From Sinorhizobium saheli (GTDB lineage: Bacteria > Pseudomonadota > Alphaproteobacteria > Rhizobiales > Rhizobiaceae): 64,000 nt of DNA. The position numbers were made by a program, and so were the translations under genes. Location of the stretch: positions 1-64,000 of the forward strand of contig NZ_LNQB01000094.1 in assembly GCF_001651875.1 (NCBI RefSeq), given 5' to 3'. Numbering within the stretch: the first letter of the stretch is position 1; each line of letters starts with the position of its first letter. Of the stretch, positions 1-64,000 are shown one piece after another. The notes beneath the pieces were generated by a model that saw only the letters and a list, made by a program, of their open reading frames with translations, was not told the DNA's origin and searched no databases.

Positions 1-81
1 CGCAAACGACCCATCCAGCGCTTCAAGCGCGGCGTTCACCAGATCACGCATCACCCGAAGCGGATGATTGGCCGGAACTCG
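1..81 (-). mobile_element. IS5-type transposase, N-terminal fragment (runs off window)
   Basis: Read on the minus strand from position 81 to 1, an open frame gives a peptide starting RVPANHPLRVMRDLVNAALE. This resembles the conserved N-terminal segment of IS5/IS1182-like transposases (RVPADHPLR...). It lies in a different frame from the E1-like gene and begins exactly where that gene's similarity stops. The first residues of the transposase seem to be missing, so this looks like a recombination scar rather than a clean insertion. The rest lies outside the window. Family assignment is from memory of the motif. Confidence 0.55.
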
Positions 82-494
82 GCGCGGACGAAATCCTGCA
101 CGATCGAGGCGAGCGCGGAGATGCCGACGCCGAGGCCGACGGAGCCGGTCGAGAAATCGACGTCGTCGATATCCTTGGTCCGGCTCGGATAGCTCTGCGC
201 GCCGCCAAACCCACGGAAGTTCATGAGCTTCTCGCGCGTCTGCCGGCCCATCAGATATTGCATCGCATGAAAAACCGGCGACGCATGCGGCTTGACAGCG
301 ACGCGATCTTCCGGCCGGAGCGCCGAGAAATAGAGCGCGGTCATGATCGATACGACCGAGGCCGAACTCGCCTGGTGCCCGCCGGTCTTGATGCCGTCGG
401 CCTTCGGCCGAATGTGGTTCGCGTGATGGATCATCCAGTGGGAGAGCCAGAGCAGGCGCTTTTCAATGATCTTGAGATGGCTGGTGTCGGTCAT
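51..494 (-). pseudogene. Transketolase / pyruvate dehydrogenase E1-like protein, 3'-truncated
   Basis: The 147 residues match the N-terminal part of the thiamine-diphosphate E1/transketolase family: GIKTGGHQASSASVVSIMTA and the later FRGFGGAQSYPSRTKD and DFSTGSVGLGV segments. Full-length members have roughly 700-800 residues. Here the similarity ends after about residue 139 (VQDFVRA); the frame then runs through eight unrelated codons into a stop, where transposase-like sequence starts. The metal/ThDP-binding GDG...N region is missing, so the product cannot be active. Homologues of this gene sit next to acdS in other rhizobia, so it is probably a relic of that locus. Confidence 0.7.
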
Positions 495-545
495 CGCCGT
501 GTTCCGAAGGAGAAGGACGAAAGGGGACAGAATTCGGCCAAGGAC

Positions 546-1565
546 TCAGCCGTCCTTGTAGTAGTAGCTGTAGCCGTTCAGCGCCGGCGCGCCGCCGAGA
601 TGGGCGTAGAGAACCCGAGACCCCTCCGGGAAGAAGCCCTTGCGCATCAGGTCGATCAGTCCCTGCATGGATTTGCCCTCGTAGACCGGATCGGTGATCA
701 TCGCCTCGGTGCGGGCCGCGAGCCGGATTGCCGCATTGGTTTCCTCCGACGGGACGCCATAGGCGGGATAGGCATAATCGGGATTGATGACGATCTCGTT
801 CTCGCGGATCGCTCGGTGGAGGCCAACCAGTTCGGCGGTGGAATCGACGATGTTGCGCACCTGCGCGCGGGTCTGCTCGAGCGTCCCCGATGCATCGATG
901 CCGATCACCTGCTCGGCCCGATCCTGTGCCGCGAAGCCCACGATCATGCCACCCTGGGTCGATCCGGTGACGACGCAGACGATGATATAGTCGAAGGTGA
1001 AGCCGAGCTCTTTCTCCTGTGCCGCGACTTCCTCTGCAAAGCCGACGTAGCCGAGTGCGCCGTATTTGTGTACCGAGGCTCCGGCTGGGATCGGATAGGG
1101 TTTGCCGCCGGTATCCTTCACCGACTGGATCGCATCCTCCCAGCTTTTGCGGACGCCAATGTCGAAGCCGTCGTCAACCAATCGGCTGTCCGCTCCCATC
1201 AGCCGCGTCATCAGGATATTGCCGACGCGATCATAGACCGCATCGTAATGCGGCACCCACTTCTCCTGGATGACAACGCATTTCATACCGATCTTGGCGG
1301 CGGTGGCAGCAACCATGCGGGTATGGTTTGATTGCACGCCGCCGATCGACACCAGCGTATCGGCGCCGGAGGCGATCGCATCCGGCACGATATATTCGAG
1401 CTTCCTGAGCTTGTTACCGCCCATGGCGAGGCCGGAATTGCAGTCCTCCCGCTTGGCGTAGATCTGCACCTTGCCGCCGAGAGCCGCCGTCAGCCGCGGC
1501 AGATGCTCGATCGGCGTCGGGCCAAAAGTGAGTGGGTAACGTTCGAACTTCTCAAGCAGTGACAT
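546..1565 (-). CDS. acdS: 1-aminocyclopropane-1-carboxylate (ACC) deaminase
   Basis: 339-residue PLP enzyme that splits ACC, the ethylene precursor of plants, into 2-oxobutyrate and ammonia, lowering plant ethylene and helping nodulation. The PLP lysine is K52 in [10 protein letters not shown]. Glu296 (DPVYEGKS) and Leu323 (AHLGG) correspond to the Glu295/Leu322 pair used to separate true ACC deaminases from D-cysteine desulfhydrases. Length is normal for the family (about 338). It is transcribed away from the Lrp-type regulator with 144 bp between them, the arrangement seen where an Lrp-like protein controls acdS. Confidence 0.95.
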
Positions 1566-1709
1566 CGATCAAGGCCTCCATGCCGATTTTCGAGGCCGGA
1601 GAATAGGAGAAAATACGTGAAAGGTGTTCTCTGAATTTGTTGCCGAATTTCTCTTATTGCCTTAGATTCTCGACACGACGAAGATAATCTTCAATAAATT
1701 GGTGAGACA
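1566..1709. promoter_or_regulatory. acdS / Lrp-regulator divergent promoter region
   Basis: 144 bp between the divergent start codons of acdS and the Lrp-family gene. It is AT-richer than its surroundings, with several TTGTTG/GAATTT-type patches, as expected for a shared control region bound by an Lrp protein. No perfect operator can be named by eye. Control by the neighbouring regulator is inferred from gene order and from known lrpL-acdS pairs. Confidence 0.5.
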
Positions 1710-2186
1710 ATGAAAGAAACTTCCACAGCAGATTTTGACAAGATCGACCTCAAGATCCTGCGCGCCTTACAATCCGACGGCCGGCTGACAAATGCCGATC
1801 TGGCGCAGCGCGTGAATGTCAGTGCCGCGACCTGCCACAGGCGGACGCAACGGCTGTTCGACGAGGGCTACATCACCGGCGTGCGGGCCGAGGTCGCGCC
1901 CGCAGCAGTCGGGCTTGGCGCGTTGGTCATGGTTGGCGTGGTGCTCGATCGCTCTACGCCGGAGAGTTTCGCGGCATTTGAGGGCGCCGCGATGGAGTTG
2001 AAAGAAGTTCTGGATTGCAACCTGGTCGCCGGCGATTTCGACTATCTCCTGAAAATCCGCGTTCGCGACATGGCGGATTTCAACAAGTTGCATGGCGAGA
2101 AGCTGATCGCGCTGCCGGGCGTCCGGCAGACGCGAACCTTCTTCGTGATGAAGGAAGTCAAGGAAAGCGCGCGGTTGCCGTTCTGA
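1710..2186 (+). CDS. lrpL: Lrp/AsnC-family regulator (AcdR/LrpL type)
   Basis: 158 residues with the two usual Lrp parts. The N-terminal helix-turn-helix starts at DKIDLKILRALQSDGRLTNA and includes LAQRVNVSAATCHRRTQRL; a C-terminal RAM/AsnC ligand-binding and oligomerisation domain follows (ALVMVGVVLDR, then DLKIRVRD-like DYLLKIRVRDMADF). It lies divergent to acdS, the standard position of the activator LrpL/AcdR, which responds to ACC or leucine in other species. Start ATG at 1710 gives the usual N-terminal length. Confidence 0.88.
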   Translation: MKETSTADFDKIDLKILRALQSDGRLTNADLAQRVNVSAATCHRRTQRLFDEGYITGVRAEVAPAAVGLGALVMVGVVLDRSTPESFAAFEGAAMELKEVLDCNLVAGDFDYLLKIRVRDMADFNKLHGEKLIALPGVRQTRTFFVMKEVKESARLPF

Positions 2187-2525
2187 ACGATTAACGATAG
2201 GTGCGGTGTTGCTGATCCTTGCCGATCACGTTTCCGGCTCCCATGCTGAATATCGCTGAATTTTTCGGCCTGTTCGGGCTGACATTCGGGACTGGGCTGG
2301 CATTGAATCGAGTTCTCGCGCACGCGACTGACGATCATTCCGGGTTATTTGCACGACAATCTCGCTCCAGGGACCGGAGATGGCGAGAGTGATCAAGACG
2401 TTCCTCACGCGCCCCCTCGCAAACGACACAGTTCGGACCCAAACAGCCCGCCGAGATCGCCGCTTTCGTGCAGTCGATTGAGCATCCCTCGCCCTGAATC
2501 GAATCGAATCGCGGACCCTAGAAGT
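2187..2525. other. Intergenic stretch, no firm gene
   Basis: 339 bp between the Lrp gene and the convergent M20 gene. A 49-codon frame starts at ATG 2243 with a hydrophobic N-terminus (MLNIAEFFGLFGLTFGTGLA) and then turns Arg-rich. It has no recognisable match and no clear ribosome-binding site. Three tandem AATCG units sit near 2497-2515. I see no RNA gene or mobile-element end here. Confidence 0.4.
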
Positions 2526-3980
2526 TCACCGGCTATGAACTGATGCGGGCATCACATCGTCGGGAATTGGGCACACATAGGCTTTTCCGCTGGTCTTTTC
2601 CTGCCATTCGGCTCTCGCCGCTGCCAGGAGGTCGGATGACGACATCAACGCGAGGCCCGTGGCCGCAAGCGCCTTGGCCGCATGCGCCATGGCCTTATGC
2701 GCGGCCGGGCTTTTTCCCTGTGCAACGACCTGCCAGGTATGGGGATTGGTGCCGATCGTCCAGGCTGGCGTCCAGCATTGCGCGGTCGGCGTCACCCAGC
2801 TGACATCGCCGACATCGGTTGATCCTGCCCGGAAATGCGATTTTCCTTCGAACTCCCGCAAACCCGTATGCAAGGGCATAGAGCCGTCGAGCTTGCCATT
2901 GGAGAACACGTCGCCCCTGATCTGATAAAGGCGGATGCTGCTGCTGATCGCTTCCTGCGTGAAGGTGTCCTGGATCTTTCTGGCGAAGGCAATGTCGGCC
3001 TCGTCGAAGGCTATCGGCCCGAGTGCGACCATGTTCTCGTGCATTGCCGTTTCGAGCGTGATGTTGGGAAGCAGGTTCGTCGAGGCCGTGTCGAACACGA
3101 TCTCCACCTCGGTTTCGGTCATCATGGCTGCGCCGCGCGCAACCTTTTCCACTCGCCCGGCAAGCTCGAGCGCCTGCGGCATATCGGGCGCCCTGAGCAG
3201 ATAGAGAACCTCGGCTTTGGCCTGTACGACGTTTGCGGCCGTGCCGCCGCTATCCGTGATCGCGTAGTGAACGCGGCAATCCTGCGGCATGTGTTCGCGC
3301 AGGAAATTGACACCGACATTCATGAGTTCGACAGCGTCGAGCGCGGAACGGCCGAGATGGGCGCTGTTGGCGGCATGTGCGGCGATGCCCCTGAAGCGAT
3401 AGTAATATTCGAGAACGGCAAGATTGTTTGTCGAACGGACACCGTTGAACGGAGCTGGATGCCAGGTCAGGGCGGCATCGACGTCATCGAATGCGCCAGC
3501 GCGAACCATGAAGGTCTTGCCGGAACCGCCCTCCTCTCCCGGGCAGCCATAATAGCGCAGTGTGCCGGGCAGGTTGTTCTCCTTAATGTGGCGGGCAAGT
3601 GCAATCACCGCCATAAGCGATCCGACGCCAAGCAGATTGTGCCCGCAGCCATGGCCGGTCGCCCCCACCGTCACGGGGTGGGGCTCGGCCACGTTTGCCG
3701 TTTGGCTCATTCCAGCCAGGGCATCGTATTCACCGAGGAAAGCGATCACCGGTTTCCCGTAGCCGAATTCGCCGATGAAGGCGGTTTCCATGTCCGCGAC
3801 GCCTCGGCGCACGGCAAAGCCGTTTTCCTCGAGCGTCCTTGCCAGCAGTTGCGACGAACGCCGCTCCTCGAACTTCAGCTCCGCGAAATCCCAGATACTA
3901 TCGCTGAGAGCACTATAATCCGGCTTCATCTTTTCGATCGTCGCGGCAATCGAGTTGATCGCGTCGAGATTCATGGGCAT
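2526..3980 (-). CDS. M20-family amidohydrolase (AbgB-like)
   Basis: 484 residues of the M20 metallopeptidase family, closest in appearance to p-aminobenzoyl-glutamate hydrolase subunit B and related aminoacylases. Metal-site motifs are visible: GEYDALAGMSQ near residue 83, GHGCGHNLLG near 109 and CPGEEGGSGKTFM near 146; a dimerisation domain follows (RGIAAHAANS). It is the last gene of the leftward peptide-transport module, so it probably hydrolyses an amide or acylated amino acid brought in by that transporter. The exact substrate cannot be read from the sequence. Confidence 0.82.
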   Translation of the reverse strand: MPMNLDAINSIAATIEKMKPDYSALSDSIWDFAELKFEERRSSQLLARTLEENGFAVRRGVADMETAFIGEFGYGKPVIAFLGEYDALAGMSQTANVAEPHPVTVGATGHGCGHNLLGVGSLMAVIALARHIKENNLPGTLRYYGCPGEEGGSGKTFMVRAGAFDDVDAALTWHPAPFNGVRSTNNLAVLEYYYRFRGIAAHAANSAHLGRSALDAVELMNVGVNFLREHMPQDCRVHYAITDSGGTAANVVQAKAEVLYLLRAPDMPQALELAGRVEKVARGAAMMTETEVEIVFDTASTNLLPNITLETAMHENMVALGPIAFDEADIAFARKIQDTFTQEAISSSIRLYQIRGDVFSNGKLDGSMPLHTGLREFEGKSHFRAGSTDVGDVSWVTPTAQCWTPAWTIGTNPHTWQVVAQGKSPAAHKAMAHAAKALAATGLALMSSSDLLAAARAEWQEKTSGKAYVCPIPDDVMPASVHSR

Positions 3981-4113
3981 TTCCTCGCTGTTCCCCCTGC
4001 CGCCGCAGGGACGAGTGGTACCGAACCCGGCAGGTCTGCCTGTCGGATCTCATGTCGGTTGTCGAAGCGGAATGGCCGCGCCCGAGGCGATCGGGCCGCG
4101 CGGCAACTCAGGC

Positions 4114-5658
4114 TCAATCGTCGAGCGAGACTTCCCAAAGGCGGGTATTCGATTGCCAGACGGGCTGGCCCTTCAGTTCCTTGGTGGCGCCCCAGACATC
4201 GACCGCGTCATAGAGGAAGATGCCCGGCATTTCCTTGAGCATCATCGTATGAAACTCATCGAAGATCGCCTGACGCTTCGTCCGGTCGGACTCCGCATAG
4301 GCGGCCTTCATCAACTCGACAGCTTTCGGATCGTCCCACATCAAGGAAGCGTTCTTGTCCTTGCTGCCGACATAGAAGCCGTACATCAAAGCCGGATCGA
4401 GCCGCGGCGCGACCGATTGCGAGATGACCTGATAGTTGCCGGACCGGCGGCGATCCACCTGCGTCGCATAGTCGAGCACCTCGATCTGCACATTGAGGCC
4501 CACCTGCTGCATCATGGCCTGCGCCATCACCGCGGCCGGGAAGCTTGGCACGTTGCTGCGCTTGTTGGCGATGATCGTAATCGGCTCGCCCTTGTAGCCA
4601 GCTTCCGTCAGCTCTTTCTTCGCGGCTTCGACGTCGTAGGGAAGACGCTCCTTCTGGACGGCGTCGAAATAGAGCGAGTCTTGCGAAATCATCGAACCAT
4701 TCGCCGTGCCGGTGCCGTTTGATGCCGCCTCGACGAGCTGATCGAGATCGAGAGCCATCGCCATTGCGCGGCGAACGCCGGGCTTGCCGAGGACCGGATC
4801 GCGGGTCTGAATGTAGAACAGGTTCTTGCCGTTGTTGCGCGCCACGATCAATTGCAGGGTATCGCTTGCCTTGAATTCAGGAATGAGATCCGGTGAAATC
4901 TCCGCCGCATCGAGCACGCCCGACTGCAGGCCGGCCTTGACCGTCGACGCATCGGGAATAACCATGAATTTGATGCCGTCCACGAGCGGGCGCTTGGAGC
5001 CGACCATGCCGTCGGTTTTACCGTCGTTTTGAGGCGAGACATAGTCGTCGAACTTGGCGAGGTGGATGTATTCGCCCTTCTTCCATTCGTCCCATTTGAA
5101 CGGGCCGGTGCCAATCGGCTTGATGAAGCTTCCGTCTGCGCCGACCGATTCCGGGGAGATCATGCCCGTGTAACCGCATTCGGGGCGCGACATCAGGCCG
5201 AGGAAAACTGCGGACGGCTTTTCCAACGTTATGATGACGGTCGAAGCGTCGGCTACCTTGACCTCCGTGATATGCACGTTGCGGCTGCCATCGAAATCCG
5301 CAAGGCAGGTCCATTTCGTTTCGGGCTTGAGATAGCGGTTCCAGTTCCACACGACGTCATCGGCGGTCATTTTCTTGCCGTTGTGGAATTTCACGTCGTC
5401 GCGCAGTTTGAAGCTGTAGGTCAGCCCATCTGCCGAGACTTCGAAGCTCTTTGCCAGCAGCGGCTTGACCTCGCCATTGTTGGCGTAGCCGACGAGCCCT
5501 TCGACGATGTGCAGAATGACGCCATCGGTATTGCCGTCGCGATTGACGCCCGGATTGTTGCTGCGCAGATCCGAGCTTTGAGCCACGACGATGTCGCGGG
5601 CGTTCGCCACACCGGTCATCGCCATCAACATGGTGCCTGCAAGAAGAAGCTTATGCAT
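4114..5658 (-). CDS. ABC transporter substrate-binding protein, family 5 (peptide/opine type)
   Basis: 514 residues with a clear signal peptide (MHKLLLAGTMLMAMTGVANA, cleavage before RD). The family 5 (DppA/OppA/NikA) signature follows: IVEGLVGYANNGEVKPLLAK and FKLRDDVKFHNGKKMTADDV. It binds peptides, opines or similar compounds in the periplasm and delivers them to the DppBC-type channel encoded upstream. It lies between the beta-lactamase-fold gene (24 bp gap) and the M20 gene. The module's putative ligand is unknown. Confidence 0.88.
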   Translation of the reverse strand: MHKLLLAGTMLMAMTGVANARDIVVAQSSDLRSNNPGVNRDGNTDGVILHIVEGLVGYANNGEVKPLLAKSFEVSADGLTYSFKLRDDVKFHNGKKMTADDVVWNWNRYLKPETKWTCLADFDGSRNVHITEVKVADASTVIITLEKPSAVFLGLMSRPECGYTGMISPESVGADGSFIKPIGTGPFKWDEWKKGEYIHLAKFDDYVSPQNDGKTDGMVGSKRPLVDGIKFMVIPDASTVKAGLQSGVLDAAEISPDLIPEFKASDTLQLIVARNNGKNLFYIQTRDPVLGKPGVRRAMAMALDLDQLVEAASNGTGTANGSMISQDSLYFDAVQKERLPYDVEAAKKELTEAGYKGEPITIIANKRSNVPSFPAAVMAQAMMQQVGLNVQIEVLDYATQVDRRRSGNYQVISQSVAPRLDPALMYGFYVGSKDKNASLMWDDPKAVELMKAAYAESDRTKRQAIFDEFHTMMLKEMPGIFLYDAVDVWGATKELKGQPVWQSNTRLWEVSLDD

Positions 5659-5682
5659 TGTTCTACCCTCTTTTATGTATTG

Positions 5683-6546
5683 TTAGGATTGGAGTTCATC
5701 CCAGCAGGCACGCGAAAGCCTGCCGATGGTTTCGAGCGCGACTGTGTAGCCGGGGGTTCCATCCGGCATCTCCTGCGGCACGCCGTCGGTATAGGCGGCG
5801 ATGATGTAGAAGGGGGAACCGTCGCGATAGACGATACCCGCATTCATGCGGCCGCGCTTTCCAGTGCCGCCCTTATGAGCGACGACAGCCCCGAACGGCA
5901 GTCTCGATGGGATGGCATAGCGCAGGATCTGATTCCTCAGGGTCTGAAGCGCATAGGCGCACAGCGCCTGAGAGCAGCCGAGGCGGTCCGCCGCTTTCTG
6001 TGAATTCTGCGCGTCAAGAATGGTCTGCAATAGATAGACCTGATCGCGCGCGGTCGTCGTGGTGACGGCCTTCAACGAATGGTCGGGCGACAGCGCCAAG
6101 GGAGGGATCAGGAAACGATGGTTGGTGCCCGTCATGCCGATCGACTTGCAATAACTGTCGACCTCTTCGAGGGTCAGCCTTTCGAAGACCATCTTAGTGC
6201 AGACATTATCGCTCAGCACCATCATACCGGTGATGGCATCGCGCAGCGAGATGACGATACCCGGCGTCAGATAGCGGAACATGCCGCTCGCCACTTCCTC
6301 GGCGAAACGCTTTTCGTAGGTGATCCGTTCGTCCAGATCCAGGCGGCCGTGATGCGCGGCCTTCAAGGCTGCCATCATGATCGAGGTCTTTCGGGTGCTG
6401 GCGGAGGGTGTTTCCTCATCCGCGCCCCTGCCGACCGCTTCGCCGCTTGCCAGTGCGCGTACCATGAAGCGCGTTACGAAGGGCTGCGCATCGCAGATCG
6501 CGTTCAAACGCTCCGCGAGCTTTCCGGGTTCAATCACGGTCGTCAT
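5683..6546 (-). CDS. Class A beta-lactamase-fold serine hydrolase, no signal peptide
   Basis: 287 residues with the three landmarks of the serine beta-lactamase/DD-peptidase fold: SxxK at S50-K53 (STRK), SDN at 112-114 (LSDNVCTK) and a KGG at 225-227 in place of KTG. There is no signal peptide, so the protein should stay in the cytoplasm, unlike true beta-lactamases. It lies inside the peptide-transport operon, 1 bp from the ATPase gene, which points to hydrolysis of an imported amide, ester or lactam rather than to drug resistance. The KTG change and location make antibiotic hydrolysis unlikely but not excluded. Confidence 0.78.
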   Translation of the reverse strand: MTTVIEPGKLAERLNAICDAQPFVTRFMVRALASGEAVGRGADEETPSASTRKTSIMMAALKAAHHGRLDLDERITYEKRFAEEVASGMFRYLTPGIVISLRDAITGMMVLSDNVCTKMVFERLTLEEVDSYCKSIGMTGTNHRFLIPPLALSPDHSLKAVTTTTARDQVYLLQTILDAQNSQKAADRLGCSQALCAYALQTLRNQILRYAIPSRLPFGAVVAHKGGTGKRGRMNAGIVYRDGSPFYIIAAYTDGVPQEMPDGTPGYTVALETIGRLSRACWDELQS

Positions 6547-6547
6547 G

Positions 6548-8176
6548 TCAGTTCTCCAGGCGCCATTTTAGGGTCACGCCGCCCTGCGCATTGTGGTCGA
6601 GGGCGGGGATGGCCGAGAGAAGCCTTTGCGTATAGGCCTCCTTCGGGCTGTCGAAAACCGTATTGCGGTCGCCCTCTTCGATGATCCGGCCGTCCTGCAT
6701 GACGACGACGCGATCGGCCACCTGTTCAACGACGCCGAGATCGTGGCTGATGAACAGGCAGGAAAACCCGTAGCGTTTTTGCAAATCGGACAGGAGTTCG
6801 AGCACCTGCGCCCGGACCGTCACGTCAAGCGCCGATACCGGCTCGTCGGCGATCAGGAATTTCGGGCGGCGCGCAATGGCACGGGCGATCGCCACGCGCT
6901 GGCGCTGGCCGCCCGAAAGCTCATGCGGGTATCGACCGGCATAATCGAACCCAAGGCCGACTTCCTCCAGTGTCTCCAGGGCGCGCTTCCGCTTTGCCGC
7001 AGCGTCAAGGTCGGGAAGGAGCCGCAGCGCTTCTTCCACAAGCGCGACTATGGTCATGCGCGGATTGAGCGAGGAATAAGGATCCTGAAACACCATTTGA
7101 CAGTTCAGCCGATAGTCCATCCAGTCATCGTTGCGGCTGCGTCCGCCGAACCGGATATTGCCTTCGCTCTCCCGGACCAACCCGGCGATGGTGCGGCCGA
7201 GCGTGGTCTTGCCAGAACCCGAACCTCCCACCAGAGCAACGACCTCGCCCTCGTGGATATCGATGCTGACGCCATGCAGCGCTCGCTTTGGCGTTGTCTT
7301 CTTCATCAGTGACCGGCGACCGCCATAGTCGACGACGATATCGCGCGCCGAGACCATCGGCGCCTTGGTCCTATCGATCGTTCGCGTCGGTCCTCGAAAC
7401 GGCAGGGAGGAAAGCAATTTCTTTGTATAGGCACGCTGCGGTGCGTCGAGCAGATCCGCGGTTCTCCCTTCTTCGACGATAACGCCCTTTTCCATGACGA
7501 CGATGCGGTGCGTGTAGCGAGCAACCATCGGCAAATCGTGACTGATCAGCAGCACGGCAGTGCCCTCCGCCTGCGTCAGTTCCACCATCAATTCCATGAC
7601 ATCGCGCTGGATCACGGCATCGAGCGCGGTCGTCGGCTCGTCGGCGATCAAGAGCGCCGGTTTCAAGAGCATGACGGATGCCAGCATGATGCGCTGGCGC
7701 ATGCCGCCCGAAAACTCATGCGGATAGGAAGTGAGCGCCCCGGCAGGATCGCGGATACCGACCCGGTTCAGCATGGCAAGGATCCGGCCCCGCCGTTCTT
7801 CCTGCGAAAGCTTCGTATGAAGCTGCAGTCCCTCCTCGAGCTGGCGACCGATGGTCATCGACGGATTGAGCGAGGTCATCGGTTCCTGGAAGACGACCCC
7901 GATTTCTCCTCCACGCAACCGACGCAATTGCGGGACCTTCATCGAGAGCGCGTCACGTCCCTTATAGGCGACCGAGCCGCCAATCACTCTGATGGGCGCC
8001 GGCAGTAGCGAGATCAGGGCGCGCGTTGCCAGCGTCTTGCCCGATCCGCTTTCCCCGACGATGCCAAAAATCTCGCCCGCCGCGATGTCAAAGCTGACGT
8101 TCTTGACGACCTCGACACCGGTCCTGGCGACCTGGAGCGACAGATTGCGGACGCTCAGAAGTGGTTCATTGGTCAT
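6548..8176 (-). CDS. Peptide ABC transporter ATPase, fused DppD-DppF type
   Basis: 542 residues with two complete ATPase halves, each with Walker A, signature and Walker B. The first half has GESGSGKT, LSGG-like FSGGMRQR and LLIADEPTTALD; the second has GGSGSGKT, ELSGGQRQRVAIARA and FLIADEPVSALD. Single-chain double ATPases of this length are common in rhizobial peptide/nickel importers. The start overlaps the DppC stop by 4 bp, so the genes are translationally coupled. It powers import through the DppB/DppC channel. Confidence 0.92.
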   Translation of the reverse strand: MTNEPLLSVRNLSLQVARTGVEVVKNVSFDIAAGEIFGIVGESGSGKTLATRALISLLPAPIRVIGGSVAYKGRDALSMKVPQLRRLRGGEIGVVFQEPMTSLNPSMTIGRQLEEGLQLHTKLSQEERRGRILAMLNRVGIRDPAGALTSYPHEFSGGMRQRIMLASVMLLKPALLIADEPTTALDAVIQRDVMELMVELTQAEGTAVLLISHDLPMVARYTHRIVVMEKGVIVEEGRTADLLDAPQRAYTKKLLSSLPFRGPTRTIDRTKAPMVSARDIVVDYGGRRSLMKKTTPKRALHGVSIDIHEGEVVALVGGSGSGKTTLGRTIAGLVRESEGNIRFGGRSRNDDWMDYRLNCQMVFQDPYSSLNPRMTIVALVEEALRLLPDLDAAAKRKRALETLEEVGLGFDYAGRYPHELSGGQRQRVAIARAIARRPKFLIADEPVSALDVTVRAQVLELLSDLQKRYGFSCLFISHDLGVVEQVADRVVVMQDGRIIEEGDRNTVFDSPKEAYTQRLLSAIPALDHNAQGGVTLKWRLEN

Positions 8177-8991
8177 TTCAGCCCCCTCATGCGCGGATCA
8201 AGTTTGTCCCGAAGAGCATCGCCCAGAAGATTGATACCGAGGAGCGTCAGGGCGATCGCAAGTCCGGGAAAGAGACCGAGCCAAACTGCCTGCTCGATGA
8301 ACGGCCGCCCGGCGGCAAGCATGTTGCCCCAGGTCGGCGCCGGTGGCGGAACGCCGAGACCGAGAAAGCTGAGGGCACTTTCCGAAAGGATCGCCCAGCC
8401 GAACATCGAGGTCGCAAGCACGGTTATCGGGGCGACGCAGTTGGGAAGGATATGGCGGAACATGGTGTAGAGCTCGCCATTACCCATCACCTTGGAAGCC
8501 TCGATGAATTCCCGTTCGCGCAGCGACAGGACGGCGCCGCGAACGACACGAGCCATGGAGGGAGAATAGGCAATGCCCAGCGCGAAGATGATCCCATATT
8601 GGTTGGCGCCGAAGACGGCGAGCAATCCAAGCGCCAGAAGGATCCCCGGAAAGGCGAGAAGTGCATTATTGACAGCCATGATGACTGCATCGATCCAACC
8701 GCGGGCGTAACCGCTGACGAGGCCGATCAGCGTGCCGCAGACCGTTGCGAAGGTGACGGTCAAGGTGCCGATCCAGACGCTCGCCCGAGCGCCGACAAGC
8801 AGGCGGCTAAGAACGTCGCGACCGAATTCGTCGGTTCCGAGCCAGTGGGCGCTGCTCGGTGCTTCCAGCCGCGCCGTGAAGCCGAGCTTCATCGGATCAT
8901 ACGGGCTCCAGAAGAGGCCGAGGGCAGCCGAGAGGAGCAGTGCGGCAATCAGAATGCTGCCGATCAAGCCATTGAACGTGAAGTTTTTCAT
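8173..8991 (-). CDS. Peptide ABC transporter permease, DppC type
   Basis: 272 residues starting MKNFTFNGLIGSILIAALLL. The start at 8991 forms an ATGA overlap with the DppB stop; a longer upstream reading would run far into dppB. It has the DppC layout: one N-terminal membrane helix, the periplasmic HWLGTDEFGRDVLSRLLVGA motif, then the EAA-loop region (REFIEASKVMGNGELYTMFR) and C-terminal helices ending GDALRDKLDPRMRG. It forms the inner-membrane channel with the DppB partner. Confidence 0.92.
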   Translation of the reverse strand: MKNFTFNGLIGSILIAALLLSAALGLFWSPYDPMKLGFTARLEAPSSAHWLGTDEFGRDVLSRLLVGARASVWIGTLTVTFATVCGTLIGLVSGYARGWIDAVIMAVNNALLAFPGILLALGLLAVFGANQYGIIFALGIAYSPSMARVVRGAVLSLREREFIEASKVMGNGELYTMFRHILPNCVAPITVLATSMFGWAILSESALSFLGLGVPPPAPTWGNMLAAGRPFIEQAVWLGLFPGLAIALTLLGINLLGDALRDKLDPRMRGLK

Positions 8992-9932
8992 TCGGCGACA
9001 ACCCGCGGATCGAACAAGGGATAGAGCAGGTCGACGACCAAATTGACCAGCACATAGGAAAGCGAAACGAACAGGAGACATCCCTGGATGACGGGGTAAT
9101 CTCGAGCAAAAATGCTATCGACCATCAGACGACCGAGACCCGGGATGGTGAAGACCGTCTCGATGACGGCAATGCCGCCGAGCAGATTGCCAAGGATGAG
9201 GCCGATGACCGTCCAGGTCGGACCGAAGGCATTCTTGAAGGCGTGCCGCCAAAGGACGGCACTTTCGGATAGACCTTTCGCCCGGGCGTGGGTGATGTAG
9301 TCGAGACGCAGGACTTCCAGCGTCGAGGCGCGTGCCATGCGGATTAAGACACCCATCTCGTGAATGACCAGGGTCATAATCGGCAGCACGAGGTAGAGCA
9401 GACCACCGGTGAGATTGCTGCCGACCGAAACATAGCCCAGGACAGGCAACCAACTGAGTTTCAGACCAAACCACAGCAGCAAAAGGAGCCCGAGCCAGAA
9501 TGTAGGGATCGACAGGAGGATTGTGGCCGTACCGACCAGCGCCAGGTCGGTCAGGCTGTTCTGCCGCCAGGCGGCGATGACGCCGGCCGGCACGGCGATG
9601 AGGCTCGCCAGAAGGACGGCGACGACGACGATTTCGGCGCTAACCAGGAAGCGCGACACGACGAGCGGCAGAACCGCCTCGTCATTGACGATAGAGCGGC
9701 CGAAATCACCCTGCACGACATTACCGGTCCAGATGAGGAACTGTTCCGGGAGCGATTTGTCGAGGCCCAGTTCGGAGTGCATCGCCGCGATCTGATCTGG
9801 CTGCGCCATGTCACCCAGCATGAGGGCCGCCGGATCGCCGGGTATGAAGCGGATCAGCGCGAAAACCGTCACCGAAACGAGCACGATCGTCGGCAATGCC
9901 ATCAAAAGGCGGTTCAGAACGAATTTCAGCAT
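8988..9932 (-). CDS. Peptide ABC transporter permease, DppB type
   Basis: 314 residues starting MLKFVLNRLLMALPTIVLVS; the start at 9932 is preceded by GGGGAAC, and a longer reading would add a non-conserved leader. It shows DppB hallmarks: the N-terminal RLL..P helix, FIPGDPAALMLG, the EAA loop (LRLDYITHARAKGLSESAVL) and the C-terminal LLYPLFDPRV. It is the first transporter gene of the leftward operon and follows the two LysR genes after a 177-bp gap that should hold the operon promoter. Confidence 0.92.
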   Translation of the reverse strand: MLKFVLNRLLMALPTIVLVSVTVFALIRFIPGDPAALMLGDMAQPDQIAAMHSELGLDKSLPEQFLIWTGNVVQGDFGRSIVNDEAVLPLVVSRFLVSAEIVVVAVLLASLIAVPAGVIAAWRQNSLTDLALVGTATILLSIPTFWLGLLLLLWFGLKLSWLPVLGYVSVGSNLTGGLLYLVLPIMTLVIHEMGVLIRMARASTLEVLRLDYITHARAKGLSESAVLWRHAFKNAFGPTWTVIGLILGNLLGGIAVIETVFTIPGLGRLMVDSIFARDYPVIQGCLLFVSLSYVLVNLVVDLLYPLFDPRVVAE

Positions 9933-10109
9933 TTTTGTTCCCCGCGAGTGGCAACGGACAGTACCCGGTGCCATCGGTTTCGTTGCGCAGACTATGATCG
10001 AATGAAGAAATATCCGCAATATTATGCAGTTTTGTCATAAGTCTATGCGGAATAACGCAGCAACCAAAGCGAGCGTGATTAAACCAAGAATCAGGCTAGT
10101 AAGCTGTTC

Positions 10110-11015
10110 TTAAAAACATTTCTGGGAAAGCTGAATCTGCCGCTTCAAGGCGTCGCTGAGCGCATGGGCGGCTATCGAGAGCGGAGTACCAATCGCCCTC
10201 GCCAATCCGAATTCCTGTGTCGTGCGCGGCACGAAAGGACGATGAACTACCGGCAGGTGGCGATAGAGATTCGCATAGAAACTGCTGATGATTGTAACGC
10301 CGAGGCCATGCGCGACGTAGGAACAGGCGGAACTATTGGTATGCGTCTCGATCTTGACGATCTGCTTGACGCCTGCCCGCTGGAATGTCTGGTCGAGTGC
10401 CATGCGGTTCGGCCGTTGGCGGCCAATTAGAATGAGCGGCACGTCCCGCAGATTCTTCACCGTGATTTCCTCCAGCTCCGCAAGCGGATGATCCTTCGGG
10501 ACGACGCACACGTTTTCTCCGGTCGCGACGCGCTCGACCTCGATACCCGATCCGCTCTCGCCTTCCATGCGCAGAAAGCCGAAATCAATCACCCTCTGCT
10601 CGACCAGCTTGTTGATGGCGGTCGTCGTCTCGAAAAAGGTTTCGATCCGTACGCCGGGAAAATCGCGGATATAGTCGGCCAGCATTGCCGGCGCGAAATG
10701 CTCCCACATGCTGCTCGGCAGGCCGACGCGGACAATCTCCGGGCCGGCGGCACCGCTTCTCAGGTCCTCCGCGTGGCTCGACATGCGATCGACCGCCAGC
10801 AGTATGTTCTCGGCATGGCGAGCAAGAAGCAAGGCCTCGGGGGTTGGGACGAGACGGCCTTTGTCGCGCACGAAAAGCGACATCGAAAGATCCGCCTCGA
10901 GCTGCTGGAGCAGGCGGCTGACGCCGGACTGGCTGAGACCCATCGCCTTCGCAGTGGCAATCGTCGACCCCGTCGCCAGAAGTGTGCGCAGGACTTCCAG
11001 TTGCTTGATATTCAT
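10110..11015 (-). CDS. LysR-family transcriptional regulator
   Basis: 301 residues. The N-terminal winged helix-turn-helix (MNIKQLEVLRTLLATGSTIA, LSQSGVSRLLQQLEADL) is followed by a two-lobe periplasmic-binding-like effector domain. It lies directly upstream of the peptide-transport operon in the same direction and 37 bp downstream of a related LysR gene. It probably controls the transport module, since LysR proteins usually act on adjacent genes. The inducer is unknown. Confidence 0.88.
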   Translation of the reverse strand: MNIKQLEVLRTLLATGSTIATAKAMGLSQSGVSRLLQQLEADLSMSLFVRDKGRLVPTPEALLLARHAENILLAVDRMSSHAEDLRSGAAGPEIVRVGLPSSMWEHFAPAMLADYIRDFPGVRIETFFETTTAINKLVEQRVIDFGFLRMEGESGSGIEVERVATGENVCVVPKDHPLAELEEITVKNLRDVPLILIGRQRPNRMALDQTFQRAGVKQIVKIETHTNSSACSYVAHGLGVTIISSFYANLYRHLPVVHRPFVPRTTQEFGLARAIGTPLSIAAHALSDALKRQIQLSQKCF

Positions 11016-11052
11016 GCGCTTGCGGTCCCCCGGAACGGCACGAGCAGCGTCG

Positions 11053-11958
11053 TCATGCCCAGTCCGAAATGCTTTGAAGAAAAAGGCTGACGGCCCTGGG
11101 CAGCGGAGATTTCTCTCCGCTGATCAGAGCATAGGCAACCGGCAGCTCCGGTTCGAGCGGAATGAATCGCAGCGGGGGCGTGGCATATTCACGAGCGATG
11201 ATCTCGCCGACCAGCGCAATGCCCAGCCCCTGCGCCGCAAGCGCACAGGCGCTCGCGACCGAATGCGCCTCGAGCAAGGGGCGTTGGCGGATGCCGGCCT
11301 TGTAGAACAAGGCCTCAAGCTCGTGGCGAACCGGTCGCTCCCTGTTCAGCATGATCAGATCCTGACCCTTCAGATCCCCGACCGACAATAGCTCGCTCCC
11401 CGCCTTGGGATGATCTTTATGCAGGGCGCAAATGATCCGCGACGACAGGACCTTCTCCTGTTTCAATCCCGGGCTCATCAATGGTAGACGCGCGAAACCG
11501 AGATCAGCCTCGCCGTCGGCCACCATCCGTTCTATGGCTAGATAACTGCCGGATGCGACTTCGACGCGCATCGGACCGTTCGCTGCGAGAAAGTTTTTCA
11601 CCAGCTTCGGAATGCGCGTGGATGAAAGACTGGCAGGAAAGGCTAGCCGCAGCATGATCTCGCGCGATCGGCCGCTCTCGAGTTCCATCGCCGCGGTTTT
11701 CAAGGCGCGTAGCCGGTCGGAAATGGCACGGATTTCCGGGCCGAGCTGTAGCCCTTCACGGGTCGGTTGAAGCCTGTTCTTTTCCCGTTCGAAAAGCCGG
11801 ACGCCGAGATAGTCCTCCAATTGCTGCAACAGCCGACTGGCATTAGATTGCGATATCCCGAGTTCGGCAGCGGCGGCGATCGTCGATCCGGTTGCGGCGA
11901 TGGCGTCATAGGCCTCGATATGTTTCAAGCTGATCGCCGCACTGCTGTCGCGTGCCAT
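11053..11958 (-). CDS. LysR-family transcriptional regulator, paralogue of the next gene
   Basis: 301 residues from ATG 11958, chosen because GGGGATGG precedes it and the HTH then starts at the usual depth (LKHIEAYDAIAATGSTIAAA). The HTH closely matches that of the adjacent LysR protein: ATGSTIA and SRLLQQLE are identical. Both proteins are the same length, which suggests tandem duplication. It is divergent to the MmgE/PrpD gene (110 bp gap), the standard LysR-target geometry, so it may control that gene as well as the transporter. Confidence 0.85.
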   Translation of the reverse strand: MARDSSAAISLKHIEAYDAIAATGSTIAAAAELGISQSNASRLLQQLEDYLGVRLFEREKNRLQPTREGLQLGPEIRAISDRLRALKTAAMELESGRSREIMLRLAFPASLSSTRIPKLVKNFLAANGPMRVEVASGSYLAIERMVADGEADLGFARLPLMSPGLKQEKVLSSRIICALHKDHPKAGSELLSVGDLKGQDLIMLNRERPVRHELEALFYKAGIRQRPLLEAHSVASACALAAQGLGIALVGEIIAREYATPPLRFIPLEPELPVAYALISGEKSPLPRAVSLFLQSISDWA

Positions 11959-12067
11959 TCCATCCCCGATATCGATAGTCCTATCCGCAAACCGCATAAG
12001 ATTGCGAGCTTGCAGAAAGTTGAACATTTTCCGCGAAGAAACCAAACTCACGGAAGGACTTTCGTCA

Positions 12068-13435
12068 ATGGCCACCATTCTCCGGAAGATCGCAGAACAG
12101 CTCCTGTCTCGAACGACGTTCTCAAACCTTGCCATGGACCGGGCAAGGGATGCTGCAGTGGACACCATCGGCTGCATGATCGCCGGCAGGAACGATGAAA
12201 GCGTCGCCGCACTCACTCGCGCCTTCGGCGCGGAAATCGCCCAAGGCGGTGAAGCGCGCCTCGTCACCGGCGGCTCCGCCTCGTCGTCGCTTGCCGCGCT
12301 CATCAACGCAACGGCGGCTCATGCACTTGATTTCGATGACAATTTCCATCCGGCGAGGGCGCACGCTTCCGCAGTGCTGGTCCCGGCGCTGCTGGCGGTT
12401 CTGACGAGCGGCAAGGTCACGAGCGGAAGACGATTTCTCGAGGCCTATCTGGCGGGGCTGGAAGCGCAGGCAGCGGTCGGTTTTGGCGTCAACCCCTCTC
12501 ACTACAACAGGGGCTGGCACGCGACTGCGACGGTCGGGAGCATCGGGGCCGCGGCTGGCGTGGCACGGCTTCTAGGCGCCGACGAAGAGCGCATGGCTGC
12601 CGCCATGAGCCTCGCGACGAGCTTCGCCTGCGGCCCGAAAGGGCAATTCGGTACCACCGCCAAGCCGCTGCACGCGGGGATCGCCGCGCGCAATGCCGTG
12701 GATGCGGCGCGTATGGCCTTTGCGGGCATGAGCGGGAGACCGGATATTCTCGAGCGACCGCAAGGCTTCCTCGATCTTTTCGGGGGTGATGAGGCCAGCG
12801 GCTGGGAAGGTCTGACATTCGAGGAGAAGCATATCATCGAGAGCCGGGGAACGGTGACCAAGCGCCATCCCTGCTGCGCCTCGACCCACCGCGCGATTGA
12901 CGCACTTCTGGATCTGAAGCAGGAGCATGAGCTTGCGGCAGATGACATTGCCCTGATCGAGACCAAAGTCGGCCTATCGGCTGCCCGCAACCTCGCCTAT
13001 CCCGACCCCACGGACGAGATGCAGGCCCGCTTCTCGATGCAATATTGCCTCGCCACAGCTTTCATCAAAGGCTCCCTTAGCCTTTCGGATTTTACGCGAC
13101 AGGAGATCGAGCGGCCGGAAATCCGGGAATTTATGCCACGCATCGAAATGCAGTCCTATTCGGCCGAAGAGGAGAGAGGCGTGGAGCGCCTCCCGCATAT
13201 CGTCATGGTCACGATGCGCGACGGCCGCATTTACAGGAAGTCCCGCCTGCACGCGAAGGGATCGCTCGAAGCACCGATGAGTTATCACGAACGCAAAGCT
13301 AAGTTCACGGATTGCTTACGCTGGGCAGATCGGCCCAGTTCCGAAGCCTCTTTCCAACGGCTTTGCGCCCTGGCAGATTCTGAAACCCTGTCTTGTGACA
13401 ACGCATTCTGGAACTTGATCTCAGATGGCCGCTGA
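12068..13435 (+). CDS. MmgE/PrpD family protein
   Basis: 455 residues from ATG 12068, with GGAAGGACT about 7 bp upstream. Family features include DTIGCMIAGR, the HALDFDD motif near residue 88, GFGVNPSHYNRGWHATATVG and KRHPCCASTHRAIDALL. The family includes 2-methylcitrate dehydratase, cis-aconitate decarboxylase and iminodisuccinate epimerase, so a dehydratase, decarboxylase or epimerase acting on a polycarboxylate is likely. The divergent LysR gene is a probable regulator. The substrate is not resolved. Confidence 0.85.
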   Translation: MATILRKIAEQLLSRTTFSNLAMDRARDAAVDTIGCMIAGRNDESVAALTRAFGAEIAQGGEARLVTGGSASSSLAALINATAAHALDFDDNFHPARAHASAVLVPALLAVLTSGKVTSGRRFLEAYLAGLEAQAAVGFGVNPSHYNRGWHATATVGSIGAAAGVARLLGADEERMAAAMSLATSFACGPKGQFGTTAKPLHAGIAARNAVDAARMAFAGMSGRPDILERPQGFLDLFGGDEASGWEGLTFEEKHIIESRGTVTKRHPCCASTHRAIDALLDLKQEHELAADDIALIETKVGLSAARNLAYPDPTDEMQARFSMQYCLATAFIKGSLSLSDFTRQEIERPEIREFMPRIEMQSYSAEEERGVERLPHIVMVTMRDGRIYRKSRLHAKGSLEAPMSYHERKAKFTDCLRWADRPSSEASFQRLCALADSETLSCDNAFWNLISDGR

Positions 13436-13572
13436 TCCTGAAAAAGGATTAACGTCGAACCCCTGATATCATCAGGCCTCCTGTGTCTGACGTGCGAGGG
13501 TTGCATGCGTGAAAGCTTTGCTTCGTCGTATACGTATTATGAATTCACCACGTTTCCATTGCGATGAGGCAC

Positions 13573-14571
13573 CTATCTGTGTCTCGGCTCGAAAGAAATT
13601 TCCGTCACACGAAACCGCCCATCGATGCGTCTGCATTGCACGACAACGTCAATCGCGACCTTCAGAAGATCTCGAATATCATCCCGCTCCAGATCCCGAC
13701 CGCCTTCCGATTCTTTCACGAGGAGGGTCAATTGCTCAAACGCCAGCTCCGCCGAGTCCGCATGCACAGTCGTGATCGAGCCCGGATGCCCGGAATTGAC
13801 ATTGCGGACGTAATAAAAAGCCGTCCCGTCGCGCAGTTCCTGTAGTAGGATTCGATCGGGACGCATACGCAGGCAGGATTCTAGGAGTTCCTTCGCGCCG
13901 ACCTTGGCGCGCCCCTGCCCTCCCTTGGAATAGAGCAGCCGCACATGATTCGATTGCGGGATGACGAGCTCCGGCGTGTCTTCGATCGAAATGATCCGCT
14001 CACGATCCGGAATATGGCGAATGAGCGCTTTGGAGAGGGTGGTCTTGCCCGAACCCGTCGCCCCGGAAATTATGATGTTTTTGCGCGCCAGCACCGCCTC
14101 GCGCAGAAAGTCCGCATAGGCGCCCTTTCGATGCAGATCGATAAGTCTACAGTCCGCTGCGCCGATCCCATCGCTGGCGGGCGTCGCGTCAGCGAATAGC
14201 CCACCCTTCTCCAGGTCCTCCAGACTCAGCGTCACCGACGAGGGTTTTCGGATGGTGACGCTGACCATGTTCCTGGTCGTGGCAGGTGGGATGACGATTT
14301 GCACCCGTTCGTCCCCAGGCAGCGTTGCCGACAGGATCGGTCGGGTTTCATCGATGGATTGATGGGAAAAGCTGGCCACGGCCCGGGCAAGGCGTATCAG
14401 CTTTTCGAAGGTAAGCTCCGGCAGATCATGGGTACGCCAACCGCCGGCGCCTTCCGTCAGCACCTGCCCGGGCCGATTGACGATCACTTCGTAGAGCGAC
14501 GGGTCATCGAGGAACGGCGCGAACGGCGAGAGCAGTTCACGAACGACCGTCGCGTCGGAACCTTCGGTCAT
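13573..14571 (-). CDS. virB11: Type IV secretion/conjugation ATPase VirB11
   Basis: 332 residues of the hexameric traffic ATPase family. Walker A is GATGSGKTTLSKALIRHIPD; the Asp box region IISIEDTPELVIP, the His box SGHPGSITTVHAD and the Walker B-like DRILLQELRDGTAF follow. It drives pilus assembly and substrate transfer from the cytoplasmic face of the inner membrane. It is the last gene of the leftward virB operon, 10 bp after virB10, and converges on the MmgE/PrpD gene. Confidence 0.95.
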   Translation of the reverse strand: MTEGSDATVVRELLSPFAPFLDDPSLYEVIVNRPGQVLTEGAGGWRTHDLPELTFEKLIRLARAVASFSHQSIDETRPILSATLPGDERVQIVIPPATTRNMVSVTIRKPSSVTLSLEDLEKGGLFADATPASDGIGAADCRLIDLHRKGAYADFLREAVLARKNIIISGATGSGKTTLSKALIRHIPDRERIISIEDTPELVIPQSNHVRLLYSKGGQGRAKVGAKELLESCLRMRPDRILLQELRDGTAFYYVRNVNSGHPGSITTVHADSAELAFEQLTLLVKESEGGRDLERDDIRDLLKVAIDVVVQCRRIDGRFRVTEISFEPRHR

Positions 14572-14581
14572 CGCCCTTACC

Positions 14582-15754
14582 CTATTTCGTCACGAGCGTC
14601 GCTTGTGGGCGGAAATCCCCCAACACCGCCCGGTCCAGGACCTTGTTTCTCGGTTCGGTCACCCGCAATCCATAAACACCGGAAAAGTCGAGATCGCGGG
14701 CCACGAAGATCGAGACGAGTTCGCCCTGGTGCTTCGAGAGTGTCGGCGGAATATTGATCGATTGTTCGACTGCGATCGCTGCGGCCTGCTGACCGGCGCG
14801 TGTGGTGTTCTCAGCGTCAACGTCGCTGTTCTGCAGGCGGCTGCTGGCATAGCTTGTAGCGTCGCCGACGATGGAAAGGAGAAGCGCACTTCCGAACCGC
14901 TCCCACCAGTGGGTATCGACATAGCCGTCGACGCCCGCCCGGCCGAGCGCATCTGTCGCCGGCGAGGCCAATATGACGATGACGCCATTCGGAGTTTTCG
15001 CACGGTTCCAGAGCACGAAGAGCCGTTTTTGTCCACGCTGGATCCCGCCGCGGTATTCGCCGACCACTTGCGTGCCTTTCTCCATCAGCACGACCCGGCC
15101 ATTGTCCGAGAGGACGTCACGGTTGATCACGCAGCTTGTGAAGCCGGGCTGATCGGATGCCATGGCAGTCTCCAGGACACAGGGTATCGAGGTTCCCATC
15201 GCAACGATGAAATTCCGATTGCCGAGCGTGCCGGCGCGCGAGCCCTCAAGCTTCGTCGGCCTGAGCAGCCCGTCGAACCGCTGTTCGTCGGCGTCGGCCG
15301 TATTCTGACCCATCATGTTTCCAGCGAGCGGCAGGAAATTGCTGTCCGTCGAGATGGCAGAATTTTGGGTGTCACGGCGCGACCTCGCGTTTCTCGCTTC
15401 GCCGCTGTAGGCCATGACGGGCGCCCGGCGCGCCGAGTCGAGCAGCGGATCTTCCGCCTTCACCTCTTCTGTGACGACGGGCGTCGGCAGCTTCACTTCC
15501 GGTAGCGGCTGCACCGGTTCCACTTTCTCCTTGGGCGGTTCGAAGTTCGTCGTCTGTCGGATGACGACCCGCTCCGGCTGGGGATTTTCCTGTCGTTTGC
15601 CTTCCCCGCTCATCGACCACAGGGCGAAGGCGACAAAGGCAACGACGGCCAGCGCCACCGCGCCGCGCTTCAGGACGGGATTGTTGTCGACTTTCCTGCC
15701 GGGAACCGTTTCGGCCCGCTCGCCGGGAACCCGGCTTTCGTCTTCCTGAATCAT
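14582..15754 (-). CDS. virB10: Type IV secretion core protein VirB10
   Basis: 390 residues. A short cytoplasmic N-terminus is followed by one membrane helix (VALAVVAFVAFALWSMSG), then a proline-rich periplasmic linker (PQPERV...VQPLPEVKLPTPV). The C-terminal TrbI/VirB10 domain has TSIPCVLETAM, GEYRGGIQRGQKRLFVLW and AGVDGYVDTHWWERFGSALL. It spans both membranes in the core complex together with VirB7 and VirB9. Confidence 0.95.
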   Translation of the reverse strand: MIQEDESRVPGERAETVPGRKVDNNPVLKRGAVALAVVAFVAFALWSMSGEGKRQENPQPERVVIRQTTNFEPPKEKVEPVQPLPEVKLPTPVVTEEVKAEDPLLDSARRAPVMAYSGEARNARSRRDTQNSAISTDSNFLPLAGNMMGQNTADADEQRFDGLLRPTKLEGSRAGTLGNRNFIVAMGTSIPCVLETAMASDQPGFTSCVINRDVLSDNGRVVLMEKGTQVVGEYRGGIQRGQKRLFVLWNRAKTPNGVIVILASPATDALGRAGVDGYVDTHWWERFGSALLLSIVGDATSYASSRLQNSDVDAENTTRAGQQAAAIAVEQSINIPPTLSKHQGELVSIFVARDLDFSGVYGLRVTEPRNKVLDRAVLGDFRPQATLVTK

Positions 15755-15763
15755 GACAACTCC

Positions 15764-16615
15764 CTACTGTGCCGTGACTTCGGTCTTCACGACACGCTCT
15801 ACCAACGGCGAGGTCGTGTCGGTATCAGGATTGATGCCGAAGCGGTCGTAGGCTTCGTTGAAGACGCAGAGCACGTCCCCACCGCTCCGCAGAATGAACT
15901 TTCGACTGATCGCGTGGACGAGGACAAGGTTGCCGTCGACGGACTTCGGAACCAGGCTCTCGCTGCCGTCCGAGTTCTCGATGTAGATGGCTGGCATTTC
16001 CTGGTTGCCAATGAAGGCAAAGGTCGTGACCTTGCCATTGTCGTAGACCGATTGCGGCTCCAGCGCCTGCGCCCCTTGCGCCGAATAGCGCCAGTTCCGC
16101 GGTCCATAGGCCTCATGAATGGCCAGCACGCTGTCGGCTTCCTTCGCCTGGGCAGCGAGCGCGCGCGCCGCCGCGGCATGGCGCTGACGCTCGGCCTCAT
16201 CGGCCGGATAGCGATACTTGACGTAAAAGTAGGTGTTCTGGCCCGCCTCCACGTTGCCATCCCGTACGGTCAGTTCCATCTGGTAGCTTCGGGTAGAACC
16301 ATCGCGCCGGGTGGTCACGACGGAGATGTTGGTGACCGGCTGAATCTCCCGCGGTTTGAGAAACAGGATGTTGCCGGCGGGCGCCACCTCCCAGGCAACG
16401 CTGTTGCCGAGCGCGACATGCGCGATCTCCTCGTCAGCAGCGAACTCCACCTGTACCGAGGAGCGCAGCGAGCCGATGATGCGGGTGATGTTGTAGGGCT
16501 GGTAGTCGACGAAACGCACACGGCTGTCCTGCGATGCGCCGCGCGGAATTTCGAGGGCAAGCGCCATGGAGGCGGTGGCCGCAAGGAGGAGGGTGGCGAT
16601 GAAGACAGTCCGCAT
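15764..16615 (-). CDS. virB9: Type IV secretion core protein VirB9
   Basis: 283 residues from ATG 16615, which overlaps the virB8 stop as TGATG. The first 20 residues form a signal peptide (MRTVFIATLLLAATASMALA). The N-terminal VirB9/CagX domain (SRVRFVDYQPYNITRI) and the C-terminal VirB7-interacting domain (NWRYSAQGAQALEPQSVYDN, NEAYDRFGI) are both present. It forms the outer layer of the periplasmic core complex. Confidence 0.95.
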   Translation of the reverse strand: MRTVFIATLLLAATASMALALEIPRGASQDSRVRFVDYQPYNITRIIGSLRSSVQVEFAADEEIAHVALGNSVAWEVAPAGNILFLKPREIQPVTNISVVTTRRDGSTRSYQMELTVRDGNVEAGQNTYFYVKYRYPADEAERQRHAAAARALAAQAKEADSVLAIHEAYGPRNWRYSAQGAQALEPQSVYDNGKVTTFAFIGNQEMPAIYIENSDGSESLVPKSVDGNLVLVHAISRKFILRSGGDVLCVFNEAYDRFGINPDTDTTSPLVERVVKTEVTAQ

Positions 16616-17286
16616 CAGTTGATGGCCTCCGGATCGGCCCGGTATTCGCTGACCGCAAAACCGAGAGGGTTCACCAGCCGATCCGTCGACGACATCGGTG
16701 CGTTCACATAGGAGAAGGTGAGCGTCGCAACCCAATGGGTTGTCCGGACGTCTTCCCCGCGGGTGACCGTGCGCATGTACCGAACGGAGACGACATGCGG
16801 ATTGATCAGCGAGATCGAGGCGACGCTGATGCGCGCGGTGGCATTCCGCCCATAGGTGTTCTGCGGCGACTCCGGATTGCTGCCGCGAAAGGTGGCCGAA
16901 AACCGGGCCTGCTCCGGCTGGGTGGACAGAAGCGCGACGGTGCGGAAATTCTCCTCCGCCTCGCTCCAGACATAGCCTTCCCGGGCACGGACGTATTTCG
17001 CGGCGAAATATTTGGTCACAGCCTCATCATAGGTGCCGGCCGTTGAGGTCAACGCCGAGACGACATCGACGATGCCCGTCGACTTGTCGACCCGCACGAC
17101 GAACGGCTCCACCGTCTTCAGCGGGGTGAGGCCGGCGACGGCGAATATCGAAGCGCCCGCAAGAATGCCGCCTATGATGGCAACGGACCAGGCGATGCGC
17201 ATCGAGCGTTCAACCTGGATCATGCGATCCTGATCGAAACGCCGCGCTTTCTCGAAATATGACTTGAGTTCGTCCCCGGAGACCAT
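16615..17286 (-). CDS. virB8: Type IV secretion inner-membrane protein VirB8
   Basis: 223 residues from ATG 17286; a longer reading would overlap virB7. The short cytoplasmic N-terminus (SYFEKARRFDQDRMIQVERS) leads into one membrane helix (AWSVAIIGGILAGASIFAVA) and a periplasmic NTF2-like domain with the conserved NPxG-like FRGSNPESPQNTYGR segment. It nucleates assembly of the channel. Confidence 0.95.
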   Translation of the reverse strand: MVSGDELKSYFEKARRFDQDRMIQVERSMRIAWSVAIIGGILAGASIFAVAGLTPLKTVEPFVVRVDKSTGIVDVVSALTSTAGTYDEAVTKYFAAKYVRAREGYVWSEAEENFRTVALLSTQPEQARFSATFRGSNPESPQNTYGRNATARISVASISLINPHVVSVRYMRTVTRGEDVRTTHWVATLTFSYVNAPMSSTDRLVNPLGFAVSEYRADPEAIN

Positions 17287-17290
17287 GGCG

Positions 17291-17566
17291 TCAACCCTTG
17301 CAAGAACGATAGGATGCATCGATGTCGAGATGGGCAAAGGCGGGAGGTTCCCTGCCCTCTTCGAAGTAAGCCATGGCGACCGACTGAGACGCTGCCGGCC
17401 GCGCATCGGCCTGTTTCTGGTTGAGGTTGCTATTGTCTTCCCAATGCCACATCGAGCGATTGAGAGGACGGCGCGAATAGCCGTCGCATTTCGGGAGAGG
17501 ATAGGTCAGTGAAGCGCAACCGCTTAAGGCGGCGGCCATGCAAAGCAGCGGAATTGTTCTGATCAT
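17291..17566 (-). CDS. virB7: VirB7-type lipoprotein
   Basis: 91 residues with a lipoprotein signal (MIRTIPLLCMAAALSGCASL; lipobox LSGC) and a second cysteine (LPKCDGYSRRPLNRSMWHWE). It lies between virB6 and virB8 in the operon, where VirB7 is expected. VirB7 lipoproteins anchor VirB9 in the outer membrane. It is longer than the Agrobacterium prototype but similar to other rhizobial versions. Start ATG 17566. Confidence 0.8.
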   Translation of the reverse strand: MIRTIPLLCMAAALSGCASLTYPLPKCDGYSRRPLNRSMWHWEDNSNLNQKQADARPAASQSVAMAYFEEGREPPAFAHLDIDASYRSCKG

Positions 17567-17603
17567 TCCGGGAGAGCCTTTTTTCTTGTTCGTGCGAAAA
17601 GCG

Positions 17604-18539
17604 TCATGATCCGGAGCCTTTCGAGCTGAAGGTTCGACCAACGGCGCGGACACCGCGTCCGGCCGCACGGACGGTATGGGATGCTGCCCAAGCGAGCGTG
17701 CTTTCGTGGGCGTCGCGTGCGGCGCCGTAGCCGTAGGTCAACGACGCCCCGCCGACGGCGAGCGCCGACGCGATGCCCGGAAGCTGGTAGAAGACATAGA
17801 GGGCGGCGAGGCAGATGGCGCAAAGCGCGATCGGCCGCATCAGCACGTCGCTGTATCCCTCGATCGCCGTGAAGGTTGTGTCGATGCAGGTTATCAGCAG
17901 CGAGCCGACGGCGACGACGAGAACCTGGAGGATTACGAAGTTCGCAAGCTGCCCGATCCAGGCCTCGGTGAAACGCCGCGTCGACTGGAACATGGCGAGC
18001 GCCACGAAGATCGGACCGATCGCGAGCACGATTGCCAACGCCAGCCTGGCATAGAGCGAGACGATGTAGCCTATGGCGGCGACAATGAAGCTTGCGCCGA
18101 TCACGAGCATGCCGCTGGTGCCGCTGACGATGTCAATAGGCCAGGAGGCGCGCGCCCAGATCTCTTTGGCACACTGTTGCCCCTTGTCGAGCAGGCTGTC
18201 GAAGGTCGAGGCGCTCGGCGCCCTGCCGGTGTTCAGCGCCTGCGAGATTTCGCGTGGAAGCACGTCGAAGAAGATGTTGGTGACATAGGTCTGATATTCG
18301 CTGGCGTTCTCTACCAGCATCACGATCATGGCGAGCTTGATCGCGTGGAAGGCGAAATCGAGCATCGGTTCCTGAACCGAGCCGCGAAGAACGAGATAGC
18401 CATAGAGGACCACGTAAAGGGTGACCGCCGCCGTCAGGGGCCCCGAGGCCCACTCGGCAATGTTCGACGTTCCCGAGGAGATGAAGTTCTCGAGTGGTGC
18501 CTTGAACTGCCCGTCGATAAAGGCGAAGACTTGATACAC
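17604..18539 (-). CDS. virB6: Type IV secretion polytopic membrane protein VirB6
   Basis: 311 residues with about six membrane segments: LTAAVTLYVVLYGYLVLRG, IKLAMIVMLVENAS, GMLVIGASFIVAAIGYIVSL, LALAIVLAIGPIFVALAMF, FVILQVLVVAVGSLLITC and IALCAICLAALYVFYQLPGI. The GPIFVALAMF..TRRFTEAW stretch is typical of the TrbL/VirB6 family. It forms part of the inner-membrane translocation channel. It follows the EexN-like gene after 21 bp. Confidence 0.92.
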   Translation of the reverse strand: MYQVFAFIDGQFKAPLENFISSGTSNIAEWASGPLTAAVTLYVVLYGYLVLRGSVQEPMLDFAFHAIKLAMIVMLVENASEYQTYVTNIFFDVLPREISQALNTGRAPSASTFDSLLDKGQQCAKEIWARASWPIDIVSGTSGMLVIGASFIVAAIGYIVSLYARLALAIVLAIGPIFVALAMFQSTRRFTEAWIGQLANFVILQVLVVAVGSLLITCIDTTFTAIEGYSDVLMRPIALCAICLAALYVFYQLPGIASALAVGGASLTYGYGAARDAHESTLAWAASHTVRAAGRGVRAVGRTFSSKGSGS

Positions 18540-18560
18540 GGTTTTGACTCCGAGCGTTTT

Positions 18561-18776
18561 TTACATTCGTTCAAGGCGGGCCCTGAAATCCGCGGCCGCA
18601 GCGTTTTGGCAATTTGGAGTTTTACCCAACTCACCCGAATTGCGGCGGCATTCGCCGATCACGTCGGCAAGCAGCGCTTTGTCGGCCATCAGTTCATCGA
18701 CGGTATGGACGCGCTCGGCTTCCTGCGAGCAAGCGGCCAGAACGATGAGAAAAACAGAAAGAAAACGCAGCCTCAT
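18561..18776 (-). CDS. EexN-like entry-exclusion lipoprotein
   Basis: 71-residue lipoprotein (MRLRFLSVFLIVLAACSQEA; lipobox LAAC). The body HTVDELMADKALLADVIGEC and CQNAAAADF with paired cysteines resembles the EexN family, which blocks redundant conjugation into a cell already carrying the plasmid. It lies between virB5 and virB6, where EexN-like genes are found in conjugative VirB operons. The start overlaps the virB5 stop as ATGA. Its presence argues for DNA conjugation rather than effector export. Confidence 0.8.
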   Translation of the reverse strand: MRLRFLSVFLIVLAACSQEAERVHTVDELMADKALLADVIGECRRNSGELGKTPNCQNAAAADFRARLERM

Positions 18777-19471
18777 TGCAGTGCGGCTCCCATGGCATCC
18801 ATGCGCTGGCGCCAGTCCTCGGCCTTGCGCTGCTCATCGACCTGAGCCTGCGCCTGCTGCACCATGCGCAAGCCTTCCATCCGCAACACATCGGTCTGTA
18901 GGAAGGCGTGCTCGGCCTGAAGCCGCGCCTGCAGGTCGGCGATGTCCTTGGCGTCGCTCGCCGTCGAGATTTTCTCGCGCAGCTGGTCGATACCGTCGAT
19001 CCGCTTGGTCGCGGCGTCATAAATCTGCTGACCGAGGCTCATCTGGCCGGCGTTCTTGTTCTGGATGCGCGAAAGCTCCTGCGCGTAGAAGTCGTCGGTG
19101 CCCGTCCGATAGGTCGAATTGCTTTCAAGGAATTTCGACGCGGAGTCGTTGAAGACACCGGTGCCGTTGCCCTTGAACAGTCCCTCGATCGCGCTGAAGT
19201 CCGCCGGCAGCGCTTGGCGAATGGCCGGATCGTTCAAGACGCTCGCAACGTCCGCCATGTCGGTCAGCTTGTTGAGCGAACCGTAGAGCTGCTGCGCCTG
19301 CTCGATCTGCTGATTGAGCGCGTCGAGCTGTGCCTTCAACTGCGCGATGCTCTCGATCTGCTTGGCGATCGCGGTCTGGTCAATCACCGGGATCCCCTGC
19401 CCCACCGCACTGCCTGCGGAAAGGATCAGCGCAGCGGCGAGCGCCGCGCCGTGAAGTCGATAGGAAGCCAT
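18773..19471 (-). CDS. virB5: Minor pilus protein VirB5
   Basis: 232 residues from ATG 19471, overlapping the virB4 stop as TGATG. A signal peptide is present (MASYRLHGAALAAALILSAG, cleavage near VGQ). The body is helical and Gln-rich (IESIAQLKAQLDALNQQIEQ; AQQLYGSLNKLTDMADVASV), typical of VirB5/TraC pilus-tip adhesins. Confidence 0.92.
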   Translation of the reverse strand: MASYRLHGAALAAALILSAGSAVGQGIPVIDQTAIAKQIESIAQLKAQLDALNQQIEQAQQLYGSLNKLTDMADVASVLNDPAIRQALPADFSAIEGLFKGNGTGVFNDSASKFLESNSTYRTGTDDFYAQELSRIQNKNAGQMSLGQQIYDAATKRIDGIDQLREKISTASDAKDIADLQARLQAEHAFLQTDVLRMEGLRMVQQAQAQVDEQRKAEDWRQRMDAMGAALQ

Positions 19472-21852
19472 CAGCTCGCACTCCTTCTTTTCTGGAAAAC
19501 GGGAAGCCAATCCTTGGGATCGTTGCCAACCTCGGCGCGGATCGCCTCAGCAAGCTCGACATTGGCGGTTCGGCCGGAGAGAATGGCGAGCTCGTCATCG
19601 AAGCCGCTGAGGTTGAGCTCGGCGACGACGCTGTTGTGGCCCTGCTTCAGGACGAACCGCCGGCTCTCGACCGAGAGCTCGCGTGCGACCAGCTCGAACT
19701 CGCGCTCCGTCAGCTTGAAGCCATCGACATAGTCGGCATGGTTGCCGCGGGCGTTCGGCAGGAAGATCTGCGTCGGGCATTGCTCGATGATCGTATGGGC
19801 GATCGGCGAGACGATTGCATCCCGTGGGCTCTGCGTCGCAAAGAGCATGAGTCCATTCTGCTTGCGGATCGTCTTCAGCTTGTTCTGGGCGAGGTCCCGG
19901 AACCCTTCGTCCTGGAGCGCCTTCCAGAACTCATCGATAACGATGATGATCCGTCGGCCGTCGATCAATTGCTCGACGCGATGGAAGAGGTAGGCCATCA
20001 GAGGCGCGCGGATTTCCTCATTGTCGAGAAAGTCGGTCATGTCGTAGCCGATAAACTTGCCGCCGACGCCGAATTCGCCGAAACCGATATCCTCGATGAC
20101 GTTGTCAAACACCCAACCGAGCGGTCCGTCCCTTTCCCACCGCCGCAGCCTTGCCGCGATGCCTTCCGGGTCGGTGTTGTTGAGAAAGGTCCTGAGCGCG
20201 CCGATCGTCCGGCGCTCCGCCGGCAGGTCGGCGAGGCCGTCGATGGCGGCGGCGATGTCGCGGAGATCGGTCACGCTCAGCTCTCGCGTCGCCGAGCCGA
20301 CAAGCTTGCCGACCCAGCGCGTCAGGAACACCTTGTTCTCCGGCGTGAGGTCGAGGGCCTTCAGGGGAGCGCAGCCCGTCGGCACACCGTTCTTGAGCGG
20401 CAGATAGGTGCCGCCGGCAGCGCGCACGTAGAGATCGGCCCCCCTGTCCTTGTCGAAGAACACGACGTGCGGGTCGTGCTTCTCGAGCTGCGACAGCATG
20501 AAATTTAAGAGCACGGTCTTGCCGGCGCCGGACGGCCCGCAGACGAAGGTATTGCCGAGATCGCCGTAATGGAAGTTGAAGTAGTACGGTGACCCCGACG
20601 CTGTCTTGAGCAGGGCGACTGCGGAGCCCCATTCATTGCTGTCCTTCTGGCCAAGCGGATAGGAGTGGAAGGGCGACAAAGCGGCGAAGTTCCGCGATGT
20701 GATCGCGCCAGACCTGGCGCGATAGCGGAAGTTGCCCGGCAGCTGCGCCCACCATGCCGCATCGAGACCGAGATCCTCGCGCGCGACGACAGCGCCGCCG
20801 CTGGTCAGGCTGGCGCGTGCCTTGGCGAGATTGTCGGTCAGTTCCTTTACTGAGGGGGCAAAGACGGACAGTGTCAGGTGGTGTTCGCCGAGCACGAACC
20901 AGTTGGACTCCAGATCGTCCATCGCCCCATCAAGCTCCTCGATCTGCGAGGCCGCCTTGTCGCCGCTGCTGACCATCTGGTTCTGCTTGCGGCCCATGAT
21001 GACGCGGGCATCGGCCTTCGAGACGAAGGAGAAGGATTGCGCCAGGATGAGCTCGAAAGGACTGGTGAGCACGCTATCGAGCATGCCTGTCCTGGTGCGG
21101 GCCGGGTATTCCTTGAAACTGAGGATGCCGGCGTAGCGGCTTGTCGCTTCATGGCGGATCTCGACAGTCTCGCGACCGACGATGACCCGGTCCGAGTAGA
21201 TCGCCGAGGCAAGGCGGCCCTCGGTCAGCGGGATCGGCTCGCGCCGGCCTCCGACGAGCTGATGCAGCACTTCGCTCGGCTCCGAGAACATGAGGTCATC
21301 GTGCTTGTAGAGGGACAACACGCGGGGCTCGAAGCGTTCCAACGCCGCAGTGATATCGATGACCTTGTCGCGAAGCTGCTTGAGGGCTTCCTCATCGAGT
21401 TCGGCCCCGGCCCGGCGCGCCCGGCGCAGGCGCGACAGCAGCTTTGCCGCCTTGTCCGCCGGATCGCGGGCCGGAGACCAGAGGATCGTCAGATAGAGGT
21501 CGTTGCGGAACAGGTCCGCGCCCACCATGCGGGCGCGATACTTATCGTTGAGCGCCGTCGAGAACGGTGTGGTGAACGTGCCCTCCGGATAGCTGTTGTC
21601 GCGACGGCGGATGAGATGGGTCCACAGGGCAAGCCGCTCGTCGGCGATGTTTCGGTAGAGGGTGTTGAGGTCGCGATGGAGGGCATTGAGGTCGAGAACA
21701 TCCGCGGTCTCGAAGGAGACGCCTTCGAGCGCGATCATCACCATCAGCGCCCGGGAATCGAGCGCGATCGTTGCTTCGTCGACGTGGCGGACATAGGGGA
21801 TGAAGGTCTCCGGACCGAGTTCGCGAGATCTGAGTGTGGTACGCTCAAGCAA
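19471..21852 (-). CDS. virB4: Type IV secretion ATPase VirB4
   Basis: 793 residues. The CagE/TrbE/VirB N-terminal domain is followed by the ATPase core: Walker A CGPSGAGKTVLLNF near residue 435, Walker B IIIVIDEFWKAL near 635 and ATQSPRDAI after it. No ATG fits: the best start is TTG at 21852, which overlaps the virB3 stop and has AAGGGA about 9 bp upstream. It energises pilus biogenesis and substrate transfer. Confidence 0.95.
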   Translation of the reverse strand: MLERTTLRSRELGPETFIPYVRHVDEATIALDSRALMVMIALEGVSFETADVLDLNALHRDLNTLYRNIADERLALWTHLIRRRDNSYPEGTFTTPFSTALNDKYRARMVGADLFRNDLYLTILWSPARDPADKAAKLLSRLRRARRAGAELDEEALKQLRDKVIDITAALERFEPRVLSLYKHDDLMFSEPSEVLHQLVGGRREPIPLTEGRLASAIYSDRVIVGRETVEIRHEATSRYAGILSFKEYPARTRTGMLDSVLTSPFELILAQSFSFVSKADARVIMGRKQNQMVSSGDKAASQIEELDGAMDDLESNWFVLGEHHLTLSVFAPSVKELTDNLAKARASLTSGGAVVAREDLGLDAAWWAQLPGNFRYRARSGAITSRNFAALSPFHSYPLGQKDSNEWGSAVALLKTASGSPYYFNFHYGDLGNTFVCGPSGAGKTVLLNFMLSQLEKHDPHVVFFDKDRGADLYVRAAGGTYLPLKNGVPTGCAPLKALDLTPENKVFLTRWVGKLVGSATRELSVTDLRDIAAAIDGLADLPAERRTIGALRTFLNNTDPEGIAARLRRWERDGPLGWVFDNVIEDIGFGEFGVGGKFIGYDMTDFLDNEEIRAPLMAYLFHRVEQLIDGRRIIIVIDEFWKALQDEGFRDLAQNKLKTIRKQNGLMLFATQSPRDAIVSPIAHTIIEQCPTQIFLPNARGNHADYVDGFKLTEREFELVARELSVESRRFVLKQGHNSVVAELNLSGFDDELAILSGRTANVELAEAIRAEVGNDPKDWLPVFQKRRSAS

Positions 21853-22186
21853 ATCCGAGGTCCCTTTCGTCGTATTTGCGGGCGAGCTTCAGGGGGCTAA
21901 GCGTTGCGCCGCCCCAATAGGCGTTGTTGCGGGACCGGCCGCGGGTCTCCACCCAGGCCAGCAGGATGCGGAACATGTTGTGGTCGTGCTTGACGAGCGC
22001 GCGAAACACCAGGTGGAAGACGACGCCGACGAGCGCATAGGCGATCGAGCCGGCGACGATGTAGAGGATGGTCGTGAGCATGATATTCATGCCCATGGCT
22101 TCCATCGTCACGCCGGCGATTATCGCCGGCCGGGTGCAGGCAATGAACAGCGTGTCTTCCTCGAGCGCCGGCCGTTGGTTCGCCAT
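21845..22186 (-). CDS. virB3: Type IV secretion protein VirB3
   Basis: 113 residues from ATG 22186, which lies 4 bp after the virB2 stop and has GGAAG upstream; an in-frame TTG at 22204 would overlap virB2. The N-terminus (LEEDTLFIACTRPAIIAGV) and the two membrane segments (NIMLTTILYIVAGSIAYALV, VVFHLVFRALV) are typical of VirB3. The tail RNNAYWGGATLSPL is also conserved. It works with VirB4 at the inner membrane. Confidence 0.92.
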   Translation of the reverse strand: MANQRPALEEDTLFIACTRPAIIAGVTMEAMGMNIMLTTILYIVAGSIAYALVGVVFHLVFRALVKHDHNMFRILLAWVETRGRSRNNAYWGGATLSPLKLARKYDERDLGFA

Positions 22187-22190
22187 GGCG

Positions 22191-22490
22191 TCAGCTTCCG
22201 ACAATGGTGTTGACGAGTTCGGTGGCGCCGAAGATGCCGCCGATGCCGATGATCCAGAACCCTGCGCGTCTCAGATCCATATAGCCGAACATCCAGGCGA
22301 TGCAGATTACGATCACCGCGATGACCGCCAGCAGCTTGGCGATGTTGCCGGTCAGCATATCGACGATGTTCTGCAGCACGGTTTCGATGCCGGCGGCCTG
22401 CGCGAAGGCCGGCTCGACCAGGGCGGCAACGATGGCGACGGCCATCAAGGTGGAGGCGGCGACAGGGCGGATATGGGAACTGAAGGTCAT
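22191..22490 (-). CDS. virB2: Major pilin VirB2
   Basis: 99 residues with a long signal peptide ending AFAQAAG and two hydrophobic helices (AKLLAVIAVIVICIAWMFGY and FWIIGIGGIFGATELVNTIV) around the loop YMDLRRAG, the TrbC/VirB2 pilin pattern. Start ATG 22490 overlaps the virB1 stop as ATGA. It is the main subunit of the conjugative pilus. Confidence 0.93.
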   Translation of the reverse strand: MTFSSHIRPVAASTLMAVAIVAALVEPAFAQAAGIETVLQNIVDMLTGNIAKLLAVIAVIVICIAWMFGYMDLRRAGFWIIGIGGIFGATELVNTIVGS

Positions 22491-23155
22491 TCACTCTGCT
22501 CCAATTGACTGTTCTGAAACACCAGGACGGAAGATCTCCGTCGCGAACCGAAAACATGCCAGGTCGGCGCGGACGCTGTGTGCTCGACAGGTGCATCATC
22601 GCTCTGGGCTCCGACCGCGACATCGGCAGCCGTTGTCTCCGGCCCCATGCCCTCTCCGCCATCGTCGATCGTGAGAGTCGCGAGGGTTTTGCCGAGCCGC
22701 TTCACTTCCTGCCGGACCTGCTCGTCGTACTGGACCATGGCGCCTACGGAGGGATCGTCCCACCCGTACCAGGATTGCAGCATCACCTGCTCGGCCCGCT
22801 CCGGATCGGCGCCAGCCTGGATGGCCAGCCGATAGTAGCGATCGAGCAGCGTCGCCGTGGCCTGAAGGTTGGGGCACGGATCGAAGGCGTCGGGGATCGA
22901 GAGTTTCAGCTTCCGGAGTTCCTCCATGCCGATGCCGCCGAGGCCGAGCTGGATATCCTGGCGCTCGGCTACCAGCGAGGTGGCGATCTCGATCGCTTCC
23001 GCCTTGGTCGCGGGCTGCTCCGGGAGCGGGGCGCCGCTGTTGATCCGGATGGCGAACGGCTCGAAGCGACATTCAAGACTGAAGACGCACGCGAGTGTCT
23101 CGGCCGCAACTATCGGCGCGCAAGTTTGCGCCAGATCGAGGAAGGAAACAGGCAT
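22487..23155 (-). CDS. virB1: Lytic transglycosylase VirB1
   Basis: 222 residues of the lysozyme-like VirB1 family. The catalytic Glu is in SLECRFEPFAI (about residue 27), followed by GLGGIGMEELRKL, CPNLQATATLLDRYY and LQSWYGWDDPS. It opens peptidoglycan for pilus assembly. No classical signal peptide is visible, as in several VirB1 proteins. It lies 3 bp after the TrbM-like gene. Confidence 0.9.
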   Translation of the reverse strand: MPVSFLDLAQTCAPIVAAETLACVFSLECRFEPFAIRINSGAPLPEQPATKAEAIEIATSLVAERQDIQLGLGGIGMEELRKLKLSIPDAFDPCPNLQATATLLDRYYRLAIQAGADPERAEQVMLQSWYGWDDPSVGAMVQYDEQVRQEVKRLGKTLATLTIDDGGEGMGPETTAADVAVGAQSDDAPVEHTASAPTWHVFGSRRRSSVLVFQNSQLEQSE

Positions 23156-23158
23156 GGC

Positions 23159-23677
23159 TCAGTACCACACCCTTTGTTTGCCGACGCCGTCGATGGTCAC
23201 GTCGATGTAATGAGGCTGCGGGCGGACGTTCGGCCGCGTCGTCACATAGCGTTGGCACTCCCTGCGGCCTTCGTTCCACCGCCACGTTGCCGAGTTGATC
23301 CGATCATTGCCGGAATAGCATTCATCACCTGAGACGGTTTGTGGCGTGGTCGAGATGCAGCTCGCCTCTAACCCGCGATCTCCATACCGCGTCGTCAGGA
23401 GGTAGCCGTCGTTGCAGTAATAGGGCTCGTATACGGGGCGCGATGCGCGAAACCCGACACCGCTGCAGGTCGGAAAAGAGTGCCCTTTCGCAAGCGCGCG
23501 CCAGAGCTTCTCTAAGGGCGGCTGGCACTCTGTATACTGCGTCGGACCGCCACGATTGGAAAGGCACAGGATAACCTGGCATCCCCACTCGTCCGCTCGC
23601 GCTTTACCATCGAAAACAAGATAGAATGACGCTAAGCTGGCTGCAGCGACGACTGCCTGCATGAGAGACTTGTCCAT
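23159..23677 (-). CDS. TrbM/KikA/MpfK-like mating-pair protein
   Basis: 172 residues from ATG 23677 (AAGGG upstream). The signal peptide ends near GKARADEWG. The mature part has the Cys-rich TrbM pattern: CQVILCLSNRGG, TECQPPLEKLW, KGHSFPTCSG, then further cysteines (EPYYCNDGY, DECYSGNDR, RRECQRY). TrbM/KikA proteins are periplasmic factors of conjugation systems. It is the first gene of the leftward virB transcript, divergent from rctA. Confidence 0.72.
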   Translation of the reverse strand: MDKSLMQAVVAAASLASFYLVFDGKARADEWGCQVILCLSNRGGPTQYTECQPPLEKLWRALAKGHSFPTCSGVGFRASRPVYEPYYCNDGYLLTTRYGDRGLEASCISTTPQTVSGDECYSGNDRINSATWRWNEGRRECQRYVTTRPNVRPQPHYIDVTIDGVGKQRVWY

Positions 23678-23750
23678 GACCAATACCCTTTACCGACGCG
23701 AGTATGTGCGGAGCCCAGCAGGCCCTGTGGCTTCGCGACTCGTTTTACAA

Positions 23751-23762
23751 TCATATATATGA
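23751..23762. promoter_or_regulatory. Palindrome TCATATATATGA in the rctA/virB control region
   Basis: A perfect 12-bp palindrome ending 11 bp before the rctA-like start codon, within the 96-bp gap that separates rctA from the virB operon. Its position and symmetry fit an operator, possibly for RctA itself, which represses virB genes in S. meliloti and R. etli. The actual RctA site is not known to me, so this is a positional inference. Confidence 0.4.
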
Positions 23763-23773
23763 CAGTATAAGAG

Positions 23774-24142
23774 ATGACAAGCGCACTCAACGCACATTGG
23801 CAGGGCCAGCTATTTGCGGCCTACGCCTTGCAGGAAGTTCTGGACAAACCGATCGACGGAGAGACGCCACAATCGCGGCTGAAGCAGCTCGGAATGATGA
23901 CCGTTCTCTACATGATGCATCAGAACCACGAAAAGCTAACCCTCTCAAATATCGTCAAAAATACCGGATTGACGCGCAATGCCGTGGCGGAAACGGTCGA
24001 CCCGCTCATCGAGCGTGGGATACTCACAGAGACAATTGTGAAGAACTCCATGGGTCGCGGAACTGCGCGGCAGTTCGAATTCTGTCCGGAGATTTTCGAT
24101 CGACTAAGGTTGGGGGCTGAGCAGCGAAAGCCAGGCACTTAG
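23774..24142 (+). CDS. rctA: RctA-like transcriptional repressor of conjugation
   Basis: 122 residues with a winged helix-turn-helix: LGMMTVLYMMHQNHEKLTLS, IVKNTGLTRNAVAETVDPLI, then the wing ERGILTETIVKNSMGRG. It is divergent from the virB operon, the position of rctA on S. meliloti pSymA and R. etli p42d, where it represses virB transcription and keeps the symbiotic plasmid from transferring. Size and HTH position agree with that protein. Naming rests on gene order plus fold. Confidence 0.82.
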   Translation: MTSALNAHWQGQLFAAYALQEVLDKPIDGETPQSRLKQLGMMTVLYMMHQNHEKLTLSNIVKNTGLTRNAVAETVDPLIERGILTETIVKNSMGRGTARQFEFCPEIFDRLRLGAEQRKPGT

Positions 24143-24261
24143 TGGCGGCATTCTGACAGAAATATCCTGAGGGTGAAGGAACGGAGGCGTACTGTCGCCC
24201 TCGATATGCACAGCGCTCTACTTGACGTCATCGCGTTAGTCACCGCTGAACAGCGCCGCCT

Positions 24262-24474
24262 TTACCAACCAAAGACACCGGCGGCCGATTTGACGCCGAT
24301 CCTCCATCCTCGGCGAATCCGCCGCCCGATCTTCAGCGGAAAACGCGTCTTGTGCGGTGACTGCTGCATCGCCTCGGGCAGCGGAATACCGCGGTTTGCC
24401 GCCTCGGTCAGGTAGCCCGATCTCAAGCCATGCGCCGAAAATAGCGCTGGATCGAGAGCTGCCTGCTTAGGCAC
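24262..24474 (-). pseudogene. Tyrosine recombinase, C-terminal remnant
   Basis: The minus strand codes LDPALFSAHGLRSGYLTEAA and NRGIPLPEAMQQSPHKT, the HxxR box of phage-type integrases (HGLR) with its following helix. The frame then leaves the family pattern before the second His/Arg and the catalytic Tyr. No long upstream frame continues it. It is a degenerate piece of an integrase. A matching N-terminal piece lies on the same strand near 26.1-26.2 kb. Confidence 0.6.
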
Positions 24475-24670
24475 GGGCCTTGAGGATCAGGTTGATAAAG
24501 GGAATAGATCGAGCGCCTCGCCGCGAGAATGGGCTCTAGCGGGGAGTGCCGGGAAAATCGCGACGGTCTTTGGTCTGCCCGTCGATGCCAGAACCGGCTA
24601 TCAGTGCGGCTCAAAAGGGCCTTCAGTCGAGCCCGCGGCTCGGCAAGGCCAGTGCTAAGAGGAAGATGTT

Positions 24671-24877
24671 ATGCCGACCGGTACAGTAAAGTGGTTCAAC
24701 GCAACGAAGGGCTTTGGTTTCATTCAGGCGGATGACGGTAGCACCGATGTCTTCGTCCACATTTCCGCGGTGGAGCGGGCTGGCATGCGTGGCCTCAACG
24801 AAGGCCAGAAGATCACATATGAGCTGGTGAAGGATCGCAAGTCCGGCAAGGTGTCGGCGGAAAATTTGCAGGCCTAG
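24671..24877 (+). CDS. Cold-shock (CspA-family) protein
   Basis: 68 residues, the normal length of the family. Both RNA-binding motifs are present: RNP1 KGFGFIQ (residues 14-20) and RNP2 VFVHISAV (28-35). GTVKWFN opens the protein. It binds single-stranded RNA and acts as an RNA chaperone. It has a good ribosome-binding site (AGAGGAAG) and is intact, although it lies among remnants. Rhizobia carry several such genes, so its special role here is unclear. Confidence 0.93.
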
Positions 24878-24993
24878 TCCGGTTTCTCACACCACGCGAT
24901 CTTTTGGAAGCGCCGGGATCGACTCGGCCTTTCCGTTTGGATGCGGCGACTGCGGTAACAGTGCTATACCTGCCCCCGCGGGGCGTAAACGCT

Positions 24994-25022
24994 CTTGAGT
25001 TTATTGCACTGCAACACCATTT
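24994..25022 (+). promoter_or_regulatory. Putative sigma-70 promoter of the small RNA
   Basis: CTTGAG at 24994-24999 resembles the rhizobial -35 box CTTGAC. A 17-bp spacer leads to CCATTT near 25017, a weak -10. The position would start a transcript shortly before the first CCTCCTCCC motif. The -10 is poor, so this is a tentative assignment. Confidence 0.35.
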
Positions 25023-25027
25023 TCTAA

Positions 25028-25145
25028 GGAGCGAAGCGATTCACCTCCTCCCGAACCGCTTCGGTTCGGCGGACGGCATTCCTCCTCCCCAGCTTTCCGT
25101 CATTTATTGAAGCCCGGCGCACCTCCTCCCGCGCCGGGTTTTTTT
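25028..25145 (+). ncRNA. Alpha-r14-like (NfeR1-type) trans-acting small RNA
   Basis: About 118 nt with three copies of the anti-Shine-Dalgarno motif CCTCCTCCC at 25044-25052, 25081-25089 and 25122-25130. A perfect hairpin lies at 25051-25069, and an intrinsic terminator ends the transcript. The third motif is in the terminator loop. Three such motifs in and around hairpins are the hallmark of the alpha-r14 family (NfeR1 and its plasmid copies in S. meliloti), which base-pairs with ribosome-binding sites of transporter mRNAs. There is no coding frame here. Start is approximate. Confidence 0.75.
25112..25145 (+). terminator. Rho-independent terminator of the small RNA
   Basis: GCCCGGCGC at 25112-25120 pairs with GCGCCGGG at 25131-25138, with a 10-nt loop holding CCTCCTCCC, followed by seven T (25139-25145). 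It ends the alpha-r14-like RNA and abuts the group II intron piece. Confidence 0.85.
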
Positions 25146-25147
25146 GG

Positions 25148-25441
25148 GTGCGCCAGGCATGGCGCGTAGGTGCGCAAGCACCTTTGGCCGGGGTGGTATC
25201 CGGCCGATGACTTGGAGGTGATAGTCCTCTACGGGCCCTGGTGATGGGAACCGTTAGCCGAACAGCAAGGGCGTCGCCGCGCGGAGGGGTCTGCTGTAAG
25301 CAAAGCGCCGGCCTGACGAACAGGACGCGCATAGGAGGCGTCCGCTTCCGGGCGAGGGGGCCCAAAGACCCGAAGCCCGGTATCACCGGAAGGTGCGGCC
25401 GAAGATGCGCCGGGTATGCCGGTAGAGATAGTCGCACGATC
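25148..25441 (+). mobile_element. Group II intron, 5' (domain I) fragment
   Basis: Starts with the group II boundary GTGCGCC and shows typical domain I sequence: ATGGGAACCGTTAGCCGAA, then AGCAAGGGCGTC, GTAAGCAAAG and GGCCTGACGAACAGGA. No domain IV reverse transcriptase and no domain V (AGC...GTT hairpin) follow, so the element is truncated after about 290 bp. It begins 2 bp after the T run of the small-RNA terminator, the preferred site of terminator-targeting (class C type) introns. The class itself is not assigned firmly. Confidence 0.7.
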
Positions 25442-25869
25442 ATGACTGCTGCAATTTTCTACGGCGCTCAGGACCATATCAGACATATGCTCACACGTAT
25501 GAGGAAGCCAATCAGGGCTTTGCGCATCGCATCGATCCCTGCGTGCCCTGCTCCTACGATATCGATTGCGAGGACGTGGCCGACCTGACCACGGAGGAGG
25601 GGAGGAGTGCATTTTCCGTCCCGATGGAGGAGATGGCCTGCAGCTGGGCCACAGCCCTTGCGGAAGGGAGGCCGCCCGCCTCCTGGGCGATTTATGATCG
25701 GCTGAGCTCGCGTGGCACCGTCGGCATTCTGGTGCCGAGCTTTGCGCCGGCCGCTGAGGAGGATGATCGAAACCTTGTCCTATGGAAGTGGGGACCGGAC
25801 CTCCCGCATCGGGTAATCGCGAACGACCCTAGCGGCCGACTACACAGAGATCGGCTGTCCTGGAGGTAA
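25442..25869 (+). pseudogene. RES-domain toxin, frameshifted and truncated
   Basis: The frame from 25543 codes CSYDIDCEDVADLTT, MACSWATALAEGRPPASWAI, YDRLSSRGTVGILVPSFAPA and DRNLVLWKWG, matching the C-terminal two-thirds of RES toxins (NAD+-degrading partners of Xre antitoxins). Just upstream, IFYGAQD is in another frame and family-like sequence (YEEANQGFAHRID) resumes in the main frame, so a frameshift lies near 25475. The N-terminus and any antitoxin are missing; the group II intron piece sits there instead. Confidence 0.6.
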
Positions 25870-26105
25870 CTGGCGCGGCGCGACCAGTTCTCATCCGGCT
25901 GAAGCGTTTGTGCGTCGTCAGGGCGGCAAGCGGGCGTGTAAGGAGCGACGTCGGTCGCGTGTATGCAGCTTTGGACCTCGAGTTTTTGTTCGACACAAGC
26001 CAGACTTCACCGCGCCCACCGGCGAAAAATTTCAACAGCAGCGGTTCTGCCTTCGGCCGGGGGACGGGGCGCCGGTTGCCAGCTGGCACCAGGCCTCGAG
26101 GTGAG

Positions 26106-26236
26106 CTACCTAGACCAGCCGAGGTCGGAAGCGAGTGCCCTCAGCGTGTTGTCGCCCGTAGCATCGCCAGCGAGGTGTTTCAGTGTCTCAACGTCGTAGT
26201 CGGTCGGCAGCGCGGCAAGCTGGTCGCACGGTCGAA
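26106..26236 (-). pseudogene. Tyrosine recombinase, N-terminal remnant
   Basis: The minus strand codes DQLAALPTDYDVETLKHLAG then DATGDNTLRALASDLGWS and a stop. This resembles the start of the core-binding domain of rhizobial integrases (LPxxYDxETLxxLAGDATxxNTxRALxSDL). Orientation matches the C-terminal remnant at 24262-24474, so both may derive from one integrase later split by other sequences. The rest of the 25870-26341 stretch holds nothing I recognise. Confidence 0.45.
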
Positions 26237-26341
26237 TGGCAGGTTGGCATGCAGAGCGTCAAGCTGTTCGGCGCGGCCATGCACCGCTTGGCTGTCCGAA
26301 TCTTGGACATCCTGCTTGCCGCGGCTGCCGGGGTGCAACGC

Positions 26342-26728
26342 TCATGCCGCCTCGATGTCCGTGCGCGAAAAATCATCACCTTTGAAGAGCAGCGGTTCGT
26401 TGCGCGTCTTGGCGAGCGCATAGGAAAAGCAGTCGCCATAGTTCAGGCCCGCCGGATGTCGGCCCTTGCCGTAGCTGCGCCAGGCTCGCCTTGCAGCGGC
26501 GATCTGATCCGCGTCGACGGCGATGATCTCGACGCCGGCTTTGTGAAGCCAGAGATCTAGTTCTGCAGCCCCGGCTTCGCCCAGGCGCGCCTCGATGACT
26601 ATGGCAATCTCGAGGACTGTCGCAGCCGACATGAAGCGTCGGGAAGCGTCGACGACTTTTTGTTCGTAGCTTTCTGCTTCCGGCTCGTTGAATGCGATCG
26701 CTACGACGGCGGAGGTGTCGATGATCAT
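26342..26728 (-). CDS. vapC: VapC-type PIN-domain toxin
   Basis: 128 residues with the PIN-domain acidic residues in place: MIIDTSAVVAIAF (Asp4), SAATVLEIAIVIE (Glu), and NYGDCFSYALAKTRNEPLLF (Asp near 98). Such proteins are magnesium-dependent RNases that cut tRNA or rRNA when free of antitoxin. The start overlaps the antitoxin stop by one base (TGATG). Intact. Confidence 0.9.
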   Translation of the reverse strand: MIIDTSAVVAIAFNEPEAESYEQKVVDASRRFMSAATVLEIAIVIEARLGEAGAAELDLWLHKAGVEIIAVDADQIAAARRAWRSYGKGRHPAGLNYGDCFSYALAKTRNEPLLFKGDDFSRTDIEAA

Positions 26729-26982
26729 CAGCTGGGGAGTCCGTTTTCGTCATATCCCAAAATCTCGTCGGCGGTGCGGCTATCGAGCACCGGTAGCTTC
26801 GCCCAGCGTCTGCGGCTGGCGGCAAGCTCGTCGAGAAGAACGTCGCGATTTCCGGCGTTGGCGACGCGCCGAAGCCGTTCCTCCAGTGCCCGGCGGGTCG
26901 CCATGGTAATGGTTTCACCGGTTTTCTCTGCCAGTGCCTTGGCGAGGCGTTCCGTCTCGACGTCTTTGATGCTGAGGGCCAT
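26728..26982 (-). CDS. vapB: VapB-type antitoxin
   Basis: 84 residues. The N-terminal ribbon-helix-helix-like region MALSIKDVETERLAKALAEK is followed by the Arg-rich ATRRALEERLRRVA and a C-terminal toxin-binding tail with TADEILGYDENGLPS, typical of the Rv0623/PSK VapB family. It precedes vapC in one transcript. The upstream region on the same strand holds a direct repeat GGAACCAA (twice), which may be part of the autoregulatory operator. Confidence 0.88.
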   Translation of the reverse strand: MALSIKDVETERLAKALAEKTGETITMATRRALEERLRRVANAGNRDVLLDELAASRRRWAKLPVLDSRTADEILGYDENGLPS

Positions 26983-27118
26983 TCTTGGTTCCTTGGTTCC
27001 TAATCAGCTATATTCTACCTTGTCCCTGCGTTGGCGCAAGCGCGAGGAACTGGTCTTACCGCTGGTCGCCATGACACAGCATACGGAACGCCAATCTTAA
27101 AAGGCCCGAAGACTGGCG

Positions 27119-27562
27119 TGATCGGTCGCCTGATAAACCGTACCCTCACCGGCGAATAAGGCCAAACCGGCGGGCTTCGTCCAGCAGGTCCCGGACGGAG
27201 GAGGGCTGCCATTTTTTGCCGCGCGCACAGGCCGTTCTCCCATCTGGTCCAGTTGCGCGGCAATGTCGCGCAGCGACAGATCGGGATCGGCAATGGCGAT
27301 CGCCGCCACCATCTTCATCAGATGGTCTTCGGGAGCGCGGCGAGGGGACCGGGCCAGGAGTCCTTTTTCCGCCAGCTTTTCTCGGACCCAGGCGATGAAC
27401 GGCACGGCGGAGGCGCTCGACGGTCCAGTCGTGACCGCGGCGATTGAGCACCCGCACGACATTGTCCCAACTGTGCTGAGGGCGGAGTTGCCGCACCATC
27501 GGCAGCCACGTCTGCGCGGATGAAATGAGCTCGTCGCACGCGCATGTCTGATCCAAGCGCAA
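27119..27562 (-). pseudogene. Frameshifted remnant of a mobile-element protein, family uncertain
   Basis: Pieces in different minus-strand frames form one plausible protein: SWDNVVRVLNRRGHDWTVER from the frame starting 27562, then FIAWVREKLAEKGLL and DLSLRDIAAQLDQMGERPVR in a second frame, then WQPSSVRDLLDEARRFGLI back in the first. The pattern (wVLN..W...RL, then LR.IA..L...G, then WSPSSV..LL) resembles the DNA-binding tail of some site-specific recombinases, but I cannot name the family with confidence. At least two frameshifts. It abuts the napD start. Confidence 0.4.
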
Positions 27563-27806
27563 CTTATCACATCTCCAGCGCGGTCATCGTCACGATCCCG
27601 CATATGGAGGAGCGCGTCGTCGCTCGGCTAGCCGACATGCCGAACGTCGAGGTTTACGCGCACGAGGCGGGAAAGATCGTAGTCGTGATCGAGGGAAAGA
27701 GCACGGGGACGCTTGGCGAAATCCTGTCGCGCATCTCTCTGCTGGATGGCGGCCAACATGGTTTTTGAGCATGTCGAAACTCAAGGAGATGATTGCCATG
27801 ACCGGC
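27544..27806 (+). pseudogene. napD: napD (nitrate reductase maturation chaperone), frameshifted
   Basis: Codes YHISSAVIVTIPHMEERVVA and EVYAHEAGKIVVVIEGKS, typical NapD, but the frame turns at about 27750 to GGQHGF and stops at 27768 after 74 residues. In another frame the family-like C-terminus continues (ANMVFEHVETQGDD) up to the napA start. A few bases around GGATGGCGG have been lost or gained. NapD binds the Tat signal of NapA and guides its maturation. napE/napF, which should lie upstream, are missing. Confidence 0.8.
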
Positions 27807-28336
27807 GAACTGACGCGGCGTGATATCTTGAAGGCGCATGCGGCCGGCATCGCCGCCGCCACTGCGGGCATTGCGCTTCCCGCCGCGGCACAGCCCGTGC
27901 CGGGCGGTGTGGAAGCGCTGCAGATAAGTGGTCGAAAGCGCCGTGCCGCTTCTGCGGCACCGGCTGCGGCGTCATGGTCGGCGTCAAGGAGGGACAGGTC
28001 GTCGCCACCCATGGCGACATGCAGGCCGAGGTCAACCGTGGCCTCAACTGCATCAAGGGCTACTTCCTGTCGAAGATCATGTACGGGGCCGACCGGCTGA
28101 AGACGCCCAACCGCTGCCTCTCCTGCCACAAGCGAGAACTGACGCAGAAGTCAGGCGCGCCGATGATCAGCGTCACGCACTACATGACGCGGGAAGGGCA
28201 GATGCTCGCGGACGTTTCGCCTCGGCGCTATTTCTGCACGGCCTGCCATGTGCCGCAGGCCGACGTGCGCCCGCTCGTCGGCAACACCTTCCGGGACATG
28301 AGCGAGATGGGCGTCAAGCATGCGGGGAGCGAGTAG
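27798..28336 (+). pseudogene. napA: napA'-'napB deletion fusion, also frameshifted
   Basis: Starts like NapA with a Tat signal ([20 protein letters not shown]). At about 27925 one base is missing (CAGATAAG where CAGATCAAG is expected). The NapA 4Fe-4S region ([40 protein letters not shown]) continues in the new frame. After about 100 NapA residues it passes in frame straight into the NapB C-terminus ([38 protein letters not shown]), keeping both heme motifs. The molybdopterin part of NapA and the start of NapB are deleted, so no nitrate reductase can be made. Confidence 0.85.
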
Positions 28337-28339
28337 GCC

Positions 28340-29044
28340 ATGGCTCGCATCAAGCGCCTTCTGCTCTGAGTGTGGAACATTCTGACCACGCCGGCCGCAA
28401 CGCTCAGCCTCGCCTTCCTGATGCTCGGCGGCTTCGTCGGCGGCGTGATCTTCTGGGGCGCCTTCAACACCGCGTTGGAGCTTACCAACACCGAGGAGTT
28501 TTGCGTCTCCTGTCATGAGATGCGGACTAACGTCTATGAGGAGCTGACGCGCACGGTTCATTTTTCTAACCGCTCCGGCGTGCGGGCGAGCTGCCCGGAT
28601 TGCCATGTTCCGCACGAATGGACGGATAAGATCGCTCGCAAGATGCAGGCCTCGAAGGAAGTCTGGGGCAAGATCTTCGGAACCATCAACACGCGCGAGA
28701 AATTCCTCGACCACCGGCTGGAGCTCGCCAAGCATGAATGGGCTCGGCTCAAGGCCAATGACAGCCTTGAATGCCGCAACTGTCACTCCTCGGTGGCGAT
28801 GGACCTCTCGAAGCAGACGCAACGCGCCGCCGAGATCCATACCCGCTACCTGCTGCCCGGAAAGGCGACCTGCATCGATTGCCACAAGGGCATTGCGCAC
28901 GAACTGCCGAACATGCAAGGCGTCGAGCCCGGCTGGAAGCTGCCGCCGGAACTGGAGGGAGAGACACTGCCCGCTGCTTCCGTGATCGATGAGCTTAGGA
29001 AGGCTATGAACGATGCCCACAGGATGGTAGCCTCTGAGAACTGA
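28340..29044 (+). pseudogene. napC: napC (NirT/NapC tetraheme quinol dehydrogenase), early stop
   Basis: ATG 28340 codes MARIKRLLL and then a TGA at 28367, probably from a TGG Trp codon. Beyond it the frame is open and well conserved: membrane helix ([20 protein letters not shown]) and four heme sites CVSCH, CPDCH, CRNCH and CIDCH. A GTG directly after the stop (28370) could restart translation but would remove the N-terminal charged residues before the anchor. NapC passes electrons from quinol to NapB, which is lost here. Confidence 0.85.
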
Positions 29045-29196
29045 CTTCAAGCCCTGCATTCATGGGACGATTTGTTCCATACTGGTTCGTTGGCCATCTT
29101 GCACAAAGATGGACTATAGAGGCACGAGAGTGCGGGAGCCGGCCGCGACCCGATCGCGACGAGAGCGCATAGTTTATTCCTGCAGTGGAAAAAGGA

Positions 29197-30714
29197 ATGC
29201 AGTCAAAGAGCATCGTCGAGGGGACGCGTCTGGGGCGCTCGCTCATAAGATGGCAACTCGATCGCACCTCGGCCTACATACTCGCGACGGCGGCGGTGTC
29301 GAGCGTCGTTGCCCTGCGCATCGGGTTATGGCAGCTCTTGGGCGGTAGCGCCATTCTCTTTTCCTTCATCCCGGCGATCCTTCTCGTCGTCATGGCCGGC
29401 CGATCGGGCCTGGTCGCCTTTGCGGCCGGGCTGTCATTTGCCGCAGCGACCGCTCTTCAGCAAGGAGAGGGCGGCTCCCATCCGAGCGTCGTCGAGTTGA
29501 TGTCCTTCGGAGTGGCGGTGCTTCTGACCATGGCTCTCGCGGAAGTGCTCCAGGCGGCCAGACGCGTCATCGCCAAGACAGAGGACGTCGTGAAGGCCCG
29601 CGATGCGCATCTGAGATCAATATTGGATACTGTTCCGGACGCCACGGTGGTCAGCGCCACCGATGGTACAATCGTGTCCTTCAACGCCGCTGCCGTGCGG
29701 CAGTTCGGATATGCGGAGGAGGAAGTCGTTGGCCAGAACCTGCGCATATTGATGCCGCAACCCTATCGTCACGAACACGACGGATACATGCAGCGATACC
29801 TGAGCACTGGCGAAAAGCGGATCATCGGCATCGACCGCGTCGTCTCCGGGCAACGGAAGGATGGATCGACGTTTCCGATGAAGCTCGCCGTGGGAGAGAT
29901 GCGGTCAGGCGGAGAGAGGTTCTTCACAGGCTTCATCAGAGACCTCACGGAACGGGAGGAGTCCGCCGCGAGGCTCGAGCAAATCCAGGCTGAACTAGCG
30001 CGCCTTGCCCGGCTCAACGAGATGGGCGAGATGGCGTCGACGCTTGCCCACGAACTGAACCAGCCGTTGTCGGCGATCGCCAACTATTCGCATGGCTGTA
30101 CGAGGCTGTTGCGTGACATGGACGACGCCGTCGCTACGCGAATGCGCGAGGCGCTGGAAGAGGTGGCGAGCCAGTCGCTGCGGGCCGGCCAGATCATCAA
30201 ACATCTCAGGGAATTCGTCACGAAGGGCGAGACAGAAAAGGCGCCGGAAGACATTCGCAAGCTGGTGGAGGAGGCGGCTGCGCTGGCTCTGGTCGGCTCC
30301 CGCGAGCAGGGGGTCCGGACCGTGTTCGAATATCTGCCCGGTGCCGCAATGGTGATGGTGGACCGGATCCAGGTCCAGCAGGTCCTCATCAATCTGATGC
30401 GCAACGCGATCGAGGCGATGCGCCACGTCGACCGCCGAGAGCTGACGATCCGCACGATGCCGGCCGGTGCGGGGGAGGTTGCCGTCGTCGTCGAAGACAC
30501 GGGCGGAGGCATTCCGGAGGAAATCTCCGGCCAGCTCTTCAAGCCATTCATCACGACCAAAGCAAGCGGAATGGGAATCGGACTGTCCATTTCGAAGCGG
30601 ATCGTCGAGGCGCATGGCGGTGAGATGACCGTCTCGAAAAATGCGGCGGGTGGGGCTACTTTCCGATTCACGCTGCCGGCCTATGTAGATGAACGGATCG
30701 GTGCCAATGACTGA
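29197..30714 (+). CDS. fixL: Oxygen-sensing histidine kinase FixL
   Basis: 505 residues from ATG 29197 (GGAAAAAGGA upstream), the same length as S. meliloti FixL; a GTG at 29185 would add four residues. Membrane segments lie in residues 28-120. The heme PAS domain (about 135-255) carries the proximal heme ligand His194 ([12 protein letters not shown]). The HisKA phospho-acceptor is His285 ([10 protein letters not shown]). The HATPase domain follows ([28 protein letters not shown]). Low oxygen releases the kinase, which phosphorylates FixJ. It overlaps fixJ by 8 bp. Confidence 0.97.
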
Positions 30715-31321
30715 CTATACGGTGCACATTGTCGACGACGAAGAGGCGGTCAGAAAGTCGCTAGCCTTCATGCTGACGATGAATGGCTTCGCGGTCAGAA
30801 TCCATCAATCGGCCGAGGCCTTCCTCGCCTTCGCACCGGACGTCAGAAACGGGGTTCTCGTGACGGATCTGAGAATGCCGGACATGTCCGGCGTCGACCT
30901 CCTGCGCAACCTTGGCGATCGGAAGATCAAGATACCTTCAATCGTGATAACCGGGCACGGCGACGTGCCCATGGCGGTGGAGGCCATGAAAGCGGGGGCG
31001 GTGGACTTCATCGAGAAACCATTTGAGGACTCCGTGATCATTGAGGCCATCGAGAGAGCCTCGGCACATCTGGTCGTTCCGGATGCTGATACGGACGAGG
31101 TCAATGACATTCAGGCGAGGCTCGAGACGCTGAGTGAGAGAGAACGCCAGGTGCTCTCGGCCGTCGTGGCGGGCCTTCCCAACAAGTCGATCGCCTATGA
31201 CCTGGACATCAGCCCACGCACCGTCGAGGTGCACCGCGCCAATGTGATGGCCAAGATGAAGGCGAAGAGCCTTCCCCATCTCGTGCGAATGGCTCTGGCC
31301 GCAGGTTTCGGTCCTTCCTGA
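30707..31321 (+). CDS. fixJ: Response regulator FixJ
   Basis: 204 residues from ATG 30707, the S. meliloti length. The receiver domain has the acidic pair Asp10/Asp11 (HIVDDEEAV), the phosphorylation site Asp54 ([12 protein letters not shown]), Thr/Ser at ITGHGD and Lys at IEKPF. The C-terminal LuxR-type HTH is [20 protein letters not shown] and [16 protein letters not shown]. When phosphorylated by FixL it activates fixK and nifA promoters. Confidence 0.97.
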
Positions 31322-31418
31322 TCTGCTGAGTTGATCTCGCGCAATGCGTCGCATCGCCGCAAGCGCTTTAATGCTGGCACACGGCGGACAGACGCACGCC
31401 AGATGAGCGGGATTCAAA

Positions 31419-31766
31419 TTGTTGGTTGGAAGAAGCATAGTCGTCGTTGCAGCGGATCAAGGCCTCCGGCGGTCCGTTGCATTCGCGCTGGAAGTCGAAG
31501 GATACCCGACCGAGTCCTACGACACCGTGCAGAAGGCTGAAGCCTCTAGCCGGGAAGCGCTCTGCACGATTCTCGACGATGAGATGTTGAAGTCAGAGCT
31601 CTTGGCGGCCACGCAATTGCTCAAGGATATTGGACGCCGGGCGATACTGCTGGTCGATGGCTTGTCGGCCCTTCAGCCACGTGCGGACTACGCGATCTTG
31701 ACCAAACCGTTCACTGGCGCCGACCTGCTCGGCATGATCAACAGCCAGACCGAAGCGGCTAAGTAG
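31419..31766 (+). CDS. fixT: FixT, receiver-like inhibitor of FixL
   Basis: 115 residues starting at TTG 31419. The fold resembles a response-regulator receiver (SIVVVAADQGLRRSVAFALE, AILLVDGLSAL, AILTKPFTGADLLGMI), keeping the late Lys-Pro but lacking the phosphorylatable Asp of real receivers (LCTILDDEML in that region). That is the FixT pattern: an anti-kinase that blocks FixL autophosphorylation. It lies between fixJ and fixK, as in the pSymA fixK1 region. No ATG in frame; the start codon is the least certain part. Confidence 0.82.
   Translation: MLVGRSIVVVAADQGLRRSVAFALEVEGYPTESYDTVQKAEASSREALCTILDDEMLKSELLAATQLLKDIGRRAILLVDGLSALQPRADYAILTKPFTGADLLGMINSQTEAAK
31759..31766 (+). promoter_or_regulatory. 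FixJ-box-like site upstream of fixK
   Basis: CTAAGTAG matches 7 of 8 bases of the FixJ consensus GTAMGTAG and is followed by TTTCCCTTAG. It lies 80 bp before the fixK start, overlapping the end of fixT, a sensible distance for FixJ activation of fixK. Confidence 0.5.
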
Positions 31767-31845
31767 TTTCCCTTAGTGATCTAACCGAATTTCTCCAGGT
31801 CACGCGAATTGGCAATCTGTCCCCACACATAACAGGGGATAAGAC

Positions 31846-32484
31846 ATGTACGCCGCTGCACAAATCCAACAACAGTCCTTCGAGCAGGCCGAACACCTTC
31901 CACAGGCCCAAGTTTCCAGGCCCCATCTTGTCGCCACCTACAAGGCGGGTCGTGAGATCTATGCCGAGGGCGATTTGAACGACAAGTTCTATCAGATTTC
32001 TGCAGGAGCCGTGCGCGTCTACCGGCTGCTTTCGGACGGACGTCGACAGGTCGTATCCTTTCACCTACCAGGCGAAATGTTCGGTTTCGAAGCGGGGTCC
32101 AACCATTCTTTCTTTGCCGAAGCCATCACCGAAACAACACTAGCCGTCTTCGGGCGCAGGCAGATGCAGGAGCGTTCGCGAGACCTTCTCGCGCTGGCGT
32201 TGACCGGCATGGCGCGAGCTCAGCAGCATCTTCTGGTGATCGGCAGGCAATGTGCCGTGGAGCGGATTGCCGCATTCCTCGTCGATCTTTGCGAACGTCA
32301 GGGAGGAGGCAGGCTGCTACGCTTGCCCATGTCGCGGCAGGATATAGCGGACTATCTCGGCCTGACGATCGAAACCGTGTCGCGCGTGGTGACGCAACTG
32401 AAGGAGCGCAGCGTCATCGCGCTAAGGGACGCGAGGACGATCGACATCGTGAAGCCGGACGCTCTGCGTTTGCTCTGCAACTGA
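31846..32484 (+). CDS. fixK: Crp/FNR-family activator FixK
   Basis: 212 residues. The cyclic-nucleotide-like domain (YKAGREIYAEGDLNDKFYQI, RQVVSFHLPGEMFGFE) is followed by the FNR-type HTH, MSRQDIADYLGLTIETVSRV, whose E-x-x-S-R recognises TTGAT half-sites. The N-terminal Cys cluster of FNR is absent, as in all FixK, so oxygen control comes from FixLJ. Targets in this window carry boxes at 32906, 36587, 41181 and 41975. Confidence 0.96.
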   Translation: MYAAAQIQQQSFEQAEHLPQAQVSRPHLVATYKAGREIYAEGDLNDKFYQISAGAVRVYRLLSDGRRQVVSFHLPGEMFGFEAGSNHSFFAEAITETTLAVFGRRQMQERSRDLLALALTGMARAQQHLLVIGRQCAVERIAAFLVDLCERQGGGRLLRLPMSRQDIADYLGLTIETVSRVVTQLKERSVIALRDARTIDIVKPDALRLLCN

Positions 32485-32565
32485 GCCTGGCCGGGGCGCG
32501 CATCAGGCCCCCTCTGGCTCTCTGCCGGCGCCGGTCATTCGCGACTAGCGGAAGGAGCAACAGCC

Positions 32566-32859
32566 ATGTTCGTTAGGGAAATGTCTCGCGAAGAATGCCA
32601 AGCGCTCGTCGCGGCCGGACGTCTGGCGCGATTGGCGTGCTGCAAGGACGGCCAGCCCTACATAGTGCCGATCACCTATGCGCACTCCGGCAACTGCCTC
32701 CACTGCTTTTCCATGCCGGGCCTCCTGCCGCAGACGAATTGCGCACCGACCGACGTTTCCATCCTCGTACGGCTATCTCCCGTTTATCCCGAATCTGCCC
32801 TACGAAATGCGAGCGTTGATGAGTGGCTCGCTCCCCGCCCACGTCTTGTCCTTCGCTGA
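32566..32859 (+). pseudogene. Pyridoxamine-5'-phosphate-oxidase-like flavin protein, 3'-truncated
   Basis: The first 50 residues (REMSREECQALVAAGRLARL, CCKDGQPYIVPITYAHSGNC, LHCFSMPG) match the start of the PNPOx-like FMN-binding split-barrel family, normally about 140-160 residues. After FSMPG the similarity ends and the frame runs 47 more codons into unrelated sequence (WLAPRPRLVLR). The FMN-binding second half is missing. A homologue lies between fixK and fixN in related plasmids, so this is probably a deletion relic. It has a good ribosome-binding site and may still be translated. Confidence 0.65.
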
Positions 32860-32905
32860 GCTCTCGAAGCCATGCTTTTGGGGCGGCGGAAGCATGTGAA
32901 AGCGC

Positions 32906-32919
32906 TTGATCTGAATCAA
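32906..32919 (+). promoter_or_regulatory. FixK/FNR box of fixNOQP
   Basis: Perfect palindrome TTGATCTGAATCAA (TTGAT-N4-ATCAA), 99 bp before the fixN start, ideally placed for FixK-dependent activation in low oxygen. Confidence 0.92.
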
Positions 32920-33018
32920 GGTGCCTAGAACGCGACTCTGCCAATTCTCGAAAGACTTCGGCGGCTTGCGTGCAGGCGTACGGCAGTCAGCGATTAGAAA
33001 AGAGTTGGGGGTCCAACC

Positions 33019-34638
33019 ATGAAACACACAGTCGAGATGGTCGTGCTTGCCGTCGGCGCCTTCCTGGCGCTGGTCGGCGCCGGCTTTGCCCAGGACCGCC
33101 TGTTCGGCGCGCATATGTGGGTGCTGTTCTTCGTGCTGCTTGGCGGCACCTTGGTGCTGATGCGCCGCGTTGACTTCCGTCCAGCCGTCGCGGGCCATCC
33201 GAGCCTTCGGAGCGAATACTTCGACGAGGTCGTCAAATACGGCGTCATCGCCACTGTGTTCTGGGGGGTGGTCGGCTTTCTCGTCGGCGACGTCGTCGCC
33301 CTGCAACTCGCCTTTCCCGATCTCAACGTCGAGCCTTGGTTCAACTTCGGACGCATGCGGCCGCTCCACACCTCGGCCGTGATCTTTGCATTCGGCGGCA
33401 ACGCCCTGATCGCCACGTCCTTCTATGTGGTTCAACGCACGAGCCGCGCCCGCCTCTTCGGCGGCGATCTCGGCTGGTTCGTTTTCTGGGGCTACCAGCT
33501 CTTCATCGTCCTTGCGGCGACCGGTTACCTGCTCGGCATCACCCAGTCGCGCGAGTACGCGGAACCGGAATGGTATGTGGACCTCTGGCTGACCGTCGTA
33601 TGGGTCGCCTATCTCGTCGTCTTCCTCGGCACGATCCTGAAGCGCAAGGAGCCGCACATCTATGTGGCGAACTGGTTCTATCTCGGATTCATCGTCACCA
33701 TCGCGATGCTGCACGTGGTCAACAACCTTGCAGTGCCGGTCTCGTTCCTCGGCTCCAAAAGCTATTCGGCTTTCTCCGGGGTGCAGGACGCGTTGACGCA
33801 GTGGTGGTACGGCCACAACGCCGTCGGCTTCTTTCTGACGGCCGGATTCCTGGCGATGATGTACTACTTCATCCCCAAGCAGGTGAACCGCCCCGTCTAT
33901 TCCTACCGCCTGTCGATCATCCACTTCTGGGCGCTGATCTTCATGTATATCTGGGCGGGTCCCCACCACCTGCACTACACGGCGCTGCCGGACTGGGCGC
34001 AGACGCTCGGCATGGTCTTCTCCGTCATGCTCTGGATGCCCTCCTGGGGCGGCATGATCAACGGCCTGATGACCCTCTCGGGCGCGTGGGACAAGGTCCG
34101 GACCGATCCCATCGTTCGCATGATGGTCATGGCAGTCGCCTTCTACGGCATGGCGACCTTCGAAGGACCGATGATGTCGATCAAGACGGTCAATTCGCTC
34201 AGCCACTACACCGACTGGACCATTGGTCATGTCCATTCCGGCGCGCTCGGCTGGAACGGCCTCATCACCTTCGGCGCCATCTACTATCTGGTGCCGAAAC
34301 TCTGGAACCGCAAGCGGCTCTACAGCCTGCAGATGGTCAACTGGCACTTCTGGCTCGCGACCCTCGGCATCGTCGTCTATGCCGCGACCATGTGGGTTGC
34401 CGGCATCCAGCAGGGTCTGATGTGGCGCGAATATGACGACCAAGGCTTCCTCGTCTATTCCTTTGCGGAATCGGTCGCGGCGATGTTCCCCTACTATGTC
34501 ATGCGTGCCGCCGGCGGTGCCCTGTTCCTCTCCGGCGCAGTCATCATGGCCTTCAACGTAACAATGACCATCCTTGGCCGCGTCCGCGATGAAGCAGCGA
34601 CCCTGGATGCCGCGCCGATGCCGGCGCCCGCGGAATAG
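33019..34638 (+). CDS. fixN: cbb3-type cytochrome oxidase subunit I
   Basis: 539 residues, at least 12 membrane helices, CcoN type. Metal-ligand regions are visible: [19 protein letters not shown] (low-spin heme His), [16 protein letters not shown] (CuB His), [16 protein letters not shown] (CuB His pair) and the C-terminal [20 protein letters not shown]. It is the catalytic subunit of the high-affinity oxidase used in nodules. First gene of fixNOQP behind a perfect FixK box. Confidence 0.97.
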
Positions 34639-34649
34639 GAGGGCAGATC

Positions 34650-35381
34650 ATGTCCATTCTCGATAAACACGCGCTACTCGAACGCAACGCCACGCTGCTC
34701 CTCGTCGGATCCCTGCTCGTCGTCTCCATCGGCGGGATCGTGGAAATCGCGCCGCTCTTCTATCTCGAAAACACCATCGAGAAGGTCGAGGGCATGAGGC
34801 CCTATTCGCCGCTGGAGCTCGCCGGGCGCGACATCTACATCCGTGAGGGCTGTTACGTCTGCCACAGCCAGATGATCCGCCCGTTCCGCGACGAGGTGGA
34901 ACGATACGGCCACTACTCGCTGGCGGCGGAGTCAATGTACGACCATCCGTTCCAGTGGGGGTCGAAACGCACGGGGCCGGACCTCGCCCGCGTCGGCGAC
35001 CGCTACTCCAATGAATGGCACGTTCAGCACATGATCGAGCCGCGCTCGGTCGTGCCGGAATCGGTGATGCCGAGCTATGCCTTCCTCAAGGAAACGCCGC
35101 TCGAGGTGAAGAACGTGGCCACGAACCTGAAGGCCAACAGGGCGGTCGGCGTGCCCTATACGGCAGAGATGATCGACAACGCGGCCGCGGACTTGAAGGC
35201 TCAGGCCGACCCGAATGCCGACGCTTCCGGCGTCGAGTCCCGCTATCCCAAGGCCAAGCTCGGCGACTTCGACGGTGATCCGAAGAAGCTTACGGAGATG
35301 GACGCGCTCATCGCCTACCTCCAGATGCTGGGCACGCTCGTCGACTTCTCCACCTATGACGACACAACCGGATATCGCTGA
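34650..35381 (+). CDS. fixO: cbb3 oxidase monoheme cytochrome c subunit
   Basis: 243 residues with an N-terminal membrane anchor ([20 protein letters not shown]) and one heme c site CYVCH at residues 68-72. The sixth ligand probably comes from the MPSYAFL segment. CcoO family. It passes electrons from FixP to FixN. 11 bp after fixN. Confidence 0.97.
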
Positions 35382-35392
35382 GGGGAACGCAC

Positions 35393-35545
35393 ATGGAAAC
35401 CTACACGGCCATGCGCCATTTCGCCGATAGCTGGGGACTGCTAGCCTTGACCCTCTTTTTCCTCGGCGTCGTCCTATTCATTTTCCGGCCGGGCGCCAAG
35501 AAGGCCGCCGCTCAGGCCTCTGCCATCCCCCTGAAGGAGGACTGA
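35393..35545 (+). CDS. fixQ: cbb3 oxidase small subunit FixQ
   Basis: 50 residues. One membrane helix (SWGLLALTLFFLGVVLFIFR) is followed by a basic/Ala-rich tail (PGAKKAAAQASAIPLKED), the CcoQ pattern. ATG 35393 has GAGGGGAAC upstream. It lies between fixO and fixP with tight spacing. It stabilises the oxidase complex. Confidence 0.93.
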   Translation: METYTAMRHFADSWGLLALTLFFLGVVLFIFRPGAKKAAAQASAIPLKED

Positions 35546-35548
35546 TCC

Positions 35549-36418
35549 ATGGCGGACGAGCACAAGCATGTTGACGAGGTCAGCGGCGTAGAGACCACAG
35601 GGCACGAATGGGACGGCATCCGGGAACTCAACAATCCGATGCCGCGCTGGTGGCTCTACAGCTTCTATGCGACTATTATCTGGGCGATTGGATATGCAAT
35701 CGCCTATCCTTCATGGCCGATGCTGACTGAGGCGACCAGGGGCGTGCTCGGCTATTCCAGCCGAGCTGAAGTCACTGCGGAGCTGTCCGACGCCAAGGCA
35801 GCGCAGGCCGGCAACGTAGAGCGCATCGCCTCCGACAAGATCGAGGACATCATGGCGGATCCGGAACTGAGGCAGTTCGCGATCTCGGCCGGCGCGTCCG
35901 CCTTCAAAGTGAACTGTGCGCAATGCCACGGCTCAGGCGCGGCCGGTGGCAAGGGGTTCCCGAACCTGAATGACGACGAGTGGCTCTGGGGCGGCAAGCC
36001 CGAGGAGATCTACCAAACGATCGCGCATGGCATCCGCCACGCGGGAGACGGCGAGACCCGCGTTTCGGAAATGCCGGCCTTCGGCGACATGTTGGCGCCC
36101 GAAGAGATCCGCGCGACCGCAGCCTATGTGGCGAGCCTTACCGGAACACCATCAAGCCCGGCGCTCGTGGAGCCGGGCAAGCAGGTCTTCGCCGATAATT
36201 GCGCCTCTTGCCATGGTGCGGATGCGAAGGGCAGCCGCGAATTCGGCGCGCCCAACCTCGCCGACGCGATCTGGCTGAAAGGCGAGGGTGAGCAGGCGAT
36301 CATAGACCAGATGCGATTGCCGAAGCATGGCGTCATGCCCGCCTGGCTGCAGCGCATCGGTGATCCGGTGGTGAAAGAGCTGGCGATCTTCGTCCATTCC
36401 CTGGGCGGCGGCGAATAG
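35549..36418 (+). CDS. fixP: cbb3 oxidase diheme cytochrome c subunit
   Basis: 289 residues. The N-terminal part holds GHEWDGIRELNNPMPRWWLY, the CcoP signature, then one membrane helix. Two heme c sites follow: CAQCH at 123-127 and CASCH at 218-222, each with a downstream Met ligand region (EMPAFGDM; HGVMPAW). It receives electrons from the bc1 complex. Last gene of fixNOQP. Confidence 0.97.
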   Translation: MADEHKHVDEVSGVETTGHEWDGIRELNNPMPRWWLYSFYATIIWAIGYAIAYPSWPMLTEATRGVLGYSSRAEVTAELSDAKAAQAGNVERIASDKIEDIMADPELRQFAISAGASAFKVNCAQCHGSGAAGGKGFPNLNDDEWLWGGKPEEIYQTIAHGIRHAGDGETRVSEMPAFGDMLAPEEIRATAAYVASLTGTPSSPALVEPGKQVFADNCASCHGADAKGSREFGAPNLADAIWLKGEGEQAIIDQMRLPKHGVMPAWLQRIGDPVVKELAIFVHSLGGGE

Positions 36419-36433
36419 CAAGCGCGAAATCCA

Positions 36434-36462
36434 GGCGGCCGCGCGAACGCAGTGCGGCCGCC
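36434..36462 (+). terminator. Hairpin after fixP
   Basis: GGCGGCCGC (36434-36442) and GCGGCCGCC (36454-36462) form a perfect 9-bp stem with an 11-nt loop, 15 bp after the fixP stop. There is no T run, so it may attenuate or protect the message rather than terminate fully. Confidence 0.5.
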
Positions 36463-36586
36463 GGAGCAAAACGGCGATTCGAAACGACCGCCGCGATAGT
36501 TCGATCCATTCAAATGGTCTGACACACGGTCGAGCTATTTCGGAGAGGGTCGCTCTCACTGCCGGTGGCGGCGCCCCCCCGCCAAC

Positions 36587-36600
36587 TTGACGCAGATCAA
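36587..36600 (+). promoter_or_regulatory. FixK/FNR box of fixGHIS
   Basis: TTGACGCAGATCAA (TTGAC-N4-ATCAA), 66 bp before the fixG start; one half-site is the common TTGAC variant. Confidence 0.85.
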
Positions 36601-36665
36601 GGCGCGCAACCGCCACATGGCGCAAAACCGCGTCTGAGAATCGAATTCTAATCGGGACTGTCCAA

Positions 36666-38234
36666 ATGCTTCACCAGCCCGCCCATAAAGCTGGCTCCGT
36701 CGAGCGGCTCGAAGCCGAGCCCGTCAATGCCGCGCGTCAACGCAGGCCGCTCTACGAGAAGCGGCGGAAGATTTTCCCCAAACGAGCCGAGGGCCGCTTC
36801 CGCCGGTTCAAATGGCTGGTGATGCTGGTGACGCTCAGCATCTACTATCTGACGCCCTGGATCCGATGGGACCGAGGTGCGCATGCGCCCGACCAGGCTG
36901 TTCTGATCGATCTAGGGGCGCGGCGGTTCTATTTCTTCTTTATCGAGATCTGGCCGCAGGAGTTCTTTTTCGTCGCCGGGCTTCTCGTCATGGCGGGCTT
37001 CGGCCTCTTTCTGGTAACCTCGGCGGTCGGGCGCGCGTGGTGCGGCTACGCCTGTCCGCAAACGGTCTGGGTAGATCTCTTTCTGGTAATTGAGCGCTTC
37101 ATCGAGGGCGACCGCAATGCGCGCATGCGCCTCGATGCCGGGCCATGGACGCTCGACAAGATTCGCAAGCGGGTTGCCAAGCATTCGATCTGGCTGGTGA
37201 TCGGCGTTGTGACGGGCGGCGCCTGGATATTCTACTTCGCCGACGCTCCCACGCTCCTCAAGAGCTTCGTCGCTCTTCAGGCGGCGCCGGCGGCCTACAT
37301 GACCGTGGCGACCCTTACCGCCACCACCTACGTGTTTGGCGGTCTCATGCGCGAGCAGGTCTGCACCTATATGTGCCCCTGGCCGCGCATACAGGCTGCG
37401 ATGCTCGATGAAAACTCGCTGGTCGTCACCTATAAGGACTGGCGCGGCGAGACCCGTTCACGGCATGCCAAGAAGGCCGCCGCAGCCGGCGAGGCGGTCG
37501 GCGACTGCGTCGACTGCAATGCCTGCGTTGCGGTTTGTCCGATGGGGATCGATATCCGTGACGGCCAGCAACTTGAATGCATCACCTGTGCGCTCTGCAT
37601 CGATGCCTGCGACGGCGTCATGGACAAGCTCGGCCGCGAACGCGGTTTGATCTCCTATGCGACCCTCAGCGACTATGCCGCCAACATGGCTCTTGCCACT
37701 AATGGTGGTGCGACTGCGATCGACACCCGGCGCGTGCGCGGCGCCAACGGCGCCTTCGTTGACGGCATCAGGCATTTCGATTGGCGGATCATCTTCCGCC
37801 CGCGTGTCCTTGTCTATTTCGGCATCTGGGTGCTCGTTGGCCTCGGCCTGCTCTACGCGCTCGTCTCACGCGACAGGCTGGAGTTGAACGTTCTGCATGA
37901 TCGCAATCCGCAATATGTGGTCGAGTCCGACGGATCCGTCCGCAACGGCTACATGATCAAGCTGCTCAATATGATCCCCGAGCAGCGGCGCATTACGCTC
38001 ACGCTCGAAGGGATGCCGTCGGCGCAGATGCGGATTGCAGGCCAGGGCGACGGTCGCAGCTTTCTAGTTGCCATCGATCCGGACAAGGTCACGTCGCTCA
38101 AGGTGTTCGTCACAATACCGAAAGCAAAGCTTCCGGAGGCCGAGCAAGGCTTCTCTTTCAAAGCCGAAGACCCCTCCAGCCACGAGCGAGATGTCTACCG
38201 CGCGAATTTCAATCAACCCGCAGCAGCAAAGTGA
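36666..38234 (+). CDS. fixG: FixG, ferredoxin-like membrane protein for cbb3/Cu assembly
   Basis: 522 residues, CcoG family. It has several membrane helices, a polyferredoxin region with CGYACPQTVW and CTYMCPWPRIQ, and two 4Fe-4S motifs, CVDCNACVAVCPMGID and CITCALCIDACDGVMD. The C-terminal half is an Ig-like periplasmic domain. In other bacteria CcoG reduces copper for cbb3 assembly. It heads the fixGHIS operon. Confidence 0.95.
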   Translation: MLHQPAHKAGSVERLEAEPVNAARQRRPLYEKRRKIFPKRAEGRFRRFKWLVMLVTLSIYYLTPWIRWDRGAHAPDQAVLIDLGARRFYFFFIEIWPQEFFFVAGLLVMAGFGLFLVTSAVGRAWCGYACPQTVWVDLFLVIERFIEGDRNARMRLDAGPWTLDKIRKRVAKHSIWLVIGVVTGGAWIFYFADAPTLLKSFVALQAAPAAYMTVATLTATTYVFGGLMREQVCTYMCPWPRIQAAMLDENSLVVTYKDWRGETRSRHAKKAAAAGEAVGDCVDCNACVAVCPMGIDIRDGQQLECITCALCIDACDGVMDKLGRERGLISYATLSDYAANMALATNGGATAIDTRRVRGANGAFVDGIRHFDWRIIFRPRVLVYFGIWVLVGLGLLYALVSRDRLELNVLHDRNPQYVVESDGSVRNGYMIKLLNMIPEQRRITLTLEGMPSAQMRIAGQGDGRSFLVAIDPDKVTSLKVFVTIPKAKLPEAEQGFSFKAEDPSSHERDVYRANFNQPAAAK

Positions 38235-38240
38235 GCCGCT

Positions 38241-38732
38241 ATGATCAGCCAACACAGTGAACCGCGTCGCTTCACCGGATGGCATATGGTGGCGGTGATG
38301 GCGCTGTTCTTCGGCACCATCATTTCCGTGAACTTCGTCATGGCCTGGAATGCCAGCCGAAGCTGGAGCGGCCTCGTCGTCGAGAACGCCTACGTCGCCA
38401 GCCAGCAGTTCAATGGCAAGGTGGCCGAGACACGCGCCTTTGCGGCTAGCGGCATCAAGGGCGAGCTCACGGCCGAGAACGGTCTCCGCTACGTATTGAC
38501 CCGCGGGGGGGAGCCGGAGCAGGCGGTCGATCAGGTTGTCGCAGTGCTCAAGCGGCCCGTCGAGGCTCATGAGGATGTTCGCGTCGAGCTCGTTCGCGAC
38601 GGTGAGGGTGTGTTCGTTTCCACGCAGGTGCTCAAACCGGGGCAGTGGATCGCGGACGTGACGTCGAAGGCGGGCGGAGCGCTCGTCTACCGTCAGGCCA
38701 TTCGTTTCATCGTAGCGGGAGAGGGCCAATGA
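38241..38732 (+). CDS. fixH: FixH, cbb3 maturation membrane protein
   Basis: 163 residues. It has one N-terminal membrane helix (HMVAVMALFFGTIISVNFVM followed by AWNASRSWSGLVVENAYVAS) and a periplasmic domain, the FixH family layout. It works with FixI in copper delivery to the oxidase. The stop overlaps the fixI start. Confidence 0.93.
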   Translation: MISQHSEPRRFTGWHMVAVMALFFGTIISVNFVMAWNASRSWSGLVVENAYVASQQFNGKVAETRAFAASGIKGELTAENGLRYVLTRGGEPEQAVDQVVAVLKRPVEAHEDVRVELVRDGEGVFVSTQVLKPGQWIADVTSKAGGALVYRQAIRFIVAGEGQ

Positions 38733-41014
38733 GCTGCTGTGCCACGGCCGTCGGCGCCACCCTTGTTGCCGAAGCGGCGGGGCAGGGGCTGCCCCCTTCC
38801 GAGGAGCTTTGGCTCGCAAGCCGGGCGCTTGGCAACGGTTTGCGCCAGACGGATCTCAGCGTGCCGGGCGTTCACTGCGGCGCATGCATCACAACGCTCG
38901 AGACGGCGTTGCGGGCGAGACCCGAAGTCGAGCTGGCGCGCGTCAATCTTTCCTCCCGACGCGTTTCGATCATTTGGCAGGAGGAAGTTGCCGGCAAACG
39001 CAGCGATCCGCGAGAACTCGTGCGCGCCATCGGCGAGCGCGGCTACGAGGCGCATCTCTTCACCCCTGGCGAGGAAGAGGGCGATGTCCTCCTGACGCAG
39101 TTGATCCGTGCGGTCGCAGTTTCGGGCTTTGCTGCGGCCAATATCATGCTGCTTTCCGTATCCGTCTGGTCGGGCGCAAACGCGGCAACACGCGATCTCT
39201 TTCATTGGATTTCAGCCATGATCGCGGGGCCGGCGCTGATCTACGCGGGCCGCTTTTTCTATCAGTCCGCCTGGAATGCGCTGCGTCATGGACGGACCAA
39301 CATGGATGTGCCAATCGCCCTTGCGGTCACACTCTCCTATGGCATGTCGCTCTACGAGACGATTGGCCATGGAGAGCATGCCTGGTTCGACGCGTCCGTC
39401 ACTCTTCTGTTCTTCTTGCTCATCGGTCGGACGCTCGACCATATGATGCGCGGCCGCGCCCGTTCCGCGATCAGCGGCCTCGCGCGGCTGTCGCCGCGTG
39501 GCGCGACGATCCTCAACTCCGACGGTTCGCGCGAATACCGCGCCACAAGCGAGATCGAGGCTGGCGAGCGCCTGATGATCGCTGCCGGCGAGCGAATACC
39601 GGTCGACGGACGCGTGGTTTCGGGCACCAGTGATCTCGACCGCGCCGTCGTTAACGGGGAGAGCGCGCCGGTCTCGGTCGGCGCCGGCGATACCGTCGAG
39701 GCCGGTACTCTCAACCTTACAGGCCCGCTGGTGCTCGAGGCGACCGCGAGCGCACGCAATTCCTTCCTGGCCGAGATCATGGCGCTGATGGAGGCGGCCG
39801 AAGGTGGACGAGCCCGCTATCGCCGAATTGCCGACCGTGCCGCGAGATATTATTCGCCGGTTGTCCATCTGCTTGCCCTTTTGACCTTCATTGGCTGGAT
39901 GATCATCGAAGGGGATGTCCGCCATGCGATGCTGATCGCCGTTGCGGTCCTCATCATTACATGCCCCTGTGCTCTTGGGCTTGCAGTGCCTGTTGTTCAG
40001 GTGGTTGCGGCCGGGCGGCTCTTTCAGGGCGGAGTCATGGTCAAGGACGGCTCTGCCATCGAGCGGATCGCCGAAATCGACGCGGTGCTGCTCGACAAGA
40101 CCGGGACGCTGACTGTCGGCAGGCCGCAACTGGTGAACGCGGCGGAGATTGCGCCCGATGCCCTCGCCATGGCCGCTGCGCTTGCCGTGCACTCGAGGCA
40201 CCCGATCGCAACGGCGATCCAGGACGCCGCAGCGCGAGTGTCGCCGCTCGAGGCCGAGATCCGGGAGATTCCCGGCGCGGGGATCGAGGCTAAGACGTCG
40301 GGCGGTGTTTACCGGCTCGGCAGCCGGAACTTTGCGACTGGTGAGCCGGGTTCAGGAAGCGGGCAATCGGAGGCGGTCCTCTCTCTTGATCGGCGAGAGC
40401 TTGCATGCTTTCGCTTCGAGGATCGTCTCCGTCCGGCAACCGCGCGCGCGATAGACCAAATCGGCGAAATGGGACTGACGGTCGGAATATTGTCCGGCGA
40501 CCGCAAGTCGGTCGTACAGGCACTCGCGAAGCAATTGGAGATCACAAACTGGAAGGGCGAATTGTCGCCTCGCGACAAGGTCCAAATCTGCGCTGACGCC
40601 TCTGACAGCGGTCGCAGGGCACTGATGGTCGGCGACGGCATCAATGACGCGCCGGCGTTGCGTGCGGCTCATGTTTCGATGGCGCCGGCGACTGCGGCCG
40701 ACGTGGGCCGGCAGGCGGCGGATTTCGTGTTCATGCATCAGCCGTTGATCGCCGTCCCCTTCGCGATCGAGACGTCGCGCCGGGCGGGCCGATTGATCCG
40801 CCAGAATTTCGCGCTGGCAATCGCCTACAACCTGATCGCAGTGCCGATTGCGATCCTCGGCTATGCCACGCCGCTCGTCGCGGCGATCGCGATGTCCACT
40901 TCATCGCTGATCGTTGTCGCCAATGCCTTGCGTCTGGCGGGAACTGACTCAGCAAATGCATTTGGCGGCAGGGAGCCGAGTCCGGTACCGCAGCCGTCAG
41001 GGGGCGAACGATGA
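38729..41014 (+). CDS. fixI: FixI, P-type copper ATPase
   Basis: 761 residues from ATG 38729, overlapping the fixH stop as ATGA. P1B ATPase layout: N-terminal HMA domain with GVHCGAC, membrane helices, TGES-like VNGESAP, the CPC metal site in TCPCALGLAVP, the phosphorylation motif DKTGTLT, SRHPIATA, GDGINDAPAL and final helices. The extra N-terminal CC (MSCCATA) may also bind copper. It moves copper for CuB insertion into FixN. Confidence 0.96.
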   Translation: MSCCATAVGATLVAEAAGQGLPPSEELWLASRALGNGLRQTDLSVPGVHCGACITTLETALRARPEVELARVNLSSRRVSIIWQEEVAGKRSDPRELVRAIGERGYEAHLFTPGEEEGDVLLTQLIRAVAVSGFAAANIMLLSVSVWSGANAATRDLFHWISAMIAGPALIYAGRFFYQSAWNALRHGRTNMDVPIALAVTLSYGMSLYETIGHGEHAWFDASVTLLFFLLIGRTLDHMMRGRARSAISGLARLSPRGATILNSDGSREYRATSEIEAGERLMIAAGERIPVDGRVVSGTSDLDRAVVNGESAPVSVGAGDTVEAGTLNLTGPLVLEATASARNSFLAEIMALMEAAEGGRARYRRIADRAARYYSPVVHLLALLTFIGWMIIEGDVRHAMLIAVAVLIITCPCALGLAVPVVQVVAAGRLFQGGVMVKDGSAIERIAEIDAVLLDKTGTLTVGRPQLVNAAEIAPDALAMAAALAVHSRHPIATAIQDAAARVSPLEAEIREIPGAGIEAKTSGGVYRLGSRNFATGEPGSGSGQSEAVLSLDRRELACFRFEDRLRPATARAIDQIGEMGLTVGILSGDRKSVVQALAKQLEITNWKGELSPRDKVQICADASDSGRRALMVGDGINDAPALRAAHVSMAPATAADVGRQAADFVFMHQPLIAVPFAIETSRRAGRLIRQNFALAIAYNLIAVPIAILGYATPLVAAIAMSTSSLIVVANALRLAGTDSANAFGGREPSPVPQPSGGER

Positions 41015-41166
41015 ATACGCTCGTCTATCTCATTCCCATCGCATTGGTTCTCGGCGGCCTCGGGCTCGTCGCGTTCCTCTGGGCGCTGAAGAGCGGCCAA
41101 TATGAAGATCTGGAAGGTGCTTCCTGGCGCGTCCTCGACGAGGACGATGGCAGACCGCAAACCTGA
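41011..41166 (+). CDS. fixS: FixS, small cbb3 maturation protein
   Basis: 51 residues: one membrane helix (LVYLIPIALVLGGLGLVAFL then WALKSGQYEDLEG), the standard CcoS motif with the conserved SGQYEDLEG. ATG 41011 overlaps the fixI stop as ATGA. Needed for cofactor insertion into the oxidase. Confidence 0.94.
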   Translation: MNTLVYLIPIALVLGGLGLVAFLWALKSGQYEDLEGASWRVLDEDDGRPQT

Positions 41167-41180
41167 CGGCATTCACTTGT

Positions 41181-41194
41181 TTGACCGGTGTCAA
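41181..41194 (+). promoter_or_regulatory. FixK/FNR box upstream of the Crp/FNR gene
   Basis: TTGACCGGTGTCAA (TTGAC-N4-GTCAA), a perfect palindrome 56 bp before the ATG at 41250. This places the regulator under FixK or its own control. Confidence 0.85.
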
Positions 41195-41249
41195 CAACCC
41201 TTGCCGTCCAGAAGGCTAGACTGACGTGATCTCTGTTGAGGCTTATGCA

Positions 41250-41924
41250 ATGAACACGCTGCAATTGACTTCTAGGGAGAGGGCCACCCTCATCCGCTCC
41301 CGCTTCTTCGCGCGGCTGCCGCAGTCCACTGTCGAGGACGTTCTCAAGAGTGCGTCGGTGTCTGCATACGAAGAGCGTGACGTCCTGTTCCGGCAGGACG
41401 AAAATGTCGACGATGTTTTCTTGGTGCTTTCCGGGCTGGTTCGGCTTTGTCGCATGGGAAAGGACGGGCGCGAAGCGGATGTGGCTTTATTCCCGGAAGG
41501 TGAGATGTTTGCAGAGACTGCGATGTTTCTAAAGCAACGCGCGACGGCGAGCGCGGTTGCTGCCGAAAGATCGGTCATTGTCCGCCTGAACGGCGGCAAG
41601 CTTCAACAGCTTGCTGCGACGGATCACGAAGTTGCGCAGGCGTTGATCGAGCACCTCTGCTACCGCGGCAAGATGACGGAAGATTTACTCGCAGAAGATC
41701 GCTTGCTCACCGCCACGCAACGCGTCGCGAACTTCATTCTCAGTCATTGTCCCAAGGACTCGACTAGTTTCCGCCTGCCTTTTCAGAAGAATGTCCTCGC
41801 GGGCAAGCTCGGCCTCGCTCCGGAAGCCCTCTCCCGCGCCTTTTCGACGCTACGCCAGTCGGGAGTGATGGTAAGGGGTCGACTGATTGAGATCCACGAC
41901 CGGCCCGCGCTCGAACGGTTCTGA
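41250..41924 (+). CDS. Crp/FNR-family regulator (SMa1207-like)
   Basis: 224 residues from ATG 41250; a GTG at 41226 would add eight non-conserved residues. cNMP-like domain (VLFRQDENVDDVFLVLSGLV, ALFPEGEMFAETAMFL) and C-terminal HTH (LAGKLGLAPEALSRAFSTLR). No N-terminal FNR-type cysteine cluster, so it is not a direct FNR-type oxygen sensor; DNR/NnrR-like sensing of NO is possible. It follows fixS as the related gene SMa1207 does on pSymA. The signal is unknown. Confidence 0.88.
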   Translation: MNTLQLTSRERATLIRSRFFARLPQSTVEDVLKSASVSAYEERDVLFRQDENVDDVFLVLSGLVRLCRMGKDGREADVALFPEGEMFAETAMFLKQRATASAVAAERSVIVRLNGGKLQQLAATDHEVAQALIEHLCYRGKMTEDLLAEDRLLTATQRVANFILSHCPKDSTSFRLPFQKNVLAGKLGLAPEALSRAFSTLRQSGVMVRGRLIEIHDRPALERF

Positions 41925-41974
41925 CTGGCGGTTGGATCTGGCTGTGAGCCGCTGTTGGAACGTTAGGAGCATGG

Positions 41975-41988
41975 TTGACTTGCATCAA
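41975..41988 (+). promoter_or_regulatory. Orphan FixK/FNR box
   Basis: TTGACTTGCATCAA (TTGAC-N4-ATCAA). Twenty-eight bp downstream an ATG (42016) opens only 13 codons (MSSVLPEFRISPR) before a stop, so the box now drives no intact gene. The original target seems to have been deleted or replaced. Confidence 0.7.
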
Positions 41989-42059
41989 AGCTATACGAGG
42001 TATCGGAGGATAGACATGTCTTCGGTTCTACCTGAATTTCGAATTTCGCCTCGATGATC

Positions 42060-42447
42060 ACTTCGTTCTCTCCACTCTCCTGATCCTGCGATCCTGCTGA
42101 AGCCAGGGCCGACGAATACCGTCCTGGCCACATGCGGAGCGTCGCTTGGCATTCGACGGGCTGCGATTATGCCTCTCGCGGAGGTGATGGGTTATGTTCT
42201 GGCTGTATCGTTCTGCGTCGCCGTGGCCGACTGCATCCAGGCAAACATGATTGCATCCGCCACAAAAAAGTTGCTGGCGGCGGGCCGGTTGCTTTATTCG
42301 GCCGTCCGGCTTTGGAGCATTCCATTCATGGCGAGTGCGAAGTCGGTCCGACAATTGTTCGTTCGCGTATTGCTAACCACCATGGTAAACTCGCACCGAC
42401 CGCCTCGTACGACCATGCCGGGTCAGTTCCGATTCGAACGCACGTGA
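42060..42447 (+). pseudogene. LysE/RhtB-family exporter, degraded
   Basis: The family signature LKPGPTNTVLATCGASLGIR and RAAIMPLAEVMGYVLAVS is clear from about 42097, and a later piece (VRLWSIPF, VRVLLTTMVNS) is LysE-like. Upstream, the expected N-terminus (DHFVLSTLLIL) is in another frame, so a frameshift lies near 42085-42100. The C-terminal half is missing; the frame ends after 92 codons from ATG 42169. It could not work as an amino acid exporter. Confidence 0.65.
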
Positions 42448-42463
42448 CGCAGCGAAACAGCAC

Positions 42464-43060
42464 TTAATTGCGCGCGAATTCCAGCAGCGGCCCGATGTCA
42501 TAATTGTCCGCTGCGCGTAGTGCTGCGACGTAGCGTGCGCGCAGTTCACCGACGTCGGCTAGACTACCGCCGCCCCAACTGAAAGGCTCTCCTCCAAGGC
42601 GCTGAATCAGAAGATCAGCCGCGAGTCGCGCGTGCCGACCGTTTCCATTCGGAAACGGGTGAATACCGACCAGCCGATGGTGGAACCGGATCGCGATCTC
42701 CTCCGGCGGAAAAGTTTCATGCTCGATCCAATAGCGGGTGTCGCCCAATAGACTCGTGAGCTCCATTCCGATGCGGTAGGCCTGAGCTCCAATGTTGCGC
42801 TCCGTCATCCGGAACGTACCGGCCCATCGCCAAACGTCGCCAAACATTCGCTTATGCAGTGTCCGCATGAAGTCTTCAGTGAGCATCTGCTCAAGGGGCA
42901 AACGCCGGCGGCCGCGCGCCCAGGTCGCACCCTCGACGATGTTTTCCTGCTCGGCCTCGTTGAGGTCGCTGCGGTGGGTGATCCAGGTTTGTAGTAGGCC
43001 CTCTCGCTCGTGCGGCTCAAGCGGCGTTGCGTCATCAGGCTCTTGGAAGAGATCCGTCAT
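42464..43060 (-). CDS. Fic-domain protein, 'mobile mystery protein B'
   Basis: 198 residues with the complete Fic motif HPFPNGNGRHAR at 134-145, so the catalytic His and phosphate-binding residues are intact and AMP transfer is likely. An ENIVEG segment (39-44) resembles the inhibitory helix motif but lacks its Ser/Thr. It overlaps the HTH partner by 4 bp (ATGA). The pair matches the two-gene 'mobile mystery' cassette known from scattered mobile contexts, with toxin-antitoxin behaviour suspected. Confidence 0.85.
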   Translation of the reverse strand: MTDLFQEPDDATPLEPHEREGLLQTWITHRSDLNEAEQENIVEGATWARGRRRLPLEQMLTEDFMRTLHKRMFGDVWRWAGTFRMTERNIGAQAYRIGMELTSLLGDTRYWIEHETFPPEEIAIRFHHRLVGIHPFPNGNGRHARLAADLLIQRLGGEPFSWGGGSLADVGELRARYVAALRAADNYDIGPLLEFARN

Positions 43061-43518
43061 GTTTCGTTCCAGAGATCGCGTTCAGAGAGCTTGTCGCGAA
43101 TGTAGGCTTGGACGCGAGCTTCGAAATCTGCATTCTCCGTCCCTTGAGCTTCCAACCGCATCGTGTGCGCGACGCGCTGCAGCTCGCGTATAGCGATCTT
43201 GCGTGCCCGAGCCTCGACGACAGCTTGAAGCGAGCTGTTTGGAACGAGGGCGTAGACAAGCGTGCAATCGAGAGCCTCGGCGGCCCGGCGCAGCGTATTG
43301 AGCTGGATCGTCCCTGCTGCTTCTGACTTCTCAATCGATTCGATGGTTTGGGGCCGAACGCCGATGCGCGCACCGAGCTGCGCACCCGTCATGCCGAGAG
43401 CGTCGCGCAGAGCGCGTACCCATCCCTTCGGGGGCGCCCTGAACCGATCAATGGGCTGTAGCGCCTGAAGCCTTTCGTCGAGGCGCAGGCGGGCTCTCTT
43501 GTGAGTATCGCTCTTCAT
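43057..43518 (-). CDS. HTH regulator, 'mobile mystery protein A'
   Basis: 153 residues from ATG 43518 (GAGAG upstream). An XRE-type HTH is seen at GWVRALRDALGMTGAQLGAR and IGVRPQTIESIEKSEAAGTI, and the family start ARLRLDERLQAL is present. It precedes and overlaps the Fic gene, so it probably represses the pair and may act as antitoxin. The four palindromes just upstream are its likely operators. Confidence 0.85.
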   Translation of the reverse strand: MKSDTHKRARLRLDERLQALQPIDRFRAPPKGWVRALRDALGMTGAQLGARIGVRPQTIESIEKSEAAGTIQLNTLRRAAEALDCTLVYALVPNSSLQAVVEARARKIAIRELQRVAHTMRLEAQGTENADFEARVQAYIRDKLSERDLWNET

Positions 43519-43525
43519 AGAACTC

Positions 43526-43638
43526 TCAGACTGTAGCGTGATTTCGAGCATCACGATATCAGCCTACAGGCTGAACTTCAACATACTGCTTTCAGGTTAC
43601 AACCTGATTACGGGGTGCAGTATCAGCCTGTGGTCTGA
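43526..43638 (-). promoter_or_regulatory. Four-copy palindromic operator array and promoter of the HTH-Fic pair
   Basis: Four copies of a 16-bp palindrome, consensus TCAGCCT-AC-AGGCTGA, start at 43526, 43559, 43592 and 43623 (spacing 33, 33 and 31 bp, about three helical turns). Copies 2 and 3 are perfect (TCAGCCTACAGGCTGA, TCAGGTTACAACCTGA); 1 and 4 are imperfect. On the minus strand TTGAAG (43581-43576) and TATCGT (43558-43553) form a promoter whose 17-bp spacer is almost exactly copy 2. This strongly suggests cooperative autorepression. Between 43639 and 43866 I see no gene. Confidence 0.75.
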
Positions 43639-43866
43639 TCGCAAGGGTAAGTTCAGCTGAAAAACAACGACGGGTCCACGGTTCGATTCCCTTCAACTGC
43701 GCCGGACGTCCAAATGACGGGGCCTCAGGTTCCGCTCCCTTCAAGGCGAGGGATCGAAAACTCACCCTCGGAGGGCCGCAAAGGGATGGAAAGCGGAGTT
43801 CAGGCCCCGCTCGCTCTGGTTTGAACTCAGTTGCGGATTAATTAAGGGTGCAGTTGTCGTATCAGG

Positions 43867-46038
43867 TTATCCGGCGAGCCTCGCCTTCAACACCAACCGG
43901 CGGCGATGCAGGACCGGTTCGGTGTAGCCGTTCGGTTGTTCGCGCCCCTTGAGCACCAGATCCAGCGCCGCCTGGAAGGCGATCGAATCGCCTAAATGGC
44001 TGGCCATTGGCGCGTAGCCCGGATCGCGGGCATTCTGCCGATCGACGATTTCCGCCATCCGTTTCATCGTCTCGACGACCTGCGCCTCGCTGACGATGCC
44101 GTGGTGCAGCCAGTTGGCCATGTGCTGTGCCGAGATGCGCAGCGTCGCGCGGTCTTCCATCAGGCCGACATAGTTGATGTCGGGAACCTTCGAGCAGCCG
44201 ATGCCCTGGTCGACCCAGCGCACGACATAGCCGAGGATGCCTTGCGCGTTGTTGTCGAGCTCGCGCTGGATTTCCTCTTCCGTCCAGTTCGGCCGCGCCG
44301 CCACCGGCACTGAGAGAATATCGGCAAGCTTTGCACGCGGCCGGCTCTTGAGGCCCGCCTGCACCTCGGCGACGTTGACGCGGTGATAATGGGTCGCATG
44401 CAGCGTCGCCGCCGTCGGCGAGGGGACCCAGGCGGTGTTGGCGCCGGCCTTCGGATGGGCGATCTTCTGCTCCAGCATCGCGGCCATCAGATCGGGCATC
44501 GCCCACATGCCCTTGCCGATCTGGGCATGGCCGGACAACCCGCATTCGAGGCCGATGTCGACGTTCCAGTTCTCATAGGCCGAAATCCAGGCCGCCTGCT
44601 TCATGTCGCCCTTGCGGATCATCGGACCGGCTTCCATCGAGGTATGGATCTCGTCGCCGGTGCGGTCGAGGAAGCCGGTGTTGATGAACACGACCCGCTC
44701 GCTCGCGGCGTGGATGCATTCCTTGAGGTTGACGGTGGTGCGCCGTTCCTCGTCCATGATGCCCATCTTGATGGTGTTGGCCGAAAGCCCAAGTGCGGCC
44801 TCGACGCGGGAGAAGATCTCGCAGGCGAAGGCCACTTCCTCGGGGCCATGCATCTTCGGCTTGACGACATACATGGAGCCCATGCGAGAATTTGCCCGCC
44901 GGCCATTCGGGCCGATGTCGTGCAGCGCGATCAGCGCCGTCACCATGGCATCCATCAGGCCTTCCGGAACCTCGCGGCCGTCCCGGTCGAGGATCGCCGG
45001 ATTGGTCATCAGATGCCCGACATTGCGCACCAGCATCAGCGAGCGGCCGGGAAGCGTCAGCGATGTGCCGTCAGGCCTGGTGAAGGCGCGGTCGGGATTC
45101 AGCTCGCGGGTGAAAGTGCGGCCGCCCTTGGTGACCTCTTCCGCAAGGTCGCCCTTCATCAGCCCCAGCCAGTTGCGATAGACGACGATCTTGTCCTCGG
45201 CATCGACCGCGGCAACGGAATCCTCGCAGTCCATGATCGTGGTGATCGCCGATTCGAGGATGACGTCGGAGATACCCGCCGCATCGGCCTGGCCGATCGG
45301 CGTCGTCGCATCGAGGACGATGACGACGTGGAGGTTGTTCTGAGTCAGGGCGATCTCCGAAGGCGCCCCGGCCGAGCCGGAATAGCCAGCGAACTGAGCC
45401 GGATTGCGAAGTGCCGTCCTGGCACCGCTCGTCAAGGTCAGCGACAGAGCACCCCCAGCGATCGCCAGCCCACCGACCTCGCTCCAGCGGCCCGCGGCGA
45501 GCGGAACGCTCGCGTCGAGAAAATCCCGTGCCCAGGCGATGACCTTGGCGCCGCGCGTCGGATTGTAGCTTTTGCCGCGCTCGGCCCCGTCCGCGTCGGG
45601 AATGGCGTCGGTGCCGTAGAGCGCATCATAGAGCGAACCCCAGCGCGCATTGGCGGCGTTCAGCGCATAGCGGGCATTCATCACCGGCACGACCAGCTGC
45701 GGGCCGGCAATGGTGGCAATCTCGGCATCGACATTGGCCGTCGACACGGAGAAATCCGGTCCTTCCGGCAGGAGATAGCCGATTTCCTTCAGGAAAGCCT
45801 GGTAGGCATCGAGGTCGACCGGGGCGCCATGCTCGCGATACCAGGCATCGAGCTTCGCCTGGAGCTCGTCGCGCCTGGCGAGAAGGGCACGGTTCTTCGG
45901 CGCGAGGTCGTGGACGAGCGCCGACAGGGCGGCAAAGAAATGATCCGGGTCGATCCCGGTGCCCGGTATGGCCTCCTTGAGGAGAAAATCGTAAAATCTT
46001 TTTTCAATTGCCAGACCATTCGTTTCAACGTCGGCCAT
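43867..46038 (-). CDS. glcB: Malate synthase G
   Basis: 723 residues, the normal size for isoform G, from ATG 46038 (GAGGATTCC upstream). Conserved stretches include [60 protein letters not shown] and the catalytic-Asp region near [16 protein letters not shown]. It condenses glyoxylate with acetyl-CoA to malate. In this position it would drain glyoxylate from glycine, glycolate or purine breakdown. The gene order GlcG-like then malate synthase G resembles glcG-glcB of the E. coli glycolate operon. Confidence 0.95.
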
Positions 46039-46247
46039 CGGAATCCTCACTTACGTCGTATTGGACAGAATTTTGCAGCGAACTTCGCTGCGCTGCGGTG
46101 ACCTGAGTCATGTTTATCGATTGAGCGAAAATGTCCCTTCTCGTGAGAGAGAAATCACGCACTTTTGGTGCGCGCGGATGAGTCTCACAGACGAGGCTGC
46201 GCAGCGGTGCTGCTCATGCGCCGAAAGCTGGCACCGCGGAAACCTGC

Positions 46248-46670
46248 CTACACCGAGTCCGCTCCGATGACAGTGAGAGCAGCCCTCGCAACTTCGAAAT
46301 CTTGCTCCCCCGTGCCCGACCCGACTCCGATAGCGCCAGCCAGCTTTCCCGAAAAGCGGATCGGAAGACCTCCCGGGAGGTGGGTCACGCCCCCGTGAGA
46401 CGCGATGCCAGCCGCAAGGCCGAAGTCGGCGGTCATACTCCCGGTCGGGCTGTTGATCGAGGCGGCAGTGCGCGCCTTCGCTCTGGCAGTGTGCATGCTG
46501 AGATATTTCGCGCCGTCCATCTTGAAGTGGACGATGACCTCGCCGCTGACATCGACGATGCAGATGCACTGCGGGACGTTGATGGAATTCGCCTTCTCAA
46601 GGGCCGCCTGGAGCGCCGCAAGCGCACCGCTATGGCTGAGAGCTACTGTTTCTCTAAAAAACTTGCTCAT
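46248..46670 (-). CDS. GlcG/HbpS-family (DUF336) protein
   Basis: 140 residues from ATG 46670 (an ATG at 46682 adds four). Family features: ALEKANSINVPQCICIVDVS, GEVIVHFKMDGAKYLSMHTA, ARAKARTAASINSPTG and the glycine-rich FSGKLAGAIGVGSGTGEQD. Members bind heme or act on small metabolites; GlcG belongs to the glycolate operon. It lies 20 bp after the hydroxyacid dehydrogenase gene and before malate synthase G, consistent with a glyoxylate/glycolate role. Confidence 0.82.
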   Translation of the reverse strand: MSKFFRETVALSHSGALAALQAALEKANSINVPQCICIVDVSGEVIVHFKMDGAKYLSMHTARAKARTAASINSPTGSMTADFGLAAGIASHGGVTHLPGGLPIRFSGKLAGAIGVGSGTGEQDFEVARAALTVIGADSV

Positions 46671-46690
46671 GCGATTATCCATTTCCTTTG

Positions 46691-47668
46691 CTAGTAGCCT
46701 GCGTCTGCGCTGACTTCGTTGACGAGTTTCAATCCGGCGCTGTCGCGCCGGACGTTTTCTGCAAAAATCTCCAGGCAACGGTCGATGTAGCCATCGGCGT
46801 CGTCGCAGGAGATGTGGGGAAATATGAGCAGGTTTGGAACGTCCCAGAGCGGGCTGCTCTCGGGTAGCGGCTCCTGCTCGAAGACGTCGAGCGCGGCTCC
46901 TCCAAGATGACCGCTGTTCAGCGCATCGACCAGCGCGGCATTATCGAGCACGCCGGCGCGGGCGATGTTGAAGACTGAGGCGCCTGGCTTCATCAGGCCG
47001 ATCTCTGTTGCTCCGATCACACCGCGGGTCTCAGGTGTCAGCGGGCAGCTTAGAACGAGGCAATCGACGCGCGGCAGCAGATCGTGGAGCGCACTTGCGG
47101 CATGGGTTTCATCGGCAAATTCGCTTGGTCTGCCTGAACGGCTGACCCCAATGATCCTGGGTCCGAATGGCTTGAGACGTTCGGCGATTGCGCTGCCGAG
47201 CGCGCCGAACCCGTAGATCAACACGGTCTTTTTGCTGATCCTGGCCGAAAGCCTGCTGTCCCAGCGGCGATCACGTTGATTTCCAAGATGCCGCGGCACT
47301 TCCTCGCACAGCATGAGGACTGTCATTGCTCCGAAGACGCCTCCCTTCTCGGCGTGGACGCCGCTGCTGTTGGTAAGGGCGGCTCCATCGGGCAGCCAAT
47401 CGAGGGGCATGTACTTCTCGACGCCTGCACTGGTGCAGTGAACGATGCGTACCGATCTGGCGTAGTTTCTGATGCGTTGGGGATCGAAGCCGGAGCCGAT
47501 GAAGTATCTTGCGCGGCCAAGCTGTTCGAGATCGGGGTCAGTCTGCGAAAAGACGGTTACGTCAGCGTCGCGGGCCGCTTCTCCAAGCGCTCGCAACACC
47601 GCCGCCTCCGTCACGAAATACGGCGATTCCTCGCCCACTTTGTTCTCGACGTAAACTGAGAATCTCAC
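46691..47668 (-). CDS. D-2-hydroxyacid dehydrogenase (GhrA-like)
   Basis: 325 residues. The NAD(P)-binding Rossmann motif is GFGALGSAIAERL (near 155); the catalytic set follows, Arg in FNIARAGVLDN, Glu in ALDVFEQEPLPESSPLW and His in FPHISCDD. Family members reduce glyoxylate or hydroxypyruvate. It is the first gene of the leftward set ending in malate synthase G, and diverges from the glycine-riboswitch gene. Confidence 0.85.
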   Translation of the reverse strand: MRFSVYVENKVGEESPYFVTEAAVLRALGEAARDADVTVFSQTDPDLEQLGRARYFIGSGFDPQRIRNYARSVRIVHCTSAGVEKYMPLDWLPDGAALTNSSGVHAEKGGVFGAMTVLMLCEEVPRHLGNQRDRRWDSRLSARISKKTVLIYGFGALGSAIAERLKPFGPRIIGVSRSGRPSEFADETHAASALHDLLPRVDCLVLSCPLTPETRGVIGATEIGLMKPGASVFNIARAGVLDNAALVDALNSGHLGGAALDVFEQEPLPESSPLWDVPNLLIFPHISCDDADGYIDRCLEIFAENVRRDSAGLKLVNEVSADAGY

Positions 47669-47793
47669 AATTCGGCCTCCCGGGCTGGTTCCGCCCCTCC
47701 AAGCAAAACCCGTGCCACACTGCCGAAAAAAAGCCGGAAGCGGGGGGTTGCGGCGAAATGTCTTCTGTGCCTACCCTAAGGGCGTTCGCAGGC

Positions 47794-47958
47794 CTTGCGG
47801 GAGAGATGTCGATCGCCGACACGCCGACGGAGCAACCCCCCAGGAAACTCTCAGGCAGAAAGACCGTCAGGCTGAACAATCTGGAGAGAGGCACCTGGTG
47901 CCCACCGAAGGGGACCTCCCGGCAAGGGGGGGAAGCTCTCAGGTAAAAAGACAGATTG
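47794..47958 (+). promoter_or_regulatory. Tandem glycine riboswitch
   Basis: Two aptamers with the conserved cores. Aptamer 1 (about 47794-47868) has GCGGGAGAG ... CTCTCAGGCAGAAAGACCG; aptamer 2 (about 47877-47958) has CTGGAGAGAG ... CTCTCAGGTAAAAAGACAG, with its P1 stem formed by AATCTG and CAGATT. The short linker is typical of cooperative tandem glycine riboswitches. A CCGGGGAC/GTCCCGG hairpin between the aptamer and the ATG at 48007 is a candidate expression platform. It controls the FAD enzyme gene rather than gcvT. Confidence 0.9.
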
Positions 47959-48006
47959 GGGGCCGGGGACTGGCAAACGTCCCGGAACCAAACTGTCGGA
48001 GCATTC

Positions 48007-49254
48007 ATGTCACATATCGTTGTTTTGGGCGCTGGCATCACCGGCGTCACGACCGCTTACGCCCTCTTGCAAAGGGGACATCGCGTCACTGTCATCGATC
48101 GGCATCGCTACCCCGCGATGGAAACCTCCTACGCCAACGGCGGCCAGCTGTCGGCAAGCAACGCCGAAGTCTGGAACCACTGGTCTACAGTGGGAAAAGG
48201 CCTCGGCTGGATGCTCAAGAAGGATGCTCCGCTGCTGATGAATCCCTCTCCCAGTTGGCACAAGTATTCATGGATGATGCAGTTCGTCGGCAGCATTTCA
48301 GGCTACGAAAACAATACCGTCGCAACGACAAAGCTTGCGATCGAAGCCCGCAAGTACATGTTCTCGATCGCCGAGAAGGAGAACATTGATTTCGACCTGG
48401 AAAAACGAGGAATTCTCCACGTCTACTACGACCGCAAGAGCTTCGACCACGCGGCACGCGTGAACGAGTTGTTGAAGCGGGGCGGACTGGATCGTCGCGC
48501 CGTCACGCCCTCTGAGATCCAGGGCATTGAACCGAGTCTCGTCGGCGATTTCTCCGGCGGGTTCTTCACCCCTTCCGATTCGACAGGCGACATTCACAAG
48601 TTCACCAACGGGCTCGCAAAGGCCTGCTCCAGGCTCGGCGCGCAGTTCATGGTGGAGACCGAAGTGGTGGGGCTCAAGGCGGGAAAAACCGTCCGTGTTC
48701 ACTTCAGGCACACCGACCAGGGAAGCGGCGAACCGAGCGTGCTCGACGCAGATGGGGTGGTTATCTGCGCCGGAGTCGCAAGCCGGAACTTTGCCGGGGC
48801 GCTGGGCGACCGGGTGAACGTCTATCCGGTCAAGGGCTATTCGATCACCGTCCACCTCGACGATGAATCCAGCCAGTCCGGCGCTCCCTGGGTGAGTCTC
48901 CTCGACGACAAGGCCAAGATCGTGACAAGCCGCCTCGGCAACGATCGTTTCCGTGTTGCGGGCACTGCCGAGTTCAACGGGTTGAACCGGGATATCCGAT
49001 CGGACCGGATCAAGCCCCTCGTCGACTGGGTTCGGACGTTGTTCCCGAAGGTATCGACATCCAAGGTCGTGCCTTGGAGCGGCTTGAGACCCATGATGCC
49101 CGACATGATGCCCAGAGTTCAGCGCGGTGCGCGACCGGGAGTGTTCTACAACACCGGCCATGGACACCTTGGTTGGACGCTGTCGTGCGCGACGGCCGAA
49201 ATGCTCGCGGAAACAGTTGATCAACACTACAGCGACCCCAAGAAATCCGCCTGA
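48007..49254 (+). CDS. DadA-type FAD amino acid dehydrogenase/oxidase
   Basis: 415 residues. The N-terminal FAD dinucleotide motif is VVLGAGITGVTTAYAL followed by IDRHRYPAMETSYANGGQLS. The C-terminal DAO motif holds WSGLRPMMPDMMPRV and NTGHGHLGWTLSCATAEML. It resembles the D-amino acid dehydrogenase small subunit and glycine oxidase families. The glycine riboswitch in its leader suggests glycine or an N-alkyl glycine as substrate, giving glyoxylate. ATG 48007 has CGGAG upstream. A strong terminator follows. Confidence 0.85.
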   Translation: MSHIVVLGAGITGVTTAYALLQRGHRVTVIDRHRYPAMETSYANGGQLSASNAEVWNHWSTVGKGLGWMLKKDAPLLMNPSPSWHKYSWMMQFVGSISGYENNTVATTKLAIEARKYMFSIAEKENIDFDLEKRGILHVYYDRKSFDHAARVNELLKRGGLDRRAVTPSEIQGIEPSLVGDFSGGFFTPSDSTGDIHKFTNGLAKACSRLGAQFMVETEVVGLKAGKTVRVHFRHTDQGSGEPSVLDADGVVICAGVASRNFAGALGDRVNVYPVKGYSITVHLDDESSQSGAPWVSLLDDKAKIVTSRLGNDRFRVAGTAEFNGLNRDIRSDRIKPLVDWVRTLFPKVSTSKVVPWSGLRPMMPDMMPRVQRGARPGVFYNTGHGHLGWTLSCATAEMLAETVDQHYSDPKKSA

Positions 49255-49274
49255 GAGCACATTTCCGAAGCGAG

Positions 49275-49310
49275 TAGGGCTGGCGTGTTTCGCGCCAGCC
49301 CTATTTTTTG
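49275..49310 (+). terminator. Terminator of the riboswitch-controlled gene
   Basis: TAGGGCTGGCG (49275-49285) and CGCCAGCCCTA (49293-49303) form a perfect 11-bp stem followed by TTTTTTG. It isolates the DadA gene from the downstream sigma-54 operon. Confidence 0.92.
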
Positions 49311-49341
49311 TTTTCGCCCGGTGCAACGTTTGCTGGAGGAT

Positions 49342-49441
49342 TCTCAAACCGCGGTGAGACGCGGAATTCGCGAATCTCAACCGTGAGACTCCCAACTGCA
49401 GCCGCCACCTTTTTGAGATTCAACGTAAGTGTTTGATCTCA
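49342..49441 (+). promoter_or_regulatory. TCTCA/TGAGA inverted repeats (candidate enhancer sites)
   Basis: Three inverted pairs: TCTCA at 49342-49346 with TGAGA at 49355-49359; TCTCA 49375-49379 with TGAGA 49384-49388; TGAGA 49414-49418 with TCTCA 49437-49441. They lie 17-130 bp upstream of the sigma-54-type promoter, where a bacterial enhancer-binding protein would dock. The same element (TGAGAATCTCA, 47657-47667) spans the start of the hydroxyacid dehydrogenase gene. Confidence 0.5.
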
Positions 49442-49457
49442 CGGGGGAAAACACAAC

Positions 49458-49473
49458 TGGCACGCTGCTTGCT
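49458..49473 (+). promoter_or_regulatory. Sigma-54 (RpoN) promoter of the catabolic operon
   Basis: TGGCACGCTGCTTGCT fits the -24/-12 consensus TGGCAC-N5-TTGCW at every base, with exact 5-bp spacing between TGGCAC and TTGC. It lies 54 bp before the first start codon, with CAGAGGAG as ribosome-binding site. Transcription would start near 49484. Confidence 0.82.
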
Positions 49474-49526
49474 CCTCTGCTGTCGAGGATCGGATTGGCC
49501 GATCTCTAAATCAGAGGAGACTCTCA

Positions 49527-50633
49527 ATGGACCTCGGTCTTTTCATGATGCCGCTCCACGACCAGCGGCGGAACTTCACGGAACTCCTGAAGCAGGATCG
49601 GGAAGCCGTCATTCTTGCCGACCGGCTTAACTTCTCCGAAGTCTGGGTGGGCGAACACATTTCCTGCTCCTGCGAACCGATCGCCGATCCGCTGCAGTTT
49701 TTCGCCTCGCTCATTCACGCCACGAAGCAGATCAAATTCGCGACTGGCGTTCTCAATCTTCCCCAACATCACCCGGCCCGACTCGCCGGCCAGATCGCGC
49801 AGTTCGACCACTTGTCGGAAGGGCGCTATATCATGGGTGTAGGCCCGGGCGGCCTCGTGACGGACATGGAACTCTTCGGCACGCAGGATAAGAACCGGGC
49901 CGAGATGACGACCGAGTCGATCGCCATCATGCACAAGATCTGGGCCTCGGAAGCTCCGTATGACATCCGGGGCAAATACTGGGATGTCGTCGTGAAGGAC
50001 ACTATCATTCCTAGCCTGGGCTTCGGGCCGATGCTGAAACCCTATCAGAAGCCTTATCCGGAACTCGCGATCTCCGTCATGAGCCCATCTTCGTCGAGCG
50101 CCCGTCAGGCCGGCGAACAGGGCTGGAGCATCGTCTCTGCGAACTTTACGCCCGTTGCGAACGTGAAGACCCACTGGGATCAGTACGTTATCGGATGTGA
50201 AAAGGCTGGAAGGCGCCCCGACAGGAACAAATGGCGCATCGCCCGTTCGATCCTCGTGACCGACACCGATCAGGAGGCCGCCGACTACTTGGCGAACGAG
50301 ACGTCGTCCTACCGCTGGTATTACGAATACATCGTCGAGGACATGAAGGCCTTCAAATTGCTCGGCGTCCTGAAGCCCAGCATGAACACGCTCGACAGTG
50401 ACATCACGGTCCAGAACTGCCTTGACTGGATGGTCATGTCCGGCTCGCCCAAGACGGTCCTCGACAAGCTCGTCGCGTTCGTCGACGAGGTCGGCGGTCC
50501 GTTCGGCGAGCTGCTGATGACGCAAAAGGACTGGGACCAGCCGGCCATCCACAAGCGCTCAATGGAGCTGTTGGCCACGGAAGTGATGCCGCGTCTGCGT
50601 CAGCACTGCGGAACCTTGCAAGCGGCCGAATAG
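49527..50633 (+). CDS. Luciferase-like (LLM) flavin-dependent monooxygenase
   Basis: 368 residues of the bacterial luciferase-like TIM-barrel family (MDLGLFMMPLHDQRRNFTEL; ADRLNFSEVWVGEHI; HPARLAGQIAQFDHLSEGRY; GVGPGG). It uses FMNH2 and oxygen to hydroxylate or cleave a small molecule. No flavin reductase is encoded in the operon, so the reductase must be elsewhere. First gene behind the sigma-54 promoter. Substrate unknown. Confidence 0.85.
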   Translation: MDLGLFMMPLHDQRRNFTELLKQDREAVILADRLNFSEVWVGEHISCSCEPIADPLQFFASLIHATKQIKFATGVLNLPQHHPARLAGQIAQFDHLSEGRYIMGVGPGGLVTDMELFGTQDKNRAEMTTESIAIMHKIWASEAPYDIRGKYWDVVVKDTIIPSLGFGPMLKPYQKPYPELAISVMSPSSSSARQAGEQGWSIVSANFTPVANVKTHWDQYVIGCEKAGRRPDRNKWRIARSILVTDTDQEAADYLANETSSYRWYYEYIVEDMKAFKLLGVLKPSMNTLDSDITVQNCLDWMVMSGSPKTVLDKLVAFVDEVGGPFGELLMTQKDWDQPAIHKRSMELLATEVMPRLRQHCGTLQAAE

Positions 50634-50726
50634 CCACGGCTTTCGGTGCGCGGCTCGGCTGCGCACCGCAACTCGAAGGACAAGATACGGGATCGAACTT
50701 CAACCTCCAACTGGGAGAGCTAAAGA

Positions 50727-51899
50727 ATGAAAAAGGGGCGCAATGACGTTGGCGTGCAGAAGGCGCGCACTGCCGATCTTCTCGAAGACATCATGCTGGA
50801 TCGACGCAACTTCTTGTTCGGCACAGCGGCAATCGCCGCTGGCGCAACGCTCGGCGCTTGGGTGCCGCAAGCCCGTGCAGAAGTCGGCGGCAACCTCGAG
50901 ATCATGGCTTGGGAAGGCTACACGCTCGAGAAGGAAACGGAAGCATGGCGGAAACAGCACAACATGGGTGTCCGCGCCGCTATCATGAGCACCCAGGACG
51001 ATGTGACCGCCAAGATTGTCGGTGACAACGCCGTCCGGCTTGATCTCGCCGAATACTCGAACGGCTATAATGCGATCTACAAAGAGCTCGAGGTTCTCAA
51101 ACCGGTCGACGTTTCAAACGTCCCCAACTACAACAAGGACGACATCTACCCGCCCTTCTACCAGGGCGACATGTGGTATTGGGACGGCACCCAGTGGGCT
51201 ATCCCGTGGGCATGGGGTCTCGATACGATCGTCGTGAATCCCGAGCTCGCCGGCGTCGAGGTGAAGAGCTACACGGATCTTCTCAAGCCGGAACTGACCG
51301 GCAAACTGGCCTTCCTCGACAATCCGCTGACGGTCTGGCCGCAAATCGCGAAAGTTACCGGTTACGGCGAGAAATTCCCCAACCTGACCAAGGACGAACT
51401 CGCTGACTGCTTCGAAAAGCTGAAGCCCTACCGCGACCAGACGAAGGTGTTCGCGTCTTCGAACGGCGACGTCATCTCGCTTTTCGCCTCGGGTGAGATC
51501 GCGGCGTGCTTCTGCGTCTGGAGTGCCGTGCCGCTCGAAACCGCCAAGCAGAACGTCAAGACTGTCGCCGTGTATCCGACCGAAGGCGGAGCTGTCTGGG
51601 CAGACGCCTGGTTCATTCCCAAGACTTCGGAGAATATCGAGTCCGCCTATGCATACGTGAACCAGGCGCTCGAACCGGAAGTCCAGGCCTCCGTCTGCAA
51701 GACCGCGGTGTGCAGCACCGTGTCAAGGAAGGCCCCCGCACTCATGGATGAGACGACAAGGGCTCTGTTCGACTACGACAATTTCGACGAACAATTCAAG
51801 AAGATGAAGATCTACGGCCAGCCGCCGCGGACGTCGGAGCAATACGCCACCTACGATGATTGGCTCCAGGTTTGGGCAGACTTCCGCCAGGGCTTCTGA
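50727..51899 (+). CDS. ABC importer binding protein, spermidine/putrescine (PotD) type
   Basis: 390 residues. It carries a Tat-type signal (LDRRNFLFGTAAIAAGATLG), unusual but known for this class; cleavage near ARAEVGG. The mature part fits the PotD/PotF fold (LEIMAWEGYTLEKETEAWRK, WDGTQWAIPWAWGLDTIVVN, YAYVNQALEPEVQA). It should bind an amine or similar cation in the periplasm. ATG 50727 follows GGGAGAG; ATG 50793 would still keep the signal. Confidence 0.88.
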   Translation: MKKGRNDVGVQKARTADLLEDIMLDRRNFLFGTAAIAAGATLGAWVPQARAEVGGNLEIMAWEGYTLEKETEAWRKQHNMGVRAAIMSTQDDVTAKIVGDNAVRLDLAEYSNGYNAIYKELEVLKPVDVSNVPNYNKDDIYPPFYQGDMWYWDGTQWAIPWAWGLDTIVVNPELAGVEVKSYTDLLKPELTGKLAFLDNPLTVWPQIAKVTGYGEKFPNLTKDELADCFEKLKPYRDQTKVFASSNGDVISLFASGEIAACFCVWSAVPLETAKQNVKTVAVYPTEGGAVWADAWFIPKTSENIESAYAYVNQALEPEVQASVCKTAVCSTVSRKAPALMDETTRALFDYDNFDEQFKKMKIYGQPPRTSEQYATYDDWLQVWADFRQGF

Positions 51900-51987
51900 C
51901 AGCTCTCAGTCGTCTGGCGGCCCGACGGCTCGGGCCGCCGCTGAACCATTAGAGGACCGCTGCCTGCATGGCTATGCGGAGGGAATT

Positions 51988-52914
51988 ATGGCTATGGCAA
52001 CTACAACCGACTACATCGAGAGCGCGAAGAAGGTGAGGCGGCCCTTGCCCTGGCCATTCGCTGCGCCAAAAGGCTTCGGCCTCGCGGCCTTGCCCCTGGC
52101 ATTCTTGCTTTTCTTCTTCGTGTTGCCGGTGATCATTCTCTTTGTCACCAGCTTCTTCACGGCAAGATCCTTCGTGATCGAACCCGTGTGGAACATTCAG
52201 AACTACGTCAAGATACTCTGGGCAGCGGGATTCTGGCAGGCGACATGGGTCGGGTTGAAGAACGGGGTGTTCACCGCGTTTTTCTCGGTGGTGCTTAGTT
52301 TTCCCGTGGCCTACTACCTGGTCTATCGCGCCAGGACCAACGTCATCCTCTACCTGGTGCTTTTGTCCTGGTTCTCGAGCTATCTCGTCAGGGTGTATGC
52401 CTGGCGGACGATCCTCGGCACGAACGGTGTCATCAATTCGTTTCTCTTGAGCACGGGGATAATCGACAAGCCTCTCGAAATCATCCTCTTCAGCCCGTTC
52501 GCTTCGGTGATCACGCTGATACACATCATGCTTCCGTTCGCGCTTCTGATCCTCGTGTCGGCGATGCGGGACGTCAAAAAGGAATACCTCGAGGCGGCGC
52601 GCGACCTGGGGGCGTCCGGACCTGCGGTTCTCTACAAGGTGATTCTGCCGATGACCTACAAGGGCATCGTCGGCTCGTTCATGTTCAGCTTCATCCTGGC
52701 CGCCGGCGACTACGTCACGCCGCAGCTCCTTGGCGGCCGCGAAGGGGTGACCAGCGGCTTGCTGATTGCGAACCAGTTTCGCAGTTCGGGCAACTGGCCG
52801 CTGGGTTCGGCCATGGCATTCGTGATGATGGCAACCTTCATCATCGTCTACATCGTCTTCGTACAAATTCTCCGACTGGCCCGAGTGGCGCCCGGTCGGC
52901 GCTATCACGGGTGA
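51988..52914 (+). CDS. ABC importer permease, PotB type
   Basis: 308 residues from ATG 51988 (GGAGGGA upstream). Six membrane helices (LAALPLAFLLFFFVLPVIIL first) and the EAA loop YLEAARDLGASGPAVLYKVI. It pairs with the PotC-type gene, whose GTG start overlaps its stop. It forms the channel for the importer of this operon. Confidence 0.9.
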   Translation: MAMATTTDYIESAKKVRRPLPWPFAAPKGFGLAALPLAFLLFFFVLPVIILFVTSFFTARSFVIEPVWNIQNYVKILWAAGFWQATWVGLKNGVFTAFFSVVLSFPVAYYLVYRARTNVILYLVLLSWFSSYLVRVYAWRTILGTNGVINSFLLSTGIIDKPLEIILFSPFASVITLIHIMLPFALLILVSAMRDVKKEYLEAARDLGASGPAVLYKVILPMTYKGIVGSFMFSFILAAGDYVTPQLLGGREGVTSGLLIANQFRSSGNWPLGSAMAFVMMATFIIVYIVFVQILRLARVAPGRRYHG

Positions 52915-53717
52915 GCGACATGCTGCGGGCCTATCTCTCGACGTACCTTTTCTTCCTCTTCGCGCCGATCGCGATGATCGTGCTGTTCAGCTTCCACAGC
53001 ACCCCGGGGCTTGTCTTTCCGATGGAGGGCTTCAGCCTCAGGTGGTACTCGGAACTGTTCGCCAACGGCAATTTCGTCGCGTCATTGTGGAATAGCGTGA
53101 AGGTGGGCATCTTCACCTCCATCGTGACAACGATCCTCGGCACCCTGGCCGCACTTGCCCTCATTCGCATGCGCGGCTCCTTCCGCCGAGTTTTCGAACT
53201 CCTGAACTTCATGCCGATCGGCCTGCCCGGCTTGTTCCTTGGCATCGCCCTGGTGACGTTGTTCGCCGAGATCGGGCTTCCCCGATCTCTGGTCACCGTC
53301 ACGATCGCGCATGTGCTCTTCACCTTGCCGTTCTTCGTCGAAACGATGAGATCCCGCATCACCTATTTCGACGCATCCCTCGAAGAGGCCGCGCGGGATC
53401 TCGGGGCGAGCCAGTTCCAGACCTTCAGGCTCGTCACCATCCCGATCCTGCTGCCGACAATCGTCGGCGCGGCGATCCTGACATTCGCGCTCTCATTCGA
53501 CGAATTCATCATTACGGTCTTCGTCAGCGGCAACGACACGACGCTCCCGCTGTTCATCTGGTCCATGCTGAGAAGGACCGTCGATCCGTCGATCAATGCC
53601 GCAAGCGTACTGGCCCTGGCCCTGTCGATCCTGGTCCTGGCTGCCGGCGGATTGTCCATGTGGATGCAGCGCAAACGCGCGGTCGCCGCCCGCGTGGCGG
53701 AACTCGAAGGGGAATGA
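52911..53717 (+). CDS. ABC importer permease, PotC type
   Basis: 268 residues from GTG 52911 (GTGA overlap with the previous stop); ATG 52920 is an alternative. It has the PotC pattern FAPIAMIVLFSFHSTPGL, GFSLRWYSELFANG and the EAA loop LEEAARDLGASQFQTFRLVT. Second half of the channel. Confidence 0.9.
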   Translation: MSDMLRAYLSTYLFFLFAPIAMIVLFSFHSTPGLVFPMEGFSLRWYSELFANGNFVASLWNSVKVGIFTSIVTTILGTLAALALIRMRGSFRRVFELLNFMPIGLPGLFLGIALVTLFAEIGLPRSLVTVTIAHVLFTLPFFVETMRSRITYFDASLEEAARDLGASQFQTFRLVTIPILLPTIVGAAILTFALSFDEFIITVFVSGNDTTLPLFIWSMLRRTVDPSINAASVLALALSILVLAAGGLSMWMQRKRAVAARVAELEGE

Positions 53718-53718
53718 C

Positions 53719-54798
53719 ATGAACAAGAATATCGTAGAACTCAACAACATTACGAAGAAGTGGGGCGCCTTCACCGCCCTGGACAATATCAGTTTGAGCG
53801 TCAGGCAAGGAGAAATCCTCACGCTGCTCGGACCGAGCGGCTGTGGCAAGTCGACGCTCATGCGCATCGCCGCGGGTTTCGAAAGCCCCTCCACGGGAAG
53901 CGTCCTGATCGGCGGCAAGGACGTCACTTCGGTTCCGCCGGAACGTCGCCCGGTCAACATGGTGTTCCAACGATATGCGCTGTTCCCGCATCTCGATGTC
54001 TTCGACAACGTCGCGTTCGGACTCCGGCTGAAGGGCCTTCCTGCGGAGAGAATTAACTCCGAAGTCAACGCGATGCTCGATCTCGTCCAGCTTCAGGACT
54101 TCAAGAACCGTTGGATCGGAGAGATCAGCGGCGGACAAGCGCAGCGCGTCGCCCTCGCGAGAGCTCTGGTGAACAAGCCGCAAGTGCTACTGCTGGACGA
54201 GCCATTGGCCGCACTCGACCTCAAGATCCGCCATCACATGCTCGAGGAGCTCAAGCGCATCCACACGGAGACGGGCACCACCTTCATCTATGTCACCCAC
54301 GACCAGGATGAAGCGATGATTCTCTCCGATCGCGTGGTGCTTATGAACAAGGGAACGATCGAACAGATCGGCACGCCGGACGAAATGTACGGCGCACCCA
54401 AGACATTGTTCTGCGCGAAATTCTTCGGAGAGACCAATCTTGTGACCGGAAGTGTCCGTGACAGTGACTCTCAAGGTGCGGTGGTGGAGCTGCCTATCGG
54501 CGCCGCAGAGCTGGGCGGCCGGAATCTCCGGAAGGGTTCGACTGTGCATGTCTCGATCCGCCCGGAAGCGATCAACATTGCACCTGCGGTCGAGGGGCAA
54601 ACGCGAGCCAACAGTGCCGCCGGACAGGTGGAGGACGTCACCTTCATTGGGAGCCGCGTCGTCTACAAGGTACGGCACAAGGATGGGATGCTTTTGAAGT
54701 GCCAGGAACCGCGCGGCGCCGCTGGTATCCGCTTCGCCGTCGGCAGCCAGGTCTGCCTCGCATGGGAACCGGCCTCGGTCGTCGTCCTAACCGACTAA
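53719..54798 (+). CDS. ABC importer ATPase, PotA type
   Basis: 359 residues. Walker A GPSGCGKST, Q loop MVFQRYALFPHLDVF, signature ISGGQAQRVALARALV, Walker B VLLLDEPLAALD and switch His THDQDEAM. A C-terminal TOBE domain (VSIRPEAINIAP) is typical of the spermidine/putrescine and iron families. It energises the importer. ATG 53719 is 1 bp after the previous stop. Confidence 0.93.
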   Translation: MNKNIVELNNITKKWGAFTALDNISLSVRQGEILTLLGPSGCGKSTLMRIAAGFESPSTGSVLIGGKDVTSVPPERRPVNMVFQRYALFPHLDVFDNVAFGLRLKGLPAERINSEVNAMLDLVQLQDFKNRWIGEISGGQAQRVALARALVNKPQVLLLDEPLAALDLKIRHHMLEELKRIHTETGTTFIYVTHDQDEAMILSDRVVLMNKGTIEQIGTPDEMYGAPKTLFCAKFFGETNLVTGSVRDSDSQGAVVELPIGAAELGGRNLRKGSTVHVSIRPEAINIAPAVEGQTRANSAAGQVEDVTFIGSRVVYKVRHKDGMLLKCQEPRGAAGIRFAVGSQVCLAWEPASVVVLTD

Positions 54799-54822
54799 TT
54801 GCAGTTTCAGATTGGAAGCAAC

Positions 54823-56439
54823 ATGTACGACTATATCGTTGTTGGGGGCGGTTCGGCGGGCTGCACGATCGCGTCGCGGCTCAGCGAGAGTTCCGACACC
54901 CGCGTCCTGCTTCTCGAGCAGGGTTCCAGTGACTGGAACCCATATATCCACATGCCGGTGACGTACTACAAGACGTCCAAGGGCGACATGCTGACCCGCT
55001 ACAAGATTGAGCCGCAGGTCCACCAGGGAGGGATCACCCCGGAGTTCGTGCAGGGCAGGGTGCTTGGCGGCGGCAGCTCGGTCAACGCCATGGTCTACAT
55101 TCGCGGATGTCCCGAAGACTACGACACCTGGGCGCGCGAGGGAGCCTACGGCTGGGCATATCGGGATGTGCTCCCCTACTTCAGGAAGGCCGAGGACAAC
55201 GAGCGCTTCAGCGGCGAAACGCACGGGGTCGGTGGACCTCTCGGCGTCTCGGATCAGCGCCATACCCACTACCTAACGAAGGCTTGGGTCAGGGCCGCGC
55301 AGGAGCTCGGCATCAACTTTAATGCCGACTTCAACTCCGGATCGCAGGCGGGCGTCGGCCTTTATCAGGTGACGATGCGAAACGGTCTGCGGTGCAGTGC
55401 GGCGGCTGCCTATATCCGGCCTGCCCGCAAGCGTAAGAACCTCACCGTTCACACGAAGTCCAAGGGGCTCAAGATCTTGGTCGAGAACGGCCGTGCCGTC
55501 GGGATCGAATACTTGCGCGACGGCAAAGTCGTCACCGCCAGAGCGGAGCGTGAGGTCGTGGTTTGTTCCGGAGCGATCGGTTCGCCACATCTGCTGCTAT
55601 GCTCGGGCATCGGGCCGGCCGATCACCTCCGGTCAGTGGGCGTGCCGGTCGTCCACGACCTCCCCGGCGTGGGTCAGAACCTCCAGGATCATTTCGACAT
55701 GTTCCTGATCTACGAGCTGAGCGGCGCGCATAGCTACGACAAGTACAAGAAGCTCCGGTGGCAGGCCTGGGCGGGCCTCCAGTATGCCTTGTTCAGGAAC
55801 GGGCCGGTAACCTCCAACATCTGCGAAGGCGGCCTATTCTGGTATGGGGCGGACGACGACAAGCTCCCGAACCTGCAGTACCACTTCCTGCCGGGCGCCG
55901 GCGTGGAGGAGGGCTCGGACTCTGTGCCGAGCGGCAACGGCTGCACGACCAACGTCTATCAGACCCGGCCACGCTCCAGGGGCACCGTCAAGCTTAGAAG
56001 CGCCGATCCGACGCGGTTTCCCATTGTCGATCCGAACTACTTGGCTGAGGAGTATGACGTCGAGGTTCTCGCGGAAGGCGTGCGGATCGGCCAGGAGATC
56101 CTGCAGCAGAAGTCCATGGCGAAATTCGTGTCGCGGCCATACCGCCCGATGGAGGTGATCAAGACCAAGGCCGAACGGATGCGGTTCGTGCGGGAGACGG
56201 GGCAGGGCGCTCTTCACCCCTCCGGCGCCTGCAGGATGGGGACCGACCCGATGGCGGTTGTCGATCCTTATCTGCGCGTCCACGGCATCGACGGCCTTCG
56301 GGTGGCGGACACCTCGATCCTGCCGCGACTGGTCTCGGGCAACACGAACGCGCCGGCGATCATGATCGGTGAAAGGACGGCCGACTTCATCCGCGGCAAT
56401 CAAGTCGCAAGCACAGAACTTCGACTTGCTGGAGAATAG
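54823..56439 (+). CDS. GMC-family FAD oxidoreductase (choline-dehydrogenase-like)
   Basis: 538 residues from ATG 54823 (GGAAGCAAC upstream). The FAD-binding start is YDYIVVGGGSAGCTIASRLS. GMC signatures follow: GRVLGGGSSVNAMVYIRG, GAIGSPHLLLCSGIGP and the catalytic-His region HPSGACRMG. It oxidises an alcohol or amino alcohol, with the electron acceptor unknown. In this operon it is likely to oxidise the imported compound. Confidence 0.9.
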   Translation: MYDYIVVGGGSAGCTIASRLSESSDTRVLLLEQGSSDWNPYIHMPVTYYKTSKGDMLTRYKIEPQVHQGGITPEFVQGRVLGGGSSVNAMVYIRGCPEDYDTWAREGAYGWAYRDVLPYFRKAEDNERFSGETHGVGGPLGVSDQRHTHYLTKAWVRAAQELGINFNADFNSGSQAGVGLYQVTMRNGLRCSAAAAYIRPARKRKNLTVHTKSKGLKILVENGRAVGIEYLRDGKVVTARAEREVVVCSGAIGSPHLLLCSGIGPADHLRSVGVPVVHDLPGVGQNLQDHFDMFLIYELSGAHSYDKYKKLRWQAWAGLQYALFRNGPVTSNICEGGLFWYGADDDKLPNLQYHFLPGAGVEEGSDSVPSGNGCTTNVYQTRPRSRGTVKLRSADPTRFPIVDPNYLAEEYDVEVLAEGVRIGQEILQQKSMAKFVSRPYRPMEVIKTKAERMRFVRETGQGALHPSGACRMGTDPMAVVDPYLRVHGIDGLRVADTSILPRLVSGNTNAPAIMIGERTADFIRGNQVASTELRLAGE

Positions 56440-56440
56440 G

Positions 56441-57871
56441 ATGCGAATCCTGAACCCCATTCCCGCGAACGACCCGTCTCAGCTGTCCTGGTGGCAGCTG
56501 GACATTGCGCCGGCCCGTGCAGACATGAGGCCCCCTCTTTCCGGTGAGGTCAGCTTCGACGTTGCAATCGTCGGCGGCGGCTTCACAGGCCTGTGGACGG
56601 CCATAACGCTCAAGCAACGGGCCCCTCGCCTGCGCATAGCAATCATCGAGGCATTCCGCTGCGGGGACGGCGCAAGCAGCCGTAACGGGGGGAACGTACA
56701 CGGCTACTGGGGAGCGCTGCCAACGCTCGTGCCGCTGTTCGGCCCCGACAAGGCGGTGGAGGCCGCCGAACTTGGCACGCTCGCGCAGAAAAGACTTCGC
56801 GACTTTGCCCGCGCGCCCGGCCGGGATGTGTGGTGGGTCGAGGAGGGTTATCTGAGGGTCGCCACATCAGAAACGCAGATGGCCAAGCGCGATGCGTTCC
56901 TGAAGTTGGCGCGCGACCTCGGAGTGCCTGACAGCGTGCGCGCACTGGACCGGCGCGAGCTTGCCGAAATGTGCGGCTCCCTCAGGTTTCTTGGCGGTTT
57001 GTTCTTCAAAGAAGGCGCGACGGTGCACCCGGCGCGCTTGGCCGACGCTCTCCGGCGAGAAGCGTTGGACTTGGGCGTCGAAATCTTCGAGAACACGCCT
57101 GTACAGAAGATCGAGAAAGGGCCGACCGTTCGGATCCGCTGTTCCACGGGATCGGTGGTCGCGCGCGACGTCGTGTTGGCGAACTATACCGGGACCATGG
57201 GGCTCTCCTCGGTTGCCGCGGCGACAACCCTGTTCTCCAGTTTTCCTGTGATGTCGGCGCCCAACGAGGTCGCGCTCGAGCGAATGAATTACAAGGTCGC
57301 GCGGGGGCTTGCCGATCTCAGGATGTTCACCCACTACTTCCGCAGAACACGCGACGGCCGCATTCTGATGGGCTCCGGCTCGGGTCCGATTGCCTTGGGC
57401 GCGGCCCATGAGGCGCCGGAGCTGCGAATTGACGCGCGCAGCTGCGCAAGGGCCGAAAGCGGCCTGAAGCGCTTTTTTCCCGGCATGGCAGAGGCGGGAA
57501 TCGCGGCGAGATGGGGCTGGCCGATCGAAGTCGCCTCCGACCGTCTTCCCTTCTTCGGGACGGTCAGTGGCACGCGCATCCATTTCGGTTCCGGCTATTC
57601 AGGCCATGGCGTCAACGCGACGTGCATTGCCGGCGAGTGCCTCGCCTCCCTCGTCCTGAACGAGAAGGACCGCTGGTACAACTCACCATTCTGCCAGCGT
57701 GAGCGGGTACGCTTCCCTCCGGAGCCGCTCCGCTACATTGGCGGCACGATGATCCGCAACGCCATCGTGAAGTGCGAGGACGCCGAGGACGCCGGGCAGC
57801 CCCAACCTCTCCTGGCGCGCGGCATCGCCGAGATTCCAAGAGTGATGGGTATGCGGATCGGCATGCGCTAG
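56441..57871 (+). CDS. FAD amine oxidoreductase, DadA/PuuB type
   Basis: 476 residues from ATG 56441, one base after the GMC stop. The FAD motif is VAIVGGGFTGLWTAITLKQR, then GDGASSRNGGNVHGYWG, and the C-terminal FGSGYSGHGVNATCIAGECL. The N-terminal SWWQLDIAPARADMRPPLSG resembles gamma-glutamylputrescine oxidases and related amine oxidases. It probably deaminates the imported amine or a product of the GMC enzyme, forming an imine. Confidence 0.88.
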   Translation: MRILNPIPANDPSQLSWWQLDIAPARADMRPPLSGEVSFDVAIVGGGFTGLWTAITLKQRAPRLRIAIIEAFRCGDGASSRNGGNVHGYWGALPTLVPLFGPDKAVEAAELGTLAQKRLRDFARAPGRDVWWVEEGYLRVATSETQMAKRDAFLKLARDLGVPDSVRALDRRELAEMCGSLRFLGGLFFKEGATVHPARLADALRREALDLGVEIFENTPVQKIEKGPTVRIRCSTGSVVARDVVLANYTGTMGLSSVAAATTLFSSFPVMSAPNEVALERMNYKVARGLADLRMFTHYFRRTRDGRILMGSGSGPIALGAAHEAPELRIDARSCARAESGLKRFFPGMAEAGIAARWGWPIEVASDRLPFFGTVSGTRIHFGSGYSGHGVNATCIAGECLASLVLNEKDRWYNSPFCQRERVRFPPEPLRYIGGTMIRNAIVKCEDAEDAGQPQPLLARGIAEIPRVMGMRIGMR

Positions 57872-57923
57872 CGCTCACTCCGCACCACAAAACGTAAGAA
57901 GCCAGTTACATCAGGAGAATTCC

Positions 57924-58283
57924 ATGGGCATCGTAAGGCATGAACGCAACGGCAAGCGGCTGAGCCACGTGCTGGTCAACAATGGCACGGTTTACGTGAC
58001 CGGCCAGGTGCCGGCAGACCGGACGCAGGGCATCGCTGGACAAACCCAGCAGCTCCTGGACCGGATCGACCAACTGCTGGGACTGGCTGGCACCGACAAG
58101 TCTAAGATCCTCTTTGCGCAGATATGGCTGAAGAACATCAAGCGCGACTTTGCCGCCATGAACGAGGTTTGGGAAGCATGGGTGCCGCAAGACGCACTTC
58201 CCGCCCGGGCCACCGTCGAAGCGAACCTGGCCGCAGACGACATCCTGATCGAGATCGCGTTGCAGGCAACTCTCGAAAGCTGA
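57924..58283 (+). CDS. RidA-family (YjgF) imine deaminase
   Basis: 119 residues with VNNGTVYVTGQVPADRTQGI, QTQQLLDRIDQLLGLAGTDK and the active-site Arg region LPARATVEANLAADDILIEI. RidA hydrolyses reactive imines and enamines. Its place after an amine oxidase fits clean-up of the imine product. ATG 57924 has AGGAG upstream. Confidence 0.92.
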   Translation: MGIVRHERNGKRLSHVLVNNGTVYVTGQVPADRTQGIAGQTQQLLDRIDQLLGLAGTDKSKILFAQIWLKNIKRDFAAMNEVWEAWVPQDALPARATVEANLAADDILIEIALQATLES

Positions 58284-58342
58284 CCGAGCCGCCGGCCGAT
58301 CGAGCGATCCCCGCGGACCTTACCGCTAGCGAGGAGACCAAG

Positions 58343-59095
58343 TTGATCACAAACTTGCATGGAAGCACCGCGCTCGTCACCGGAGCGTCCTCGGGGATCG
58401 GACTCGCCTCTGCAAGGTTGCTTGCAAGGTTGGGAACAACGGTGGCGGTAAGCGCACGCAGAGTTCCCGAGCTTGAATCGCTGGCGGAGGAACTTGGCAA
58501 CGGGGCCATTGCCATTGAGGCCGACATATCCGACGAGACGAGCGCTACGGCCGCCGTCGTGACTGCCTGGCAGAAGCTTGGCCACATCGACATCCTCATC
58601 CATGCGGCCGGAATCGTTACTCCGGCACCCATCAGCGAGCTTACGCCCGCGCTGTGGCGCAGGCATCTGGACGTGAACCTGTCCGGAGCTTTCTACGTCA
58701 TGCGCCAATGCGGCCTCAGAATGCGGGAGCGGGCCGCAGGCAGCATCGTTGCCGTTGCCTCCGATCTCTCGTTCAACGGCATGGAGAACTACGCCCACTA
58801 CTGCGCATCCAAGGCGGGACTCGCCGGCTTTGCGAAAGCACTGGCGCTCGAGCTGGCGCCCAACGTCCGGGTCAACTGCGTGTGTCCCGGCCCGGTCGAC
58901 ACTCCTATCATGGAATCCGAACTTCAATGGTTCGGCGGAACGCCGCAGGTCAGGGAGAGTGCGGTGGCTCAGGTTCCGCTGAAGCGCTTCGCAACGCCGG
59001 AAGAGATCGCACGATTTATCGTATTTGTAGCAAGTGAGGCTACCTTCGCCACCGGCAGCATGCTCAGCACCGACGGCGGAACGACCGCCCGCTGA
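58343..59095 (+). CDS. Short-chain dehydrogenase/reductase (SDR)
   Basis: 250 residues from TTG 58343 (GAGGAG upstream); no ATG fits the start. Classical SDR motifs: TGASSGIGLASARL, HAAGIVTP, the catalytic Ser then YAHYCASKAGL (Tyr-x-x-x-Lys) and CPGPVDTPI. It would oxidise or reduce an alcohol or ketone in the same pathway. Last gene of the operon. Confidence 0.92.
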   Translation: MITNLHGSTALVTGASSGIGLASARLLARLGTTVAVSARRVPELESLAEELGNGAIAIEADISDETSATAAVVTAWQKLGHIDILIHAAGIVTPAPISELTPALWRRHLDVNLSGAFYVMRQCGLRMRERAAGSIVAVASDLSFNGMENYAHYCASKAGLAGFAKALALELAPNVRVNCVCPGPVDTPIMESELQWFGGTPQVRESAVAQVPLKRFATPEEIARFIVFVASEATFATGSMLSTDGGTTAR

Positions 59096-59592
59096 AAGCC
59101 CGGGCTGGGTGCGCCTGCCTGAGCAGGTCTGGACGCAAGAGAGGGGGCGTTTGCGGGACAGGGCGAAAGACTACCTTAAGCGAATAGTTGCCGAGCCTTA
59201 TAGGGTCGATTCCGGTAGGGGGCGAAATGACACCCTAACCGCCATGGCAACGTTTACACGACGGGGATATGGCCGGTTTCCGCCATACAACGGGGGTTGG
59301 ATGGGCACTTAGTAGACGGCATGGTGCGACCCGTTGCGGACCTAGGCACCTAATCCGGTGAACGGCTCGACTAGGCCCAAAGCTGCCGTGCCACCCATCA
59401 AACAGTTCGGCCTTGGTCGTTCCACCGTGTGTATCGCGAAATGCGTCGACTGGGGGCCGGCCGAGCCGCTTAGTAGCGCGACTTTGCTTTTCGAGCCTTG
59501 CCCCTTAAGCGGCTTCGTCAGCGCCTCGACGATCAGCGGCTCAGCGGCGACCGCAAAAAATGGTGCCATCGCCGGATTCGATTAAACGAAGG
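59096..59592. other. Intergenic stretch, no gene recognised
   Basis: 497 bp between convergent genes. A small CCTGC-CTGA-GCAGG hairpin (about 59114-59127) follows the SDR gene and may help end that transcript. Two overlapping frames of 75 codons on opposite strands lie at 59342-59585; neither has a known match, and codon use does not favour either. No element ends seen. Confidence 0.4.
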
Positions 59593-60654
59593 CTACACCA
59601 CACGAAGGTGCGCCTCGCAACGCAGCAGCATGCCGTAAAGATCACGCGGCTCGTCGGGGTCGGCCAACAGATCGAGTTCGACATAAAGCCCGGTTTCTTC
59701 GAGCTTGCTGCGCACATAGCGCAGCGCGGAGAAATCCTCGATCGCAAAACCCACGCTATCGAATAGCGTAATGACCCGCTCCGACTGACGGCCTTCACAT
59801 TTGCCAGCGATAACTTCCCAGAGTTCCTTCACCGGATAGTCTGAAGCTAGCTGCTGGATTTCGCCTTCGATGCGGGTTTGCGGCGGATACTCGACGAAGA
59901 TGTCCGAGCGCAGCAGAATATCCCTGTGGAGCTCGGTCTTGCCGGGGCAGTCGCCGCCGACTGCGTTGATGTGGACACCCGGACCGACCATGTTGTCGGA
60001 CAGGATCGTCGCGTACTGCTTGTCCGCGGTGGCTGTCGTGATGATGTCGGCGCCCTCGACGGCTTCCTGAGAAGAACTGCATGCCTTGATCGTGAAGCCC
60101 TTGCCGGCGAGGTTCCCGGCGCAGCGCTCGGTCGCGCTCGGGTCGATATCGTATAGGCGAAGTTCGGTCACGCCGACGATTGCCTTGAAGGCAAGCGCCT
60201 GGAACTCGCTCTGCGCCCCGTTGCCGATGATCGCCATGGTCTTCGAGTTGGGACGGGCCAGATGTTTCGCGGCGACGGCCGACATCGCCGCCGTGCGCAG
60301 CGCAGTCAGGAAGGTCATTTCAGAAAGCAGCGTCGGGTAGCCGTTGCCGACATCCGAGAGCACACCAAAGGCCGTGACGGTCTGGCGGCCCTCCTTCATG
60401 TTTTTCGGATGGCCATTGACATATTTGAAGCCGTAGAGCGTTCCGTCGCTCGTCGGCATCAACTCGATCACGCCTTCTTTCGAATGCGACGCCACACGCG
60501 GGGTTTTGTCGAACTGTTCCCAGCGGCGAAAGTCCTCTTCGATCACCAAGGCGAGCTCGGTGAGAAAGGTCTCTATTCCGACCTTCAGCACCAACCTCAT
60601 CATGTGGTCCACGCTGACAAAAGGTACGATGTTCAGATTGGAGTGAGCAGTCAT
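59593..60654 (-). CDS. ocd: Ornithine cyclodeaminase
   Basis: 353 residues of the OCD/mu-crystallin family. NAD-binding IIGNGAQSEFQALAFKAI, substrate-binding LRTAAMSAVAAKHLARP and the catalytic-Asp region INAVGGDCPGKTEL. It converts ornithine directly to proline and ammonia, an arginine/opine catabolic route common on Sinorhizobium plasmids. It is followed upstream by a RocB-like hydrolase and an amino acid importer, consistent with an arginine/ornithine use cluster. Confidence 0.93.
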   Translation of the reverse strand: MTAHSNLNIVPFVSVDHMMRLVLKVGIETFLTELALVIEEDFRRWEQFDKTPRVASHSKEGVIELMPTSDGTLYGFKYVNGHPKNMKEGRQTVTAFGVLSDVGNGYPTLLSEMTFLTALRTAAMSAVAAKHLARPNSKTMAIIGNGAQSEFQALAFKAIVGVTELRLYDIDPSATERCAGNLAGKGFTIKACSSSQEAVEGADIITTATADKQYATILSDNMVGPGVHINAVGGDCPGKTELHRDILLRSDIFVEYPPQTRIEGEIQQLASDYPVKELWEVIAGKCEGRQSERVITLFDSVGFAIEDFSALRYVRSKLEETGLYVELDLLADPDEPRDLYGMLLRCEAHLRVV

Positions 60655-60692
60655 TGCATTCGATCCTTTTGGTTTAGCCCTACGCCCTTGGC

Positions 60693-60716
60693 CAGGTGAG
60701 ACGGCTGCCTCACCTG
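60693..60716 (-). terminator. Intercistronic hairpin between the RocB-like gene and ocd
   Basis: CAGGTGAG (60693-60700) and CTCACCTG (60709-60716) form a perfect 8-bp stem with an 8-nt loop. There is no T run on the minus-strand side, so it may set mRNA stability or partial termination between the two genes. Confidence 0.5.
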
Positions 60717-60726
60717 CCTCGCAGCG

Positions 60727-62421
60727 TCATTTTCCCTGGCTGTTGTCGGCGAGGAATGTTTTGGCGATTTCGGAGACGAGATCCGGAAGCACCCCGAACG
60801 CGTAAGATTCATGCACGCGCTCGAACTTCTGGTGGAACTCGCGACCCCAAGGGCCGAGATTAACCGTCGGGAAGCGCTGGGCATTCTCCGGCGGCCGATC
60901 GATCAGCCGCGAGATCGGCGTGTTTTCCGAAACAACCCGGCTGCCGCTTGCGGCCAGACCAAGGAAGCTCATATCGGAGATGCCCTGGAAATGAGGCTTC
61001 CAGACCAGACTGCGTTCGGGATCGTTGCCGAGACCTGCACGCGCCTTCTCGATCGCTTGATGCAGGGCGCGGTCGTTCGGTTCGTTGAGCCGCAGATGAC
61101 TGGAGGGATAGTGGAGCCCGGAAAATCCGATAACGATTGCGGGGCCGGACAGGCGAGCGATCCCGACCAGCCACTCCGTCAATTGCCGCGTGAGCACGAG
61201 CGGATTGTCGATATGGGAAAGCGCTTTTTCCTGTTGCATATAGAGCGCGTCGAAGCCTTCGCCGGAAACCTGTGCCGCCAGTGTGCGCAATTCATGGAAC
61301 GTCAAAAGGCGCGGCCTTGCCGGAGTGGCGCCCGCGCTTCTACCGACGAGTCTGCCATATTCGACGGACTGGGAGCCGAAACGATCCACGGCTTCCGCGG
61401 CGCCGGATAGGACTTCCTCCCTGAAGCGGGCGAAGAGCTCGTCCGCCGTCATCGCATGGTACAGCCAGTTGAACGCGATCCAGAACCGCTCCGGCGTGGT
61501 CACTTCATAGCCGTCGCGGAGGTCCTTGGCTTCCAGGCAAATCGGCGGCGGCGAAATATCGTTGTCATCGCGATCCGCCAGCTCAGCGTTGCCTTCCAGA
61601 CGCGCCAGAATTCCGGCGGCCATGGCTTGCGCGCTGACGCCTTCGAATGGATAGCTGGCGTGAGAGCTGCAGCCGATCACCAGCGCGAAGGGCAGAAGCT
61701 TGCCGATGGTGCCCGCATAGACAGCGCGGCCTTCGCTGCCGTCGCCTTGATCGGACGTCACGTCTAGGTTGATACCCGCCGCAATCTCGACGTCGAATGC
61801 TGCCGCGAGGCTCGGCAAGGCATCTCGAAACGACCGCATGCCGCGGCTTTCACGTTCTTCGTCCGGCGTGGCAACGAGCATCAAATTGCCCTGCCGATCG
61901 GGGTCGGCGGCAAAGTCCTCGAGGCAGGCGATCGCAACCGCGATGCCGCTCTTCATGTCGAGCAAGCCGCGACCAGGCAGGAAGTCGCCGCTCAGCAGAT
62001 CCTGCAAAGCCCGCTCCTCCTGCTCGGAGCGGTCGTCTCGCCTCGAGAGGTTCTCGATCAATGCTTCCTTCAATTTAAGACAGTCGCACGCCAGCGGCTT
62101 AAGTTCGTGATAATTGTCGGTCGAGACCGTATCGAAATGCCCCGCCATCACGAGCGAGCGCTTGCCCGTGCCGCGAACGAGGGCGACAACATTGCGGGTG
62201 AGTGGATCGCCATGGCTATCGACCAGACGCAGGTCCTCGGGATGCTCGCGGAAATAGGGGAGCTCGCTCAGAAGTCCGTGTAACTGTTCAGCGAACTTGG
62301 CTTCGCCCGACGTGCCGGTTTCGCTTGGCCACGACGTAAGGCGCAGCGCAAGTTCCCGAGCACGCTTGCTATCGATCCGGGTTCCGGTTCGAGAAACACT
62401 CTTTTCTTGTACGTTCGTCAT
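60727..62421 (-). CDS. RocB-like M20-family hydrolase
   Basis: 564 residues from ATG 62421, chosen because a longer reading would run into the ATPase gene. M20 motifs: SLVMAGHFDTVSTDNYHELK, LPGRGLLDMKSGIAVAIACL and VATPDEERESRGMR supply the metal ligands. The length fits the RocB (arginine-utilisation) subfamily. It lies between an amino acid importer and ornithine cyclodeaminase. The exact reaction of RocB is not established. Confidence 0.85.
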   Translation of the reverse strand: MTNVQEKSVSRTGTRIDSKRARELALRLTSWPSETGTSGEAKFAEQLHGLLSELPYFREHPEDLRLVDSHGDPLTRNVVALVRGTGKRSLVMAGHFDTVSTDNYHELKPLACDCLKLKEALIENLSRRDDRSEQEERALQDLLSGDFLPGRGLLDMKSGIAVAIACLEDFAADPDRQGNLMLVATPDEERESRGMRSFRDALPSLAAAFDVEIAAGINLDVTSDQGDGSEGRAVYAGTIGKLLPFALVIGCSSHASYPFEGVSAQAMAAGILARLEGNAELADRDDNDISPPPICLEAKDLRDGYEVTTPERFWIAFNWLYHAMTADELFARFREEVLSGAAEAVDRFGSQSVEYGRLVGRSAGATPARPRLLTFHELRTLAAQVSGEGFDALYMQQEKALSHIDNPLVLTRQLTEWLVGIARLSGPAIVIGFSGLHYPSSHLRLNEPNDRALHQAIEKARAGLGNDPERSLVWKPHFQGISDMSFLGLAASGSRVVSENTPISRLIDRPPENAQRFPTVNLGPWGREFHQKFERVHESYAFGVLPDLVSEIAKTFLADNSQGK

Positions 62422-62437
62422 TCTGTTTCTCAGCCTT

Positions 62438-63202
62438 TCAGTTCGACAGATGTTTGCGAAGGAAGGCGCGCGTACGCTCCTCAATCGGGTTGGACAGGAC
62501 CTGACGGGGATCGCCCTGCTCGACGACAACGCCACCATCCATGAACAGGGCGTGATCGGACACTTCGGCGGCGAACCGCATCTCGTGCGTCACGATCAGC
62601 ATGGTCATGTGTTCGGCGGCGAGCTGCTTCATGACCTGGTTGACTTCCTCGACAAGCTCGGGGTCGAGGGCCGAAGTCGCCTCATCGAACAGCATGACTT
62701 TCGGCTGCATCGCGAGAGCCCGGGCTATCGCGACACGCTGTTTCTGGCCCCCGGAAAGCCGGGCGGGATAGGCATGGCCCTTGTCCGCCAGCCCGACCTT
62801 CGCAAGGAGGGCGTTGGCTCGGTCGAGAGCAGCGGCCTTGGTCAACCCTTTGAGGCGCATGGGCCCGATCATGATGTTCTGCAGGACTGTGAGGTGGGGA
62901 AACAGATTAAACTGTTGGAACACCATGCCCATTTCCTGGCGGATATGGTTGATGTGGTTCTCGAATGCACGCCCTTTCAGCGGCCGGTTGACTTGCTGGC
63001 CATCGAGCCAAATCTCGCCGCTAGACGTTTCCTCGAGCATATTGATGGACCTGAGCAGGGTGCTCTTTCCGGAGCCGCTTGGGCCGATGATGGAAACGAT
63101 CTTGCCGCGGGCGACACTGAGGTCGATCCCCTTCAGGACTTCGTGGCTGCCGTAGGATTTGCGGATCTGGCGCAATTCGATCATGGGCGCTTGTTGGGTC
63201 AT
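62438..63202 (-). CDS. Polar amino acid ABC transporter ATPase
   Basis: 254 residues from ATG 63202, overlapping the permease stop by 4 bp. Walker A GPSGSGKSTLLRSINML, Q loop GMVFQQFNLFPHLTV, signature LSGGQKQRVAIARALA, Walker B VMLFDEATSALDPELV: GlnQ/HisP family. It powers uptake of an amino acid, probably ornithine, arginine or a related compound given its neighbours. Confidence 0.93.
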   Translation of the reverse strand: MTQQAPMIELRQIRKSYGSHEVLKGIDLSVARGKIVSIIGPSGSGKSTLLRSINMLEETSSGEIWLDGQQVNRPLKGRAFENHINHIRQEMGMVFQQFNLFPHLTVLQNIMIGPMRLKGLTKAAALDRANALLAKVGLADKGHAYPARLSGGQKQRVAIARALAMQPKVMLFDEATSALDPELVEEVNQVMKQLAAEHMTMLIVTHEMRFAAEVSDHALFMDGGVVVEQGDPRQVLSNPIEERTRAFLRKHLSN

Positions 63203-63855
63203 CGGATTTCTTCCGCTTTGCGGCCGGCAATGCTCAGCAGGAATTCCATCGCCAGGTTGACGACGTAATAGAGAAGGGCCGCGGTGAAATAGAATTCGAA
63301 GGGGCGATAGGTCTCGCTGATGGCACGCTGTGCGTCCAGAACCAGTTCGGAGATACCGAGAACCGACAGAACGGCGGTGTCTTTCAGGAGGATGATGCTG
63401 TTGTTGCCAACTTGCGGCAATGCCGTAAGGATGGCTTGCGGCACGATGAAGTAACGCCGGGTGGCGCCGCGGCCGAAGCCCAGCGATCTCGCCGCTTCCG
63501 TCTGCCCGGGATCGACGGCCTGCAGGGACGCACGGAAGATATCCGCGTTGTATGCGGCATAGTGCAGGCCAAGTCCAATCACCCCGGTCCAGAAGGCCGG
63601 AAGCATGACGCCCACCTGCGACAGGCCGTAGTAGAGCAGGTAGAGCTGCAGCAGCAGCGGCGTGCCCATGAATAGGAAGATGATGCCGCGCACCGGCAGG
63701 CTTGCGACGCTTGACCCGTAGAGCGTTGTCGTGGCGATGACAATGCCGAGCAGAACGCTGATGGAGCCCGCCAGAGCGGTGATGAGAATGGTCCAGAGCA
63801 GACCGGTGAACAGAAGTTGCGAATAGGAGCCTACGACGCTGAAATCGAGTGTCAT
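63199..63855 (-). CDS. Polar amino acid ABC transporter permease
   Basis: 218 residues of the HisMQ family: FTGLLWTILITALAGSISVL, FMGTPLLLQLYLLYYGL, then the EAA loop (GQTEAARSLGFGRGATRRYF). ATG 63855 overlaps the stop of another permease gene (ATGA). The two permeases form the heterodimeric channel. Confidence 0.92.
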   Translation of the reverse strand: MTLDFSVVGSYSQLLFTGLLWTILITALAGSISVLLGIVIATTTLYGSSVASLPVRGIIFLFMGTPLLLQLYLLYYGLSQVGVMLPAFWTGVIGLGLHYAAYNADIFRASLQAVDPGQTEAARSLGFGRGATRRYFIVPQAILTALPQVGNNSIILLKDTAVLSVLGISELVLDAQRAISETYRPFEFYFTAALLYYVVNLAMEFLLSIAGRKAEEIR

Positions 63856-64000
63856 GCTTTTGCCCTCCTGCCGGCGTCGAAGAAGTGTTCCACGCCGCGC
63901 ACGATGAGCGAAATGACAGCCACGATGGCGATATAGGCAGCTCCGGCGACTGCAAAGACCTCGAACGGCTTGTACGTGGAGGTGACGAAGCGCTGCGCCG
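63852..64000 (-). CDS. Polar amino acid ABC transporter permease, partial (5' part outside window)
   Basis: The visible 3' part codes AQRFVTSTYKPFEVFAVAGA, then AYIAIVAVISLIVRGVEHFF and a basic tail ending RRAKA, the last membrane helix of a HisMQ-type permease. The stop overlaps the next permease start. The binding protein should lie further upstream, outside this window. Confidence 0.85.
   Translation of the reverse strand, partial: AQRFVTSTYKPFEVFAVAGAAYIAIVAVISLIVRGVEHFFDAGRRAKA

Follow-up and report, generated by a model that had tools for sequence, protein, structure and literature searches.

The nap operon of Sinorhizobium meliloti 1021 pSymA, napEFDABC (PMC4064527), is the described system with which the locus reported here shares its gene order and its position upstream of fixL. 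In S. meliloti the denitrification genes are described as being coordinated by FixLJ and FixK (PMC4064527), and a published survey lists napEFDABC in 32 of 33 strains (PMC4053727). Duplicated and transferred genes of Sinorhizobium are characterized as short-lived in a population-level study (PMC4040998), and on the symbiotic plasmid of R. etli both homologous recombination between repeats and NHEJ are described as acting (PMC10932983).

The window, which is the whole stretch of DNA analysed here, comprises bases 1-64000 of contig C94 (67,020 bases) in the draft genome of S. saheli (5.99 Mb, 102 contigs). Sinorhizobium sp. CCBAU 05631 (L001), S. meliloti 1021 pSymA (L002) and the strain's own nap copy on contig C101 served as references for the alignment of lesions, and the genus sample consisted of 33 genomes, the strain's own (G000) included, hence 32 others. 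Comparison with L001 and L002 revealed what is left of napDABC at 27536-29044, on the upstream side of fixL (Table 1). The region shares homology and synteny with intact fixL-adjacent nap and carries several independent inactivating lesions. In place of an open, full-length napA with molybdopterin domains there is only the frameshifted region of codons 1-104, fused to napB, and no open napB, napC and napD accompany it, since the 5' part of napB is gone, napC is interrupted by TGA and napD is frameshifted. Judged from its sequence, the locus represents a fixL-linked nap operon of the pSymA / S. fredii type that multiple lesions have turned into a pseudogene.

Table 1. Features of the nap remnant and of its surroundings (positions in the window)
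Feature	Position	Strand	Remarks
Recombinase family protein gene remnant	27116..27536	-	ends at the left nap breakpoint
napD pseudogene	27544..27820	+	8-bp deletion, from alignment
napA 5' remnant (signal peptide, partial Fe4S4 region)	27798..28107	+	from alignment
Probable gene-conversion tract from C101-type nap	27916..28107	+	excess identity to C101
napB 3' remnant, fused to napA	28107..28336	+	both CXXCH motifs retained
napC	28340..29044	+	TGA at codon 10, four CXXCH motifs
fixL, fixJ, fixT, fixK	29185..32484	+	open frames
Pyridoxamine-oxidase-family gene, truncated, between fixK and fixN	32566..32721	+	
FixK-type box TTGA-N6-TCAA, retained, upstream of fixN	32906..32919	+	
fixN, fixO, fixQ, fixP, fixG	33019..38234	+	open frames

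An earlier, sequence-only reading of this DNA had proposed that the nap operon at 27544-29044 was decayed by several lesions, namely a frameshift in napD, a one-base deletion in napA near 27925, a fusion of napA and napB by a large internal deletion, a nonsense codon at the tenth position of napC and the loss of napEF, and the alignments, that with the pSymA nap operon included, recovered each of them. In napD, 8 bp are missing between 27746 and 27747, which creates a new stop at 27766-27768. In napA, a single base is deleted after 27925, and near codon 104 the gene is joined to napB at 28107 by a deletion of 2438 bp (size relative to L001) with 1-2 bases of shared sequence at the junction. 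The join places napB in the shifted napA frame, and the fusion ORF (27974-28336, 120 aa) exceeds both the NapB and the Molybdop_Fe4S4 Pfam cut-offs; the upstream frameshift would cut it off from the napA signal peptide. The TGA of napC (28367-28369) is codon 10 counted from the ATG at 28340, and the frame reopens at GTG 28370 and runs to 29044. Homology to nap starts at 27536, exactly where homology to the recombinase gene stops, and left of this point lies the broken recombinase gene with no nap homology. The earlier opinion that the loss is no sequencing slip is also supported: sequencing error is unlikely because the lesions are several, of unlike kinds and flanked by clean open frames. In L001 the spacer between napC and fixL is longer by about 1 kb; the difference was not counted as a further lesion, as the spacer of G012 is short too. 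An ancestral, shared set of lesions is unsupported, the napA-napB join being present in none of the 32 other genus genomes, where the two halves, if both present, lie about 2.4 kb apart.

The left edge lacks napE and napF together with the promoter region of these genes, as well as the nirK-pseudoazurin block known from L001. The recombinase remnant shows 91.8-92.7% DNA identity to Sinorhizobium plasmid genes (best plasmid records), the match ending at 27536, and its protein aligns from residue 172 to the end and no further, with 57% identity and a disturbed frame. This broken gene may be a trace of the rearrangement through which napEF were lost. Further to the left, 26342-26982 contains genes for a PIN-domain protein and an Rv0623-like antitoxin, likely a toxin-antitoxin pair.

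On the other side of the remnant, the fix block is 91.6-94.4% identical to L001. The description of the adjoining fixLJTK-fixNOQP genes as intact holds for the named fix genes, all of them open, but not for the pyridoxamine-oxidase-family gene amid them, which ends after residue 52, about 365 bp net having been lost in comparison with L001; the loss stops just short of the FixK-type box of fixN. FixN is single-copy in the strain's own genome, its one other match, on C101, having 25% identity. In other genomes an in-frame TAG was seen in FixL matches (G012:C10:66416-67930, G003:C5:74212-75735 and G004:C21:86410-87933), and G012 and G003 possess an additional FixL copy free of stops.

A DNA search of the draft genome located another nap operon, on contig C101. 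Its NapA has 834 aa and no stops, NapB and NapC are free of stops and above the Pfam cut-offs, and NapE and NapD are open and alignable over most of their length. By NCBIfam scores NapA and the NapC/NirT family pass, and NapB, NapD and NapF fall below the equivalog cut-offs. The NapF of C101 (L008 12070-12381) has 103 aa against 166 in L001 and is without the first two cysteine clusters, which are present in NapF of L001, G013, G015, G026 and G032. The 18 kb following this operon match S. meliloti pSymA over 83% of their length with 81% identity, and the best matches of the 20 kb that hold it are replicons of 1.6-2.1 Mb in S. chiapasense, S. mexicanum and S. terangae, with 43-59% covered; its surroundings thus appear to resemble those of large secondary replicons. 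From its reading frames we infer that the C101 operon works, and by gene content the strain would keep periplasmic nitrate reduction, so that a nitrate reductase test of the strain is expected to be positive, given this operon. The estimated contamination of the draft is 1.23% over 102 contigs, so that a foreign origin of C101 is conceivable in principle. A strain-wide loss of nitrate respiration was rejected, as C101 carries nap with a full NapA.

These data, together with the distribution of nap in the genus, the C101-like tract and the napC dN/dS described below, favor, with good confidence, an explanation by redundancy: the fixL-linked nap of the pSymA / S. fredii type decayed as a spare beside the C101 operon, and the fix genes were kept since FixN is unbacked. 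The sequence-only reading had instead concluded that selection dropped periplasmic nitrate reduction on this plasmid, and the loss that this implies is not supported, given the complete napA, napB, napC and napD frames on C101; it had also set fix genes kept by selection against nap genes dropped by it, a contrast that copy number fits better, nap being backed up and FixN not. Niche-driven loss, in which nitrate respiration became useless or harmful and was removed by selection while microaerobic respiration was kept, is an unlikely alternative to which the open fix genes adjoining a dead nap lend some support; it is opposed by the full NapA, NapB and NapC frames still held on C101. Nap loss without backup does occur in the genus, which counts against redundancy and for the niche: 8 of the 33 genomes are without a full NapA, one of these genomes being no more than 70% complete, and G023 keeps a remnant without backup. 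The latter (L052 5159-5880) is a frame-broken remnant of napF and napD in a genome with no full NapA. The short NapF of C101, its NapB, NapD and NapF scores and the estimated contamination of the draft likewise weigh against redundancy.

The redundancy explanation was compared with the distribution of nap across the genus. Some match is shown by 29 of the 33 genomes (the strain's own included), trivial in G020, G024 and G030 (34 to 52 bases). A single full-length NapA is present in 25 genomes, and no genome has two. A second nap locus was found by DNA in four genomes (G000, G008, G015 and G026) and is broken in each; in G008 it is an isolated napC fragment with a disrupted frame. In G015 and G026, as in the strain studied here, the fixL-linked nap is broken and nap elsewhere is intact. 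In G015 the remnant is confined to the C-terminal 144 residues of napC, which follow pseudoazurin, and in G026 it consists of napE and part of napF joined to a damaged napC; the linkage of the latter to fixL is deduced from its spacer, where the contig ends. Because their junctions differ, the losses in the three genomes look like separate events. All three fixL-adjacent remnants (G000, G015, G026) are accompanied by a full NapA elsewhere, and none of the five intact fixL-adjacent operons (G002, G003, G011, G012, G019) is (one-sided Fisher 0.018, 3 vs 5 genomes, a descriptive value only, the genomes being related). If G023 is added as a backup-less remnant, the counts become 3/4 vs 0/5 and the value, calculated by hand and for the same reason descriptive only, about 0.05.

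The eight genomes compared belong to the 20 of 33 with a FixL match of at least 75%. Excluded were G022, whose nap is close to the end of one contig and whose fixL is on a different one; G008 and G023, in which nap and a nap remnant lie about 20 kb and about 16 kb from fixL, respectively, G023 also being without a full NapA; and nine genomes with fixL and no adjoining nap (G004, G009, G010, G013, G014, G017, G018, G027 and G028), five of which have nap elsewhere and four no full NapA. The family sample, scored at two candidates per genome, gave matches in 84 of 394 genomes and two result rows in G159 alone, where the rows complement each other as pieces of a single gene split between two contigs. 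As a control, at least two near-full-length FixN were counted in 17 of the 33 genus genomes, mostly owing to a distant paralogue at 55-58% identity, and two copies at 88% identity or more in 5 of the 33 (counts by hand from result rows, G002 with FixN fragments only being excluded).

With respect to regulation, a perfect TTGA-N6-TCAA box is situated upstream of napE, some 800 bases ahead of napD, in 13 of the 18 operons examined and is absent in the other five (C101, G013, G015, G026 and G032, the last with one far upstream only). In each of the three genomes whose fixL-linked nap is dead, the surviving operon belongs to these boxless five. Loss of the box-bearing copy may hence have changed the control of nitrate respiration, and a weaker site is compatible with the absence of a perfect box. 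By eye, C101, G026 and G032 share a similar AT-rich stretch upstream of napE (L008 11740-11860; L047, L048), perhaps the site of another regulator. A broader generalization is rather doubtful and put forward tentatively: each Sinorhizobium genome would keep one working nap, the FixK-box nap of an incoming symbiotic plasmid would repeatedly die beside a box-less nap on another replicon, and nitrate respiration would leave FixLJ-FixK control while microaerobic respiration stays, the loss being recurrent and directional and not a random loss of spares.

The state of napC bears on a further alternative. Over 195 codons from 28370, with the divergent last part excluded, dN/dS of napC is 0.065 vs L001, 0.030-0.065 vs eight intact relatives and 0.098 vs C101, against 0.016-0.036 among eight pairs of intact relatives. 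By these ratios the napC frame appears constrained until lately, with a slightly raised dN/dS. It is conceivable, and in our estimate quite unlikely, that napDAB alone is dead and that reinitiation at GTG 28370 still yields NapC, which would act as a quinol-oxidising cytochrome with other partners. The GTG overlaps the end of the TGA leader, the 224 open codons contain four CXXCH motifs and score 317.2 bits vs the TIGR02161 cut-off of 310.6, and the low dN/dS vs intact relatives points the same way. Against such partial retention, no Shine-Dalgarno-like stretch was seen by eye before GTG 28370, the upstream genes and promoter are lost, NapC is supplied by C101, dN/dS vs L001 exceeds that of intact pairs, and an open frame is equally expected from recent decay alone.

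Our comparison also revealed that the remnant is a mosaic. Between 27916 and 28107 it is 99.0% identical to C101, the next best among 17 other operons reaching 94.8%. In the two bins before 27916, identity to C101 is 51.6% and 80.3% and that to L001 94.8% and 98.4%; bins past the napA-napB join are 74-94% identical to C101. The tract thus seems to sit inside fredii-like sequence. It includes a run of 48 sites (27917-28084) identical to C101, a length reached in none of 20000 permutations of 479 gap-free variable sites. Its left edge is near 27916; on the right it runs up to the deletion, and its limit there is only loosely defined. Excess identity confined in this way to a short stretch with an abrupt left edge, between the two copies of one genome, is as expected of gene conversion. 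Among 198 plasmid records that match the tract none lies above the 90-95% band (best listed 94.3%), and within it no bases are exclusive to the pair of window and C101. The donor was probably the C101 copy, a relative outside the sample being a possible alternative. The tract differs from C101 by one single-base deletion and two substitutions, which are private and therefore later than the transfer. C101 is also the best match at 28107-28160 (94.4% vs 92.6%) and 28546-28610 (90.8% vs 84.6%), stretches too short for a claim, and a second conversion tract near 28570-28616 was rejected, its run of 18 sites being too short. Against a clean two-source picture, the window and G011 share two 38-site runs (6 of 1000 permutations), with weaker shared runs in G032 (28 of 1000) and G026 (38 of 1000), so that other nap lineages may have contributed to the mosaic as well.

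That the mosaic and the joins are artefacts of sequencing errors or of misassembly between two nap copies is very improbable, for although a 102-contig draft with two similar copies, one matching the other over a stretch, might give rise to them, an assembly chimera is made unlikely by the changes in the tract that C101 does not have, the one deletion and two substitutions, and the napD deletion, the napC TGA and the recombinase junction lie in sequence unlike C101.

In the sequence of events that we propose for decay by redundancy, the presence of the C101 operon in the same genome would have made the fixL-linked copy redundant and released it from purifying selection. Its left part would have been removed beside the recombinase gene, and small deletions, the nonsense change and the 2.4-kb deletion with its 1-2 shared bases would then have followed, presumably in this order. 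While both copies shared a cell, about 190 bp would have been overwritten, probably from the C101 copy; the napA frameshift should postdate this overwriting because it lies inside the tract yet is absent from C101. The fixLJTK-fixNOQP genes would have been retained because FixN has no second copy.

The nap remnant is real and mostly an ordinary case of spare-copy decay, and its recurrent pattern is mildly interesting; the short life of duplicates in Sinorhizobium is, as a general process, already described (PMC4040998). No earlier report of a decayed or duplicated rhizobial nap was noticed among the matches listed from the open-access literature. A dead operon on one contig does not mean that the pathway is lost from the organism, as another contig may carry it. 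The recurrent loss of fixL-linked nap is the part that merits a wider test: if it holds in more genomes, together with the survival of a copy without the canonical FixK box, it would provide a testable case of the way in which merging replicons sort redundant respiratory modules, and of the regulator to which nitrate reduction passes in the end.

Among known systems, the closest annotated relative of the remnant is the operon on plasmid pSS05631a of CCBAU 05631 (L001), with 93.0% and 91.0% identity over the two halves. It differs in that nap is intact, nirK and pseudoazurin genes, which the remnant lacks, lie upstream, about 1 kb more separates napC from fixL, and the pyridoxamine-oxidase-family gene is intact. 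The DNA identity of S. meliloti 1021 pSymA nap to the two halves is 85.9% and 89.3%. That operon is intact, and a napA mutant is reported to lose most nitrate reductase activity (PMC4064527), whereas the remnant is dead and another copy exists. The population-level study of Sinorhizobium likewise indicates that redundant copies do not last, but concerns other genes, nap not being noticed in its abstract (PMC4040998). The two kinds of process that we propose for the nap remnant are the same as those described for the R. etli symbiotic plasmid, where they acted, according to that account, on induced breaks at nifH and not on natural copies of nap (PMC10932983).
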